Below are positions 1-49,414 of a stretch of DNA of 49,414 bases, piece after piece; position 1 is the stretch's first letter, and every line of letters starts with the position of its first letter. The stretch is taken from the NCBI GenBank assembly GCA_020720045.1, contig DYPH01000031.1, positions 1 through 49,414 on the forward strand. Reading direction: 5' to 3'. The stretch is from Sorangium cellulosum (GTDB taxonomy: Bacteria; Myxococcota_A; Polyangia; Polyangiales; Polyangiaceae). The notes beneath the pieces were generated by a model, which had not been told where the DNA came from, did not search any database, and saw only the letters and a program-made list of their open reading frames with translations. The position numbers and the translations under genes were made by a program.

Positions 1-2
1 TC

Positions 3-281
3 AGAAGTTGGATCCGCCGTCAACGCGGCGGATCGATGCAACCCACGGGCGGTCGAGCCGCCGAGGCGGCTCGCAAGCGGGTCGACCTCGGCCGCCAGGA
101 GACGGAAGCGGCGCGGACCCTCGAAGCGGCCGAGCGGCGCCGCTTTTCCCTGGGCGATGGGACGATCCTCTTCGTAAATATTCGTGAACAAGCGACCTTC
201 GACGCCGCCGTCAAGGAGGTCGAAACGCTTGCAGAGCACCACAAAGCGCGAGCGGCGTTTCGGGCGGCCTGCGGGAACTAA
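3..281 (+). CDS. TolC-family outer membrane efflux protein, C-terminal fragment
   Basis: The open frame enters from the left edge and stops with TAA at 279-281. The readable part resembles the last periplasmic helix and exit region of TolC-type channels: an E/A/R-rich helix with EAERRRF, then LGDGTILFVNIREQA, then a helix ending in HHKARAAFRAACG. TolC-family proteins form the outer-membrane conduit of type I secretion and RND efflux systems. Only the last ~70-90 residues are present. The first ~17 codons lie in the 50-bp terminal repeat and look less like TolC, so the upstream part may not be genuine. Partner genes would lie off the contig. Confidence 0.65.
   Translation, partial: RSWIRRQRGGSMQPTGGRAAEAARKRVDLGRQETEAARTLEAAERRRFSLGDGTILFVNIREQATFDAAVKEVETLAEHHKARAAFRAACGN
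5..54. repeat. left copy of 50-bp terminal inverted repeat
   Basis: These 50 bases are an exact reverse complement of the last 50 bases of the window. The repeat contains a hairpin with 9-bp arms (GATCCGCCG and CGGCGGATC). It lies inside the TolC-like frame here and inside a kinase PAS frame at the other end, so at least one junction may be an assembly or amplification artefact. Confidence 0.9.
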
Positions 282-312
282 AGCCTGGCAGCGGGGCGGA
301 ACGGGCGTTTTT

Positions 313-341
313 TTGGTCCATCGGCGAAAGTTCGGTACGAT
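313..341 (+). promoter_or_regulatory. predicted promoter of the 351 lipoprotein gene
   Basis: TTGGTC (313-318) and TACGAT (336-341) are 17 bases apart, matching -35/-10 geometry. The ATG follows the -10 by only 9 bases and no Shine-Dalgarno sequence is visible, so the transcript would have almost no leader. Confidence 0.4.
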
Positions 342-350
342 GCGCGGCCG

Positions 351-2258
351 ATGAAACGCCCGTCCATGCTCGCCCTCCCCCTCTCTGGCCTCCTCGCAGG
401 ACTCGTCGCGTGTGGGGGCGGCGAAGCGAAGCCGCCGGTGACCAAGCCGGTCGTCGATACGCCGAAGCCGATCGCGATCGACACGTCTGCGGTCGCCGCC
501 CCGGCGGGCCTCGCCGCTGAAGGCCACGCCACCTCTGCCAAGGCGTTTTTTGACGTCGCTCGCGACTGGTTCAACGCCCCGGTTCCGGGCGGCGACAAGC
601 TCTCGCGCGACTTCGTCGGCGCCGACGTCGGTGACCTCCTCGACCCGTCGGCCCCCGTCGACTTTGCCGTTCAGATGGATGAAGGTCAGCTCGTCCCCGC
701 GTATGCTTTTGGTTCGACCGTCAAAGCCGGGATCGACGTAAAGGCTGCATTCGCCAAGGGATTTGCGGCGAAAGCCGGTGAGAATGGCTCGACTCTCTTC
801 GAGAAGAAGGTCGACGCCGCCGACGACGAAGGGGACGACATCGTCCGTTCGTCCCGCGTCTGCCTCGCTTGGCAGGCGGCGCTGACCGACCGCACGCGCC
901 TCGTTTGTGGCTCCCCGGCGGGCGTCAAGGCGCTCTCCGCCTACATCGTGAGGACCCTGCCGACGAAGGCGTACGCGTCTGACCTCCACATCGACGTCTT
1001 TGTGAACCACATCCAGAAGCCGTTGAAGATGGGGCTCAACCTCGCGAAGGGGCAGCTCCCGCCCGGCCTCGGCGACGGCCTCGGTGACGTCGGCCAGCTC
1101 CTCGGCGACGTTGGGAAGCTCTCGATCGACGGCAAAATTAATGGAGATCGCATCGACGGCGGCCTCCACCTCACGTTCACCAGCGCAGAAAGCAAGGCCG
1201 GGAAGGCCTTCGTCGAGAGCCAGGCGCGCACCGCCCCGGCACCGGCCGCCTTCTACAAGCTGCCCGTCGATGTCGATGCCGCGTTCTACACGCAGGGCAT
1301 GGGCGGCGACGGAGCCATGCTCGATCAGCTCTTCAGCAAGCGGCCGGGCATCAGCGACCTCTTCAAGGGGAAGGTCAAAGACCTGCTCAAGAAGCCGGTC
1401 GTCCTCGGCCATGGTGTCGACCTCGTCGCCGCCAAAGCAGCCGTCGATGCCGTCGCCGCGGAGAAGGACGAAGTCAAGAAGATCACCGCGCAGGCGAAGG
1501 CCCAGTCGGCGTTTGACGGCTACTTTGCGGTTCGCTTCGAAGAGAAGTCGGACACCGTAAAGGCCCTCGTCGACGAGGCGAACAAAGTCTCCGAAGACGA
1601 GCGCAAAGCCCACGAAAAGGCCGACGCAGCGAAGGCGAAGGAAGCCAAGGACGCGTCGCGCCCCGTCCGCCCGATGATCGTCGAAAAGACGACCACCTCG
1701 CCGGAAACGTTCGGGCTCCCCAAGGGGACGGTCCACTACATCCGCACGACGACGGTCACGACGGTTGGCGCGCCGGGCCGGGTGGAAGACGCGCCGGCGA
1801 AGGGGCAGAAATCGCCGCCGAAGCCCGTTTCGAAGCCGCCGGTCAAGGTGACCACCGAGAAGCACGTGTTCCTCGTTCCGGACGGCGCTGCGACCTGGGC
1901 CTACGTCGGCGCAGATCCCAAGGGGCTCTCGGAGACGGCGAAGAAGGTCGTCGGGGCCGACAAGCCGCTCGCCGCTCGCGCAGGCCTCGATGTGATCACC
2001 AAAGGTGTTGCAAATTCAGGTGGTTTCGTGACGCCGAAGTTCTTTGCCGTCGTCGATTCGGTCGGCCCGCGCCACGTCTACTCCCAGAAGGGAGTGACCG
2101 CGGAAGCGATCGCCCGCGTCAGCCGCCCGATCGCCGACACGCCGATCCCGGTCGCCGTCCGCGCGACGAAGCCGGAAGCCGACGCGCCGAAGGGCGTCTA
2201 CGAACTCGTCATGCAGCTGCCGAAGGCGGCCGTCGACGCCCTCGTCCGCAAGCCCTGA
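351..2258 (+). CDS. predicted lipoprotein, paralog of the next gene
   Basis: A 635-residue secreted protein of unknown function. The N-terminus is a lipoprotein signal: two basic residues, a hydrophobic core, lipobox LVAC with the modified cysteine at about residue 21, then a Gly/Pro-rich linker. The mature part is Ala/Lys/Asp-rich with a charged stretch near residues 410-430. It shares its plan with the downstream 627-residue lipoprotein: an acidic patch followed by a Trp and Cys (CLAW here, CWLA there), then RLVCG/RLFCG and a helix leading to a phenylalanine-rich block. The similarity is remote but collinear, so I read the two as an old tandem duplication. A strong terminator follows, so it is probably its own transcription unit. 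Confidence 0.75.
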   Translation: MKRPSMLALPLSGLLAGLVACGGGEAKPPVTKPVVDTPKPIAIDTSAVAAPAGLAAEGHATSAKAFFDVARDWFNAPVPGGDKLSRDFVGADVGDLLDPSAPVDFAVQMDEGQLVPAYAFGSTVKAGIDVKAAFAKGFAAKAGENGSTLFEKKVDAADDEGDDIVRSSRVCLAWQAALTDRTRLVCGSPAGVKALSAYIVRTLPTKAYASDLHIDVFVNHIQKPLKMGLNLAKGQLPPGLGDGLGDVGQLLGDVGKLSIDGKINGDRIDGGLHLTFTSAESKAGKAFVESQARTAPAPAAFYKLPVDVDAAFYTQGMGGDGAMLDQLFSKRPGISDLFKGKVKDLLKKPVVLGHGVDLVAAKAAVDAVAAEKDEVKKITAQAKAQSAFDGYFAVRFEEKSDTVKALVDEANKVSEDERKAHEKADAAKAKEAKDASRPVRPMIVEKTTTSPETFGLPKGTVHYIRTTTVTTVGAPGRVEDAPAKGQKSPPKPVSKPPVKVTTEKHVFLVPDGAATWAYVGADPKGLSETAKKVVGADKPLAARAGLDVITKGVANSGGFVTPKFFAVVDSVGPRHVYSQKGVTAEAIARVSRPIADTPIPVAVRATKPEADAPKGVYELVMQLPKAAVDALVRKP

Positions 2259-2282
2259 TCGTCTCGGCGCAGCCACGCCGAC

Positions 2283-2325
2283 GAGCGCCGCACCCCGTTT
2301 TCGGGCTGCGGCGCTCTTTTTTTTT
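2283..2325 (+). terminator. strong intrinsic terminator
   Basis: A perfect 10-bp stem (GAGCGCCGCA with TGCGGCGCTC) encloses a second CCCG-TTTT-CGGG stem and is followed by nine T residues. It lies 24 bases after the stop codon of the upstream lipoprotein gene. Confidence 0.9.
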
Positions 2326-2365
2326 CGACGATCGCCCGACAAAGCCGCGGTAGCCTCCCGCGTCC

Positions 2366-4249
2366 ATGCGCGCCCTCCGAACGATCTCCGCCGCCCCCCT
2401 TGTCACGATCCTCCTCGCCTGCGGCCATACCCCGCCGAAAGATCCTAGCGACGGAAAGGCGGAGGTGGACGTCACGGCAAAGCACGTCACCACGGAGCCG
2501 ACGAACGCGAAGGTCGAAATGCCTCATCTTTACGGCTACGTCCGCTTCGACCACCCCCGGAAGAGCATCGCCCAGGTTGCCGGCTCCCTCGCGCTCCCGA
2601 TCGGACCGACCCCCGCCCAGATCGTCGCGCGCGCCCTCGATGCGGAAGAGCGCCTCGCCGACCTGATCGACTTCGATGCACCGATGGAAGGGTTCCTCCT
2701 CCCCTTGGAACGGAAGGACGAGAAGGAAAGCGCTGCAGCGATCTCGTCGGTCGGCGTCACTTCCTTTGAGGAGGCCCGCACCGCGATGGAGCACGGCGGC
2801 AAGAAGCTCGTTGCCGATGCATCTGGCCTTTTTCATGTTGAAAAAGAAGCAAAAACAGACAGTTCTGAGGACGAAGACTGGGCACGAACGTGCTGGCTCG
2901 CGCCGGCTCGTGCCCCGCGTGGTGCTCGGCTCTTTTGCGGACGTGCGTCCGACCTCGAAGTCCTTGCGAGCACCGTCGCAAGCGCCCCCGACCATCCGTC
3001 GGCCGCCGACTTCCATGGCGAAGTCTATGGGAACTCCTTCCAAGGGGTCTACCGGGCGCTGGTGGCGAAGAATGCCCGCTACGACCGCCAAATGGACGAA
3101 GGGGAAAAAGCTTTTCTTGCGGAAGTTCAGGCTCTTGGTGGGGATTTGGAGCGGCTTGATGTCGACATCACCGCCGATGCATCCGGCTACCGCGGCGTGA
3201 TGACGGCGCGCGTCGCAGCGGCGAAAGGGGCGCTGGCAAAGACCTTCACCCACGTCGACAAAGTGGCGCTGCCGCCGGCAGTATTCCGCGCATTCCCGAA
3301 GGAAGCCTCCGTCGCCGCCTACTGGCAGGGGAACGCGGCCGACGACCTCCTCGGCCCGAAACAGGGCGTCCTCGCGACCTTTCGGAAAGCAGTCAAAGAA
3401 GACCCGCTCCCGCCCGACCTCGAAAAGGCGTCGGCCGATGCGATCTCCTCGATTTTTGGGATGTCGGCGCGCCCGACGGCGCTCGCGTTTGGGGCCGACG
3501 GCAAAATTCTATACACGGCCCTCGCGAAGCTTGATGCGGTAAAAACCGACAAGGACCGCGACAGCGCGGTGGGCGACTTGGCGAACGCGTTCTGGTTTGA
3601 AGCCTGGAATGGGGAGGTGCCCGCAGTCACCCTTGCCGCCGCGAATGCCTTCCGGGACGTCGCGAAGAACTCGGCGAAAAAACACGCTAAAGACGAGTAC
3701 CGCCAAGAAGTGAAGGACCTGACCATCAAGGCAGGCGAGCTGCCGAAGGAGGCAATTGCCTTCCAAATGGTCAGTATCTACCCGTCGTACGCGGCGCCGG
3801 TCCGCGGAAAAGGGCCTGCGAAGCCGGCGCCGACTCGCGAGGAAAAGCCGGTGATTCTTCTCGTGCCGGCATTTGGCGGGACGGCGATGATCGTGACCAA
3901 GACGCTCCCAAGCGCGGTAGCCCGCGCCAAGGAACTCCTTGCGCCGAAGGCGGGCAGCACCCTGGCCGATCGGAGCGACCTCGCCACCGTCTTGGCGACA
4001 CCGACGCTCGCCTCCGGGTTTTTCACCCCGAACCTCGGCATCGTCGCTGCCAGCGAACGGATGCGGTGGGCGCCCCCCGGTACGGCCGGATCGCTTCGTA
4101 CGAAGGTCAACCAGCCCGATTTCCAGATCCCGACCGTCTTCACGGTGCTGCCGTCCCCGTCGCGAGGGGATGGCGCGAAGGCGGGCATCGTCGAGTTCCG
4201 GGGCGTCATGAGCCAGAAGGTGGTCGACGCGTTCACCGGCCTGTTCTGA
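2366..4249 (+). CDS. predicted lipoprotein, paralog of the preceding gene
   Basis: A 627-residue lipoprotein of unknown function. The signal has lipobox LLAC with the cysteine at about residue 19, followed by a Pro/Lys-rich linker. No enzymatic motif is apparent. Its middle shares the CW / RLFCGRASDLEVLAS arrangement with the preceding gene. Both proteins have a late segment beginning with a hydrophobic strand (ILLVPAFG here, HVFLVPDG there) followed by a helix rich in Ala and Lys, and both end with a short strand-helix element. A TAGCCT hexamer at 2351-2356 ends 9 bases before the ATG and could be the -10 of a short-leader promoter. The terminator just upstream indicates independent expression from its paralog. 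Confidence 0.75.
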   Translation: MRALRTISAAPLVTILLACGHTPPKDPSDGKAEVDVTAKHVTTEPTNAKVEMPHLYGYVRFDHPRKSIAQVAGSLALPIGPTPAQIVARALDAEERLADLIDFDAPMEGFLLPLERKDEKESAAAISSVGVTSFEEARTAMEHGGKKLVADASGLFHVEKEAKTDSSEDEDWARTCWLAPARAPRGARLFCGRASDLEVLASTVASAPDHPSAADFHGEVYGNSFQGVYRALVAKNARYDRQMDEGEKAFLAEVQALGGDLERLDVDITADASGYRGVMTARVAAAKGALAKTFTHVDKVALPPAVFRAFPKEASVAAYWQGNAADDLLGPKQGVLATFRKAVKEDPLPPDLEKASADAISSIFGMSARPTALAFGADGKILYTALAKLDAVKTDKDRDSAVGDLANAFWFEAWNGEVPAVTLAAANAFRDVAKNSAKKHAKDEYRQEVKDLTIKAGELPKEAIAFQMVSIYPSYAAPVRGKGPAKPAPTREEKPVILLVPAFGGTAMIVTKTLPSAVARAKELLAPKAGSTLADRSDLATVLATPTLASGFFTPNLGIVAASERMRWAPPGTAGSLRTKVNQPDFQIPTVFTVLPSPSRGDGAKAGIVEFRGVMSQKVVDAFTGLF

Positions 4250-4292
4250 GAGAAAGTTGGCCGTTGTGCGGGGGCGTAGGTAGTTGTCCTAC

Positions 4293-6140
4293 ATGTTCGC
4301 ACAGCGGCGCCTCGCCCCGTTTCTCGCAGCGTCTCTCGCCCTTTCGGTGCCGGTCCTCGTGCCGGCGGTCGCGCAGGCGATGGAGGCTCACGAGAGCGGA
4401 CGGAGCGTCGATGCCGTGGTTGCTGCCGACGGACACGCGACCTTTACGGAGACCATCGCGCTCGACGTCGTCTACGGCCCCGTCGAGCGCTTGACCTTTG
4501 CTGGCGCCCCCGACGCGACCCCGACCATCCACGTCGAGCGTGTTCTCCCGTCTGGGGAAGCGACTTCGGCGCCGTCTCTGGCGGCGGCGCCGGCGGCCGA
4601 AATCGCGCGCACCGTCGGGCGCGACGGAGAGCCGCGCTTTGTCGCTAAATTTCCAAAAAAATCAGGCTTGAGCCGCGGGAACTACCGCCTCGCAATCTCC
4701 TGGACCGTCGACCTCTCCCACCTCGTCCATCGCAACGGCGGGCGGACGGCGCTCAGCCTTTCCGGCCTCGTCCATGAGCAGTCGGTCGACGACGCCCACT
4801 TCACCGTCCACACGCCCGACTTCGGCGCACCTTCTGTTGGAAATACCGAGGGGTTCGCCGCGAAGGTGACCGTCGAACGCGAAGGGGCCGGCTACAAGCT
4901 CGAGCTCGGTCGGGCCCACATTTCCCGCGGCGAGCGCTTCTCGGCGCCGCTCGTCTTCGGCGCGGGGGCCTTTCCCGGCGTCGCGAGGACGCCCGACGGC
5001 GCCAAAGAGGAGTCCGAAGCGACCCCCGCGGAGCCGAGCGAAAGCCCGACGATCGCGGCGGAGGTCGCCACCCGCCCCTTCGCTGCGTCGCCTTCGGTAC
5101 CGCGGGGAGCGCTCCCGTTTGCTGTCGCGCTCCCGCTTGCGTTCGCCGCACTGCTTGTCGCAAAAATGCGCACGTTTTCAGCAGTTTCTGCGGTGAACGT
5201 CGCTGCGCGCTGGCTCGTCGTCGGTGCGGCCTTCGGCGGTGCGGCCTTCGCCGCAGCGATCTTCGCCTTCATCGAGGAACGGGACGCGATCGCCGCATTG
5301 CTGCTCGGCAGCGCGCTGGCGCCCCTCGCCTTGTGCACACGTTTCTTGAAAAAGAAGGTCTCGCGCGTTCGCGGCGCCGGCGAGTGGCTCGCCGTCGTCG
5401 ATGCTGAGGTCATGACCGCCCCGCGCGCCTGGGAGCCGAATTCGCCGCTCGTCCGCGCCCTCTCCGTCGTCACGGTGCTCGCCGCGATCGGCCTCGCCGG
5501 GACGCTCTTTGTGCGGGACGCCCGCCTGGCCGCCGCCGTCGTCTCCTTCGCGACCCCGTTTCTGGTCGCCCTTCGCAGCTTCGGCCGCGATCGCGTCGCA
5601 CCGAGGGAACGACACGTGGAAATCCTTGCAGAAGCTCGCAAAAAAGTCGCGAGCGCTGCTGGGCCGCTCTCCGTTCGCGCGACGCTCCTTGCCCGGTATC
5701 CGCTCGGTTCTGAGGCCTGGGACGACCTCCGCCTCCTGGTGACCGCGAAAGACACGCTCCCCGGTCTCCGGAGCATCGAGGCAGGCCTCCTCCGCGACGA
5801 AGCGGACGAAGCGGTGCCGCTCGCCGAAGTCCATGTGCGTGTATTTGCAGGCTCTGAAGCCCACGAACGCCTCCTCGCCCGGTACGGCGCTGCCGGCTTC
5901 GCCCCTGGACGCATCCCCGAGGAGCGCGTTCTCCGACTGCGCGCCGGTCGCCCCGGTGCCGACGCCCTCGCCGAAACCCTCGCGACGGTTGCCCGTGCCC
6001 TCGTCGAACGCCGCGAACGCCGTCCCGTCACCGCCTCGGTCGCCGCGCCGTCCACCGAGCGCCGTCGCCCGCGCGCAATCCTGCGACGGACCGCCGCTTC
6101 GCGCGGCGACAGCCTCCCCGCCGCCGCCGCGATCGGGTAA
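4293..6140 (+). CDS. membrane protein with large periplasmic N-domain
   Basis: About 615 residues, function unknown. I start at the ATG at 4293 rather than the TTG at 4284, because the ATG opens directly onto a signal peptide (MFAQRRLAPFLAASLALSV, cleavage probably after AVAQA). Residues ~30-230 look like an extracytoplasmic beta-rich domain with repeated hydrophobic strands. Four or five transmembrane segments follow at roughly residues 270-430, separated by charged loops (FLKKKVSRVRG). The C-terminal ~170 residues are Ala/Arg-rich and probably cytoplasmic. The order of secreted domain, membrane block and soluble tail resembles DUF2207-type proteins, but I cannot confirm that family. It ends 13 bases before the next gene and probably shares a transcript with it. 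Confidence 0.65.
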   Translation: MFAQRRLAPFLAASLALSVPVLVPAVAQAMEAHESGRSVDAVVAADGHATFTETIALDVVYGPVERLTFAGAPDATPTIHVERVLPSGEATSAPSLAAAPAAEIARTVGRDGEPRFVAKFPKKSGLSRGNYRLAISWTVDLSHLVHRNGGRTALSLSGLVHEQSVDDAHFTVHTPDFGAPSVGNTEGFAAKVTVEREGAGYKLELGRAHISRGERFSAPLVFGAGAFPGVARTPDGAKEESEATPAEPSESPTIAAEVATRPFAASPSVPRGALPFAVALPLAFAALLVAKMRTFSAVSAVNVAARWLVVGAAFGGAAFAAAIFAFIEERDAIAALLLGSALAPLALCTRFLKKKVSRVRGAGEWLAVVDAEVMTAPRAWEPNSPLVRALSVVTVLAAIGLAGTLFVRDARLAAAVVSFATPFLVALRSFGRDRVAPRERHVEILAEARKKVASAAGPLSVRATLLARYPLGSEAWDDLRLLVTAKDTLPGLRSIEAGLLRDEADEAVPLAEVHVRVFAGSEAHERLLARYGAAGFAPGRIPEERVLRLRAGRPGADALAETLATVARALVERRERRPVTASVAAPSTERRRPRAILRRTAASRGDSLPAAAAIG

Positions 6141-6153
6141 GGGTCGTCTTGCG

Positions 6154-8016
6154 ATGCGCACTGCACGGATCGGCGCCGGAAGGTCCGCCACGCAACTCTC
6201 CCATCTTCAGGCCCTCGCCGTGTACGCGGAAGGGCGCCTGGCGGGGCGTCGTGTGCTTATTGTCGGCGACGCAACGTCTGGAATCCCTTCGCAAATCGAG
6301 CAGCTTGGTGCGCGTCTCGTGCACGTCTATGATCCGGTCCCCGCACGCGCCGAAGCGTTCGCTGCCCGCTACGCAGACGACCCCCGTCGTGCGAAGGTCG
6401 TCGTTGCCCGCCCCCTCCCGAGCGTCGACTTCGAGGTCCGTGCCGGCGCGTTTGACGTCGCGTTCGTCCCCGCCATCGACGAACTGCCGGACGCCGGTGC
6501 CTGGCTCGCGCGTGTCCGTCGCGTCGTTGCCGACGATGGGCTCGCCTTCGTCGCAGCGCGCGCCGAAGGCGACACGGTCTTCCGGGATCTGTTCGATCTC
6601 GTGGGCCTCCAATTCGAAGAAGTTCGGATGTTTGGGACGCTCCCCTTCCGCGGAGTGACCTTCGCCGAGCTCGGGGATCGGGACGGCGGGCAAATCTCTG
6701 TCGACGCCCAACTTGCCGGTGACAGCGCCCCGCACCTCTATGTCGCTGTCGGTTCCAAGCGACCGGTACGCCTCGAAACCTACGCGATCATTGCGGTTCC
6801 GCCGCTTGCCGCCGCCCAGGAGACGGCCGCAAGCGACGCCCTCCACGCCCGCGAGGCGCAGATTCTCGCCCTGGAAGCGCGCGTGAAGGAACTCCTGGGG
6901 GCGCCGGCCACTGTCCCGCCGAGCCTCCCGTCGGCCCCCGAAGCCGCCGAGGCGCCGGTGCTCGATGCCGCGCCGCCGGCGACGCCAAGCCCGTCGAAAG
7001 ACGAAGAAGTCCTTCGCGTTGAGCCGCTTCAACGGCGCGTCGTCGAGCTTGAGCGGGAACTTGCCAGCCATCGAGCGGCGCTTGAGGCGGCTGGCGCCGA
7101 CGCGTCTGCGCTCATGGAAGCGCTCGAAGGGGAGCGCCAGACGCGCACCCGAGAGGCGGTCCTCGTCGAGGATGCGCAAAAGGCGGGCGCGACGGCGACG
7201 GCGGCGCTGGCAAAGGCGGAAGAAGAACTCGGCCGCCGCGACCAGGAACTCGACTTCCTTCTTCAGGAAATGCAAAGCCTTGGCGGCGCGGAAGGGGTCG
7301 ACCCTACCCAGGTTGCTGCGGCCATTCAGGCGGCCGAATCGCGCGCGAGCGAGTTTGAAGCGCGCGCTGCGAAGGCGGAAGGGCGGCTTCTGGCGGTCCG
7401 GGAGCAGTTGGAAGAGCGCCTCTCCGCCTTTGAAGTGGAAGCCCGCGAGCAGATCGCCCTCGCGCGAAAAGACGCCGACACCCGGCTCGCCGCCAAGGAG
7501 CGCGAAAACGAGGCGCTCGCCCAGGAGGTCGCCGTCTTGCGCGACGCGCTGGCCGCCGTCGCCGAGAACGTCGAAACGGCGGTTGCCAATGAATTTACGG
7601 TACTTCAGGCGGAAATTGCGACCCGTGACGAGGCGATTCGTTCCCTCGAAGCGGCCCTCGCCGAGCGCCCGACGCGGGGCGAAGGCCGCGACCCCTTGGA
7701 AGACCGGCTCGCCGCCGCCCATCAGGAACTCGCCCGCTACGAGGGCGAACTCCAGGCGCAACGCTGGTCGATCGACGAGCTGTCCCTCGCGCTTGCCCGT
7801 GCAAAAACCTTCTCTCGCGCCGCCGAGCCTGCTGGAAAATCTGTAAGTTTCCAGGAGTTGGAGGCACTTCGGGTTGCGCTCCGCCAGGAACATGCCGCGC
7901 GCGTCGCCGCCGAAAGTGGGGCCGCCCTGGCTTCCCTACGCGAGGAGCTCGCCCGGCAGGCCGTCCTCCTTGCCCAGTGCGGCCCAGAAGCGCCCGACGA
8001 CCCTACAACCGCTTGA
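6154..8016 (+). CDS. Rossmann/methyltransferase-like domain fused to a long coiled coil
   Basis: 620 residues from the ATG at 6154; the open frame extends further upstream only as a shadow of the previous gene. Residues ~30-200 read as a class I methyltransferase-like Rossmann fold: GRRVLIVGDATSG is a degenerate motif I, HVYDP an acidic end of strand 2, and FDVAFVPAIDELPDAG a motif IV-like strand. The SAM-binding glycines are poor, so catalysis is doubtful. Residues ~230-610 are an almost uninterrupted Ala/Glu/Arg coiled coil with heptad leucines, broken by Pro/Ala linkers near residue 260. dnaJ follows after 87 bases. It could be a scaffold or cytoskeletal-type protein with a nucleotide-sensing head; no specific role can be assigned. 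Confidence 0.65.
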   Translation: MRTARIGAGRSATQLSHLQALAVYAEGRLAGRRVLIVGDATSGIPSQIEQLGARLVHVYDPVPARAEAFAARYADDPRRAKVVVARPLPSVDFEVRAGAFDVAFVPAIDELPDAGAWLARVRRVVADDGLAFVAARAEGDTVFRDLFDLVGLQFEEVRMFGTLPFRGVTFAELGDRDGGQISVDAQLAGDSAPHLYVAVGSKRPVRLETYAIIAVPPLAAAQETAASDALHAREAQILALEARVKELLGAPATVPPSLPSAPEAAEAPVLDAAPPATPSPSKDEEVLRVEPLQRRVVELERELASHRAALEAAGADASALMEALEGERQTRTREAVLVEDAQKAGATATAALAKAEEELGRRDQELDFLLQEMQSLGGAEGVDPTQVAAAIQAAESRASEFEARAAKAEGRLLAVREQLEERLSAFEVEAREQIALARKDADTRLAAKERENEALAQEVAVLRDALAAVAENVETAVANEFTVLQAEIATRDEAIRSLEAALAERPTRGEGRDPLEDRLAAAHQELARYEGELQAQRWSIDELSLALARAKTFSRAAEPAGKSVSFQELEALRVALRQEHAARVAAESGAALASLREELARQAVLLAQCGPEAPDDPTTA

Positions 8017-8103
8017 ATTCTTCGCGGGGCGCCGTAGTCGTGCCCCTCGGATCCCTTTTGCCCAGCACGCGCTCCCGCGGGCGGCCCTTTCGAAATCGAA
8101 GTC

Positions 8104-9192
8104 ATGTCGAACAAACGCGATTATTACGAAGTCCTTGGTGTTGCCAAAGAAGCTACTTCCGATGAAATTCGGAAGGCTTACAAACGCGAAGCGTTGAAGC
8201 ATCACCCGGATCGAAATCCCGGAGATTCGGCAGCGGAGGGGCGCTTCAAAGAGGCGAGTGAGGCGTTTCAAGTCCTCTCGGACGAGCAGAAGCGTTCCAT
8301 CTACGACCGCTTCGGCCACCGGGGCCTGGAGGGGGGAAGCTATCCGGGTGCCGGCGCCGACTCTGGCGATATTTTCGGCCAAATGCAGGACCTCTTCAAT
8401 GAGATGTTCTCCGGCGGCGGCTTCAGCGGTGGTGGCGGTCGGCGGACGCGACGCGGTCAAGACATTCGCGTCGAGCAGCGGATTACGCTCCAAGAAGCGG
8501 CCTTCGGCTGCAAGCGCGATATTCAGCTTCGCACGCCCGTCCGATGCGACGATTGCACCGGGACCGGCGCAGAAAAGGGCTCGAAAGCGGAGACCTGCCC
8601 CCAATGTCGCGGGACCGGAAGCGTGCAGAGTGCACGCGGATTTGTGATGTTTTCGGGCCCGTGCAATCGCTGCGAGGGCACCGGTCGAATCATCAAGAAT
8701 CCCTGCAAGGGTTGTCGTGGTGAAGGGTTTGTCGAGCGCCCGCGGAAGGTGACCGTGAGCTTCCCCGCCGGCATCGACAACGGCCAACGGCTTCGCGTCG
8801 GTGCCCAGGGGATGCCGGCGCCGAATGGGGGCGATCCCGGTGATCTTTACGTCGATGTCGAAGTCGCCGACGATTCCCGCTTTGAGCGCGACGGCTTTGA
8901 CCTCCACACGCAGGTCCATGTGACGTTTGTTCAAGCGGCACTTGGCGGCGAAGTTCAGGTCCCATGCCTCGTCGACGGCGAGGAGGACGCAAAGACGACC
9001 GTCCAGATCCCGGCTGGCACCCAGCCCGGCGACCGCGTGATTCTGCGCGGGCAGGGCGTCCCGCGCGTTGATGGCCGTGGTCGCGGCGCGCTCGCCGTGC
9101 ATGTTGTCGTCGACGTGCCGAAGAAGCTTTCGGACAAGGCCAAGAAATTGCTTAAAGAATTCGAGGCCGAGTTCCCCGCAGGCGACGGGTGA
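8104..9192 (+). CDS. dnaJ: chaperone protein DnaJ
   Basis: 362-residue Hsp40 co-chaperone that delivers unfolded proteins to DnaK and stimulates its ATPase. The J-domain occupies residues 1-70 with the essential HPD at 34-36. A Gly/Phe-rich linker follows (GGGFSGGGG), then four CxxCxGxG zinc-binding repeats at roughly 140-205 (CDDCTGTG, CPQCRGTG, CNRCEGTG, CKGCRGEG) and the two C-terminal substrate-binding barrels. This is a complete type I DnaJ of usual length. dnaK and grpE are not adjacent. The stop overlaps the GTG start of the FliI-like ATPase (GTGA), so the two are translationally coupled. No CIRCE element is visible upstream. Confidence 0.97.
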   Translation: MSNKRDYYEVLGVAKEATSDEIRKAYKREALKHHPDRNPGDSAAEGRFKEASEAFQVLSDEQKRSIYDRFGHRGLEGGSYPGAGADSGDIFGQMQDLFNEMFSGGGFSGGGGRRTRRGQDIRVEQRITLQEAAFGCKRDIQLRTPVRCDDCTGTGAEKGSKAETCPQCRGTGSVQSARGFVMFSGPCNRCEGTGRIIKNPCKGCRGEGFVERPRKVTVSFPAGIDNGQRLRVGAQGMPAPNGGDPGDLYVDVEVADDSRFERDGFDLHTQVHVTFVQAALGGEVQVPCLVDGEEDAKTTVQIPAGTQPGDRVILRGQGVPRVDGRGRGALAVHVVVDVPKKLSDKAKKLLKEFEAEFPAGDG

Positions 9193-10511
9193 GTAACGAC
9201 CTCCGCGACGCCGTTCGCGCCCGCCTCGCCGGCGTCCCGACGGTGGCCGTCACCGGACGGGTCAAGGCGGTCTCGCCGACGATGCTCCGCCTCACAGTGC
9301 CGGGCGCTCGGATCGGCGACCGCGTCGTCGTTGGCGGCCCCGACCGGCGCGGCGCTCCCCTCGTGGCAAGCGTGGTCGGTCTCGACGACGGTACCGTGCT
9401 GGCGACGCCCTTCGGTTCCGTTGTCGGCATTGGCGCGGAAGACCTCGTGACCCTCGTCCCTGGGGCCGCTTCCGTGCTCGTGGGGCCTGCCCTAAAGGGA
9501 CGTATTTTAAACGGTTTGGGCGCGCCGTGCGACGACGCAGGCCCCTTGCAAGGGCAGCCGCGCCCCCGCGACCGCGAGCCTCCGCGCCCCCTCGCGCGCC
9601 CGGCGATCACGGAGCGCTTCGTGACCGGGGTTCGCGCGGTCGACGGCCTGATGACCGTTGGGCGTGGCCAGCGCCTCGGCATCTTTGCCGGGTCCGGCGT
9701 CGGCAAATCGAGCCTGCTAGGGGCGCTCGCCCGTCACGCATTGTGCGACGTCGTCGTTGTCGCGCTTGTCGGGGAGCGCGGGCGCGAAGTAGGCGATTTT
9801 CTGCGAGATTCACTCGGTGATGCGGGGCGAGCACGCTCGGTCGTCGTCTGCGCCACCAGTGATGCTTCCGCACCGGAACGGCTCTCTGCCGTCGACGTCG
9901 CGACGAGCGTCGCCGAGGCCTTTCGCGACGACGGCGCCGATGTACTCCTCCTCGTCGATTCCCTCACGCGCGTCTGCCGGGCGGCCCGCGAAATTGGGCT
10001 TTCGGCGGGGGAAGCGCCCGCCCGAAGGGGCTATCCGCCGAGTGCGTTTTCCCTGCTGCCTCGTCTCGTCGAGCGGGCCGGTACCGGCGAGCGAGGTGGC
10101 TCAATCACTGCGTTCTACACCGTTCTTCTCGAGGGGGGGGACCTCGACGAACCGGTCGCCGATGAAGTGCGCGGGCTCCTCGATGGCCACATTGTCCTCG
10201 ACCGGACTCGTGCCGAGCGGGGGCAGTTTCCTGCGATTGATCCTGTCGTATCGCTTTCGCGATTGGCCTCGAAGGTGGCGCCACCGGAGGTGCTTCAGTA
10301 CGCCCAGGCGTTCCGTCGTCTTGAGTCTCTTCGCTTGGAAAAACGAGAGCTTGTTGCCCTCGGTGCCTACGTTCGTGGGAGCGACGTCGAGCTTGAACGC
10401 GCGCTCCAACTGACGCCTCACTTTGCCGACTTCCTTGCGCAACCCTTGGAAGAACCGAGTTCTCTCGAAGAGACGGATCGGCGCCTAGCTGCCCTCTTCG
10501 CAACTCGGTAA
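9189..10511 (+). CDS. FliI/SctN-family export ATPase, isolated from other secretion genes
   Basis: 440 residues, full length for the flagellar/type III secretion ATPase family, which powers or unfolds export substrates at the cytoplasmic face of the machine. It has an N-terminal beta-barrel domain (1-95), Walker A GSGVGKSS at about residues 168-175, the GERGREVGDF motif, Walker B-type VLLLVDSLTR, and the family PARRGYPPSAFSLLPRLVERAG segment. These separate it from F1 and Rho ATPases. The GTG start overlaps the dnaJ stop by 4 bases. No other flagellar or type III genes are nearby, so it either serves a machine encoded elsewhere or has been recruited to another role. The annotation as a FliI-family ATPase is firm; whether it is flagellar or non-flagellar is not decidable here. 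Confidence 0.9.
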   Translation: MSNDLRDAVRARLAGVPTVAVTGRVKAVSPTMLRLTVPGARIGDRVVVGGPDRRGAPLVASVVGLDDGTVLATPFGSVVGIGAEDLVTLVPGAASVLVGPALKGRILNGLGAPCDDAGPLQGQPRPRDREPPRPLARPAITERFVTGVRAVDGLMTVGRGQRLGIFAGSGVGKSSLLGALARHALCDVVVVALVGERGREVGDFLRDSLGDAGRARSVVVCATSDASAPERLSAVDVATSVAEAFRDDGADVLLLVDSLTRVCRAAREIGLSAGEAPARRGYPPSAFSLLPRLVERAGTGERGGSITAFYTVLLEGGDLDEPVADEVRGLLDGHIVLDRTRAERGQFPAIDPVVSLSRLASKVAPPEVLQYAQAFRRLESLRLEKRELVALGAYVRGSDVELERALQLTPHFADFLAQPLEEPSSLEETDRRLAALFATR

Positions 10512-10523
10512 ACAAACGAGGAG

Positions 10524-10545
10524 AGCCCGGAATTTCTTCCGGGCT
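10524..10545. terminator. stem-loop between convergent genes
   Basis: A perfect 9-bp stem (AGCCCGGAA / TTCCGGGCT) with a TTTC loop; an extra GAGG/CCTC pairing can extend it across a small bulge. It lies between the export ATPase gene and the convergent zinc-ribbon gene. There is no long T-run, so it may work as a weak bidirectional terminator or an mRNA 3' end. Confidence 0.6.
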
Positions 10546-10569
10546 CCTCGCGTCGTCCTCGCGGGAACG

Positions 10570-10833
10570 TTATTTGTTCGTAGGTGGCTGTTCGGCAGGC
10601 GGAGCGTCGCCGTTCGCGGAGGCGGTCGGCTTCGGGTCGGGAGGCTGCTGGTGGGCCGGCATCGGGCCGTAGCAGGCCATCAGCGTCGAAGAAAAAGCGG
10701 CAGCGGTCGCGAGGGTCGCGGCGACGCCAGCGAGGCGACCGGCGATGCTTCCGGTCGCTCCGCAGTGGGGGCAGGTGCGGGAAATACTCGGGAGGAAGCC
10801 GCTGCAGGCGGCGCACGAGGAGAGCTGTTTCAT
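10570..10833 (-). CDS. small zinc-ribbon protein with internal lipobox (paralog 1)
   Basis: 87 residues. The N-terminus holds a CxxC-x10-CxxC zinc ribbon with cysteines at 7, 10, 21 and 24, containing the block CSGFLPSIS. An Ala/Gly-rich hydrophobic segment (about 30-50) follows and ends in SSTLMACYG, which is a lipobox with the cysteine at residue 54. The last ~30 residues are Pro/Ala-rich and polar. A zinc ribbon in front of what reads as a type II signal sequence is unusual: cleavage would remove the metal site and release a short lipid-anchored tail. Without processing it would be a membrane-anchored zinc protein. The neighbouring gene encodes a clear paralog 56 bases upstream. No known function. 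Confidence 0.75.
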   Translation of the reverse strand: MKQLSSCAACSGFLPSISRTCPHCGATGSIAGRLAGVAATLATAAAFSSTLMACYGPMPAHQQPPDPKPTASANGDAPPAEQPPTNK

Positions 10834-10889
10834 GGGTCTCCAACGCCATCAGCAGCGGGGCCTTACAGTCAAGACCACATCCGGAAATT

Positions 10890-11249
10890 TCAGGGTGCGT
10901 CGGGCGTGTCGGCGTCCGTTTCCGCGTCGCTGGCTTTCGCGTCGGTCGTCGCTCCGTCGTCGTCCCCTGCGTCGCTCGTGCCTGCGTCGCTCGCGCCCGT
11001 ATCGCGCTGCACCGCCGCATCGGCGGTCGTCCGCCCGGCGTCGTAGTTGCCGTAGCAATCGCCGGAAGAATCGACACATCCGGCGCCGTAGCAGGCCATG
11101 AGCGTCGACGAGAACGCCCCCATCGTTGCAAGCGCCGCGGCGGCACTCCCGAGGGCCCGTAGCGGCGCAACGTGGCCGCAGTGGGGGCATTTTACGGAAA
11201 TCGCGGGGAGAAATCCGCTGCATTGCGCACACATTCCAAGGGCTTTCAT
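10890..11249 (-). CDS. small zinc-ribbon protein with internal lipobox (paralog 2)
   Basis: 119 residues, paralogous to the gene just downstream: cysteines again at 7, 10, 21 and 24, the identical CSGFLP block and CPHCG, then an Ala-rich hydrophobic segment ending in FSSTLMACYG (cysteine at about 53). The tail differs; it is long and Asp/Ala/Thr-rich (DAGTSDAGDDDG type repeats) and carries two further cysteines soon after the lipobox. Strict conservation of ribbon and lipobox with divergent tails suggests that the N-terminal half is the functional module. It is transcribed divergently from the radical SAM gene across a 96-bp gap. A substrate relationship to that enzyme is possible but not shown by the sequence. 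Confidence 0.75.
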   Translation of the reverse strand: MKALGMCAQCSGFLPAISVKCPHCGHVAPLRALGSAAAALATMGAFSSTLMACYGAGCVDSSGDCYGNYDAGRTTADAAVQRDTGASDAGTSDAGDDDGATTDAKASDAETDADTPDAP

Positions 11250-11345
11250 CGCGTATCCTTTCGTCGAGGCGGTGCAAATCGATGGCCGACCGGGCCATCC
11301 GCGTTGCGCGCGTAAGAGGGACGAGCTTGACTCGTTTTCCTACCG

Positions 11346-12608
11346 ATGTCCTCAATCAAACGCCGTCTTCCGGTTTCCGAGCTCGCCCCGCGTCCGATTT
11401 ATGTCGTCTGGGAGCTTACCCTCGCCTGCGACCAGCCGTGCACGCACTGTGGCTCGCGAGCGGGCGAGGCGCGCGAGATGGAGATCTCGACAGAAAAGGC
11501 ACTGTCGGTCGTAAACGAATTGAAGGCCTTGGGGACCGAGGAGATCGCGCTCATCGGTGGTGAAGCGTACCTCCATCCCGGGTTTCTCACGATCGCGCGC
11601 GCGATTTCCGACGCGGGAATGCGCGCGACAATGACGACGGGGGGACGAAACATCGATGCCGTCCGCGCGAAAGAAATGGCTGCCGCCGGCTTTTTTAGCG
11701 TCTCGGTGAGTCTCGACGGCACCGAAGCGACCCACGACCGGATGCGAGCCTCAAAAGGTAGCTTTTTTGCTGCAAAAAGCGCGCTTCGTCACCTCCGTGA
11801 AGCGGGCGTCGCTGTGACGGTAAATACGAATTTCAATCGATTTAACCTTCCCAATCTCGAAGCACTCTATGAAATACTCGCGGAGCGCGATGAGCACGGT
11901 CAGACGCTGGTTCGCGGTTGGCAAGTGCAGGTAACGGCGCCGCTCGGTCGTGCCGCCGATCGCGCCGATATGCTCCTACAGCCCTACGACTACCTCGAAA
12001 TGATGCCGCGGCTTGCCGCCGTGAAGACGCGGGCGAACGAGGACGGAATCGTGATGCTCCTTGGGAATAATCTTGGCTATTTCGGCCCCGAAGAGGGGCT
12101 GCTCCGAAGCCCGGCCGGCAAGCAGGATCACTTTCGAGGCTGCTTCGCTGGGCGCTTTCTTATGGGCATTGAGAGCGACGGCGCGATCAAGGGATGCCCG
12201 TCGCTGCAGACGGAAAAGTACGTGGGCGGAAACGTGCATAATGCAAGCGTGCGCGCCATCTGGGACGAAGCGCCGATCCTCGGGTTCACGCGCCGGGATC
12301 GCGTCGACGAACTTTGGGGCTTTTGTGGGACGTGCCCCTTCGGCGAGGTCTGCCAGGGGGGCTGCAGCTTTACCGCGGAGTCGATTTTGGGGCGTCGGGG
12401 CAACAATCCCTACTGCTCTTTCCGCGCGCGCTCCCTTGCCACGCGTGGCCTCCGAGAGCGCCTCGTCCCCGCGGAGCGCGCCCCGGGGCTCCCTTTCGAC
12501 AACGGCCGCTTTTCCCTCGTCGAGGAGCGGCTCGACGCCGCCGAGCCGCCGCCGCCCCCGCCCCCGCGAAAAGACCTCGTGAAAATCCGACGCGCACCGG
12601 CGTCGTAG
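11346..12608 (+). CDS. radical SAM/SPASM domain enzyme
   Basis: 420 residues. The radical SAM cluster motif CxxxCxxC is at 28-35 (CDQPCTHC), followed by the usual GGEAYLHP (SAM-binding GGE) and an SPASM-like C-terminal region whose cysteines (GCFAGR, GCPSL, CGTCPFGEVCQGGC, CSF) would bind auxiliary iron-sulfur clusters. Such enzymes commonly mature peptides or protein side chains, including RiPPs, quinohemoproteins and sulfatases. The C-terminal ~40 residues are Pro-rich and low complexity. It is divergent from two small Cys-containing paralogs, and an ABC-F gene follows after 20 bases. The family call is firm; the substrate is unknown. The zinc-ribbon paralogs and the Cys-rich peptide at 15.6 kb are candidate partners by position only. 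Confidence 0.9.
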   Translation: MSSIKRRLPVSELAPRPIYVVWELTLACDQPCTHCGSRAGEAREMEISTEKALSVVNELKALGTEEIALIGGEAYLHPGFLTIARAISDAGMRATMTTGGRNIDAVRAKEMAAAGFFSVSVSLDGTEATHDRMRASKGSFFAAKSALRHLREAGVAVTVNTNFNRFNLPNLEALYEILAERDEHGQTLVRGWQVQVTAPLGRAADRADMLLQPYDYLEMMPRLAAVKTRANEDGIVMLLGNNLGYFGPEEGLLRSPAGKQDHFRGCFAGRFLMGIESDGAIKGCPSLQTEKYVGGNVHNASVRAIWDEAPILGFTRRDRVDELWGFCGTCPFGEVCQGGCSFTAESILGRRGNNPYCSFRARSLATRGLRERLVPAERAPGLPFDNGRFSLVEERLDAAEPPPPPPPRKDLVKIRRAPAS

Positions 12609-12628
12609 CCTGCTAGTTCGCGCCCGCT

Positions 12629-14575
12629 ATGACGATTCTTCAGGTCGCCAACCTCCGCTACGGCTTCGCAGGCGGAACGCTCTTTCGCGACGTCACCTTC
12701 TCGCTTGCCGCCGGCGAACGCGCGTCGCTCGTTGCTCCGAATGGGGCGGGAAAATCGACGCTTCTCCGCTGCATCATGAAGGAGATCGAGCCCGAGGAGG
12801 GGACGGTCGTCATCCGGAAAGAGGCGAAGATTGGCTACTACCGCCAGTCCCACGAAGTGAAGCCGATTGGCGACGTCCTCGGCGCTTTCCTTAGTGGATT
12901 CGGCAAGATTGTCGCCCTTCGTGACGCCCTAGAGGCGGCCCAACACGCCGCCCACGACGGCTCCGAGGAGAGCCTAAATCGGCTCGCTCGCCTCCACGAT
13001 CAATGGATCATTGAAGGGGGGGACTCCCTCGAGCACAAGGTCGCTTCGATCGCGCTTCAATTGGGCTTCTCCGATGCCGACCTCGCACGCCCGGTTGCCA
13101 GTCTCTCCGGTGGCGAGCGCGGGCGCTTGTCGCTCGGGACGATCCTCGCTCAGGAGCCCGACTTTCTCCTCCTCGACGAGCCGACGAATCACCTCGATCT
13201 CGACACCATTGGGTGGTTGGAAGGGTATTTGAAGGGCTTCAAGGGGGCGGTGCTTCTCGTGAGTCACGACCGTGCCTTCCTCGACGCGACCACGAACCAC
13301 ACCTTCGAGCTCGGTACGCGCGGTTTGCGAAGCTATCCGCTCGCCTACAGCGACTACATTGAGGCCCGCGAAGAGGACCTCGCGCGCGAAGAGGCGAAGA
13401 AAGAGCGTCAGGACGCCTTTGTCGCAAAGACCGAAGACTTCATTCGTCGAAACATCGCCGGTCAAAAGACGAAGATGGCCCAGGGGCGTCGCAAGATGCT
13501 TGAGAAGCTCGATCGGATCGACGGGCCGGAAGACGTATGGAACAAGGCGGAGCGCGTTGCTTTCCGCTTTGTCCCCGCGGCGCGGAGTGGCGACATCGTC
13601 CTCGAGGCCAACGCTCTTGGGGCGGCCCGCGGTGGGCGCCCCCTCTTTTCCGGCGTCGATCTTCTCGTCCGCCGCGGCGAGCGCATCGGCATCGTCGGCC
13701 CGAACGGGGCAGGGAAGTCGACGCTCCTCAAGCTCCTTGCCGGTCGCGGTCATTCAGAAGATCGCGGTGCCGTCAAACGCGGAACTAACCTTCAGGAAGG
13801 CTATTTCGATCAGCACCTTGGGGAGATCAATACGGCGCGAACGGCCGTCGAGGAGGTGCGCAGCGTACGCGGAGACTTTACCCCGGAGAAGGCGCGTGAA
13901 TACCTCGCCCGATTCCGTTTTTGGGGGGACGACGCGCTCCGATCGACGGCCGGTTTCTCCGGCGGCGAGCGGTCCCGTCTCGCCCTCGCGAAGATGCTCT
14001 TGGAGCCGAAGAACCTGCTCTTCCTCGACGAGCCTACGAACCACCTCGACATCCCGGCCGCAGAAATCCTTGAAGAAGCGCTGGTCGGTTTTGACGGGAC
14101 CGTCCTCCTCGTGAGTCACGATCGCCGCTTCTTGGAGACGGTGACGACGCGCCTGGTGATCGTCCGCGACGGCCACGTTGACATTTTCCCGGGCGGTTAT
14201 GCCGACTTCGTCGCTACCAAAGAGCGCCAGAAAGCAGAAGCGGAAGCGCGCGCCGCCGAAGAGCGGGCCGCCCTCGAAAAGGCGAAGCGAAAGTCGATGG
14301 CGCCTCCGTCGGAGAAGGCGAAGCCGACGGGGAACTACGAAGACAACAAGGCGAAGTCACGCGATCGCGAAAAGAAACAACGGCGTTTGAAAGAGGTCGA
14401 ACAGCTCGTCGAGAGCGGTGAAGCCCAGCTCGCGACGCTCCGCGAGGACCTCAAGCAGGATCCGGGGGGCGACTGGGCCAAGATCGCGACGATGGCGAAA
14501 GAGGAGCAGGCGCTTGCCGCCCGCGTTGAGCAGCTCCTAGAGGAGTGGGCAACGCTCGCCGAGGAACTTGCCTGA
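12629..14575 (+). CDS. ABC-F family ATPase
   Basis: 648 residues with two ATPase cassettes and no transmembrane segments, the hallmark of ABC-F proteins, which bind ribosomes and rescue or tune translation. The first Walker A is APNGAGKST at about 36-44, with signature LSGGERGR and Walker B LLLDEPTNHLD. The second cassette has GPNGAGKST, FSGGERSR and LFLDEPTNHLD. Both catalytic glutamates are present. The inter-cassette linker is rich in Lys/Arg/Glu (AGQKTKMAQGRRK). The C-terminal ~100 residues are a charged coiled coil like the Uup C-terminal domain. The TGA stop overlaps the next ATG (TGATG), so the glutaredoxin-like lipoprotein is translationally coupled. A Uup/YdiF-type role is likely; an antibiotic-resistance role cannot be excluded. 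Confidence 0.93.
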   Translation: MTILQVANLRYGFAGGTLFRDVTFSLAAGERASLVAPNGAGKSTLLRCIMKEIEPEEGTVVIRKEAKIGYYRQSHEVKPIGDVLGAFLSGFGKIVALRDALEAAQHAAHDGSEESLNRLARLHDQWIIEGGDSLEHKVASIALQLGFSDADLARPVASLSGGERGRLSLGTILAQEPDFLLLDEPTNHLDLDTIGWLEGYLKGFKGAVLLVSHDRAFLDATTNHTFELGTRGLRSYPLAYSDYIEAREEDLAREEAKKERQDAFVAKTEDFIRRNIAGQKTKMAQGRRKMLEKLDRIDGPEDVWNKAERVAFRFVPAARSGDIVLEANALGAARGGRPLFSGVDLLVRRGERIGIVGPNGAGKSTLLKLLAGRGHSEDRGAVKRGTNLQEGYFDQHLGEINTARTAVEEVRSVRGDFTPEKAREYLARFRFWGDDALRSTAGFSGGERSRLALAKMLLEPKNLLFLDEPTNHLDIPAAEILEEALVGFDGTVLLVSHDRRFLETVTTRLVIVRDGHVDIFPGGYADFVATKERQKAEAEARAAEERAALEKAKRKSMAPPSEKAKPTGNYEDNKAKSRDREKKQRRLKEVEQLVESGEAQLATLREDLKQDPGGDWAKIATMAKEEQALAARVEQLLEEWATLAEELA

Positions 14576-14949
14576 TGAAAAAAATCTTGAAACTTCTGCC
14601 AATTGCGGCCTTTCTCCTCGCGGGGATCGCCTGCAGCAAGCGGGAGACGCCGGTGGCCAAAGCGGTCAAGCCGGCCGCCTTGGTGCACACGCATGCGGGG
14701 GAGAAGCGAGCCATCGTCTACGGCGCCGACTGGTGCGAGGCGTGCCACTTGGCTGGAGCGTGGCTTACGAGCCACGGCTACACGGTGATCGACCGGGATA
14801 TCGAGAAGGAGCGTGATGGCGCCGAGGCGATGCAGGACGCTCTCGACGCGGCCGGCCTGACGTCGCCCGGCATCCCGGTGATCGAGCTTGAAGGGGCGGT
14901 CGTCCTCGGCTTCGACCAGAAGAAGCTCGAAAAAATTACTGCGAAATAG
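14575..14949 (+). CDS. glutaredoxin/thioredoxin-like lipoprotein
   Basis: 124 residues. A lipoprotein signal (MKKILKLLPIAAFLLAGIAC, cysteine at 20) precedes a thioredoxin-fold domain with CxxC active site WCEAC (Cys54, Cys57), the helix-strand DWC...GYTVIDRDIEKE arrangement and the cis-proline element GIPVIE. It would be a thiol-disulfide reductase or oxidase anchored at the membrane facing the periplasm. Its start overlaps the ABC-F stop. I choose the ATG at 14575 because it opens directly onto the signal peptide; a GTG 30 bases upstream gives no sensible leader. Pairing a ribosome-associated ATPase with a periplasmic redox lipoprotein is odd and may simply be operon economy. Confidence 0.8.
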   Translation: MKKILKLLPIAAFLLAGIACSKRETPVAKAVKPAALVHTHAGEKRAIVYGADWCEACHLAGAWLTSHGYTVIDRDIEKERDGAEAMQDALDAAGLTSPGIPVIELEGAVVLGFDQKKLEKITAK

Positions 14950-14954
14950 GCAGT

Positions 14955-15539
14955 TTAGTGTGCATGTGTCGCGCAGTCGCAACTTGCCGCGCCCCGGTAG
15001 GTTGCGCAGCAAGGGCCGCAGCTGCTTGCGAGCGCTTCTCGGAGCGTAGTGCGTGCACGATGCAAGCGAACCGAGGCGGCGTTCGCCCCCAAGCCGAGGG
15101 ATCGCGCTGCCTCGGAGACGCTGCTGTCCCCGGCGTCAACGGCGCGCACGAGGGCCGCCGTCGCCGGAGAGAGCGTCTTCTCCACGAGGGGTTGAAGACA
15201 CTGACAGCCCATTTCTGGCGATAGTTCGGGGACTTCCGTCGGGATAGACTCCGCGATCGCCTCCACATCGACGCGTGACCGACCGTCGGTGGCGCGGGCG
15301 GCCGCCCCGCGGTGGGCGTCAATATGTGCATTCTTCACGATTCCAAAGAGCCACGCCCGGAGGTCGACGGGAGCCGCAAGCGAGGCCGCCCCGCGGGTGA
15401 GCGCTTCGAGGGCGCGCAGGGAGGCGGTCTGGACGACGTCTTCCGCCTCGGCGTCGTTCGCCCCCCGACGGCGCAAGAAAGCGAGGAGCGCCCCCCGATC
15501 GGCGGTGAGCAGAGCGGCAAGGCGCTCCTCGGCACTCAT
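14955..15539 (-). CDS. ECF sigma factor with Cys-rich C-terminal tail
   Basis: 194 residues from the ATG at 15539. Sigma region 2 is at about 10-80 (DAEAEDVVQTASLRALEAL, then DLRAWLFGIVKNAHIDAHR) and region 4 at about 122-170 (a SVSEAARSLGLGANAASVRLHRAR helix-turn-helix). Cysteines are confined to the linker (C112, C114) and a 25-residue tail after region 4 (C174, C177, C178, C187, C189, with His192 and His194). Known CorE-type ECF factors of Myxococcus sense copper through a C-terminal Cys-rich domain without an anti-sigma factor; the same layout suggests direct metal sensing here. The start overlaps the stop of the Cys-rich peptide gene (ATGA), so the pair is translationally coupled. The metal is not predictable. 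Confidence 0.88.
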   Translation of the reverse strand: MSAEERLAALLTADRGALLAFLRRRGANDAEAEDVVQTASLRALEALTRGAASLAAPVDLRAWLFGIVKNAHIDAHRGAAARATDGRSRVDVEAIAESIPTEVPELSPEMGCQCLQPLVEKTLSPATAALVRAVDAGDSSVSEAARSLGLGANAASVRLHRARTTLREALASSCGPCCATYRGAASCDCATHAH

Positions 15540-15739
15540 CGGGCGCACCCGCAGCCGGTCGAGGTACTTTTCTCACAGCATTTGCAGGGGTTGCAGGTGC
15601 AGCCGTCGCAGGCGCAGGTGTCGCTTCCACTCGCGGCATCGGCAGTCTCCGGCGTGGCCGGGCGATCGCAGCACCCCGGCTCACACCTGCAGTCGGTGCA
15701 CGAACAGGAACAGGAACGAACTTCGTCGTTGGATTTCAT
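15536..15739 (-). CDS. metallothionein-like Cys-rich peptide
   Basis: 67 residues with 16 cysteines (24%), arranged as CxC and CC pairs in two clusters (residues ~10-25 and ~43-65) separated by an Ala/Thr/Asp linker. There is no aromatic residue and no histidine. Two cysteine clusters without aromatics is the classic metallothionein composition, although the sequence matches no family I can name. A GGAG ribosome-binding sequence sits 7 bases before the ATG at 15739. The stop codon overlaps the start of the Cys-tailed ECF sigma factor, pointing to a coupled sensor/buffer pair. GTAACC on the minus strand (15772-15767) could be an ECF-type -35, but I see no convincing -10. A RiPP precursor is the alternative reading. 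Confidence 0.8.
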   Translation of the reverse strand: MKSNDEVRSCSCSCTDCRCEPGCCDRPATPETADAASGSDTCACDGCTCNPCKCCEKSTSTGCGCAR

Positions 15740-15871
15740 GATGATTCTCCGGAAGTGCCGTGGGGCGGTTACCCCCCTGCGACGGAGCGACGCTTGGCGA
15801 TCTTACGTCACCGCGGGTCGATTCTGCGATTCCGGCTCCCCACGCCAAAACGTACGCCGTATCTTCCGCCG

Positions 15872-16369
15872 ATGTATCGACAAGGCGCCTTACCGAAAGG
15901 GGCTTGCCCCCGCTGTTTTGCCCCGCTCAATGCGATCGCCCTCGGCGCGTTCCAGGCACAGGGCTGCCGAATATGCGGTGGGATTTTTGCCGACAATGCC
16001 CTTTCGAGCCGGATCACGAGCATCCTCGATCGGACGATCGTTGCCGACGCTTTTTCCCATGCGGCGCGCAAAGCGGCGCAACCCCTCGATTTGCACGGGC
16101 CCAAGTTGTCGTGCCCGGAGTGTTCCCTCGCGATGCTCCCGAACTATGTGCAGGCCGCGAATGCTCGGGTCGATGCCTGCGCGGAGCACGGAACCTTCTT
16201 TGACGCCCACGAACTCGAGGCGGTGAGCCGTGCCTACCGGCGGCGGCGTGAGGCTGGAGTTCCCCAGGCGCCGCGCACGACCCCGTCGTTGCAACGAACG
16301 ATTGAATCGTCGGAAGCGGGCCCTGTCGAAGTGGGCATCTGGCAGCTGTTAGCGAGTCTTCTCAAGTAG
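15872..16369 (+). CDS. zf-TFIIB domain protein
   Basis: 165 residues from the ATG at 15872; the frame is open for 39 more codons upstream but the extra sequence looks non-coding. It has two zinc-binding units: CPRC...CRICGGIF near the N-terminus, and CPEC...CAEHGTFFDAHELEAV, which is the zf-TFIIB signature (a Cys pair followed by C-x-x-HG-x-F/W-x-D-x-x-EL). The C-terminus is Arg-rich then short and polar. Such proteins are common in myxobacteria and have no defined role; zinc binding or interaction with nucleic acid is presumed. TATCTT at 15860-15865 ends 6 bases before the ATG and may be the -10 of a leaderless transcript. Confidence 0.75.
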   Translation: MYRQGALPKGACPRCFAPLNAIALGAFQAQGCRICGGIFADNALSSRITSILDRTIVADAFSHAARKAAQPLDLHGPKLSCPECSLAMLPNYVQAANARVDACAEHGTFFDAHELEAVSRAYRRRREAGVPQAPRTTPSLQRTIESSEAGPVEVGIWQLLASLLK

Positions 16370-16381
16370 TTGGCAGAGACG

Positions 16382-16405
16382 AGTGGGCTACCAAGTGGGC
16401 TACCA
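16382..16405. repeat. perfect 12-bp tandem duplication at gene 3' end
   Basis: AGTGGGCTACCA occurs twice in a row. The unit carries the stop codon of the DUF2804 gene, so a second in-frame stop follows immediately and the protein is unaffected. Confidence 0.85.
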
Positions 16406-17407
16406 GAGGACGTCCTGTTCTTCGACGACACCGAGCATGTTCGCAAAGTCAATGCGCTTTCCGGCGAGATGTAGCGCCCCTTCAAAGGCGCCAACCGGCT
16501 GAAGGAAGCGCGATTTCAAGACGCCGAAGTTCTTCTCTTCCCGATGGATCCCGTCGACGGTGAAGCGGGCGTGGAAGTCGCTGCCGCTCGTCACGGTCCA
16601 CGGCGCTTCCGGCGCTTCTGTTTGGTAATCAAAGGCCCCTTCGGCGAGTGGGTAGAGGCCGCCGTCGTACCAGGCGGCGCATTCCGGGGCGCCGACGAAG
16701 CCCTTTACGAGGTTCACTCCAAAGGGGCGCCCTGCCGATCTTCCAAGCAAAAACGACCAATTCCAGCGGGTGTGCCGCGGCGGATATCCGAAGGAAAAAT
16801 CGTAGCCGCCGACGGCATCGTGCAATTGAAAGCGACGCCCAGCGAGGGAGAGCGTGCCATGAACGTCCAGGGCGAGCCGCTTTTCCGTCGCCGAAAACAG
16901 CGAAGGCCCCCCGCGGAAGCCGGGTGTTTCGTGGACGGCGAGCAAGGACGGCGGGGCGCTCGTACCGTCAAGGGAGAGGTCGAGTTCGAGGGGGCCAAAG
17001 TGCCCGGAAACACGAAAGATCGGCGCATCGGTCGTCCGTGCGATCGAAAGGTCGGCGTGGGGGCCGCGAAACGTCGCCTCGGCGCCGCGCCCGGTCGTCG
17101 TCGCGAGCGTCGCTTGCGTTGGCAGGCCAACGACGCTCTGGTCGAAAATAAGTGTACGATGCAGATGATCGAGGACGTAGGCAAAGGCACTCGTCGCGTA
17201 GCCAAGCTTCACGATGGCGAGTCCCAGGTAGCGTCGCTCGGTCGCTACTCCCAGGTAAATCCAGCCTTTTTTACGTGCGAGGCGACCGATCCGGCCGATG
17301 CTTAGCGCCGGGTCGAAGTCGGAGACCGTCCCGCGGTAGCCGCCATAGTGGAGCTTGCCGTCGGCGCCGAGGAGCGAGGAGGGGGCGTTTGGAAGGGGCC
17401 GGGTCAC
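16400..17407 (-). CDS. DUF2804 family protein
   Basis: 335 residues. The early KKGWIYLGVATERRYLGLAIVKLGYATSAFAYVLD segment and the later WNWSFLLGRSAGRPFGVNL segment are typical of DUF2804, a widespread family of undetermined function with a lipocalin-like beta-rich fold. No signal peptide or transmembrane segment is seen. The GTG start at 17407 overlaps the rsmI stop (GTGA), making this the third gene of an rpoH-like / rsmI / DUF2804 operon. No mechanistic link to sigma factor or ribosome methylation is evident. Confidence 0.8.
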   Translation of the reverse strand: MTRPLPNAPSSLLGADGKLHYGGYRGTVSDFDPALSIGRIGRLARKKGWIYLGVATERRYLGLAIVKLGYATSAFAYVLDHLHRTLIFDQSVVGLPTQATLATTTGRGAEATFRGPHADLSIARTTDAPIFRVSGHFGPLELDLSLDGTSAPPSLLAVHETPGFRGGPSLFSATEKRLALDVHGTLSLAGRRFQLHDAVGGYDFSFGYPPRHTRWNWSFLLGRSAGRPFGVNLVKGFVGAPECAAWYDGGLYPLAEGAFDYQTEAPEAPWTVTSGSDFHARFTVDGIHREEKNFGVLKSRFLQPVGAFEGALHLAGKRIDFANMLGVVEEQDVLW

Positions 17408-18237
17408 GGTCGCTGATTCTTTCGCGTCACGACCCGTTCGTACACCTCCCGTTTCGGCCGCCCCGACCAGGCGGCGATGCGCTCGGCGAGCGTCTTCGCG
17501 TGAAGGCCTTCGCGGAGCCCGGCATCGATGCGTGCGTCGACGACTTCATCGGTAGGATTATCGTTTGTTTCGTCGACCTCGCGCGGGGCAAGAACAATCA
17601 CACACTCGCCAAGCCATTCCCTCGGAACTGCCAATGACTCTAGCGTCCCGCGAACGAATTCTTCATGAACTTTAGTAAGTTCGCGAGCGACGCAAGCGCG
17701 ACGGGTCGGCATCGCGAACGCTAGGTCTCTGAGCGTTTCTTCGACGCGATTCGGCGATTCAAATAGGACAACGGGCTCCGGCGTCGCCGCGACGGTCCCG
17801 ACGAATGCTGCGCGCGCGGGCCCCTCGCGCGGAGGAAAACCGAGAAATCGAAAGGCGGCGCCAATGCCAAGGGCGCTCCCGGCGAGGGCGGCCAGCACCG
17901 CCGACGGCCCGGGAATCGGCGTGACCGTCACTCCTGCCGCGACGGCCGCCTGCGCCAAGTCGTCCCCGGGGTCGGCGACGCCCGGCGTCCCTGCATCGGA
18001 AACGCAGGCGGCTGCGGCGCCTGCCACGAGGCGCGCGACGATGCGGTCGCGCTCTTCCGGTGAGGAGTGGCGGTGGTAGGCGACGAGCTCCCGCGAGAAA
18101 CCAAAATGGGTGCAAAGTGCACGCGTTCGTCGTGTGTCTTCTGCGAGGATGAAGTCGACGGTACGCAGCGTTTCGAGGGCGCGCGGCGTGAGATCGCTCA
18201 GGTTTCCGATGGGCGTCGCGACGAGGAACAGCGGCAT
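17404..18237 (-). CDS. rsmI: 16S rRNA (cytidine1402-2'-O)-methyltransferase
   Basis: 277 residues. RsmI 2'-O-methylates C1402 in the decoding centre of 16S rRNA, using SAM. Family features visible: the LFLVATPIGNLSDLTPRALE start, AEDTRRT, the VSDAGTPGVADPG loop, IPGPSAVLAALAGSAL, and the FLGFPP segment of tetrapyrrole-methylase-fold enzymes. The length is normal. It begins 3 bases after the sigma factor gene and overlaps the DUF2804 start by 4 bases, so the three are almost certainly co-transcribed. Confidence 0.95.
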   Translation of the reverse strand: MPLFLVATPIGNLSDLTPRALETLRTVDFILAEDTRRTRALCTHFGFSRELVAYHRHSSPEERDRIVARLVAGAAAACVSDAGTPGVADPGDDLAQAAVAAGVTVTPIPGPSAVLAALAGSALGIGAAFRFLGFPPREGPARAAFVGTVAATPEPVVLFESPNRVEETLRDLAFAMPTRRACVARELTKVHEEFVRGTLESLAVPREWLGECVIVLAPREVDETNDNPTDEVVDARIDAGLREGLHAKTLAERIAAWSGRPKREVYERVVTRKNQRP

Positions 18238-18240
18238 CGC

Positions 18241-19368
18241 TCAGGAATCCACTTCGGTGGCGTCGCCCAGTTCGGTGCGAAGGTACTCGCGGAGCCGCGT
18301 CGTCAAGCGCTGCTCAAGCTGGCGGACGCGCTCGCGGGAGATCGAAAAGCGGTCGCCGAGTTCCTGGAGGGTGAGGGGGTCTTCCGCGACGAGGCGGTCG
18401 TCGAAGATCGCGAGCTCCTTCTTCTTTTCGAGGAGCGTCTCCCGGAAAATAGCGAGCTTCCCCTTGAGGAGCGTCTGGAGTTCTTCGCTTGCGAGAAGCG
18501 TCTCGGGGCCGGCGTTTGTCGTCGCGACCAAGTCAATCCGAGCAACGCTCTTCCCATCGGAGTCTCCTACGGGGGCATCCAAGGAGCCTTCCGAAGAACT
18601 CAATCGCACATCCATCTCGGCAACTTCCGCTTCGGAGACGTTCAAACGCCTCGCGATTTCGGCGTGCGACGGTTCAATTCCTCGGGATTCCAGCTCGGCG
18701 CGCTGCTTCCTCAGATTAAAGAAGAGTTTCCGTTGAGCCTGCGTCGTTCCGAGTTTGACGAGACGCCAATTGTTGAGAATGAACCGGAGAATGTACGCGC
18801 GAATCCACCAGGCCGCGTACGAGGAGAGCTTGACGCCTCGGTAGGGGTCATAGCGCTTCACCGCCTGCATGAGGCCGATGTTCCCCTCCTGGACGAGGTC
18901 CATGATGTTCTTGTAGGCGCGCCGGTATTCGTAGGCGATTTTCACGACGAGGCGCAGGTTCGCCGTGACGAGGCGGGCGGCGACGGCGGGGTCTTGCGTC
19001 TCCTGAAAACGGATCGCGAGCTCTTTGGTCGCTTCTGGCGAGAGCAGCGGGTGGCGCTGGACTTCGCGGAGGTAGGCGGCCATCGCATCGAGGCGGGCGA
19101 GCGACTGGGGCGAAGACTCCTTCGCAACTCCGCGGTCGAAGCGCGAGTGGGGCTCGTCGCCGGCTTCGGTCTCCAGGGCAAATTCGTCGTCCCCTTCGGA
19201 GACGATTTCACCATCAATTTCTGCAGGTTCGCCGTCGCCCTCGCGCTCTTCTTCGCCGTCCGTCCCCTCGCTCTCGGAATCGCTCTCTTCCGTCGCCTCG
19301 CGATCTTCGGCGTCGAGCTCGTCGTCGGGTGCCTTCGCGTTTACGGTCGTCTTCGTCGTCTTCGCCAT
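18241..19368 (-). CDS. RpoH-like sigma factor with acidic N-terminal extension
   Basis: 375 residues. The core from about residue 85 carries sigma region 1.2-2 (LARLDAMAAYLREVQRHPLL, IMDLVQEGNIGLMQAVKRYDP, AAWWIRAYILRFILNNWRLVK), the GTTQAQRKLFFNLRKQR segment characteristic of the sigma-32 (RpoH) class, and region 4 with the ISRERVRQLEQR helix. This places it in the group that includes RpoH and the myxobacterial developmental/heat-shock sigma factors. The first ~85 residues are extra: Lys/Thr at the very start, then an Asp/Glu/Ser-rich disordered stretch. That extension could mask DNA binding or carry regulated interactions. The gene heads an operon with rsmI and DUF2804. Confidence 0.9.
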   Translation of the reverse strand: MAKTTKTTVNAKAPDDELDAEDREATEESDSESEGTDGEEEREGDGEPAEIDGEIVSEGDDEFALETEAGDEPHSRFDRGVAKESSPQSLARLDAMAAYLREVQRHPLLSPEATKELAIRFQETQDPAVAARLVTANLRLVVKIAYEYRRAYKNIMDLVQEGNIGLMQAVKRYDPYRGVKLSSYAAWWIRAYILRFILNNWRLVKLGTTQAQRKLFFNLRKQRAELESRGIEPSHAEIARRLNVSEAEVAEMDVRLSSSEGSLDAPVGDSDGKSVARIDLVATTNAGPETLLASEELQTLLKGKLAIFRETLLEKKKELAIFDDRLVAEDPLTLQELGDRFSISRERVRQLEQRLTTRLREYLRTELGDATEVDS

Positions 19369-19507
19369 GGCGTCTTCCTGCGTGGGGACCGGCGAACCGG
19401 CTCCGAAAAATCAGAAGCGCCGGATAGCACAACTTCCCGCTGGCCGAGCCGCCCTCGGCGGCGGGCGTCGGGAAGCGGAGCGACGCGGGGAATTGTGCGG
19501 TCGCCCC

Positions 19508-19535
19508 TTGACGCGTTGCGTTAACGACCTAGGCT
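19508..19535 (+). promoter_or_regulatory. predicted promoter, leaderless
   Basis: TTGACG (19508-19513) and TAGGCT (19530-19535) are 16 bases apart. The -10 is 6 bases from the ATG of the small membrane peptide, so transcription would start at or next to the start codon. Confidence 0.5.
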
Positions 19536-19541
19536 CGCCCT

Positions 19542-19646
19542 ATGACGACGACGCACGTACTCCCGTCAGCGGCCCAGAACATCACCTTCGCGGTCCTCTT
19601 TGCGATCCCGCTCGCCGGTCTTGCCTTGCTCTACGCCTTTCACTGA
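19542..19646 (+). CDS. 34-residue single-pass membrane peptide
   Basis: A short frame with a good upstream promoter. After a polar N-terminus (MTTTHVLPSAAQN) comes one hydrophobic helix (ITFAVLFAIPLAGLALLYA) and a stop two residues later. There is no Shine-Dalgarno sequence, but the -10-like hexamer is 6 bases before the ATG, consistent with leaderless expression. It is divergent from the RpoH-like gene. No family is recognised. Small membrane peptides of this form often modulate a larger membrane complex, but nothing here identifies a partner. Confidence 0.45.
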   Translation: MTTTHVLPSAAQNITFAVLFAIPLAGLALLYAFH

Positions 19647-19778
19647 GCGGAATACTGGATCACGGCGGTACCAGGGGGGGGCCTGAGTACCCCAGCGCAC
19701 AGGTACGATTCTTCCCCCCTGACGCCTACTTGTTTGCGTTTTCGTCGCCGGAATCCCATTCCCGGGACGGCACGTCTC

Positions 19779-20552
19779 ATGCTCCCCTCACTAGCAATGA
19801 CCACGCGCCCCCGGACCCGTCTCGCAGTCGTCTTCGCTCTCTCCCTCGGCGCCGCGACCGTCGGTTGCCGCCGATTCCGATTCCGATTCCGGCGTTGACG
19901 CCCTGAACGAAGGGGCGGGTGAGGACGGGCTCTCCGAGAGTCAGGATGAACTCCGAGGCGAGTCGGTCGCGGCCGGGACGAACCTTCGGACCACGGTCGC
20001 CGTGAACTTCCGCAACGGCCCCGGGACCAGCTATTCGCGCATCACAGTGCTCGCCGCCGGGCGTGGTCTTGTCGCGACCGGGCGTAGCCAGAACGCCTTC
20101 TACCAGGTCACCGCCGGGGGAAATACCGGGTGGGTTCATGGCGCGTACCTCGTCCTTGTCAGTGGGACTACGCCCTCGGAAGTGCCCACCGTTCCAGGGC
20201 AAATCGTCGATAGCTTCGTCTCCGATGGCACCGGCTACTACCCATCGTCGAGCGCCCTGGAGGGTGGGTTTAACGACCGCCGAGGCGCCCCTCTTCGCAC
20301 CCTTCAGCAGTACCTCGCGGGGAACGCCGACTATGTGTCGGTCGCGACACCAACGCCTTTGTCTACGGTACCAAGCTCCGAATTACCGAGTTTGAACAGC
20401 GCTACGGGCGTCCGATTGAATTCCGCGTCGTCGACACCGGAGGCGCCTTCCGCGGCAAGGGGCGGAGCCGGATGGACATCTGCGTGCAGAACTACAGCGC
20501 CTCCCTCGATGCGACGGTGAACGGGCGCCTCCACGTCCAGGTCGTTCGCTGA
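19779..20552 (+). pseudogene. SH3 + 3D domain lipoprotein, frame broken twice
   Basis: Three segments in alternating frames form one recognisable protein. Segment 1 is a lipoprotein signal (AVVFALSLGAATVGC, cysteine at about 30). It needs one base removed near 19874-19880 to reach segment 2: a Ser/Asp linker (DSDSDSG) and a bacterial SH3 domain (VNFRNGPGTSYSRITVL ... GWVHGAYL). One base added near 20341-20346 gives segment 3, a 3D/double-psi barrel domain (AFVYGTKLRI ... EFRVVDTGGAFRGKGRSRMDI). SH3 plus 3D is typical of murein-binding or lytic envelope proteins. The shifts cancel, so frame 1 equals frame 3, yet the middle is clearly coding. This is either a decaying gene or two assembly errors. 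A (GATTCC) hexamer repeat lies beside the first shift. Confidence 0.7.
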
Positions 20553-20582
20553 TTCCGCTGCCCGCTCCGCCAACGAAGAAGT

Positions 20583-20611
20583 CCGAAGGTCCTCCAGATC
20601 TTCGGTTTTTT
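20583..20611 (+). terminator. intrinsic terminator after the SH3/3D gene
   Basis: A 9-bp stem (CCGAAGGTC with GATCTTCGG, one G-T wobble), a 5-base loop and six T residues. It lies 30 bases after the stop codon. Confidence 0.85.
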
Positions 20612-20778
20612 CGTCTGTTGCGTGGCGCTCACCGTTGTCGCGAGAGAGCCGGCGAGCGCACGGTTCCGAGCGACAAACCCCCGTCAATCGGGCGAGAATC
20701 GTCGCTGCGGGACGCAATCGCTGTCGGCTCCCCTTGATCTTTTTTGCGCGGGCGGGCATTCCGAAGCGAGGGATTCCG

Positions 20779-21981
20779 ATGGACGCGTCGCTTTTTTCCC
20801 CGGATCTCTTCGCCGTTCTCGCTGCGGCGCCGGCAGGACCGGCTGGCACCGAGGGGACGCAGCGTTCCGCCGTCTTGCAGGACGCGCTGCTTCGCGTCGG
20901 CTCCTGGCTCGAGTTCGTGGCAGAGCTTGAATTTGCTGATGAAACAGGGCCGCCCCCCCTTCAGACCGCCTTCGACTCCCGTGCCCTTCGCGCATCGATC
21001 GGGGACGACGGCGAGGCACGGGTGGAGGTCGTTGTGGCGCCCGAGGACGTCGCCGTTCGCCTGGTGATTCCAAGTGCCAGCGCCTACGGGCTCACATCAT
21101 CGTGGCGGGGCCTTCGCGCGCGCATGCTCGATGGCGACGCGGCTCAGCCCTTCCTCCAGGCTGCCGAGGCACTCCCTGATCGCTACCGCATCGGCCCTCT
21201 AGGGGACACGCGCAGCGTCCCCGCGTCACTCTCTCCAGATTATTTGCGGCGTTTGCTGGATGAGGCCGAGGTAGAGGGCGTCCCGCTGGCCATCGACCTC
21301 ATTGTCCCGCGGGAAGAGATCTTGGCGCGCATTGACCGCGCCGCCCATGACCTTGAAACGGCACTTCTTGCCGTCGCGCCCCTTTATCACTTGGTCGTCG
21401 AGTACAGCTCTCTTGACGATGTGCCGACCGGTGAACTCACGAAGCTCGGTTCGCTTACCCGCGATATATCTGGCGAGCGCCCGCCGCGTCCGCGAGGAAA
21501 GCCGGCTGTTTTTGGAGCAACTTCAGGGAGCTTATCGCGAAATGTAACCGCGCGCCGTGAGCGACCGCGAACTCTTTCGGAAGAAGCTGCGATTGAAGAG
21601 AGCCTAGAAGGGGCATTGTCGACCGCACGCGTCGAGCAAGAAGGCGAACAGAGCGAGCGCGAAGTGGATCGTGTGGACGCTGAGCACTCGGGACCGTTTG
21701 TTCGGCGGTTCGCGCCGCGCTCAGCGGTCCGGGTGACGGTCCGCAGCCGTCCAGTTTGGGGTGCTTTCGACACCAGCGCGCCCATCGAAGGCGGCCACAC
21801 CGTTTACGTGCTTGCCGGGGTTTTTGAAGGAAAACAAGGTGTTGTCCAGGAGCTCGACGGCCGCGGTGGTGCCCGTGTCTTCCTGGGACTGTTCGCCACG
21901 ACGATCCCCCTCGGAGACCTTGCGCGGGCGCGCGACGGGCGGCCGGCGCTCGGGTCCTCCCACCGCCGCCATCGCCGCTAG
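20779..21981 (+). CDS. hypothetical protein with C-terminal KOW-like domain
   Basis: 400 residues from the ATG at 20779; upstream in-frame codons lie in the region just after a terminator. Residues ~1-260 show alternating helices and strands without a recognisable motif. A charged, low-complexity region (rich in Glu, Arg and Ser, ~265-345) follows. The last ~60 residues (GHTVYVLAGVFEGKQGVVQELDG...ARVFLGLF) match the NusG/RpL24-type KOW beta-barrel pattern, usually an RNA- or ribosome-binding element. No signal peptide, so probably cytoplasmic. An ABC exporter operon begins just downstream. A role in RNA binding is inferred from the tail only. Confidence 0.6.
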   Translation: MDASLFSPDLFAVLAAAPAGPAGTEGTQRSAVLQDALLRVGSWLEFVAELEFADETGPPPLQTAFDSRALRASIGDDGEARVEVVVAPEDVAVRLVIPSASAYGLTSSWRGLRARMLDGDAAQPFLQAAEALPDRYRIGPLGDTRSVPASLSPDYLRRLLDEAEVEGVPLAIDLIVPREEILARIDRAAHDLETALLAVAPLYHLVVEYSSLDDVPTGELTKLGSLTRDISGERPPRPRGKPAVFGATSGSLSRNVTARRERPRTLSEEAAIEESLEGALSTARVEQEGEQSEREVDRVDAEHSGPFVRRFAPRSAVRVTVRSRPVWGAFDTSAPIEGGHTVYVLAGVFEGKQGVVQELDGRGGARVFLGLFATTIPLGDLARARDGRPALGSSHRRHRR

Positions 21982-22022
21982 CGTCTCGTCCGATCGTGGC
22001 GCGTTCTCAACGCCACACTTCA

Positions 22023-23918
22023 ATGGAAGTGCTAGCGGGCGAACCGTACATGGCGCCCCGAACTGCCCCCGTTTCTGCCCCGCCGGTTTCCGACGCGGGC
22101 GCTCGATTTGCGAACGTCCCCCGCACGATGGGCGGTCAGTTTCGCCGCCATCTCGCGCCGCTCGTCTTTGGGACGCTCTGCTTGGCGACCTTTCAGTACG
22201 CGATGAATCGCATCGACTGGGCCACGAAGGCGACCGTCGATCGCCTCCAGAATGGCGCCAGCGTTGGAGCCGTCGTCGCAACGATCTTTGCGCTCGCGTT
22301 TGTCGGCTTTGTTGCGCGCGTCGGGAGCCGTTGGTTCATCTTTAACGTAGGTCGAGACGTCGAGTACGAACTGCGCGGGCTTCTCCTTGAGAAATTGCAC
22401 ACGCTTGGCGCTGCTTTTTATCGGAAAATGCCCGCTGGTGACATCATGAGTCGCGCATCAAACGACTTGATGCAGGTGCGGTTGTTGTTCGGTTTCGGCG
22501 CCTTGAACCTGGCAAACGTGCTCTTCGCCCTCGTGAGTGCTCTCCAGGTACTTCTTGCAATTTCCCCGAGGCTTACGCTCGTCTCTTTCGTTACACTTCC
22601 GATTATTCTCGGGAGCACGCGGACCGTTTCCAAGCGGCTTTACACCTACACAAAGGAAAATCAGGAGACGCTTGGGAAGCTGACCGAGCGGGTCCAAGCG
22701 AATCTCTCGGGCGTCCGCGTCGTTCGCAGCTTTGCGCTTGAGGGCTTTGAAGAGAAGCGCTTCGAAGATGCCAATCGCGACTACCTCGGCGCGAGTTTGC
22801 GTCTCGCCCGTCTTCGCGGGCTCTTTGGTCCAATCACCGCTGCAGCAACCTCCATCGGGACGCTCGCCTTCTTCTGGTATGGCGGTACCCTCCTGCTGCG
22901 CGGCGTCGCAAGTGGCGGTATTTCCAAAGGGGATTTCTTCGCATTTTGGCTCGCGTATGGCCGCATGACATGGCCGATGATCGCGCTCGGTTTCTCCATC
23001 GCGATCCTTCAGCGGGGGCGCGCCGGCTGGGCGCGGCTTGCAGAAATTTTCGACGCGGAGCCGGAGATCGTTGATGGTGGACTCGCCGCACCAACCAACG
23101 GCGGCCCTGTCGGAATTTCGGTGACAAATCTTGAGTTTGCCTACGGGGAACGGCGGGTTGTCGACGGCGTCACCTTCGAAGTCCCTCCGGGAACGTCCCT
23201 CGCTGTCGTCGGCCGTACCGGCTCGGGAAAGAGCACGGTTGCGATGCTCCTCGCCCGTTTGTTACCGACGGGCCGCGGACAGGTTGCACTGACCTATGGC
23301 GATGGAAAGACGGCCATCGACGTCTGCGACCTTCCGCTAACGACGCTTCGCGGCTCCGTCGGTTATGCGCAACAAGACACGTTTCTTTTCTCGACGACGG
23401 TTGCGAAGAACATCGGCCTCGCACTGAACGACTCCGACTCGCCGGAGGCGATGGCACGGATCGAGGCGGCCGCCAAAGAGGCCTCCGTCTACGAGGAAAT
23501 TCTTGGTCTCCCTGAGGGTTTTGACACCGTCGTCGGCGAGCGCGGCGTTCAGCTTTCCGGCGGGCAGAAGCAGCGCGTTGCCCTCGCCCGTGCCCTCCTC
23601 CGCGAGCCGCCAATCCTCGTTCTGGACGACCCGCTGTCGGCGGTCGATGCTCGCACCGAGGCGAACATCCTTGCCGCGATCGATCGCCAAAAAACGCAAC
23701 GAACGCTGCTCCTTGTCACCCATCGCGTCGCTGCAGCCAGCCGCTGTGACCGCATCGTCGTCCTCGATGCCGGAAAGGTGATCGCGAGCGGGACCCACGA
23801 CGAGCTCGTTGCTGCCGGCGGCATCTACGGATCCTTCGCTGCTGAGCAGGCCGCCGAGAAGGAGCTTGAGGCGTTTGGAAGTGCTGAAGTGACTGAATTA
23901 ACGGGAGAATCCCGATGA
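22023..23918 (+). CDS. ABC exporter subunit with degenerate catalytic site
   Basis: About 631 residues from the ATG at 22023; a GTG at 21996 is an alternative start, and neither has a clear ribosome-binding site. The N-terminal half is a six-helix exporter membrane domain with the EYELRGLLLEKLHTLGAAFYRKMPAGDIMSR region. The C-terminal half is the nucleotide-binding domain: Walker A GRTGSGKST, signature LSGGQKQR, Walker B ILVLDDPLSAVDA, and H-loop VTHR. Asp replaces the catalytic Glu after Walker B (LDD rather than LDE). In heterodimeric exporters of the TM287/288 and BmrCD type one subunit has exactly this change. The stop overlaps the next ABC gene by 4 bases (ATGA), so the two subunits are coupled. 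Confidence 0.92.
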   Translation: MEVLAGEPYMAPRTAPVSAPPVSDAGARFANVPRTMGGQFRRHLAPLVFGTLCLATFQYAMNRIDWATKATVDRLQNGASVGAVVATIFALAFVGFVARVGSRWFIFNVGRDVEYELRGLLLEKLHTLGAAFYRKMPAGDIMSRASNDLMQVRLLFGFGALNLANVLFALVSALQVLLAISPRLTLVSFVTLPIILGSTRTVSKRLYTYTKENQETLGKLTERVQANLSGVRVVRSFALEGFEEKRFEDANRDYLGASLRLARLRGLFGPITAAATSIGTLAFFWYGGTLLLRGVASGGISKGDFFAFWLAYGRMTWPMIALGFSIAILQRGRAGWARLAEIFDAEPEIVDGGLAAPTNGGPVGISVTNLEFAYGERRVVDGVTFEVPPGTSLAVVGRTGSGKSTVAMLLARLLPTGRGQVALTYGDGKTAIDVCDLPLTTLRGSVGYAQQDTFLFSTTVAKNIGLALNDSDSPEAMARIEAAAKEASVYEEILGLPEGFDTVVGERGVQLSGGQKQRVALARALLREPPILVLDDPLSAVDARTEANILAAIDRQKTQRTLLLVTHRVAAASRCDRIVVLDAGKVIASGTHDELVAAGGIYGSFAAEQAAEKELEAFGSAEVTELTGESR

Positions 23919-25813
23919 GTCTCACCACGTCCAGCGGGCAGAAACTGCCCAAGGAACGCGCGGGAAATACGCCGGCGGCGCCGCGGAAAATGGACGCGAC
24001 CGAGCGCGCTTTCCACGAAGAGAAGAAGGTCGAAAACGTTTTTGATCGCGTCCTTCTCGCCAAACTTTGGCCGTTTGTACGGCCTCATGCAGGCTACGCG
24101 GTCGCTTCGCTTCTCGTGCTCCTTCTTTCTTCGGCGGCGAATCTTCTGCGCCCCAAGTTGATGGGGGACGTCGTCGGTTATGCGGAAAAAGGGGACGCCG
24201 CGGCGCTCCTTCGGACCGGCTGGCTGCTCGCCGTCTTCGTAATTCTGTCTCAGGTCTTCGGCTTCATTCAGCAGTACCTGATGCAGGTCGCCGGGGCCCG
24301 CGCGATGGCAGACCTCCGGGGGACCGTCTTTCGGTTTCTCCAAAGACTCTCGCTACGTACCTTCGACCGAACGCCAGTAGGCCGGCTCGTGACCCGGGCT
24401 ACGTCGGACGTCGATGCCGTAGGAGAGCTCTTCGCCTCCGGCGTCCTCAATGCGTTGGGCGACATCCTGCTCCTCGTCGGCATCGTCATTGCGATGCTCA
24501 AGATGAACGCGACGCTCGCAGGTGTTACCTTTGCCGCGCTTCCCGTCGTTGGACTCATTGTCTCTTTCGTGCGCAAGCGATCCCGCGAGGCCTTCCGAGA
24601 CATTCGCATCAAAACCGCGCGGCTCAATGCCTTTCTCAACGAGCAGGTCTCGGGGATCGCCGTCGTTCAGGCCTACGCGCGCGAAAAGGCGATGGCTGAC
24701 GAGTTCGACGGAATCAACGACGGCTACCGGCAGGCGAACAAGTCGAGCGTCCTCTACGAAGCGATCCTCGACGCCGCCATCGAGCTCGTGTCGACGATTT
24801 GCATCGCCTCGATCCTCTGGTTCGCGGGCCTGCGACGGTTCGCAGGCACCGGTGAGGGGGCGATCTCTTTCGCACTTCTTGTGACGTTCACCCAGTACGT
24901 CAAACAGTTCTTCGAGCCGGTAAGTATGCTCGCGGCGCGCTACACACTTCTCCAGAGCGCGCTGAGCGGCGCGGAACGGATCTTCGAACTCCTCGGCACC
25001 GCCGACGTCGAGGACGATGGTGTCGCTGCTCCGCCCCGAACCGGTGAGGAAACAGCGAGCACCTCGCAGGAAAAGCTGGTTCCCGGCTCCGATGCTGTCG
25101 TCCTCGACCACGTTGACTTCGGGTACAAGGAGGGCGTCCCGGTCCTCCGCGATGTTTCGCTGCGGCTCAAGGCCGGCGAGAAGATCGCGCTCGTCGGTGC
25201 GACCGGCGCCGGGAAAACAACGATCGCGAGCCTGGTTCTTCGTTTGTACGACACCCAGGCAGGGCGCATTGAAGTCCTCGGCCGCTCGGTCACCGATTGG
25301 CGCCGTCGCGACCTTCGCGCCCAGTTCGCTGTCGTCCCCCAGGACGTCTTCCTGTTTGCCGGGACGCTCCTTTCGAACGTCGCTGTCGGCGACGCGAAGC
25401 CAGATCCGGTCCGCGTGCGCACCGCCCTTGAGCAGGTCGGTGCTAGCGCCCTCTTGGCCGCCCGTGGGCTGGACGGCGTCGTCGACGAGCGCGGGGCGAA
25501 TTTTAGCGCCGGTGAACGCCAACTTATCGCATTTGCTCGTGCTTTATACCACGACCGTCCGCTGCTGCTCCTCGATGAAGCGACGGCAAACATCGACTCC
25601 GACACGGAAGCGAAGCTCCAGGCAGCCGTCGATAAAGTCCTCGAAGGGCGAACGGCGATCGTGATCGCCCACCGGCTCAGCACCATCAAGAAGCTCGATC
25701 GCATCCTCGTGTTTCACAAGGGGCGCATCGTCGAGGAGGGGACCCACGACGAACTCCTCGCGAAGGGGGGCGTCTTCGCGAAGCTCCACGCCCTCCAATT
25801 CAAAGGGGATTGA
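23915..25813 (+). CDS. ABC exporter subunit with consensus catalytic site
   Basis: 632 residues with the exporter membrane domain (FDRTPVGRLVTRATSDVDAVGELF is the usual coupling-helix stretch) and a C-terminal ATPase: Walker A GATGAGKTT, Walker B LLLLDEATANIDSD with catalytic Glu, H-loop AHRLSTI. The signature loop reads FSAGERQ instead of SGGQ. It partners the upstream subunit, whose Walker B lacks the Glu. In such heterodimers the degenerate ATP site is built from the Walker motifs of one subunit and the altered signature of the other, which fits this pair. The substrate is unknown; lipids and drugs are common for this class. About 90 extra N-terminal residues, highly charged, precede the membrane domain. 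Confidence 0.92.
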   Translation: MSLTTSSGQKLPKERAGNTPAAPRKMDATERAFHEEKKVENVFDRVLLAKLWPFVRPHAGYAVASLLVLLLSSAANLLRPKLMGDVVGYAEKGDAAALLRTGWLLAVFVILSQVFGFIQQYLMQVAGARAMADLRGTVFRFLQRLSLRTFDRTPVGRLVTRATSDVDAVGELFASGVLNALGDILLLVGIVIAMLKMNATLAGVTFAALPVVGLIVSFVRKRSREAFRDIRIKTARLNAFLNEQVSGIAVVQAYAREKAMADEFDGINDGYRQANKSSVLYEAILDAAIELVSTICIASILWFAGLRRFAGTGEGAISFALLVTFTQYVKQFFEPVSMLAARYTLLQSALSGAERIFELLGTADVEDDGVAAPPRTGEETASTSQEKLVPGSDAVVLDHVDFGYKEGVPVLRDVSLRLKAGEKIALVGATGAGKTTIASLVLRLYDTQAGRIEVLGRSVTDWRRRDLRAQFAVVPQDVFLFAGTLLSNVAVGDAKPDPVRVRTALEQVGASALLAARGLDGVVDERGANFSAGERQLIAFARALYHDRPLLLLDEATANIDSDTEAKLQAAVDKVLEGRTAIVIAHRLSTIKKLDRILVFHKGRIVEEGTHDELLAKGGVFAKLHALQFKGD

Positions 25814-25917
25814 CCGAGGGACTAGGCGGCGTCTGCCGAGCGTTTTCCCGGCGCGCCCTCGGAAGCGGGCGTAGTTCGATGCAAACGCGCGTCCGGATGC
25901 GCTACGAGGCGACTACG

Positions 25918-27168
25918 ATGGAAGAGCGAGAATTTTCTGTGTCCGAAGCGCCGTCGGTCCCTGAATTTGCTGCGCCCGAAGAGCGGATCATGAAGCCGCG
26001 CCGGGCGGCCCCCGCCGACGTCGTGCGACCGACCCGCGCCGAGGTCTCCCTCGATGCACTTCGTTGCAATCTGCACGCGATTCGTCAGAAGGCGGCTGGG
26101 GCGAAGGTCTGGGCCGTCTTGAAGGCCGACGCTTACGGCCACGGCGCCCCTGCGGTTGCGCGGACCCTCGAACGAGCGAAGGTCGACGGCTTCTGCGTGG
26201 CGCTCGTCGAAGAGGGGGTCGAACTCCGGGAGGCCGGAATTACTGGCCCGATCCTCGTCATGGGGGGCTACTACGGGCGCGCCTACGAGGAGATGCTCGC
26301 GCGGCGCCTTACGCCGGTCGTCTACGATCGCGAGCACCTGGAGACCTTTGCCCGCCTTGTGCGCGCCCGCGGTGGCGAGCCGCTCGCGGTCCACCTGAAG
26401 GTAGATACCGGCATGGCGCGACTCGGCGTCCGACCGGAAGAAATTCCAGCATTTGCGGAGGCCCTCGCTGCCCATCCCGAGCTCCGCGTCGAAGGGCTCA
26501 TGACTCACCTCGCCAGCGCCGATGCGCCGACGACGGAATCGTTGGAGCACCAACAATCCCGCTTCGAGGCGACCTCCAAGACGCTCGCCCTCCTCGGTAT
26601 TCGACCGACCTACCGCCACGCGGCGAACTCGGCGGCGCTCCTTCGCGAGATGGCTCGCTACGACGCCGTCCGGCCGGGGATCGCGCTCTTTGGCGTCGCG
26701 CCGACCATCGATGGTGTCTCGATGGCGGCCGGCAGTGGCCGCGACGCCGACCTCGTCCCGAGCCTGCGGGTACGCAGCGAAATCATCGCGCTTCGAGACG
26801 TGCCGGCTGGCGAAACCGTCGGCTATTCGGGACTTTTCCGCACATCGCGCCCTTCGCGCATCGCCACGGTGGCGATGGGCTACGCCGACGGACTCGCCCG
26901 CGCGCTCACCAACCGGGGCTCTTTCCTCGTCCGCGGCAAGCGCGCGCCGGTCGCCGGCGCGGTGAGCATGGACATGACGATGATCGACGTGACCGACCAT
27001 CCGGGCGCAGTCCTCGGCGACGAGGTCGTCATCCTCGGTCGCCAAGAGGGCCCCTTCGGGCGCGACGAGATCACCCTCGACGAACTCGCCGCCCATGCCG
27101 GCACGATCTCTTGGGAGGTGCTGACCCACCTCTCGCGCCGCGTCCCGCGGTTCTACCGGGAGGCGTGA
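25918..27168 (+). CDS. alr: alanine racemase
   Basis: About 416 residues. Alanine racemase supplies D-alanine for peptidoglycan. The pyridoxal phosphate lysine is in VWAVLKADAYGHG; other family blocks are HLKVDTGMARLG, the ANSAA segment, PGIALFGV, the catalytic tyrosine region ETVGYSGLF, and GAVSMDMTMIDV. I start at 25918 because a GAGG ribosome-binding sequence lies 8 bases upstream. Other ATGs at 25879, 25897 and 25990 are in frame. An N-terminal extension of about 40 residues precedes the conserved barrel (RPTRAEVSLDALR). It follows the ABC exporter after about 100 bases and may be cotranscribed. Two palindromes lie after its stop. Confidence 0.95.
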   Translation: MEEREFSVSEAPSVPEFAAPEERIMKPRRAAPADVVRPTRAEVSLDALRCNLHAIRQKAAGAKVWAVLKADAYGHGAPAVARTLERAKVDGFCVALVEEGVELREAGITGPILVMGGYYGRAYEEMLARRLTPVVYDREHLETFARLVRARGGEPLAVHLKVDTGMARLGVRPEEIPAFAEALAAHPELRVEGLMTHLASADAPTTESLEHQQSRFEATSKTLALLGIRPTYRHAANSAALLREMARYDAVRPGIALFGVAPTIDGVSMAAGSGRDADLVPSLRVRSEIIALRDVPAGETVGYSGLFRTSRPSRIATVAMGYADGLARALTNRGSFLVRGKRAPVAGAVSMDMTMIDVTDHPGAVLGDEVVILGRQEGPFGRDEITLDELAAHAGTISWEVLTHLSRRVPRFYREA

Positions 27169-27188
27169 GTCCGGGAACCCGGGGACCG

Positions 27189-27204
27189 CAGGTATAGTTA
27201 CCTG
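27189..27204. promoter_or_regulatory. small palindrome downstream of alr
   Basis: CAGGTA and TACCTG form perfect 6-bp arms around TAGT. It lies 3 bases before a longer palindrome and could be a second operator or part of a shared binding site. Confidence 0.4.
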
Positions 27205-27206
27205 TA

Positions 27207-27232
27207 TCAATTGTCAGGCGGTTGACAATTGA
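27207..27232. promoter_or_regulatory. 26-bp operator-like palindrome
   Basis: TCAATTGTCA and TGACAATTGA form perfect 10-bp arms around GGCGGT. The right arm contains the TTGACA -35 hexamer of the next promoter, so a dimeric protein bound here would block RNA polymerase. It is AT-rich compared with the surroundings and lacks a T-run, so a terminator is less likely. Confidence 0.65.
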
Positions 27233-27249
27233 CCGATGCAACGTAGCGT
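27222..27249 (+). promoter_or_regulatory. predicted promoter overlapping the palindrome
   Basis: TTGACA (27222-27227), 16-base spacer, TAGCGT (27244-27249). Transcription would begin about 15 bases upstream of the metallophosphoesterase ATG at 27272. Confidence 0.5.
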
Positions 27250-27271
27250 TCTGCGGAAACATCGGAGGCGT

Positions 27272-28435
27272 ATGTCGATCGGTCGCATTCTCGTTTTTCT
27301 GGTCGTGATGGGGGGCCTCGGCTACGGCCTCCATGCCTTCCTCGTCGCCCGTCTCGTGCGGGATCCCGCTCTGGAAGGGGGGCCGAAAACCGTAGTGACC
27401 GTCGCCATTTGGGGTCTTTTCGGGCTCCTCTTCGCCGGCATGTTCCTTTCGCGGGCACCGCGGTCGATCGCGCAGCCCTTTGCCTGGATCGCCTTCACCT
27501 GGATGGGCTTCGCCTTCCTGCTTTTCGTCGCGCTGCTTGGCGGAGACCTCGTTCGCGGAGCCGTCACGCTCGCCGCAAAGGCGGGGATCGGCGCGCCGAT
27601 CGACCCCGCGCGCCGCCAGTTCGTCGCCCGCGCGATCGCCATCTTTGCCGGGGTTGCGGCCGGCGGCGTCGGACTCCGGGGCATCGTTGCTGCCCGTGCC
27701 CGCGTCCAGGCCAAGTCGGTGCAGGTCGCCCTCAATGGGCTTTCTTCCGCCGGCCGCGGTTACCGAATTCTACAGCTTTCTGACGTTCATATCGGGCCGA
27801 CGATCGGTCACGACTGGCTCGCGGAAGTCGTCGCAACGGTCAACGCGGAGAAGCCAAATCTCATCGTGATTACGGGCGATCTCGTCGACGGATCGGTCGC
27901 CGATCTTGCCGCGCACGTTGCGCCGCTCAAAGACCTTGAAGCGACCGATGGGGTCTACTTTGTAACCGGAAATCACGAGTACTACTCGGGCGCAGATGCG
28001 TGGCTTGCCCACCTGGAAACGCTCAGCGTCAAGCCGTTGCGGAATACACGGGTTGCGCTTGAACACTTCGATCTTGCCGGCGTCGACGACGCCATGGCCG
28101 CCGGCGACGGGCACGGCGCCGACTACGAGCGCGCCCTCGGCGGGCGGCCGACGGAACGGCCCTTGGTGCTCCTCGCCCACCAACCGAAACAGATCGTACA
28201 CGCAGCCAAATATGGAATTGATTTGCAGATTTCTGGCCACACTCACGGCGGCCAGATCTCGCCCTTTCAGTTCCTTGTGCCGCTCCAGCAGCCCTATGTG
28301 GCCGGTCTCTATCGCCACGACGGGCGCGCGCAGATCTACGTGAGCCGCGGAACCGGCTACTGGGGGCCGCCGATGCGCGTTGGCGCCCCCGCCGAAATTA
28401 CTCGGATTGAACTCGTCGACGCGTCGTCCGCCTAG
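27272..28435 (+). CDS. membrane-anchored metallophosphoesterase
   Basis: 387 residues from the ATG at 27272, chosen for the GGAGG just upstream; an ATG at 27236 would overlap the promoter. The N-terminal ~140 residues have about four transmembrane segments (GRILVFLVVMGGLGYGLHAF; VAIWGLFGLLFAGMFL; IAFTWMGFAFLLFVALLGG; IAIFAGVAAGGVGL). The C-terminal domain is a calcineurin-like phosphoesterase of the YkuE/YaeI type with all metal-binding blocks: LSDVHIG, GDLVDG, GNHEYY, LAHQP and GHTHGGQ. Related proteins act on envelope lipids such as UDP-diacylglucosamine. The promoter lies inside a perfect palindrome, so regulation by a dimeric repressor or activator is likely. Confidence 0.9.
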   Translation: MSIGRILVFLVVMGGLGYGLHAFLVARLVRDPALEGGPKTVVTVAIWGLFGLLFAGMFLSRAPRSIAQPFAWIAFTWMGFAFLLFVALLGGDLVRGAVTLAAKAGIGAPIDPARRQFVARAIAIFAGVAAGGVGLRGIVAARARVQAKSVQVALNGLSSAGRGYRILQLSDVHIGPTIGHDWLAEVVATVNAEKPNLIVITGDLVDGSVADLAAHVAPLKDLEATDGVYFVTGNHEYYSGADAWLAHLETLSVKPLRNTRVALEHFDLAGVDDAMAAGDGHGADYERALGGRPTERPLVLLAHQPKQIVHAAKYGIDLQISGHTHGGQISPFQFLVPLQQPYVAGLYRHDGRAQIYVSRGTGYWGPPMRVGAPAEITRIELVDASSA

Positions 28436-28437
28436 CT

Positions 28438-29352
28438 TCAGTAAATTCCCGTTCCGCCGCAGAAGCCGACGCAACGTCCCGCCTTACAAGTTCCGCTACA
28501 TTCGCCGTTGGCGGTGCAGGACGAGCCGGCCGTCTTTAGCGCCGCGCAGCGGGTGCTTGTCCCACTGACCGCGCACACGTTTTCCGGTTTGCAGCCTTGG
28601 GTGGCTGAGCAGGCTTCGCCGGCGTTCCCCACGGAATCGCTGCAGATCTTGCTCGCCGAGCAGACGAGGCCAAAGGGGCAATCGCTCGTGAAGCTGCAGC
28701 TTGAGCCGCTCGCAGGCGGCAGGCGGCAGAAATTGTCTTCGCAGACGTACCCTTCGGCGCAGTTGTCATCGAGGGAGCACGAAAGGCCGCGGGGCTGGCA
28801 GGTGAAGCTGCCGCTCGTCCCCTGGCACGCGAGGCCGAATTCGCAGCTTGCGCTGTATTCGCAGGCGGCGTCCTTTCCGCGGTGCCCCTGGAAGAGGGCG
28901 CGGAAGGCGTCCTGGCGCTTGCCGGCGCGCGCGGTTGCGTTGGTGAGCGATTCGCCGAGGTGGCTCCCGTTGCAGGCCGACGGGACCTCGGGGACGCGGT
29001 TGAACACTTCGTCGAGGCTCGCCTGCGCGTAGGCGCCCGCGTAAACGGTGCCGCTGTCGGCCATGAACGATTGGAAGGTCGAGACGCAGGTGTCGACGTT
29101 GGCGTAATCCTTGTCGCAATAGGATTTTGCGTAGACCGCACCGTCGTCGCAACAGCGGTCAAAGTACTCGCACCAGGCTCCTTCGCGAGCCACGCGCGCC
29201 GCGCAGTAGTCCTCAAGCGCCATCGGCTCCGACTTTGTGTAGCCGGGGACATCGACGGGGCCGACCTCTTCGCTCGACGAGCAGCCTGCGGTGGCGCCAA
29301 CAAGGAGGGGAAGCACGGCGAGCACAGGAAAGGCGAATGCTTGGAATTTCAT
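28438..29352 (-). CDS. Cys-repeat lipoprotein
   Basis: 304 residues. Lipoprotein signal with lipobox TAGC (cysteine at about 24), then an Ala/Asp region containing its own cysteines (YCAARVAREGAWCEYFDRCC). The second half consists of repeated disulfide-type units (spaced C-x5-C, C-x6-C patterns such as CSLDDNCAEGYVCEDNFC). This composition, with repeats of about 30-40 residues, is common in myxobacterial secreted proteins of unknown function. It converges with the metallophosphoesterase gene with only 2 bases between stops. Confidence 0.8.
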   Translation of the reverse strand: MKFQAFAFPVLAVLPLLVGATAGCSSSEEVGPVDVPGYTKSEPMALEDYCAARVAREGAWCEYFDRCCDDGAVYAKSYCDKDYANVDTCVSTFQSFMADSGTVYAGAYAQASLDEVFNRVPEVPSACNGSHLGESLTNATARAGKRQDAFRALFQGHRGKDAACEYSASCEFGLACQGTSGSFTCQPRGLSCSLDDNCAEGYVCEDNFCRLPPASGSSCSFTSDCPFGLVCSASKICSDSVGNAGEACSATQGCKPENVCAVSGTSTRCAALKTAGSSCTANGECSGTCKAGRCVGFCGGTGIY

Positions 29353-29457
29353 GGCGCCGCCGTAACCGAGGTCCCGCCGGGAGCGTGTGTGGCAAAATTC
29401 CCCAAAACGCGATTTGCCCGTCGAGGCGGCATCGGTTCCAAGCTAGGTTCCGCCGCC

Positions 29458-30273
29458 GTGAGCGAAGCTGCTGCCGATTCCAAGCCTGCCGCCGGATTCG
29501 CGGCGCTTGGCGAATGGTTGCTCGATGCGCCGCTGTCGTTTCTCGACGACCTCGGCGGCACCGTCACCCTCGCGTGGCAAGCGATGACCTGGCTGGTGCG
29601 GCCGCCCTTCCGCTTCGCGCCGTTCCTGCAAGCCTTCGATTTTATTGGCGCTGGGTCGAGCTTCATCGTGGCGCTCGTTGGTCTCTTCACCGGCATGGCC
29701 TTCACCGTGAGCGTCATCGTCGGCTTCCGTCAGTTCTCCGCGGAGGGGATGGTCGGCGGCGTCGTCGCGTTGGCCCTTTGCCGGGAGCTCGCGCCGGTCC
29801 TCGCTGCCGTCGTCGTCACGGCGCGCGCCGGCTCCACCATGGCGAGCGAACTCGGGAACATGCGCGTCACCGAGCAGATCGACGCCATCACGACCATGGG
29901 GATGAGCCCCGTTCAATACCTGGTCGTCCCGCGCATCGTCGCGACGACGGTCATGCTCCCGCTCCTCGCGTTTTTCTTCGGCCTCGCCGGCATGGGGGGC
30001 GCCTACGCGGTCGCCGTCGGCACCCAAAACATCGATCCGGGGCTCTTCTGGGACAAAGTTGGCGCGTTTGTTCGGTTCGCCGACGTCGCGATGACCCTCG
30101 AGAAAGCGACCGTCTTTGGGTTCATTGTTTCGATCATCTGCTGCAAGAAGGGCTTCCACGCGAGCGGCGGTGCCCGCGGCGTCGGGGAGGCGACCGCGCA
30201 GGCGGTAGTTTCGAGTATCGTTGCGATTTTCGCCGCCGACTACATCGTGACCTTGCTTCTCACCGACCTCTGA
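29458..30273 (+). CDS. MlaE-family ABC permease, orphan
   Basis: 271 residues. MlaE permeases are the membrane part of lipid-trafficking ABC systems, working with an MlaF ATPase and an MCE protein MlaD. Visible features: the FIGAGSSFIVALVGLFTGMAF region, RELAPVLAAVVVTARAGSTMASELGNMRVTEQIDA (the signature loop), VVPRIVATTVMLPLL, and a final TM segment. I choose the GTG at 29458; a TAGGTT hexamer ends 8 bases before it. No MlaF or MlaD gene is adjacent, and both flanking genes point toward or away from it, so it must pair with components encoded elsewhere. Confidence 0.9.
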   Translation: MSEAAADSKPAAGFAALGEWLLDAPLSFLDDLGGTVTLAWQAMTWLVRPPFRFAPFLQAFDFIGAGSSFIVALVGLFTGMAFTVSVIVGFRQFSAEGMVGGVVALALCRELAPVLAAVVVTARAGSTMASELGNMRVTEQIDAITTMGMSPVQYLVVPRIVATTVMLPLLAFFFGLAGMGGAYAVAVGTQNIDPGLFWDKVGAFVRFADVAMTLEKATVFGFIVSIICCKKGFHASGGARGVGEATAQAVVSSIVAIFAADYIVTLLLTDL

Positions 30274-30278
30274 AAGTT

Positions 30279-30797
30279 TCAGCGGAAGACGATGGCCAGG
30301 ACGGCCTGCTCTTTCTCAGGATTTCCGCCGGTCAATGCGGCAATCGTCCCGTCGGCGCTCGCCGCGTAGCCAGCCGTATTCAGGTCACGCACGATGTCGT
30401 CCACGGGGCGCTTGGTGAGCGGCACCACCTTTGAAAGCGGCGCCTGCGACACCGCCTTCGAGGCGACGTTCGCGCGGAATTTCCCCGCGTCCTTTCCGCG
30501 AAACAGCGACGTCCCGCCGATCAGAAGCACGAAGGCACCTGCGAGAATCGCCCCCTTTTTGGAAAAGAAGTGGTTCTTGAAGGCGCTGACGTTGGCGATG
30601 GCATGAAGCGCAATCGTTAGAATGACGCCGAAGCCAATCCACTCATGAATCCCCTTTTGAAGAGGGGCGGCGATCTTGAAGAACATCAAGAGACCGGTCG
30701 CTGCCGAAAGCGAAAAGAGGGCAAGAGCCGCCGGTGTAGCCCATGAGCGCGAGATGTTCCTCGATCCGCGCCAGCGGGCGAGGACGAACTTGTTCAT
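30279..30797 (-). CDS. DUF4405-like membrane protein
   Basis: 172 residues. Three hydrophobic segments occupy residues ~20-125 (ALALFSLSAATGLLMFF; HEWIGFGVILTIALHAIANV; AILAGAFVLLIGG). The histidines in HEWIG and ALHAIANV are placed like the heme-linked histidines of DUF4405 and cytochrome b561-type proteins. The C-terminal ~70 residues are soluble and contain PVDDIVRDLNTAGYAA, a helix-strand element. A Lys/Arg-rich N-terminus suggests the N-terminus is cytoplasmic. Function unknown; membrane redox is possible. Confidence 0.65.
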   Translation of the reverse strand: MNKFVLARWRGSRNISRSWATPAALALFSLSAATGLLMFFKIAAPLQKGIHEWIGFGVILTIALHAIANVSAFKNHFFSKKGAILAGAFVLLIGGTSLFRGKDAGKFRANVASKAVSQAPLSKVVPLTKRPVDDIVRDLNTAGYAASADGTIAALTGGNPEKEQAVLAIVFR

Positions 30798-30864
30798 CGG
30801 CTCTGTCTAGCGCACTGCGTTGCCGCTTGTGCTGGGGCAAAATTGCACCTCTTGGTAAAGAACG

Positions 30865-31737
30865 CTAAATCGGCCCGTCTTCGAGGGGAGTGACCGCTCG
30901 CCGCTCGGCGCGCGCCACGAACTCGGGCCAGTCATTCGCGGGAACGGCGGGCACGAAGATCGTCTCTTCGTCGAGAAACTCGACGTTTTCAATCAGCTGA
31001 GGGAGCTCTCCGAACGGGAGAAAGAAGGTACCCCCCTCTTTCGAATGGTCCGTCGAGCGGACGACAGCGACGTAGGGGAGCGGGCTCATTAGGGAGGGGA
31101 CGGAGGCACCGAAGGCGGTAAACGCGATCTCTTTCCCGCTGTTGGTCGTCGCCACAATGGTCTTTGAGGCGTGGACGTCGCTCACCGCGTCGAGCCATTG
31201 TTGCCGACGGAAAACCTGAAAGAAAAGGTCGGCATCGTCGATGGCGCCAAGCACCTTCGGCCCCGCAAAGAAGGGGCGCTGGGGGCCGGCGATCGTCATC
31301 GTCTTCCCGTCTTCGGCGACCATCGTGCGCAGCAAGCGGAAGTCGCGTCCCCCCTGAGCGAGGCACTCCTCTTCGGACCAGTCGCTTTGGAGGGCGTCGG
31401 GCGGGCGCGGGAGGTCGTTTTCTTCGGTAGAAACGGTGGTTTTGAAGCGCCGCGCGCACTCGGCAGCGGCCCATACCGAGATTGCGTAGTCCTGGGGGGA
31501 CGCGCAGAACATCACGCGAAACTGGAGGTCGCCAGCCGCCGTGTAGGCGATCTCCAGATTGCGTGTGCTTACCGTCGGCAGGAAGCCGTGAATCGCCTCG
31601 TAGGCATCCTCAAGGGGCCCGGCGATCTCTTCCGGTTCTTGAAGGGCATATTCGGGGAAATCCTCGCGGAGCATCGCGAGAACGTCGCGGAAGGGGATCC
31701 GGAAACCGGGCGACTTCACATAAAACGAGTAGCTCAT
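30865..31737 (-). CDS. uncharacterised partner of the 2OG dioxygenase
   Basis: 290 residues from the ATG at 31737, which overlaps the stop of the dioxygenase gene (ATGA). No signal peptide. The protein is mixed alpha/beta with no recognised domain. Notable stretches: SFYVKSPGFRIPFRDV at the start, a Tyr/Trp block (YAISVWAAAECARRF), and a long acidic C-terminus (FLDEETIFVPAVPANDWPEF). Tight coupling suggests that it works with or on the product of the dioxygenase. No family or fold can be named. Confidence 0.7.
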   Translation of the reverse strand: MSYSFYVKSPGFRIPFRDVLAMLREDFPEYALQEPEEIAGPLEDAYEAIHGFLPTVSTRNLEIAYTAAGDLQFRVMFCASPQDYAISVWAAAECARRFKTTVSTEENDLPRPPDALQSDWSEEECLAQGGRDFRLLRTMVAEDGKTMTIAGPQRPFFAGPKVLGAIDDADLFFQVFRRQQWLDAVSDVHASKTIVATTNSGKEIAFTAFGASVPSLMSPLPYVAVVRSTDHSKEGGTFFLPFGELPQLIENVEFLDEETIFVPAVPANDWPEFVARAERRAVTPLEDGPI

Positions 31738-32531
31738 TGGGCCCTTCCGGCTACCACAGCCGGCTCCTGGAAGCCGTCGCGACGGTAGGTGATGACGAGA
31801 GTGTCTCGATGGCCTTCCGCCTCGCGAGGGAGTGCCGGCTGGATCGGGGTGCTCTCGTGAATGACACGATCGTCGTCGAGGAGGACGGCGGTCCAGGGGG
31901 TCGTCAGCGTAAACCGTACTCCGGGTGCGCACAGCTTTCCGGGACTGTCGGCGGCAAAGATCCGCGTTTCACCGCCGACGATCCCCTCGCGCGAAATAAG
32001 AATGACGGCGACGAAATCGACGCCATCACGATGGGCCCCCTCCGGGGTCGGTCGGCCGACGCCCCCCGCCGTCGTGATCCGGAACGGGTGCACCTCGACG
32101 AAGAGCTCCGAACGCCCCCCGGTCGCCTTTCGGTGGAGCTCCCCGAGTGCTTCCACGATGGTGCGGAACGTTGAATTTGACGAAAAAAGCGGGTCGAGCG
32201 CCTCGAAAGGGCGGAGCATGCCGCCGTGGAGTGCGTTGTAGGTCGTCGGCTGCCAGTGGGGCCGGTGGGGGTGATCCCGGAGCACGCCGTCGCCGCCAAG
32301 AACGAAGCTGCCGTGGCGACGGAGCCGGTAGATCGGCGCCCCTTCCGGCACATCTTTCAAATAGGCATCGGGGACGAGATCATTCCAAAATGCCTCCAAT
32401 TCGGAAAGCGCATCGGGCTCCGCATTGGCGAGCGTCGCGAGATCTTCGGGAGCGACGACGGCGCAGCCCTGGCTAGCGAGGCGGGCGGCGATGGCCGCGG
32501 CGTCGCTGCCGGGGGCGAGATCGATTTCCAT
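31734..32531 (-). CDS. 2OG-Fe(II) dioxygenase (2OG-Fe_Oxy_2 type)
   Basis: 265 residues. The iron-binding facial triad is visible: PEGAHRDGVDFVAV supplies His and Asp (H-x-D), and VIHESTPI the distal His. DTLVITYRRDGF would provide the 2-oxoglutarate-binding Arg. Sequence around RREGIVGGETRIF matches the BsmA / isoleucine 4-hydroxylase-like dioxygenase family, which hydroxylate free amino acids. The substrate is not predictable. The stop overlaps the start of the 290-residue gene, forming a two-gene operon. Confidence 0.85.
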   Translation of the reverse strand: MEIDLAPGSDAAAIAARLASQGCAVVAPEDLATLANAEPDALSELEAFWNDLVPDAYLKDVPEGAPIYRLRRHGSFVLGGDGVLRDHPHRPHWQPTTYNALHGGMLRPFEALDPLFSSNSTFRTIVEALGELHRKATGGRSELFVEVHPFRITTAGGVGRPTPEGAHRDGVDFVAVILISREGIVGGETRIFAADSPGKLCAPGVRFTLTTPWTAVLLDDDRVIHESTPIQPALPREAEGHRDTLVITYRRDGFQEPAVVAGRAQ

Positions 32532-32588
32532 GGGCGCCCCTTACTCGCCCCGCGGGTCGAGCAACAGGGCGCCCGTTCTACGGAAAGG

Positions 32589-32927
32589 CTACTTGCAGGC
32601 AGGAACGGCCGGCTCGCAGGTGTTTTTGCAGCGGAGCCCGGTCGCACAGCTGTTGAAGGAGCAGGCCTCGCCGTTCTTGCCCCGGGCGACGCAGACGCGA
32701 TTCGTGCATACTCCAGCGCCGCCGTCGCACACGTCACCGGAGCTGCAGGCCTCACCGAGCGCCTTGTTGGTGAGTTCTTTGCACTTCCCTTCGTCGCACG
32801 CGAGCGTCGGGAGGCATTCTACCCGGCCGCACGCCTCGCCGAGCTTCGCGTAGGCGATGCACACGTTGGCTCCGCTGCGGTCGCAATAGGCGCCGACCTC
32901 GCAGGCGGCGGCGCGGGTACCTTCGCA
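32589..32927 (-). pseudogene. remnant of a Cys-repeat lipoprotein gene, N-terminus missing
   Basis: An open frame of 113 codons rich in Cys-repeat motifs (C-x5-C units such as CLPTLACDEGKC and CDGGAGVC). It resembles the C-terminal half of the Cys-repeat lipoprotein at 28.4 kb. In-frame TAG at 32928-32930 lies before any Met/Val/Leu start at the proper place; the only start codon is a GTG at 32864, deep inside the repeats. There is no signal peptide. The upstream part has probably been deleted and replaced by the neighbouring lipoprotein gene. Confidence 0.65.
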
Positions 32928-32933
32928 CTACCG

Positions 32934-33512
32934 ATGAAACAACTGTTCTTTCCGCTATTTGCCGTCATCACACTTGCCGCCTGCGGTGCGACGAAGCCGC
33001 CCGCGAGCGTCGCCAGCGGCACCGATCCCTGCGCCACGTCGGCCCTCGAACCCGATTTTCGCGTGCTGAGCCCGTGGGGCGGTGCGGGGCTGGTCGATGG
33101 AAAGGTCCCGCCGGGGAACTATGTCGTCGCCGCGACCCGCATTCCCTTGCAGGAATCCGCCGCTGCCGAGCAGCGCTTTCGTGAGGAAATGCTCGGGATT
33201 ATGCCGATGCTCGATCGCGCGCCCGGGCTCGTCGCCTACCAGACCGGCGCCTCCGATCGGTGCCGGGTCGCGCGGACCATCAGCGTCTGGCGTGACGACG
33301 AGAGCCGCCGGGCTTTCGTCGGTGCGGGGGCCCACGGGGAGGCGGTCATCCACCGCGACGCCGTCTCCCGAGGCGGCGAGACGAGCGTGCACTGGACGGA
33401 GGAGGGCGTCGCCAACATCACGTGGGAGAACGCCGCCGCCCACCTCCTTGCCACGGCTAATTCCGAGGGCGGGGGAGGAGCGCTTCAATCGCACGACAGG
33501 AACGCGAACTGA
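32934..33512 (+). CDS. lipoprotein with ABM-like fold
   Basis: 192 residues from the ATG at 32934; the open frame is longer upstream but that part overlaps the Cys-repeat remnant. Signal peptide with lipobox LAAC (cysteine at about 17). The mature part resembles the antibiotic-biosynthesis-monooxygenase-type dimeric alpha-beta barrel: AATRIPLQ, LDRAPGLVAYQTG, ARTISVWRDDESRRAFVG, GEAVIH. Members of this fold degrade heme or oxidise polyketides, but a lipid-anchored version has no obvious function. The 3' end overlaps the convergent next gene by 56 bases. Confidence 0.65.
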   Translation: MKQLFFPLFAVITLAACGATKPPASVASGTDPCATSALEPDFRVLSPWGGAGLVDGKVPPGNYVVAATRIPLQESAAAEQRFREEMLGIMPMLDRAPGLVAYQTGASDRCRVARTISVWRDDESRRAFVGAGAHGEAVIHRDAVSRGGETSVHWTEEGVANITWENAAAHLLATANSEGGGGALQSHDRNAN

Positions 33513-34095
33513 GGTCTCCGGTCCAGGCATTCTTTCGCGCATTGTCGCTCGCAAATCGCGTAATCTTATCGACCTGGACCGAAGTCGTCTCCCCATTTTC
33601 TGCCGACCACGGAGTCGCACACACCGCCTTCCCCTGCGCGAAGAGGACGATTCGGCCCGCCGCCTTCCCGCCACCGCTCGCACCGGGATCTCGATGCGAT
33701 TCTGTAGTAACTACGGCAAACTTTGTTGAAGAAAGAACCTTCTTTGCATTGGAAACGCGGGCAGACTCGTCATTGAAAGGGTTCATCGCTTCCGTGACCT
33801 CACGCGAGGAGAGGAACGTCGTGCATACGGGAGCAATCTCCCTCCGATTCGTTGCGAGGTAGGCATCGCTGGCGGAAGCGAGACGGAGCACTTGAATGTC
33901 CGTCAAGATGGTCGGTTTGCCGTCTACAAACGCGGTTACTGGGCAGGCCGGGAGGTCGTTTTGGTCGATGGCGTTGCTCACCGGTGCCATCGCCGCGGCG
34001 AGCTTCCCCTGCGCGGTACTCCAGGAATTGTCGCGGCAACCGGCCATGAGTGGGAGGGACGCAACGGCGACGAAGGCGACGAGGGCAGCGCGCAT
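33457..34095 (-). CDS. lipoprotein of unknown function
   Basis: 212 residues. Lipoprotein signal with lipobox MAGC (cysteine at about 20). The mature region has one Cys pair candidate (LPACPVTAF and PVCTTF) and a helix followed by a Gly/Ala-rich linker (GASGGGKAAG). No family recognised. It is divergent from the phosphodiesterase gene, with a perfect palindrome between them that may control both. Confidence 0.65.
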   Translation of the reverse strand: MRAALVAFVAVASLPLMAGCRDNSWSTAQGKLAAAMAPVSNAIDQNDLPACPVTAFVDGKPTILTDIQVLRLASASDAYLATNRREIAPVCTTFLSSREVTEAMNPFNDESARVSNAKKVLSSTKFAVVTTESHRDPGASGGGKAAGRIVLFAQGKAVCATPWSAENGETTSVQVDKITRFASDNARKNAWTGDLSSRSCRAIEALLPRPRN

Positions 34096-34176
34096 CGCTC
34101 AGCGATACCCGAGCGAGGCTCCACGCACCTCCGCCATTTGGCGGAGGATCACTCACGTAGCAGCGGGTGGGGCATA

Positions 34177-34199
34177 TGTGCATGCACTATGCATGCACA
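34177..34199. promoter_or_regulatory. perfect 10+3+10 palindrome between divergent genes
   Basis: TGTGCATGCA and TGCATGCACA flank CTA. The gap between the lipoprotein (starts 34095, minus) and phosphodiesterase (starts 34253, plus) genes contains no other coding sequence. This is the size and symmetry of an operator for a dimeric regulator. Confidence 0.65.
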
Positions 34200-34252
34200 A
34201 CGACCTCTTTGACGCTAGTCGTCGTCGGCGAAGGCCCCGTAAGCTAGCGCCC

Positions 34253-35632
34253 ATGAAGCGACTCGCTGCCGCCATTGTATTTCTCGGGCTCGGCTGCGAC
34301 ACGCCGGTTCGCGTCCCCCCGCCGGACCCTGCGAAAGTACCGCGTATTTTTCCTTCGCACCGGGAACCGACCGGCCCGATCAAACAGGTGATCGTCGTCT
34401 CCATCGATGGCCTCCTCCCGGAAGCCTATGTGCATCCAGACGCCCACGGCCTCAAGGTACCGACGCTTCGAAAGCTCGTCGCCGAGGGGGCCGCGGCGCT
34501 CGGTGGCGTGGAGCCGGTCTTCCCGACGGTCACCTATCCGGCCCACACGAGCATGGTGACCGGCGTCGCCCCCGGGAAGCACGGGATCGTCGGAAATCGC
34601 ACGTTTGACCCGCTCCATGAGGACCAGGACGGTTGGCGCTGGTACGCGGAAGACGTCGGCCGCGACCCGATCTGGCGGCTCGTCGAGCGGGAGGGGTTCA
34701 CCGCAGCGACGGTGTGGTGGCCGGTCACGACGGGGGCGGCGGTCACGTGGCGAGTCCCCGAGTATTGGCGGGCCCGCGACGACAACGACCGGAAGCTCCT
34801 GCGTGCCCTCTCGACGCCAGGACTCCTCGAAGAAGTCGCTGCAAAACACACCGATTTTTGGCCCCGCTTCGCGCCGCCCGCCGTCCGCGACGATGCCTTG
34901 ACCGACGTCGCCCTTCATATCTACGAGACCGGCAAACCTACGCTTTTGTTGCTTCATTTGGTGGAGGTCGATGGCGAACAGCACAGCCACGGCCTCTGGA
35001 GCGAAGGGGCGCGTGCCGCCATGGAGAGCGACGACGCCCAGGTCGGGCGCCTCGTCGCCGCCGCCTCGCCCGACACGCGGATCCTGGTCGTTTCCGATCA
35101 CGGCTTCCTCGACGCGCCCAAAATGGTCCACCCGTGCGTGCCGCTCCACGAGGCCGGGATCCGGACCGCCGGCCCCGATTGGCAGGCGTCGCTGCTGAAC
35201 AATTCCGGGCAGGTCTACATCTACCTCAAAGACCCCAAAGATGCACCGCTTCGGGCACGGGTACTCAGTGCCCTCTCCGCGAAATCCAAAGATCCTTCCA
35301 ACGGCATTTCTCGCGCCTACTCTGAGGAAGAGATCGTCGCTATCGGCGGGGATCCGAAGGCGACCTTCGCCCTTGAAGCGGCCCCCGGCTTCCAGTTTGG
35401 GTCGGCCTGCGAAGGGGCATATATCGCCGAAAAACCGACATATGTGGGGACCCATGGCTACGACCCGCGCCGACCGGAGCTGCGCGCCTCGATGCTGATG
35501 TATGGCGCGAATACGCCGAAAGGAATCCTCGAACAGCCGCGTTTGATCGATGTCGGGCCGACCGTTGCCAGCTGGCTCGGCATTCCGATGCCCAACGTCG
35601 ACGGCGTCCCGCTCAGGGTGTCCCCCCGCTGA
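34253..35632 (+). CDS. type I phosphodiesterase/nucleotide pyrophosphatase family lipoprotein
   Basis: 459 residues. Short lipoprotein signal (MKRLAAAIVFLGLGC). The catalytic domain is of the alkaline phosphatase superfamily: VVSIDGLLPE (metal Asp), FPTVTYPAHTSMVTG with the nucleophilic Thr, KHGIVGN, LVEVDGEQHSHG (metal Asp and His), VVSDHGF (Asp-His), and a late GTHGYDP His. Such enzymes hydrolyse phosphodiester or pyrophosphate bonds of nucleotides, or phosphonates, at the cell surface. TAAGCT at 34240-34245 ends 7 bases before the ATG, and an operator-like palindrome lies 54 bases upstream. Confidence 0.92.
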   Translation: MKRLAAAIVFLGLGCDTPVRVPPPDPAKVPRIFPSHREPTGPIKQVIVVSIDGLLPEAYVHPDAHGLKVPTLRKLVAEGAAALGGVEPVFPTVTYPAHTSMVTGVAPGKHGIVGNRTFDPLHEDQDGWRWYAEDVGRDPIWRLVEREGFTAATVWWPVTTGAAVTWRVPEYWRARDDNDRKLLRALSTPGLLEEVAAKHTDFWPRFAPPAVRDDALTDVALHIYETGKPTLLLLHLVEVDGEQHSHGLWSEGARAAMESDDAQVGRLVAAASPDTRILVVSDHGFLDAPKMVHPCVPLHEAGIRTAGPDWQASLLNNSGQVYIYLKDPKDAPLRARVLSALSAKSKDPSNGISRAYSEEEIVAIGGDPKATFALEAAPGFQFGSACEGAYIAEKPTYVGTHGYDPRRPELRASMLMYGANTPKGILEQPRLIDVGPTVASWLGIPMPNVDGVPLRVSPR

Positions 35633-35633
35633 G

Positions 35634-36725
35634 CTATTCGGACCGGCGTCGTTCGAGTTTGTACTGTTTGATCTTTCGGTAGACCGTCGATCGCCCGACG
35701 CCCAGCTCACGAACGACCCGCGCGATGTCGCCGTTGCAACGATGAAGCGCCTGTTGGAGCGCCTGGCGTTCGAGGTCGGCGAGGCGGGCAGGGCGTTGGC
35801 TCCCTCCGGTCCGCTCGCGAGGCTCGGGTGGAGGGCTCATGCTCTCGGGGCGGGCGCTTGCCCGTACGATCCTTGGAGGCAAAATGCTTGGTATTTTAGG
35901 GTGTTCCGAGAGGCGACTCGGGCGGAAGCTCGTCGCGATGACCGGCGGCGGTAGCGAACGGACGAGGTAGGCCGGCAGGTGGGGGCCGGCAACCTCCACG
36001 CCCCCCATGCTCCCGGCGATCAGCGCCGCCCGCCGCAGCACATTCTGGAGCTCCCGGATGTTTCCCGGCCACGGATGGCGCTCCAAAATGGCCAACGCAC
36101 TCGGTGCAAGCTGCATGGAACTCGGCAAAAAGTGGTGCGCGAGGAGGGCGATATCCCCAGTGCGAACGCGGAGCGGCGGGACGTCGACCTCGTAGACGGC
36201 GAGCCGGAAGAAGAGGTCTTCACGGAAACGCCCCTCGCGAACGGCGGCGCGCAGGTTTCGGTGGGTCGCGGCGACGACGCGGAACGCCGACGGGCGCTCG
36301 GCGCCACCACCGACGCGCCGAAAGCGATGCTCCTGGAGCACGCGAAGGATCTTTGCCTGCGCGCTCAGGGGAAGTTCCCCAATTTCATCGAGAAAGAGCG
36401 TCCCACCGTCGGCTTCTTCAATGCGTCCGAGGCGCCTTTCTGTCGCGCCGGTGAAGGCGCCACGCTCCACGCCAAACAGCTCCGCTTGCAGCAACGGCTC
36501 CGGGATGGCGGCGCAATTTACGGGGACGAACGGCGTCGCCCCAGCCGCAAGGGCCGACGCACCACCGATCGCACGCGCGACCGCCTCCTTCCCGGTCCCT
36601 GTCTCGCCGACGACGAGGACCGGCACGTCGCTCCCGCGGAGCAGCCGCACCTCGTCGACGAGCGCACGTAGCGCCGGTGACTCCCCGACAAACATACTTT
36701 CCCAGCTCTCCCGGCCGCTGCTCAT
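35634..36725 (-). CDS. sigma-54-dependent activator without a sensory domain
   Basis: 363 residues. The AAA+ domain starts within the first 10-20 residues: Walker A GETGTGKE, the sigma-54-contacting GAFTGA loop, Walker B GGTLFLDEIGELP, sensor/arginine region VVAATHRNLR and HPWPGNIRELQNV. A Pro/Ser/Arg-rich linker (~270-315) leads to a Fis-type helix-turn-helix at the C-terminus (GDIARVVRELGVGRSTVYRKI). Unlike NtrC-type activators there is no receiver, GAF or PAS domain, so activity must be controlled by expression or by another protein, as in PspF. It is divergent from the large surface protein, a plausible target, though I see no clear -24/-12 promoter there. Confidence 0.9.
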   Translation of the reverse strand: MSSGRESWESMFVGESPALRALVDEVRLLRGSDVPVLVVGETGTGKEAVARAIGGASALAAGATPFVPVNCAAIPEPLLQAELFGVERGAFTGATERRLGRIEEADGGTLFLDEIGELPLSAQAKILRVLQEHRFRRVGGGAERPSAFRVVAATHRNLRAAVREGRFREDLFFRLAVYEVDVPPLRVRTGDIALLAHHFLPSSMQLAPSALAILERHPWPGNIRELQNVLRRAALIAGSMGGVEVAGPHLPAYLVRSLPPPVIATSFRPSRLSEHPKIPSILPPRIVRASARPESMSPPPEPRERTGGSQRPARLADLERQALQQALHRCNGDIARVVRELGVGRSTVYRKIKQYKLERRRSE

Positions 36726-36895
36726 CCCCGGTCACCCCCGCCGAAGGTCTTACGTCAAGCTCGGGGGGGCGGTCCGTCCCTAAGGGGGAAACGCAGGATT
36801 CCCTATTTTGAATTGGGGCATCGGGAGTCTCAATCCGAGACGTGCAGCTTCTGGAACATTCGAAAAGAACAGCGAAATTTTGGAGCGTCGGCGCG

Positions 36896-36924
36896 CGTCT
36901 CGTTGGATCGCTCGTTGCGAGACG
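36896..36924. promoter_or_regulatory. inverted repeat upstream of the surface protein gene
   Basis: CGTCTCG and CGAGACG are perfect 7-bp arms separated by 15 bases, ending 7 bases before the start. A second GTCTC-aatcc-GAGAC repeat lies at 36827-36841. Both could be regulator-binding sites or RNA hairpins; no T-run follows. Confidence 0.35.
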
Positions 36925-36931
36925 ACGGCCC

Positions 36932-37966
36932 ATGAACCACCGCCAAACCCGAAACGCTCTTCGAGCTCGCCTCGCGGTCCCACTCCTTTCGCTTCTTGCC
37001 GTCGCTGCAGGGGCACCGACTCCCGCATTTGCTTCCGGGGACGCGGCAACGAAATTCAACGTCTTCGTTCCGGCCGATGCCATGTCTTCCCGGCGTTCCT
37101 ACCTCGTCGTGACCAACGTCTCCCCGGAGCCGGCCGTCGTCGATATTATCGATGATAACGCCGACGGAGATAGCGATGATTCGGTCCTCGGCGTGTCGCT
37201 CGCGACCGGCGAGAGCTACGTCGTTCGCGTCGCCGATGGGGCGGTGAACGACGACTACGGTGGCAAGAACGATGGAGATTATTTCAAAATTCGCGCGAAT
37301 CACCCGGTCATCGCCATGATGGGGAACGCCTCAAGCTGGGAGCACGACTGGGTGCCCAGCGAGGGGGGCGCCCGCGGAACGAGTTTCTTCACGTTCTCGT
37401 TGCCCACTTCGGGATCAAAGAGTGATCTTAACGTTTTTTCTTACGCAGACGGCACGAAGGTCTCTGTCTCGGATGTCTCGACGAACGTCGTGACGGCGAC
37501 CGCAAACATCGACGCCGCCGTCCCCCTGTTCACGACCACGCTCAACGCGGGCGAGGATCTCAACGTTCGAAAACATGGCCTCGGCATCGATGCCCTCACC
37601 GCCGGGCACACCTATTGGGTCCGTGCCGACAAGCCGGTCACCATGATCTCCGGCCACCTCAACTCGCTCTCGGGCGGAAACCAAGCGCGCGACGGCGGTG
37701 CCTTCGTCCCGAGCGCCAACGGGAGCACGAACGGCTCGCTCTTCTACCTCACGATTCCCCACGAAACCGGGATGCCGAGCGAAAAAGAATTGCGTGTCGT
37801 CTGCCCGACGGCCGGGTCGACGTTGCGCCTCTTTGGCGCAAACGAAGATTCCCCAGACTGGGGAGATATCTCGGTAAATCTCCTCGAGAATGCCGGTCAG
37901 TATCGAGAATGCCGGTCAGTATCTCGATTTCGTCGGCGCCACAAATCCCCTCTTTCAGAGCTATGA
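36932..37966 (+). CDS. surface protein, N-terminal part (split gene)
   Basis: 344 codons from the ATG at 36932. Signal peptide MNHRQTRNALRARLAVPLL...AFA. The mature region contains a domain that repeats strand-loop elements around FNVFVPADAMS, YLVVTNVSPEPAVVDI and FKIRANHPVIAMMGNASSWEHDW. The real frame is lost at the 19-bp tandem repeat 37885-37922: the last ~20 codons after LLENAGQY are out-of-frame and end at 37966. Removing one repeat copy joins it smoothly to the downstream frame (NLLENAGQYLDFVGATNPL). The intact protein would be about 1,300 residues. Divergent from the sigma-54 activator. Confidence 0.8.
   Translation: MNHRQTRNALRARLAVPLLSLLAVAAGAPTPAFASGDAATKFNVFVPADAMSSRRSYLVVTNVSPEPAVVDIIDDNADGDSDDSVLGVSLATGESYVVRVADGAVNDDYGGKNDGDYFKIRANHPVIAMMGNASSWEHDWVPSEGGARGTSFFTFSLPTSGSKSDLNVFSYADGTKVSVSDVSTNVVTATANIDAAVPLFTTTLNAGEDLNVRKHGLGIDALTAGHTYWVRADKPVTMISGHLNSLSGGNQARDGGAFVPSANGSTNGSLFYLTIPHETGMPSEKELRVVCPTAGSTLRLFGANEDSPDWGDISVNLLENAGQYRECRSVSRFRRRHKSPLSEL
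37885..37922. repeat. 19-bp tandem duplication that breaks the surface protein frame
   Basis: The unit CGAGAATGCCGGTCAGTAT occurs twice in a row and is not a multiple of three. Deleting one copy restores a single long reading frame. It may be a real insertion/deletion event, a phase-variable site, or an assembly error. Confidence 0.9.
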
Positions 37967-40844
37967 TCTCTACAAGCTCACCGTCTCCCCCGCCCAGCAA
38001 GGGTGTAGCCTCTATGAGGCGAACTGGATGGAGACAGGGAGCTACGGAACGAGCGACAGCGCGAGCGCGGTGTCGAGCGACGAGGGGACCGGCCTCGGGA
38101 CCGGCTTTTCCGTGTACCTCGGCCCGCCCGGACAGTCCTTCATGAATGAACCGGCGGGGGAAGCGAGAAATATCGGTTTTGGATCGGGGAGTTACGGCTC
38201 ACGCCTCTATGTGTACGGTACTCAAGAGGGGACGACGGTCACCGTCAAGGACCTCGATACCGACGGCGCAATCGTCAATAGTACCTTCACCGTCGGCCTC
38301 AACGGCTACTACCATTTCGTCGTCCCGACGACCGCCTACGATGCCCTCCGCACGGCCGGTCCCCGCCCCTATGTTCGCGTCACGGCGAGCGCGCCGGTTT
38401 CGATCGTATCGGGAAATTTCAACGACAACTGGCTCACCTATTTTCAATCGGTGGTACCCCCGGAGCCGAAGGCTTCTGTATCTACCGGTACAAATACGCT
38501 CTCCTGCGGGCAACAAACGACCGTCTCTGTCTCCTGCGACAACACAAACGGCTCTTCGCTGAGCGGTTTGACGGCAGCGCTCACCCTGCCCACCGGCGTC
38601 TCCCTCGTTGCTGGCACCGCCTCGGACGCCATCGGCAGCACCAACGGCGCAACGACCTACTGGTCCCTCGGTGGGCTCTCGGGCGGGTCGTCGCGCACGG
38701 TGACCGTCGACGTCACCCTCGACTGCAACAGCCTCGGCTGCGCCCCCGCCGACCTCGCCGCCATCCGTGCAGAATGCAACGGCACGAACAGCGGGGAGAC
38801 CTACGCACGCGTCGCCTCGTCGAACATCAGCCTCATCGACGACAGCAAAGCGACGGTGACCGGCCTCACCGCCGTCGACGACACGAGCAATCCTGACGCC
38901 CCCGTGATTCGTGCGAACTACACGCTTTCCGGCGGCAGTGGGGCGGCGACCGCGACGCTGACTCGCGCCATCGGCGACGCCTCCCCGAACGCGACACAGG
39001 TCTCCCTCGCGACCGAAGGTGCCGGGACGCATACCTTCGACGACGGGTACGCCCAGAGCTACCAACAGACCTATTTCTATCGCGTTTCTGTCACGGATGG
39101 TGCCTGCACGCGGACCTTCGGACCGCTCCCGGTGAAGACGAGCTCCGGGCAGAGCTCGGGCTTCGACGGCGGTCTTGAGTCGAACGGCCGCCTCTCCGGC
39201 GCTCTCGCGCGCCGTGCCCTCGCACGCACCACGAACGCCTCCTGGCTCCCGACGGCGGCCGCCGCTGCTGGGCGCTCGGTCCTCCCGACCCCGGTCGAGA
39301 CGCTCCCCTTTGGCCTTGGGGCGATGGCGACGCGGAGCTGGGACGGCACCCTGCGCGGCGCAATCCCGGCGGCGGGGCCCGGCGACAGCCATGCCGTCGA
39401 CGTCACCCCCGGCGATCTCCCGGCGCTCACCAATGCGGGCCAGGTCGCCTCCGCCGACTACCTCGATGCCGGCGGCCGTCGCCTCGGCACCGTCCTCGCC
39501 GTCGAGACGCTCGGGACGACCTACGAACACGGCAAGGCGATCTGCGATCGCGCCTCAGGGGCGACCCTCGATCGCGTCGACGCCACCGCCCTGGAGAGCG
39601 GCGCAACGCTCCTCCGCGCCGCCTACCGGGACGGCAAGAGCCGCACCGGCGACGTGGCTACCGAGTTTAAAATCTACGCAAATCCGGACGGTTCCCGCGA
39701 AGCGTACGCCTCGTGGCTCCGCGATGGCTATCCGGCACTGCGGGCCGACCAGCGCGTCCTCAATGTGCAGGCGTGGTCGGCCATCCCCGGCTACGAGCTC
39801 GCTCTTGCCGACGCCATCCTCGCCGGAACCGGCGCGACGCTCCATGAAGGGGCCGCCTCGCCGACCTCCTTCGTGACAAGCGCCCGCAGCCTTGGCGGCG
39901 CGATTTCGGCCACCGTCGGCGGCGCAGCGACCGGCCTTAACGTCCGCACCACACGCCTCCTCGAAGACGGAACGACGGCAACCGAGCTTGCGCCGCTGGC
40001 CGGCGGACGCTTTGCTGGCCGCTTCGCAAAGACGCTGGAGACGACCCTCGATCTCGTTGATTCTTCAGGAAAAACCGTCGATCGTGTCTGGCTCTCCGAT
40101 GGCGCCTGGGCGCTCCTTGACGACGCGGTCGTCGGTGGGGCTGCCGGTTCGGCGACCGTCGAAACGACCGGCTGCCGGCGAACGACCCCGACCGTCGACA
40201 GCGACCTCGCTCTCGCCGGTTGCGCCCACTTTTCCGGGCAGGTCCACGGCCTCGCTGGCGTCGCGCGCAACCTCGCCCGGGCGGTCGCCCCGCTCGATAT
40301 CCACGATTACGAAGGAATTTCCTTTACCTACGCGTCGAACCTGCCGGTGCGCGCCTGCCTCGAACAGGCGGGTCGTGCGGCGAGCGCCCAGCCCTGCGTG
40401 ACGCTCGCTCCGTCGGCGACGACGACCGTTACGCTCCCTCTCTCCGCCTTCGCCGCCCAGTCAGACGCGTCCGTCCGCGAAGCGGCAGACGGCGCGGGGG
40501 TTGATGGCAATGGGTGCGCAACGCCGCCGAAGGTGGGGCTCACCGCGGTGACCTTCGTTGCCGCGACCGGCACAGGTGCGACTTCGCTCGCGCTCGCCAT
40601 CGACGAGCTGACTTTCCACCGGGCCGCTCCGGCAGCGGCCTCTACGCTGGCGGCAAGTCCTTGCCTTTCCAACGCTTCTGATCCGCCGTCGACGCCGGGG
40701 ACCGTCCCCACAACCGCCGATTCCTTCGCCGCCGAGGCCTCCTGCGCGGTGACGCCGAACGGCGCGTCGGGAGGGCCGGGGATCTTCGGGGCGCTCGTCG
40801 CTGCGCTCGCCGCGCTCGTCGGCGGCCGCAAGCGCCGCGCATGA
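37890..40844 (+). CDS. surface protein, C-terminal part with MYXO-CTERM-like tail
   Basis: 984 codons of open frame, almost all of it the continuation of the preceding segment. It contains a Cys-pair domain with repeats near residues 200-330 (LSCGQQTTVSVSCDN and VDVTLDCNSLGC), further Ser/Thr-rich stretches and several Ala-rich beta-like regions. The very C-terminus, from about residue 950, reads Cys, Gly-rich linker, hydrophobic helix (IFGALVAALAALVGG) and RKRRA. That is the arrangement of MYXO-CTERM sorting tags, which anchor surface proteins in myxobacteria. The 37890 start is artificial because the gene is split; treat it as one protein with the previous entry. Confidence 0.8.
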   Translation: MPVSIENAGQYLDFVGATNPLFQSYDLYKLTVSPAQQGCSLYEANWMETGSYGTSDSASAVSSDEGTGLGTGFSVYLGPPGQSFMNEPAGEARNIGFGSGSYGSRLYVYGTQEGTTVTVKDLDTDGAIVNSTFTVGLNGYYHFVVPTTAYDALRTAGPRPYVRVTASAPVSIVSGNFNDNWLTYFQSVVPPEPKASVSTGTNTLSCGQQTTVSVSCDNTNGSSLSGLTAALTLPTGVSLVAGTASDAIGSTNGATTYWSLGGLSGGSSRTVTVDVTLDCNSLGCAPADLAAIRAECNGTNSGETYARVASSNISLIDDSKATVTGLTAVDDTSNPDAPVIRANYTLSGGSGAATATLTRAIGDASPNATQVSLATEGAGTHTFDDGYAQSYQQTYFYRVSVTDGACTRTFGPLPVKTSSGQSSGFDGGLESNGRLSGALARRALARTTNASWLPTAAAAAGRSVLPTPVETLPFGLGAMATRSWDGTLRGAIPAAGPGDSHAVDVTPGDLPALTNAGQVASADYLDAGGRRLGTVLAVETLGTTYEHGKAICDRASGATLDRVDATALESGATLLRAAYRDGKSRTGDVATEFKIYANPDGSREAYASWLRDGYPALRADQRVLNVQAWSAIPGYELALADAILAGTGATLHEGAASPTSFVTSARSLGGAISATVGGAATGLNVRTTRLLEDGTTATELAPLAGGRFAGRFAKTLETTLDLVDSSGKTVDRVWLSDGAWALLDDAVVGGAAGSATVETTGCRRTTPTVDSDLALAGCAHFSGQVHGLAGVARNLARAVAPLDIHDYEGISFTYASNLPVRACLEQAGRAASAQPCVTLAPSATTTVTLPLSAFAAQSDASVREAADGAGVDGNGCATPPKVGLTAVTFVAATGTGATSLALAIDELTFHRAAPAAASTLAASPCLSNASDPPSTPGTVPTTADSFAAEASCAVTPNGASGGPGIFGALVAALAALVGGRKRRA

Positions 40845-40847
40845 GCG

Positions 40848-41318
40848 CTACTTGGATGCCGTATGCACGTAATAGTGCGTCGTTCGGAGGCCGCCGTCGG
40901 GGCTGGGGAGACCCGGCGCGACGGCGGCCGTCTTTTCTTCGACGCGATCGACGGCGACGGTAAACGTCGCAGGCTTCGTTAACGTACCGATATTCGTGTG
41001 AAAATCCGTCGCTGCGAAATGGAATACCTCGTAGTGGGCTCGCTGAACGGCGCCGTCCGGGAGGACGATGACCTCCGTCGAACTCTCTTCGACTTCGTCG
41101 GGGCGGAGGGTGACGTCCTTCTTTGGGAGGTCGGCCTCGGCGGTTGCCTGCGTCGGCCGGCCGGCCTTCAACAGGGAAACTGGTGGCGACGCCGGCGCAT
41201 TCGCCGACGGGGTCGGGGCCGGTTGCGGTGAAGGGCCGGCGGTCACGGGCGGCGGCGCGGCGGGCGTGCAGGCGAGGAGGGCGGCGATGGGCAGGCCGGC
41301 CAGCAGGAAAGACTTCAT
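40848..41318 (-). CDS. small Pro-rich lipoprotein
   Basis: 156 residues. Lipobox LLAC (cysteine at about 17), then a Pro/Ala/Ser linker to residue ~50, then a beta-rich module (KKDVTLRPDEVEESSTEVIVLPDG, YEVFHFAATDFHTNIG). No family. It begins 9 bases after the LysR stop on the same strand, so the two may be one transcript. The stop is 3 bases from the surface protein stop. Confidence 0.65.
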   Translation of the reverse strand: MKSFLLAGLPIAALLACTPAAPPPVTAGPSPQPAPTPSANAPASPPVSLLKAGRPTQATAEADLPKKDVTLRPDEVEESSTEVIVLPDGAVQRAHYEVFHFAATDFHTNIGTLTKPATFTVAVDRVEEKTAAVAPGLPSPDGGLRTTHYYVHTASK

Positions 41319-41327
41319 TGCGGGAGA

Positions 41328-42245
41328 CTACACCGATTCGAGGAGACGGATCATGGTCGCCGCTACCGCCTCGGCAACGGCTCGAACCCGCGGAATTTGC
41401 CGCGCATCTTCGTGCTGGACGAGGAAAATATTGCGCGCGTAGCTGCGGGGCAGGGCAAGCACACGGACGAGAGAGCCCTTCCGAACGCAGTCCTCGCCGA
41501 TCGGGTTCGGCAGGATCGCCAGGCCAAGACCCGCCTCGGCCGCGGTGACGATGACCGGGACGCTGTTCGTGGCGAAGGCGCAGTGGGGCTTCGGGAGGAG
41601 CGCTTCAAACCATGGCGCCGGTGGCGCTTTGAGGAGTTCGCCGGCCGGGTACAAAAATGAATGGCCGGCAAAGGCGGCGAGGTCGCTTGCCGCGCTTTCG
41701 GCGGGGCTGAGGAAGGGGGTTCGGTCGAGGTAGCTGGGGGCGCAAAATACTGAATAACGTTGAACACCTAGCTTTCGCGCCACCAGGAGGCCGCCGGTCG
41801 GAGGCACCAGGCGAATGGCGAGATCGACCTCTCCGCCGGCCACATCGGCTTGCCGATTTCCGGTGACGAGGTCGACTTCGATGGCAGGGTGGCTTCGCGC
41901 GAGTGCGGGGAGCAGGTAGCTGACGAGCTGCATCGCCGTCGTTTCGGTCACCGCAATTTTGACCGTCCCGGCAAGCCCGCCGTCGCTGAGCGACCCGCGG
42001 GCAAGGTCGTTCATTCGCCGGGCAAGCTCCTTTGCAAGGACTTGAAGTCGCTCCCCTTCTGCGGTGAGTGCGTAACCGGTTCGCAGGCGTGCCACGAGGG
42101 GGACGCCGGCGGCCGCTTCGAGGGCGGCGAGGCGGCGACCGACCGTCGGCTGGCTCAGTCCGAGGCGCCGTGCGGCCGCTGTGAGCGTCCCTTCGTCGGC
42201 GACGGCGAGCAGAACGCGCAGGTCGTTCCAATCGAGGCGATCCAT
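41328..42245 (-). CDS. LysR-family transcriptional regulator
   Basis: 305 residues. Winged helix-turn-helix at 6-65 (GTLTAAARRLGLSQPTVGRRLAALE), followed by the two-lobe inducer-binding domain (KIAVTETTAMQLVSYLLPAL, VDLAIRLVPP, GLGLAILPNP). The TAL-type HTH and length are standard. An ATTCA-AAAG-TGAAT repeat (42244-42257) overlaps the start codon and could be an autoregulatory site. A short open frame (42322) and the lipoprotein gene are possible neighbours. The target is unknown. Confidence 0.93.
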   Translation of the reverse strand: MDRLDWNDLRVLLAVADEGTLTAAARRLGLSQPTVGRRLAALEAAAGVPLVARLRTGYALTAEGERLQVLAKELARRMNDLARGSLSDGGLAGTVKIAVTETTAMQLVSYLLPALARSHPAIEVDLVTGNRQADVAGGEVDLAIRLVPPTGGLLVARKLGVQRYSVFCAPSYLDRTPFLSPAESAASDLAAFAGHSFLYPAGELLKAPPAPWFEALLPKPHCAFATNSVPVIVTAAEAGLGLAILPNPIGEDCVRKGSLVRVLALPRSYARNIFLVQHEDARQIPRVRAVAEAVAATMIRLLESV

Positions 42246-42321
42246 TCAAAAGTGAATACTCGATCTGCGACCCAAGGGATGGTGGAAGCGCGCGACACCC
42301 GGCAAGGTCGACCCTGTTCCC

Positions 42322-42489
42322 ATGCGTCTTGCCCCGCTCCTCTTCGCCCCCGCGCTTCTCCTTGCCGTCGTCGGTGAGGAGTGGACCGGTGAGTCTGCGC
42401 CGAAGCGCGTCGATACCCGCCCGGAGCCGCTCGCCGAAGATCCGCCAGCGGCGCCGGTGTCCCAGCTCCCGCTCCGCACGCGTCGGTAA
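42322..42489 (+). CDS. possible 55-residue secreted peptide
   Basis: ATG at 42322 gives MRLAPLLFAPALLLAVVG, a signal-like hydrophobic start, then a Pro/Glu/Arg-rich tail. It is short, has no ribosome-binding sequence, and stands divergent from the LysR gene with 76 bases between. I rate it as a candidate only. Confidence 0.35.
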   Translation: MRLAPLLFAPALLLAVVGEEWTGESAPKRVDTRPEPLAEDPPAAPVSQLPLRTRR

Positions 42490-42490
42490 G

Positions 42491-43900
42491 TTACGTCGGT
42501 CTGGCCGCCGGCAGCGGAAACTCCACGCAGGCGCCGTGTTCGTCGAGGGCGAGGACCGCCGTCGCGCCACGGGTCGAAACACGCATGCTTTCGCTCGGTT
42601 GCGTGACGAAGTGCCCCAAATCGCCCTGACGGTTTCGGGCCGCCGCCAGGAGCAAGCGGCCCCCCGACGGGACCGAAACGGTCGCCGACGTTTTCGTCGT
42701 TCGGAGCGTCGCGGCGAGGGGGGGGCGCGCAATCGGTTCGGCGGCGGAAATCGCCAGGGGGAACCCCTCTCGGGCCGCTCGGGCGCGGAGGTGGGCGAGG
42801 GCGACGATGCTCCGATCGCCGCCGGTCCCCGCACGGCCGAGGGCGTGGGCGGCGGCGAGGGTCGTGCCGCTTCCGGAAAAGAGATCGAGGACTTTCCCCC
42901 CCGGTGTCGACCCGGCGAGGAGCACCCGCTCCAGCAATTCCCGCGGCTTTTGCGTCGGGTAGCCGGTCTTCTCCGCGCGGCCTCGGTGGCGCAACGGAGC
43001 GATGTCGTTCCACAAAGCATCGACGGGGCGCTCGCGGACGTAGGTCCCATCGGGCCCTTCGGCGACGAAGTACTTCACGTAGACGCGCCCGCTTGGCGAT
43101 CGGAGAATTCTCCCCTCCTCGGCGAGCCGGGCGATCGAGGCGTCGGTGTAGTCGCCGCGGGGGGCTGTTGTAAAAGCTTGTCCTTCTTCGTCAAAACGGA
43201 CGTGGGACGCCGCGATCGCCTCCCTCCGAAGGGGCGGCACGAGCCGGGCGTCGCTGTGGCCGTAGACGAGGATCGTGTCGAGGGTCCGTCCGAACTGGCC
43301 GCTCTTGGCCTGCCGCCCCAGGTTTGGGGCCCGCTTCCAGATGATTTCGTTGCGGAAGCCGCGGGGGCCGAAGATCTCATCAAGGATCACGCGGAGCAGG
43401 TAATTCGCTCGCCAATCGACGTGGACCCACAGCGTCCCGTTCTTCGCGAGGAGGCGCGCCATGCCGTCGAGGCGCGGAGCGAGGTGGTCGAGGTAGGCGC
43501 CGATGCCGCCGTCCCCTTCGCGCCAGGTGTCTTCGTAGGCTTTCGTGCGGCGCGTCTGGCCGCGGCCGTCGGCGGCCGCTTCGGCGACGTGGTAGTCGGC
43601 CCCCGACGCGTAGGGGGGGTCGACGTAGGCGAGCTCGAAGGTACCCGCTTCGCCGGCGAGGGTGCCGAGGACGGCGAGGGCGTCCCCTTCGATGAGGCGC
43701 TGGGCAACGCCGGATCCGCGCACGATTTCCAGCGGTTCCGCCTCACGGGCTTCGATCTTCGCCCCCGGTCGGAAGGTGCGCCCCGCCCATTGGAGGGTGA
43801 CCGGCGTTCGCGCGGCCCCCTCGCGGTCTTTGGCTTTGCGCGCACTCACCCCTCTCGGATACCTGAGCGGGCGTGGAAACGGTAGGATCGTCGTCGCCAC
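42491..43900 (-). CDS. orphan site-specific DNA methyltransferase
   Basis: 469 residues from a GTG at 43900; GTG at 43849 is an alternative and the first ~25 residues look unreliable. The catalytic motif IV is DPPY (YVDPPYASGADYH) and the SAM-binding motif I follows much later (DLFSGSGTTLAAAHALGR). The motif order IV before I marks a beta-class N6-adenine/N4-cytosine enzyme of the type III/HinfI-like group. KTGYPTQKP is also typical. There is no restriction subunit or second modification gene nearby, so it may be a regulatory or housekeeping methylase. The last ~100 residues are an extra domain. Confidence 0.88.
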   Translation of the reverse strand: MATTILPFPRPLRYPRGVSARKAKDREGAARTPVTLQWAGRTFRPGAKIEAREAEPLEIVRGSGVAQRLIEGDALAVLGTLAGEAGTFELAYVDPPYASGADYHVAEAAADGRGQTRRTKAYEDTWREGDGGIGAYLDHLAPRLDGMARLLAKNGTLWVHVDWRANYLLRVILDEIFGPRGFRNEIIWKRAPNLGRQAKSGQFGRTLDTILVYGHSDARLVPPLRREAIAASHVRFDEEGQAFTTAPRGDYTDASIARLAEEGRILRSPSGRVYVKYFVAEGPDGTYVRERPVDALWNDIAPLRHRGRAEKTGYPTQKPRELLERVLLAGSTPGGKVLDLFSGSGTTLAAAHALGRAGTGGDRSIVALAHLRARAAREGFPLAISAAEPIARPPLAATLRTTKTSATVSVPSGGRLLLAAARNRQGDLGHFVTQPSESMRVSTRGATAVLALDEHGACVEFPLPAARPT

Positions 43901-44262
43901 GTCGGCCGCCCGGCACGTAGATTTTCCATCCGTTAGGTAGATGCAACGGGGGGGGGAACTGGCGCTCTTCTACCGACAGATGATGCGTGAATCCTACAGA
44001 TAGGTCGTCGACTTTCCCGCGCGCCGGACGAACTCCTTCGTCATTTCCGAGAGCGCCCTTTTTTCTGTGCGGCCGCGCTTTGCCGGCCTAGGAACGCGGC
44101 CGTTTCGTGGGAATGCTGTGGCACGTTGACACAGTCGCTTCTTCCGACTTCGAGGACTCGCAATCGCGTGCTAGCCCCATAGACTGGTTAAATCTGCGTC
44201 CCCCCGAACGCCGATTCAACAACCATCATCCGCCACCAGTCGCCCGCCCGAGGAGACTCCCT
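43901..44262. other. 362-bp divergent intergenic region
   Basis: No gene is apparent between the methyltransferase (minus) and the XPB-like gene (plus). It contains a run of Gs near 43948, a T-run at about 44060, and a stem-loop at 44070-44102: CGGCCGCG and CGCGGCCG are perfect 8-bp arms around a 17-base loop containing GCCGGC. TTGACA occurs near 44126 without a well-placed -10. AGGAG (44251-44255) is the ribosome-binding sequence of the next gene. Confidence 0.6.
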
Positions 44263-46464
44263 GTGCCCCACGCTGCCATCGCTCCGAGCCTGGTCGAGAT
44301 TCTCCGCGCGCTCCCCGCCACCGAACTCGCGCGGACGACCGAACGCCTCGGCCTCAAGACCGACCCGCGGATGCGGCTCGATGCCCCTTCGCAGGTGGCG
44401 CGTCTCCTCGTTTCTGCGCCGGAACTGCGCGATCTTCATCGGCTTCCGCCGCCGACCGTCGAGCTCTTGCACCGCATCGCCGAGAAGGGGGGGCTCCTCA
44501 CCGTGGCGGCGATCCCGCCGGCCGCCGAGCCGCTCCTCCAGCGGAGTCTGCTCTTCGTTCGTGGGCGCAAAGGCGCATTTGAACTCGTGTTTCCGGCGGC
44601 ACCCCTGCTCACGCTGAAGCCCTGGGACGGCGAAGACCCGCGGTCGCTCCGCGCGCTGCTGGCGACGACGACGGCGGAGGCCCAGCTTTCGATCGCCTCC
44701 CACTACCTCGGCCGCCCGGCAACGCCGCCCCACACGATCGCCCTCGAAGCGGCTTGGGAAGCGCTCGGCGATCCTGCGCGTCTTCGCAAGGAAATCGAAG
44801 CACTTGCGCCGACGGAGCGCCGCGTCCTTGAGGCCGTCGAAGCCGAAGGGGGCGAGGTCTACACGGAGGAACTGCTTGAACTGGAGCGGGAGCCGATGCG
44901 CCTCCGGTCGGCGAGCGGCTCGATGCCGTCGCGGCGCGGAACCGGGTTTGCCCTGGAGCGGCGCGGCTTCCTGATCCCCCTCCATCCGAACCGCCACGTC
45001 GTCCCGACGGAGGTCTCGCGCATCGTCTCCGCCCGCACGAACGCCGAGCGCGAGGTCGCCCGTGCCCAGGTCGTCGGCCTGCTTGCTGGGGAAGATTTCG
45101 CCCCGCGTCGGGCGCGATTTTCCTTTGATCCTGCTCCGTTGACGATGGCGCTCGTCCTTGCCGGGCGCGAGTCTGGGGCCGACGTAAAGCCGGGGATCGG
45201 CACCCCGAAGTCGCTGATCACCAAGCTCTCGACGCGTTTTGGGCGTGATCCCCAAGCGGTCGCGCTCCTCCTTTCGCTCTCGCGGGCGATCGGCCTCTGG
45301 GACCCGCATGCCGGCAATCTGGCAGCGCCGCCCGGCTCCGAGGCGATGGATGCGCTCCCGGGGCTGCTTTTCCGCGCCTGGCAACGGGGCGGCGCCTGGG
45401 ACGAAGCGCGCCCGGAATCGGAGATGCTGCGCCTCGCCGAAGGGGCCCGCGACGCGAGCGTTGTCGAAAAAATCCGCGCGCTTCTCCTGGAAACACTTGT
45501 CGATTTGGCAGAGCCTTCTGCCGTCGGCGCCGGCAAAGCCAAACACGACGACGCGCCGGCGACCGCCGCCTGGATCCCCTGGCGCTCCCTCGCCGCCTAC
45601 CTCGAGCGCGATGCGCGCATGCCCGGCTTGGCGCGCGCGCTCCGTCGCTGGGCCGGTCGTGTCGGGCTTCCGCCGCCGTCCCCCCTTGATATCATTCATC
45701 GAATCGTCGTCGAGTCGTTGCCCGCCCTCGGCATCATCGACCTCGGGGATGAGCCGGTCGGCGACGCGGAACCGGGCGCTGCCGGCGATCTCGTCCTTCG
45801 GCTCACCGCCCGCGGACGGGCGCTGCTGGCGACGGGGAAGGTCGATGCACCGGTCGCGCCGGCGAAATCGCTCCGCAACGACGCGACGCCGGTCGCTTCG
45901 AAGTTCGTCGATTCCCAGGTGCTGCGAATCGGTCGAAGTGCTCGAATTAGCAATATTTTTGCCGTCGCTCCCTTCGTCGACATCGGGCGCACGGAGGACG
46001 CCCTCGATCTCCTCCTCGCCCCGGCGACCCTCGCCCGCGCCCTCTCGACCGGCATCGAAGCCGACGCTCTCCGCGTGCGCATCGAAGCGCTCGCCCCGCT
46101 CCCGGACGCCGTCTCGCGCACCCTTGCCCAGGCGAGCGTCGTCCTCGGCCGCTGCGAGGTCGTCCCCGCCTCCGGCTTCCTCTGGGTCGACGACGCGAGC
46201 GTTCGCGAGCTGCTCGCCACCCGGAAATCGACGCAAGACCTCTTCGTCAACCCGTCGCCGCCCGGCGGCCTCCTGATCGGGGCGACGATCGACATCGACA
46301 AGCTCGTCCGTCGCTGCCGCGCGGTAGGCGTTGAAATCATTCATGAAGGTCAGGTCTTGCGGGCGACGACGACGAGCGGTTTCACGCCGATCGTTCGAAC
46401 GACGCCCGCTGCCGGGATGCCGCGCATGACGCCGGCTGCCGGTACCGTCCGTGCGCGGAAGTAA
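44263..46464 (+). CDS. XPB/Ssl2-type helicase-associated domain protein
   Basis: 733 residues. I choose the GTG at 44263 because an AGGAG ribosome-binding sequence ends 7 bases before it. The N-terminal half is helix-rich. Around residues 550-690 it matches the Helicase_C_3/XPB-Ssl2-like module (IFAVAPFVDIGRTEDALDLL, then GLLIGATIDIDKLVRRCRAVGVEIIHE) normally attached to XPB-type helicases, but no helicase motor (Walker A, DExH) is present. Such stand-alone proteins are common in actinobacteria and myxobacteria and have no defined function. A role in DNA repair or transcription is only suggested by the fold. Confidence 0.7.
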   Translation: MPHAAIAPSLVEILRALPATELARTTERLGLKTDPRMRLDAPSQVARLLVSAPELRDLHRLPPPTVELLHRIAEKGGLLTVAAIPPAAEPLLQRSLLFVRGRKGAFELVFPAAPLLTLKPWDGEDPRSLRALLATTTAEAQLSIASHYLGRPATPPHTIALEAAWEALGDPARLRKEIEALAPTERRVLEAVEAEGGEVYTEELLELEREPMRLRSASGSMPSRRGTGFALERRGFLIPLHPNRHVVPTEVSRIVSARTNAEREVARAQVVGLLAGEDFAPRRARFSFDPAPLTMALVLAGRESGADVKPGIGTPKSLITKLSTRFGRDPQAVALLLSLSRAIGLWDPHAGNLAAPPGSEAMDALPGLLFRAWQRGGAWDEARPESEMLRLAEGARDASVVEKIRALLLETLVDLAEPSAVGAGKAKHDDAPATAAWIPWRSLAAYLERDARMPGLARALRRWAGRVGLPPPSPLDIIHRIVVESLPALGIIDLGDEPVGDAEPGAAGDLVLRLTARGRALLATGKVDAPVAPAKSLRNDATPVASKFVDSQVLRIGRSARISNIFAVAPFVDIGRTEDALDLLLAPATLARALSTGIEADALRVRIEALAPLPDAVSRTLAQASVVLGRCEVVPASGFLWVDDASVRELLATRKSTQDLFVNPSPPGGLLIGATIDIDKLVRRCRAVGVEIIHEGQVLRATTTSGFTPIVRTTPAAGMPRMTPAAGTVRARK

Positions 46465-46544
46465 CGTCGAATCGCCTGGCGATTGGCGGCGGCGCCCGAT
46501 ACCGTCCCTGCGCGGCGCGGTTTTACGCGTGTGAAGGATCGCCG

Positions 46545-47213
46545 GTGGCAAGCGAATACGATTCCCAGAAACCGCGGGTGTCGGTCGAGACGATCCCGAT
46601 CGGGATGATGAACGTCTCCGATCTGGCGATCGCACGCGGGTCGGCCGCCGAGCGCCCGAGCTCAGATCCTGGGCCCGACGCCGCGGAACCGCATGGTTCG
46701 CGCCCCGGTCGCCCGCCGGCACCACGGATGACGCCGATCGATCCGGAAGTGCTCCGAAACGCAGCAAAAAGCCCCCAATCGGACAGCGACGGCGAAAGCG
46801 AAGTTAACGCGTTCCTGCCGGCGGCGGGCCCCTCGAAGGCGCTCCCGATCGTCGGCGGGCTTGTACTCGGTTTGGGGATCCTCGGCGGCATCGCCGCCTA
46901 CTCGCGCACCCGCGACCCGGCGCCGACCGTCACCCCCGCTTCGGCAACTCCGGCGACCACCATCCCCGCGGTTTCGGCAGCGCCCGCCGTGACGGCTCCG
47001 CCTGAGGTGCCGGCCGCGGCAACGGGAACGACTGCGCCGGCCCTCGCCGCCGACGCCACGAAGGGCGCCAGCCCTGCGCCGAACCCGCCCGCAAACGGCA
47101 AGGCGCCGCCGAAAGCGACGGCGACGACGCCCGCACCGGTGGTGACCGCCGCCCCGCCAGCGGCGGCGGCCCCGAAGCCCAAAGGCAAGGACGAAGACGA
47201 CCCCTGGAAGTGA
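46545..47213 (+). CDS. single-pass membrane protein with Pro/Ala-rich tail
   Basis: 222 residues. The GTG at 46545 has AAGGA about 7 bases upstream. N-terminal cytoplasmic region with Glu/Ser/Pro, one TM segment (ALPIVGGLVLGLGILGGIAAYS at about 99-120), then ~100 residues of Ala/Pro/Thr repeats ending in acidic DDPWK. The plan resembles cell-envelope-spanning or FHA/kinase-linked myxobacterial proteins, but no domain is recognised. Confidence 0.65.
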   Translation: MASEYDSQKPRVSVETIPIGMMNVSDLAIARGSAAERPSSDPGPDAAEPHGSRPGRPPAPRMTPIDPEVLRNAAKSPQSDSDGESEVNAFLPAAGPSKALPIVGGLVLGLGILGGIAAYSRTRDPAPTVTPASATPATTIPAVSAAPAVTAPPEVPAAATGTTAPALAADATKGASPAPNPPANGKAPPKATATTPAPVVTAAPPAAAAPKPKGKDEDDPWK

Positions 47214-47217
47214 GTGC

Positions 47218-47246
47218 TTGAGCGCCGCGTTGCGTTCGCGTAACTT
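47218..47246 (+). promoter_or_regulatory. predicted promoter, leaderless
   Basis: TTGAGC (47218-47223), 17-base spacer, TAACTT (47241-47246), then 6 bases to the ATG at 47253. This is the clearest near-consensus promoter in the window with a leaderless geometry. Confidence 0.55.
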
Positions 47247-47252
47247 TCAGGA

Positions 47253-47492
47253 ATGATTCTTCAATTTGTGGGTGTTGTCCGCACGCTTTCCGCTGCGGCT
47301 GGCCTCTTCTTCCTGTTTTCCTGCGGCGGCGTCTACGGCGGCGGTTCGGAGGCCCGCTCGGAAGCCCACCGCAGCTGCGTCCACGGCTGCGCGGCGCGCC
47401 ACGACGATTGTATGTTGCAAGCATCGTCCGCGGTCGGGGTGCGCGCCTGCGACGGCGAGCGCCAGGCGTGCAGCGAGGGATGTGCACGATGA
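47253..47492 (+). CDS. small Cys-motif lipoprotein
   Basis: 79 residues. Lipobox LFSC (cysteine at about 24) then Gly-rich linker. The mature part has two mirrored cysteine triplets: C-x3-C-x6-C (CVHGCAARHDDC) and C-x6-C-x3-C (CDGERQACSEGC), suggesting a disulfide-linked helical hairpin. The next gene starts at its stop (ATGA overlap), so the two are coupled. Function unknown. Confidence 0.65.
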   Translation: MILQFVGVVRTLSAAAGLFFLFSCGGVYGGGSEARSEAHRSCVHGCAARHDDCMLQASSAVGVRACDGERQACSEGCAR

Positions 47493-48112
47493 GCGCCGCG
47501 ACCCGGGCGCTTGCCCTCAGCGCGCTCTTCGCCACGGCCGCCTGTGTACCGCCCTACCGGGCGCCGCGCCTCGACGAGCCCCACGCCGTCGTGAAGCTTC
47601 GCCGGAGTTACCTCTCGAAGGCGGGGACGTCCCTCCACGAAGATCTCCGGATCGACGACCACCGCGCCTTCGAGGCGGGGGTCCGTGCCGGCGACGTCGA
47701 TGCCCCGCGCATCGACGCCCTCCTCGTGCACCCTCGCGCCGGTACCTTCTCGTTTTCAAGCCAGTTTTCTCACGTCGAAAACCGGTTCGTCACCGAGTCG
47801 TATTCGGTACAGGTCCCCTACACCGTCAACAGTTACGGGACCTGCGGCTACGGCAGATCGAGCTACGGCTGTTCGCAGACGACGACCCAATATCGTACCG
47901 AGTACCGCACGCGGCAGGTCTGGAAAGACGTCGTCATCGACGACGGCACGTGCCATCTCCGTCTGCGCTTTGCGCCCTCGCCGAACGGGATTTATCTCCT
48001 CGAATACCAGTATCTCGAGCCTCGAGAATGCCGACTTACCTGTTTTGAGCAGCGCCCAAAACCCGACGGAACCTTCGAGAACACGCCGTGCGCGGTACCG
48101 CCGGCGGAGTAG
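47489..48112 (+). CDS. lipoprotein, coupled to the Cys-motif lipoprotein
   Basis: 207 residues from the ATG at 47489, which overlaps the stop of the previous gene. Lipobox TAAC (cysteine at about 19). The mature part is beta-rich with a Tyr/Ser/Cys-rich region (VNSYGTCGYGRSSYGCSQTTT) and several Tyr/Arg alternations (YRTEYRTRQVWK). No family recognised. Both proteins of this pair probably function together at the envelope. Convergent with the histidine kinase gene, 9 bases away. Confidence 0.7.
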   Translation: MSAATRALALSALFATAACVPPYRAPRLDEPHAVVKLRRSYLSKAGTSLHEDLRIDDHRAFEAGVRAGDVDAPRIDALLVHPRAGTFSFSSQFSHVENRFVTESYSVQVPYTVNSYGTCGYGRSSYGCSQTTTQYRTEYRTRQVWKDVVIDDGTCHLRLRFAPSPNGIYLLEYQYLEPRECRLTCFEQRPKPDGTFENTPCAVPPAE

Positions 48113-48121
48113 GTCGGGACC

Positions 48122-49414
48122 TTAGATCTGGCCCTGCGGAGTCCGGGTTGTCCCGTCCAGCGTTTCCCGGACCTTCGCTGCCAACTCGGCCTTGGTGAAG
48201 GGCTTCTGGATGAAGTTCAACCCATCCTCAGCGACGCCGTATTGGGCGAGCACGTCGGCCGTGTAGCCGGACATGAACATGCGCTTGAGGTTCGGAAACA
48301 ACGCGAGAAGCGCGTTTGCGAGGTCGCGGCCGTTCCTGTCCGGCATGATCACGTCGGCGAGCAGCAGGTGGACATGACGGTTCTCCGTGGCGAGCCGAAT
48401 CGCCTCGACCGCCGTGCTTGCCGCGAGCACCTGGAAGCCGAGGCCTTCGAGCATCCGCTTGGTCACCTTCAAAATGGCCGGCTCGTCTTCGACCAGGAGA
48501 ATCGTTTCATGGCCCCCCAGGGCGGGGCGAACAGCGGTCTGCGCGTCGTGATCGGTGATTCCGAAATGACGAGGCAAATAGAGGGAGAACGTCGTCCCCC
48601 GGCCCAGCTCGCTTTCGACATCGATGAAACCGCCGTTCTGACGGATGATCCCGTACACGGTCGCCAAACCGAGCCCGGTGCCTTTGCCGACCTCTTTGGT
48701 CGTAAAGAACGGCTCGAAGATTCGGGCTCGCGTCTCCCTACCCATGCCAAGTCCGTTGTCGCGGACGGCGAGCCTCACGTAGTCGCCCGGTACCGCGCCC
48801 GCGTCGGTGCAGTCGTCCGCGTGGAGGCTCGTGTTCTCCGTTTCAATCGTCAATTTGCCGACATCGGCGATGGCGTCGCGGGCGTTGACGCAGAGATTCG
48901 CGAGGATTTGATCGACCTGGGAGGGGTCGATCTTCGTCGGCCACAATTGGGTACCGGGCCGCCAATGAATCCGGATGTTTTCGCCGAGAAGCCGCTCCAG
49001 CATCTTCAACATGCCCGCGACGGTTTCGTTCAGGTCGAGCACCTTGGGGACGACGGTCTGCCGGCGGGCGAACGCGAGGAGTTGTCGGGTGAGGTCGGCG
49101 GAACGGGTGGCCGCCTTTCGGACCTCTTCGAGGTCGTTGTAGAGGGGGAGCGAAGGCGCGATCCCCTCCATGGCGAGCTCGGTGTAGGCCAAGACGACGC
49201 CGAGCATGTTGTTGAAGTCGTGAGCGATTCCCCCCGCGAGGCGACCGACCGACTCCATCTTCTGGGCTTGGTGGAACAACTCGTCGCGGAGCTTTCGTTC
49301 GGTGATGTCGGTAAAGGTGCAGACGACCTCACGGACCGCCCCGTCAGGTTCCAGCGTCGGGCTAGACCGCCCGTGGGTTGCATCGATCCGCCGCGTTGAC
49401 GGCGGATCCAACTT
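48122..49414 (-). CDS. hybrid histidine kinase (PAS-HK-REC), N-terminus off the contig
   Basis: 430 codons present; the frame runs off the right edge. The end of a PAS/PAC domain is visible ([15 protein letters not shown]), then the HisKA domain with the phospho-accepting histidine in [12 protein letters not shown], the ATPase domain with N box [12 protein letters not shown]1 DNGLGMG, G2 [14 protein letters not shown], and a C-terminal receiver with the phosphorylatable aspartate in LLADVIMPD and conserved Lys in IQKPF. Such proteins relay phosphate within themselves or to another regulator. The first ~17 codons are inside the 50-bp terminal repeat. No response regulator gene follows on this contig. 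Confidence 0.9.
49365..49414. repeat. right copy of 50-bp terminal inverted repeat
   Basis: Exact reverse complement of positions 5-54. It carries the same hairpin. Here it encodes the end of a PAS domain in frame. Confidence 0.9.

Follow-up and report, generated by a model that had tools for sequence, protein, structure and literature searches.

A gene for a small, cysteine-rich, metallothionein-like peptide overlaps the gene for a CorE-type ECF sigma factor on the minus strand of the stretch of Sorangium cellulosum DNA analysed here (contig DYPH01000031.1, 49,414 nucleotides, hereafter the window), and this combination is conserved and, as far as could be searched, apparently undescribed. 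We consider it probable (about 0.72) that such a pair forms an autoregulated, metal-activated CorE-type circuit, the output of which would be a metal-sequestering peptide. CorE-type sigma factors had hitherto been tied to metal export or oxidation, and a conserved sub-branch now appears to be wired to a putative sequestration peptide; this offers a natural comparison between pump-linked and sponge-linked sigma factors.

Gene Pair in the Window

The following features were assigned in the window:

15536..15739, minus strand: metallothionein-like peptide gene, first of the pair (67 aa, 16 Cys; open reading frame, no Pfam or NCBIfam match)
15747..15750, minus strand: GGAG, likely ribosome-binding site of the peptide gene, proposed from the sequence
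15536..15539, minus strand: ATGA overlap between the peptide stop and the sigma start, kept in the congener
14955..15539 (stop codon 14955-14957), minus strand: CorE-type ECF sigma factor, 194 aa (Pfam, alignment with CorE-type factors, tree)
15198..15206, minus strand: CxC (C112, C114) in the linker between regions 2 and 4, invariant in alignments A1 and A2
14958..15020, minus strand: C-terminal Cys-rich domain, residues 174-194 (C174, C177, C178, C187, C189 and two His)
15781..15806, minus strand: candidate sigma-dependent promoter GTAAGATC-N-CGTC upstream of the pair, a weak match to the family consensus

The peptide, MKSNDEVRSCSCSCTDCRCEPGCCDRPATPETADAASGSDTCACDGCTCNPCKCCEKSTSTGCGCAR, contains 16 cysteines among its 67 residues and lacks F, W, Y and H altogether, a composition typical of metallothioneins as a functional class (small, about one quarter to one third Cys, with CxC and CC motifs and few or no aromatics). 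A chance origin of this reading frame was ruled out, as 16 is the maximum number of cysteines in any 67-aa stretch of the six frames of the window, and the corresponding maxima in 20 first-order Markov copies of the window were only 6-9. The first-pass annotation had described a 67-residue peptide with 16 cysteines and no aromatics, its ATGA overlap with the sigma gene, a sigma tail with five cysteines and two histidines, and a linker CxC. Each of these elements was found again in the reading frames, on the minus strand, which had been left unstated, the peptide TGA and the sigma ATG both lying within 15539-15536. This overlap likely couples the translation of the two genes.

The sigma factor matched Pfam Sigma70_r2 (E 1.5e-9) and, more weakly, the region 4 model PF08281 (21.9 bits, below the cut-off of 25.7; E 1.4e-4). 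It aligned end to end with CorE-type relatives, with regions 2 and 4 and no further sigma domain. The CorE-type group is characterized by a C-terminal Cys-rich domain with four invariant cysteines, at positions 181, 184, 192 and 194 of CorE, the tail of which has the spacing C-x2-C-x4-C-x2-C-x-C with Cys189, the main activating residue, in the middle (PMC3107203). Both this domain and the linker CxC are essential for CorE-type activity, and the Cys pattern sets metal specificity (PMC8999054). In the window sigma factor, the tail of which reads SCGPCCATYRGAASCDCATHAH, the four invariant cysteines are kept as C174, C177, C187 and C189, equivalents being assigned via motif spacing with the numbering of PMC3107203, as CorE itself was outside the alignment. 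Together with the linker CxC, they uphold the earlier CorE-type assignment (PMC3107203, PMC8999054). Compared with CorE, the window tail has no equivalent of Cys189, an extra cysteine (C178) and longer spacing; most sister sigma factors have the pattern C-G-T-x-S-x-x-x-C-x-x-C-x-C, often followed by GCC, and thus keep Cys189 and lack Cys184. Since the patterns differ in this way, metal specificity is not readable from the sequence.

The pair adjoins no anti-sigma gene. Its neighbours are a convergent gene for a lipoprotein-like glutaredoxin/YruB-family protein (YGADWCEACH; 14575-14949, plus strand), which ends 5 bases from the sigma stop, and a divergent gene for a TFIIB-type zinc-ribbon protein (PF13453; 15755-16369, plus strand), which shares its intergenic region with the pair and probably starts in fact near 15872 rather than 15755.

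In the congener, another genome of the genus with 92% DNA identity over the locus, both reading frames and the ATGA overlap are kept, and the peptide carries an in-frame 12-base insertion. No other close relative was found by single-sequence search of genome contigs. Between window and congener, the sigma gene has a dN/dS of approximately 0.10-0.13. For the peptide, this ratio spans 0.33 (NG86) to 0.68 (YN00) according to method, and constraint on the window peptide is therefore modest; cysteine was kept in 14 of 19 aligned Cys columns, which is looser than in other close pairs. Purifying selection nevertheless acts on most of the peptides compared: NG86 dN/dS was 0.10-0.33 in six of eight close pairs, with almost complete retention of cysteines in five of these six (e.g., 14/14, 15/15, 7/7), and the two others (0.64 and 0.69) involved very few differences or an unsure alignment.

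Occurrence of the Pair Among CorE-Type Loci

Searching for the same pair in other genomes had been proposed as a check in the first-pass annotation, and this search bore out its conservation, lending support to the metal-homeostasis module suggested there. CorE-type sigma profiles were run on 379 Myxococcota, 297 Acidobacteriota and 289 Verrucomicrobiota genomes, and plasmid matches from Alphaproteobacteria and Nitrospirota were added (five phyla in all). A Cys-rich reading frame of 22-93 aa was found directly upstream in 44 of the 129 CorE-type sigma loci, from three phyla, compared with 1 of 50 ordinary Myxococcota ECF genes without a Cys tail, that single locus being SigZ-like. Under a strict pairing rule (at least 8 Cys, at least 14% Cys, 28-100 aa, no more than 420 nt upstream), 30 of the 81 Myxococcota loci were paired, and 29 after removal of L043, the apparent peptide of which was an Arg-rich chance reading frame inside an ATPase gene. 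By phylum, the paired loci comprised these 29 and one MerC-interrupted locus among the 81 of Myxococcota, 13 of 29 in Acidobacteriota and 1 of 13 in Verrucomicrobiota. Relaxing the rule added seven Acidobacteriota mini-peptides of 22-26 aa, and the controls gained nothing beyond the SigZ-like locus. Peptide and sigma genes are closely spaced in most pairs, and gaps of tens to hundreds of bases occur in many. No description of the pairing was found in the literature that could be searched.

Some individual loci deserve mention. The seven Acidobacteriota mini-peptides (L133, L134, L135, L136, L138, L145 and L146) contain 6-8 Cys upstream of CorE-type sigma genes and are so short that gene callers could overlook them. 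In the paired peptide of L100, the two Cys-rich ends are separated by a hydrophobic stretch that resembles a membrane span. In L091, the gene order is peptide-MerC-sigma, with the gene for the MerC-family membrane protein at 2222-2863 (plus strand), which points to Hg, Cd or Zn over Cu in that lineage. No common neighbour gene was found across the paired loci, as the 63 neighbouring reading frames fell into many families, with MerC in two cases and Cad in one.

Peptide Family

No known metallothionein, Pfam or NCBIfam family could be assigned to the peptides: the window peptide and its 35 companions matched no Pfam model at E 0.01, including the bacterial SmtA/BmtA family PF02069, and likewise no NCBIfam model, and one core peptide searched against the PDB gave no match. 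A family absent from these libraries is thus at hand, with an obvious and testable role. Its conserved core is CCCGxxCxCGxxCxC. The window peptide matched the core profile weakly (0.4 bits, with 1 of 300 shuffles as good), its congener was equalled by 57 of 300 shuffles, and the family profile search of 284 Myxococcota genomes at E 1e-4 did not report the window peptide. The latter thus owes its placement to its position, composition and context, and not to demonstrated homology.

This same profile search (284 Myxococcota genomes, E 1e-4) matched 15 genes, of which 14 coincide with CorE-type sigma loci. The fifteenth (L234) is distant from the sigma gene of its genome and is preceded, approximately 50 bases before its start codon, by GTAAGAATTGCAGGACCGCTACCGTC, which has the GTAAGA-N-CGTC form of the family promoter (see below). 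The existence of this copy, alone behind that promoter, argues for the peptide as an output of the sigma factor rather than a mere leader of the sigma gene.

Promoter

A common motif, TGTAA[G/T]-N16/17-CGTC[A/T], was found upstream of the peptides. With a spacer of N15-17, TGTAA[G/T]-CGTC was present in 18 of the 30 paired Myxococcota loci (0.03 expected from shuffles) and 5 of 7 paired Acidobacteriota loci, and in none of 49 unpaired control ECF loci; a wider pattern was similarly absent from 139 kb of control loci. Across the CorE-type loci, the promoter precedes 33 peptides, 6 sigma genes and other genes. Among 28 of the latter that were scanned, 16 encode P1B-type ATPases matching CopA models, and HMA-domain proteins, a multicopper oxidase and a cupredoxin were also found behind it, so that part of the regulon is readable from this common promoter. 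GTAAG occurs mostly in the peptide-linked branch and GTAAT mostly in other Myxococcota loci. Autoregulation is well supported for the family.

At the window locus, autoregulation is only suggested, by GTAAGATCGCCAAGCGTCGCTCCGTC (15781-15806), which scores highest within the 250 nt upstream and has C for T before GTAA. This site went unlisted when the motif had been trained on TGTAA sites; the motif was therefore retrained with that base free, and the site is accordingly labelled weak. It scores 6.3 bits, versus at least 13 for training sites, 24 of 98,708 window positions score higher, and a match as good would arise by chance in 250 nt in approximately 6% of cases. The site is kept in the congener with one spacer difference. 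A wider regulon in the host genome was sought and rejected: GTAAGA-N-CGTC gave 15 matches versus 30 for the reversed control, nearly all others lay in long open frames, and no other convincing target of this motif was found in that genome. The looser GTAAT pattern gave 91 matches there.

Position in the Tree and Peptide Versus ATPase Wiring

In a first tree, the window sigma factor fell within a Myxococcota set of 28 rows, 23 of them paired, with an SH-aLRT of 96, this set having been named only after that tree had been seen. In a more careful tree, a 32-row set holding the window sigma factor received 97/89, and the 28 rows as one clade were not rejected. The window lineage lies on a long branch, and its exact position is therefore unsure. 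Within the conserved combination, the pair of the window is a divergent representative.

At no more than 1.5 kb from the sigma gene, the 129 loci carried both a peptide and a P1B-ATPase in one case, a peptide only in 43, an ATPase only in 50 and neither in 35, ATPase signatures being detected via sequence motifs and not full profiles. This exclusion gave a raw Fisher p of 1.5e-11, and of 2.3e-7 outside the clade, for counts that are not independent; a tree-aware paired test never went in the opposite direction and gave a median p of 0.5, with too few independent pairs. The peptide would apparently be an alternative to the usual metal export pump, soaking up the metal.

Proposed Mechanism and Alternatives

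From a mechanistic point of view, the sigma factor would bind a soft metal (Cu, Zn, Cd or similar) that has reached the cytoplasm, via its Cys tail and its linker CxC, and may thereby become competent for promoter binding, and the holoenzyme would then transcribe the peptide-sigma operon. The thiol-rich peptide, encoded by the first gene, would bind the metal and lower its free level, upon which the sigma tail would release its own metal and the response would reset. For related sigma factors the usual output is a P1B-type export ATPase, expressed from a promoter of this kind, and in the branch of the window the adjoining output would be a metal sponge. What the computations support is that the two genes are paired and conserved as such, that most of the peptides compared are under purifying selection, that relatives share the promoter and that it precedes ATPase genes in other CorE-type loci; metal binding, the identity of the metal, autoregulation at the window locus and the feedback step are what we infer. 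Made up of just one peptide, one sigma factor and one promoter, such a circuit would suit a simple metal-responsive switch.

Another explanation is that the peptide regulates the sigma factor directly, by thiol exchange with the Cys tail or as a metal-gated anti-sigma factor, buffering being secondary. Tight linkage, the translational overlap in the window and the close spacing of most pairs are in line with this, as is the absence of an anti-sigma gene beside both the window pair and the CorE-type factors surveyed in PMC3107203. We nevertheless consider it unlikely, as CorE and CorE2 are reported to act via their own tail and CxC (PMC8999054), such a peptide is absent from 85 of the 129 loci, and the unlinked gene of L234 fits an output better than a partner. 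The Cys-rich reading frame could also be a leader, translated according to the cysteine available and thereby adjusting how much sigma factor is made, its own product being functionless. Short, Cys-dense frames directly upstream, the stop/start overlap in the window and the Acidobacteriota versions of only 22-26 aa are what such a leader would look like; however, protein-level constraint and the conserved core, the wide gaps in many pairs, the location of the promoter ahead of the peptide, and a solitary copy that has a promoter to itself yet is followed by no sigma gene make this very unlikely. Least probable of all is a peptide acting as a thiol/redox buffer or an iron-sulfur/persulfide scaffold, with a sigma factor sensing thiol stress instead of metal, since, although Cys-rich proteins can have redox roles and a glutaredoxin/YruB-like lipoprotein gene convergently adjoins the pair, in sister CorE-type loci the same promoter stands ahead of genes for CopA-type ATPases, HMA proteins, a multicopper oxidase and a cupredoxin, MerC lies between peptide and sigma in L091, and one Cad-family gene is among the scanned neighbours.

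Beyond the sequestration circuit that we favour, a more speculative and rather doubtful extension would be that CorE-type factors of Myxococcota, Acidobacteriota and Verrucomicrobiota come in two wirings, with either an ATPase or a mini-metallothionein family, and that in the latter the peptide and the sigma tail are partners in direct thiol exchange, the peptide being both output and off-switch. If true, this pair would constitute a metal homeostat without pump or repressor.

Comparison With Known Systems

The window sigma factor shares with CorE and CorE2 of Myxococcus xanthus the linker CxC, the C-terminal Cys-rich domain and the lack of an adjoining anti-sigma gene, none having been reported next to the CorE-type factors surveyed (PMC3107203). 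As in those systems, metal genes lie behind the promoter, as seen in the CorE-type loci of relatives. The CorE/CorE2 group is the former ECF44 and ECF238 in the newer scheme, in which CorE itself is unclassified (PMC8999054). The differences are that the targets of CorE are efflux, oxidase and HMA genes, whereas the gene linked to the window sigma factor encodes a metallothionein-like peptide, and, as regards the tail, that the sister branch departs from CorE by its lack of Cys184 and often by the extra GCC.

Like SmtA/BmtA, NmtA (PF02069) and MymT, the peptides are small and Cys-rich, of a presumed cytosolic metal-thiolate type and under putative metal-responsive control; unlike them, they match no Pfam or NCBIfam model. 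SmtA types are moreover controlled by SmtB/ArsR repressors, not by a sigma factor as would be the case for the CorE-linked peptides: NmtA is indeed under an SmtB/ArsR-type repressor (PMC8790569), and MymT is controlled by RicR (PMC10141476).

Among the shortest members, the Acidobacteriota peptides of 22-26 aa (6-8 Cys) have the spacing CxC-x3-CxC. This spacing looks like that of fungal-type copper metallothioneins (Neurospora, Agaricus), which they resemble in this respect only, with no claim of homology. Lastly, three SigZ-like ECF sigma factors (L025, L149 and L178) have tails with Cys and Cys-rich small reading frames of their own adjoining, with 15 Cys in 79 aa and 8 Cys in 40 aa upstream and 8 Cys in 49 aa downstream. 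These frames are CC-spaced, unlike the CxC type, and possibly represent a second, convergent pairing.
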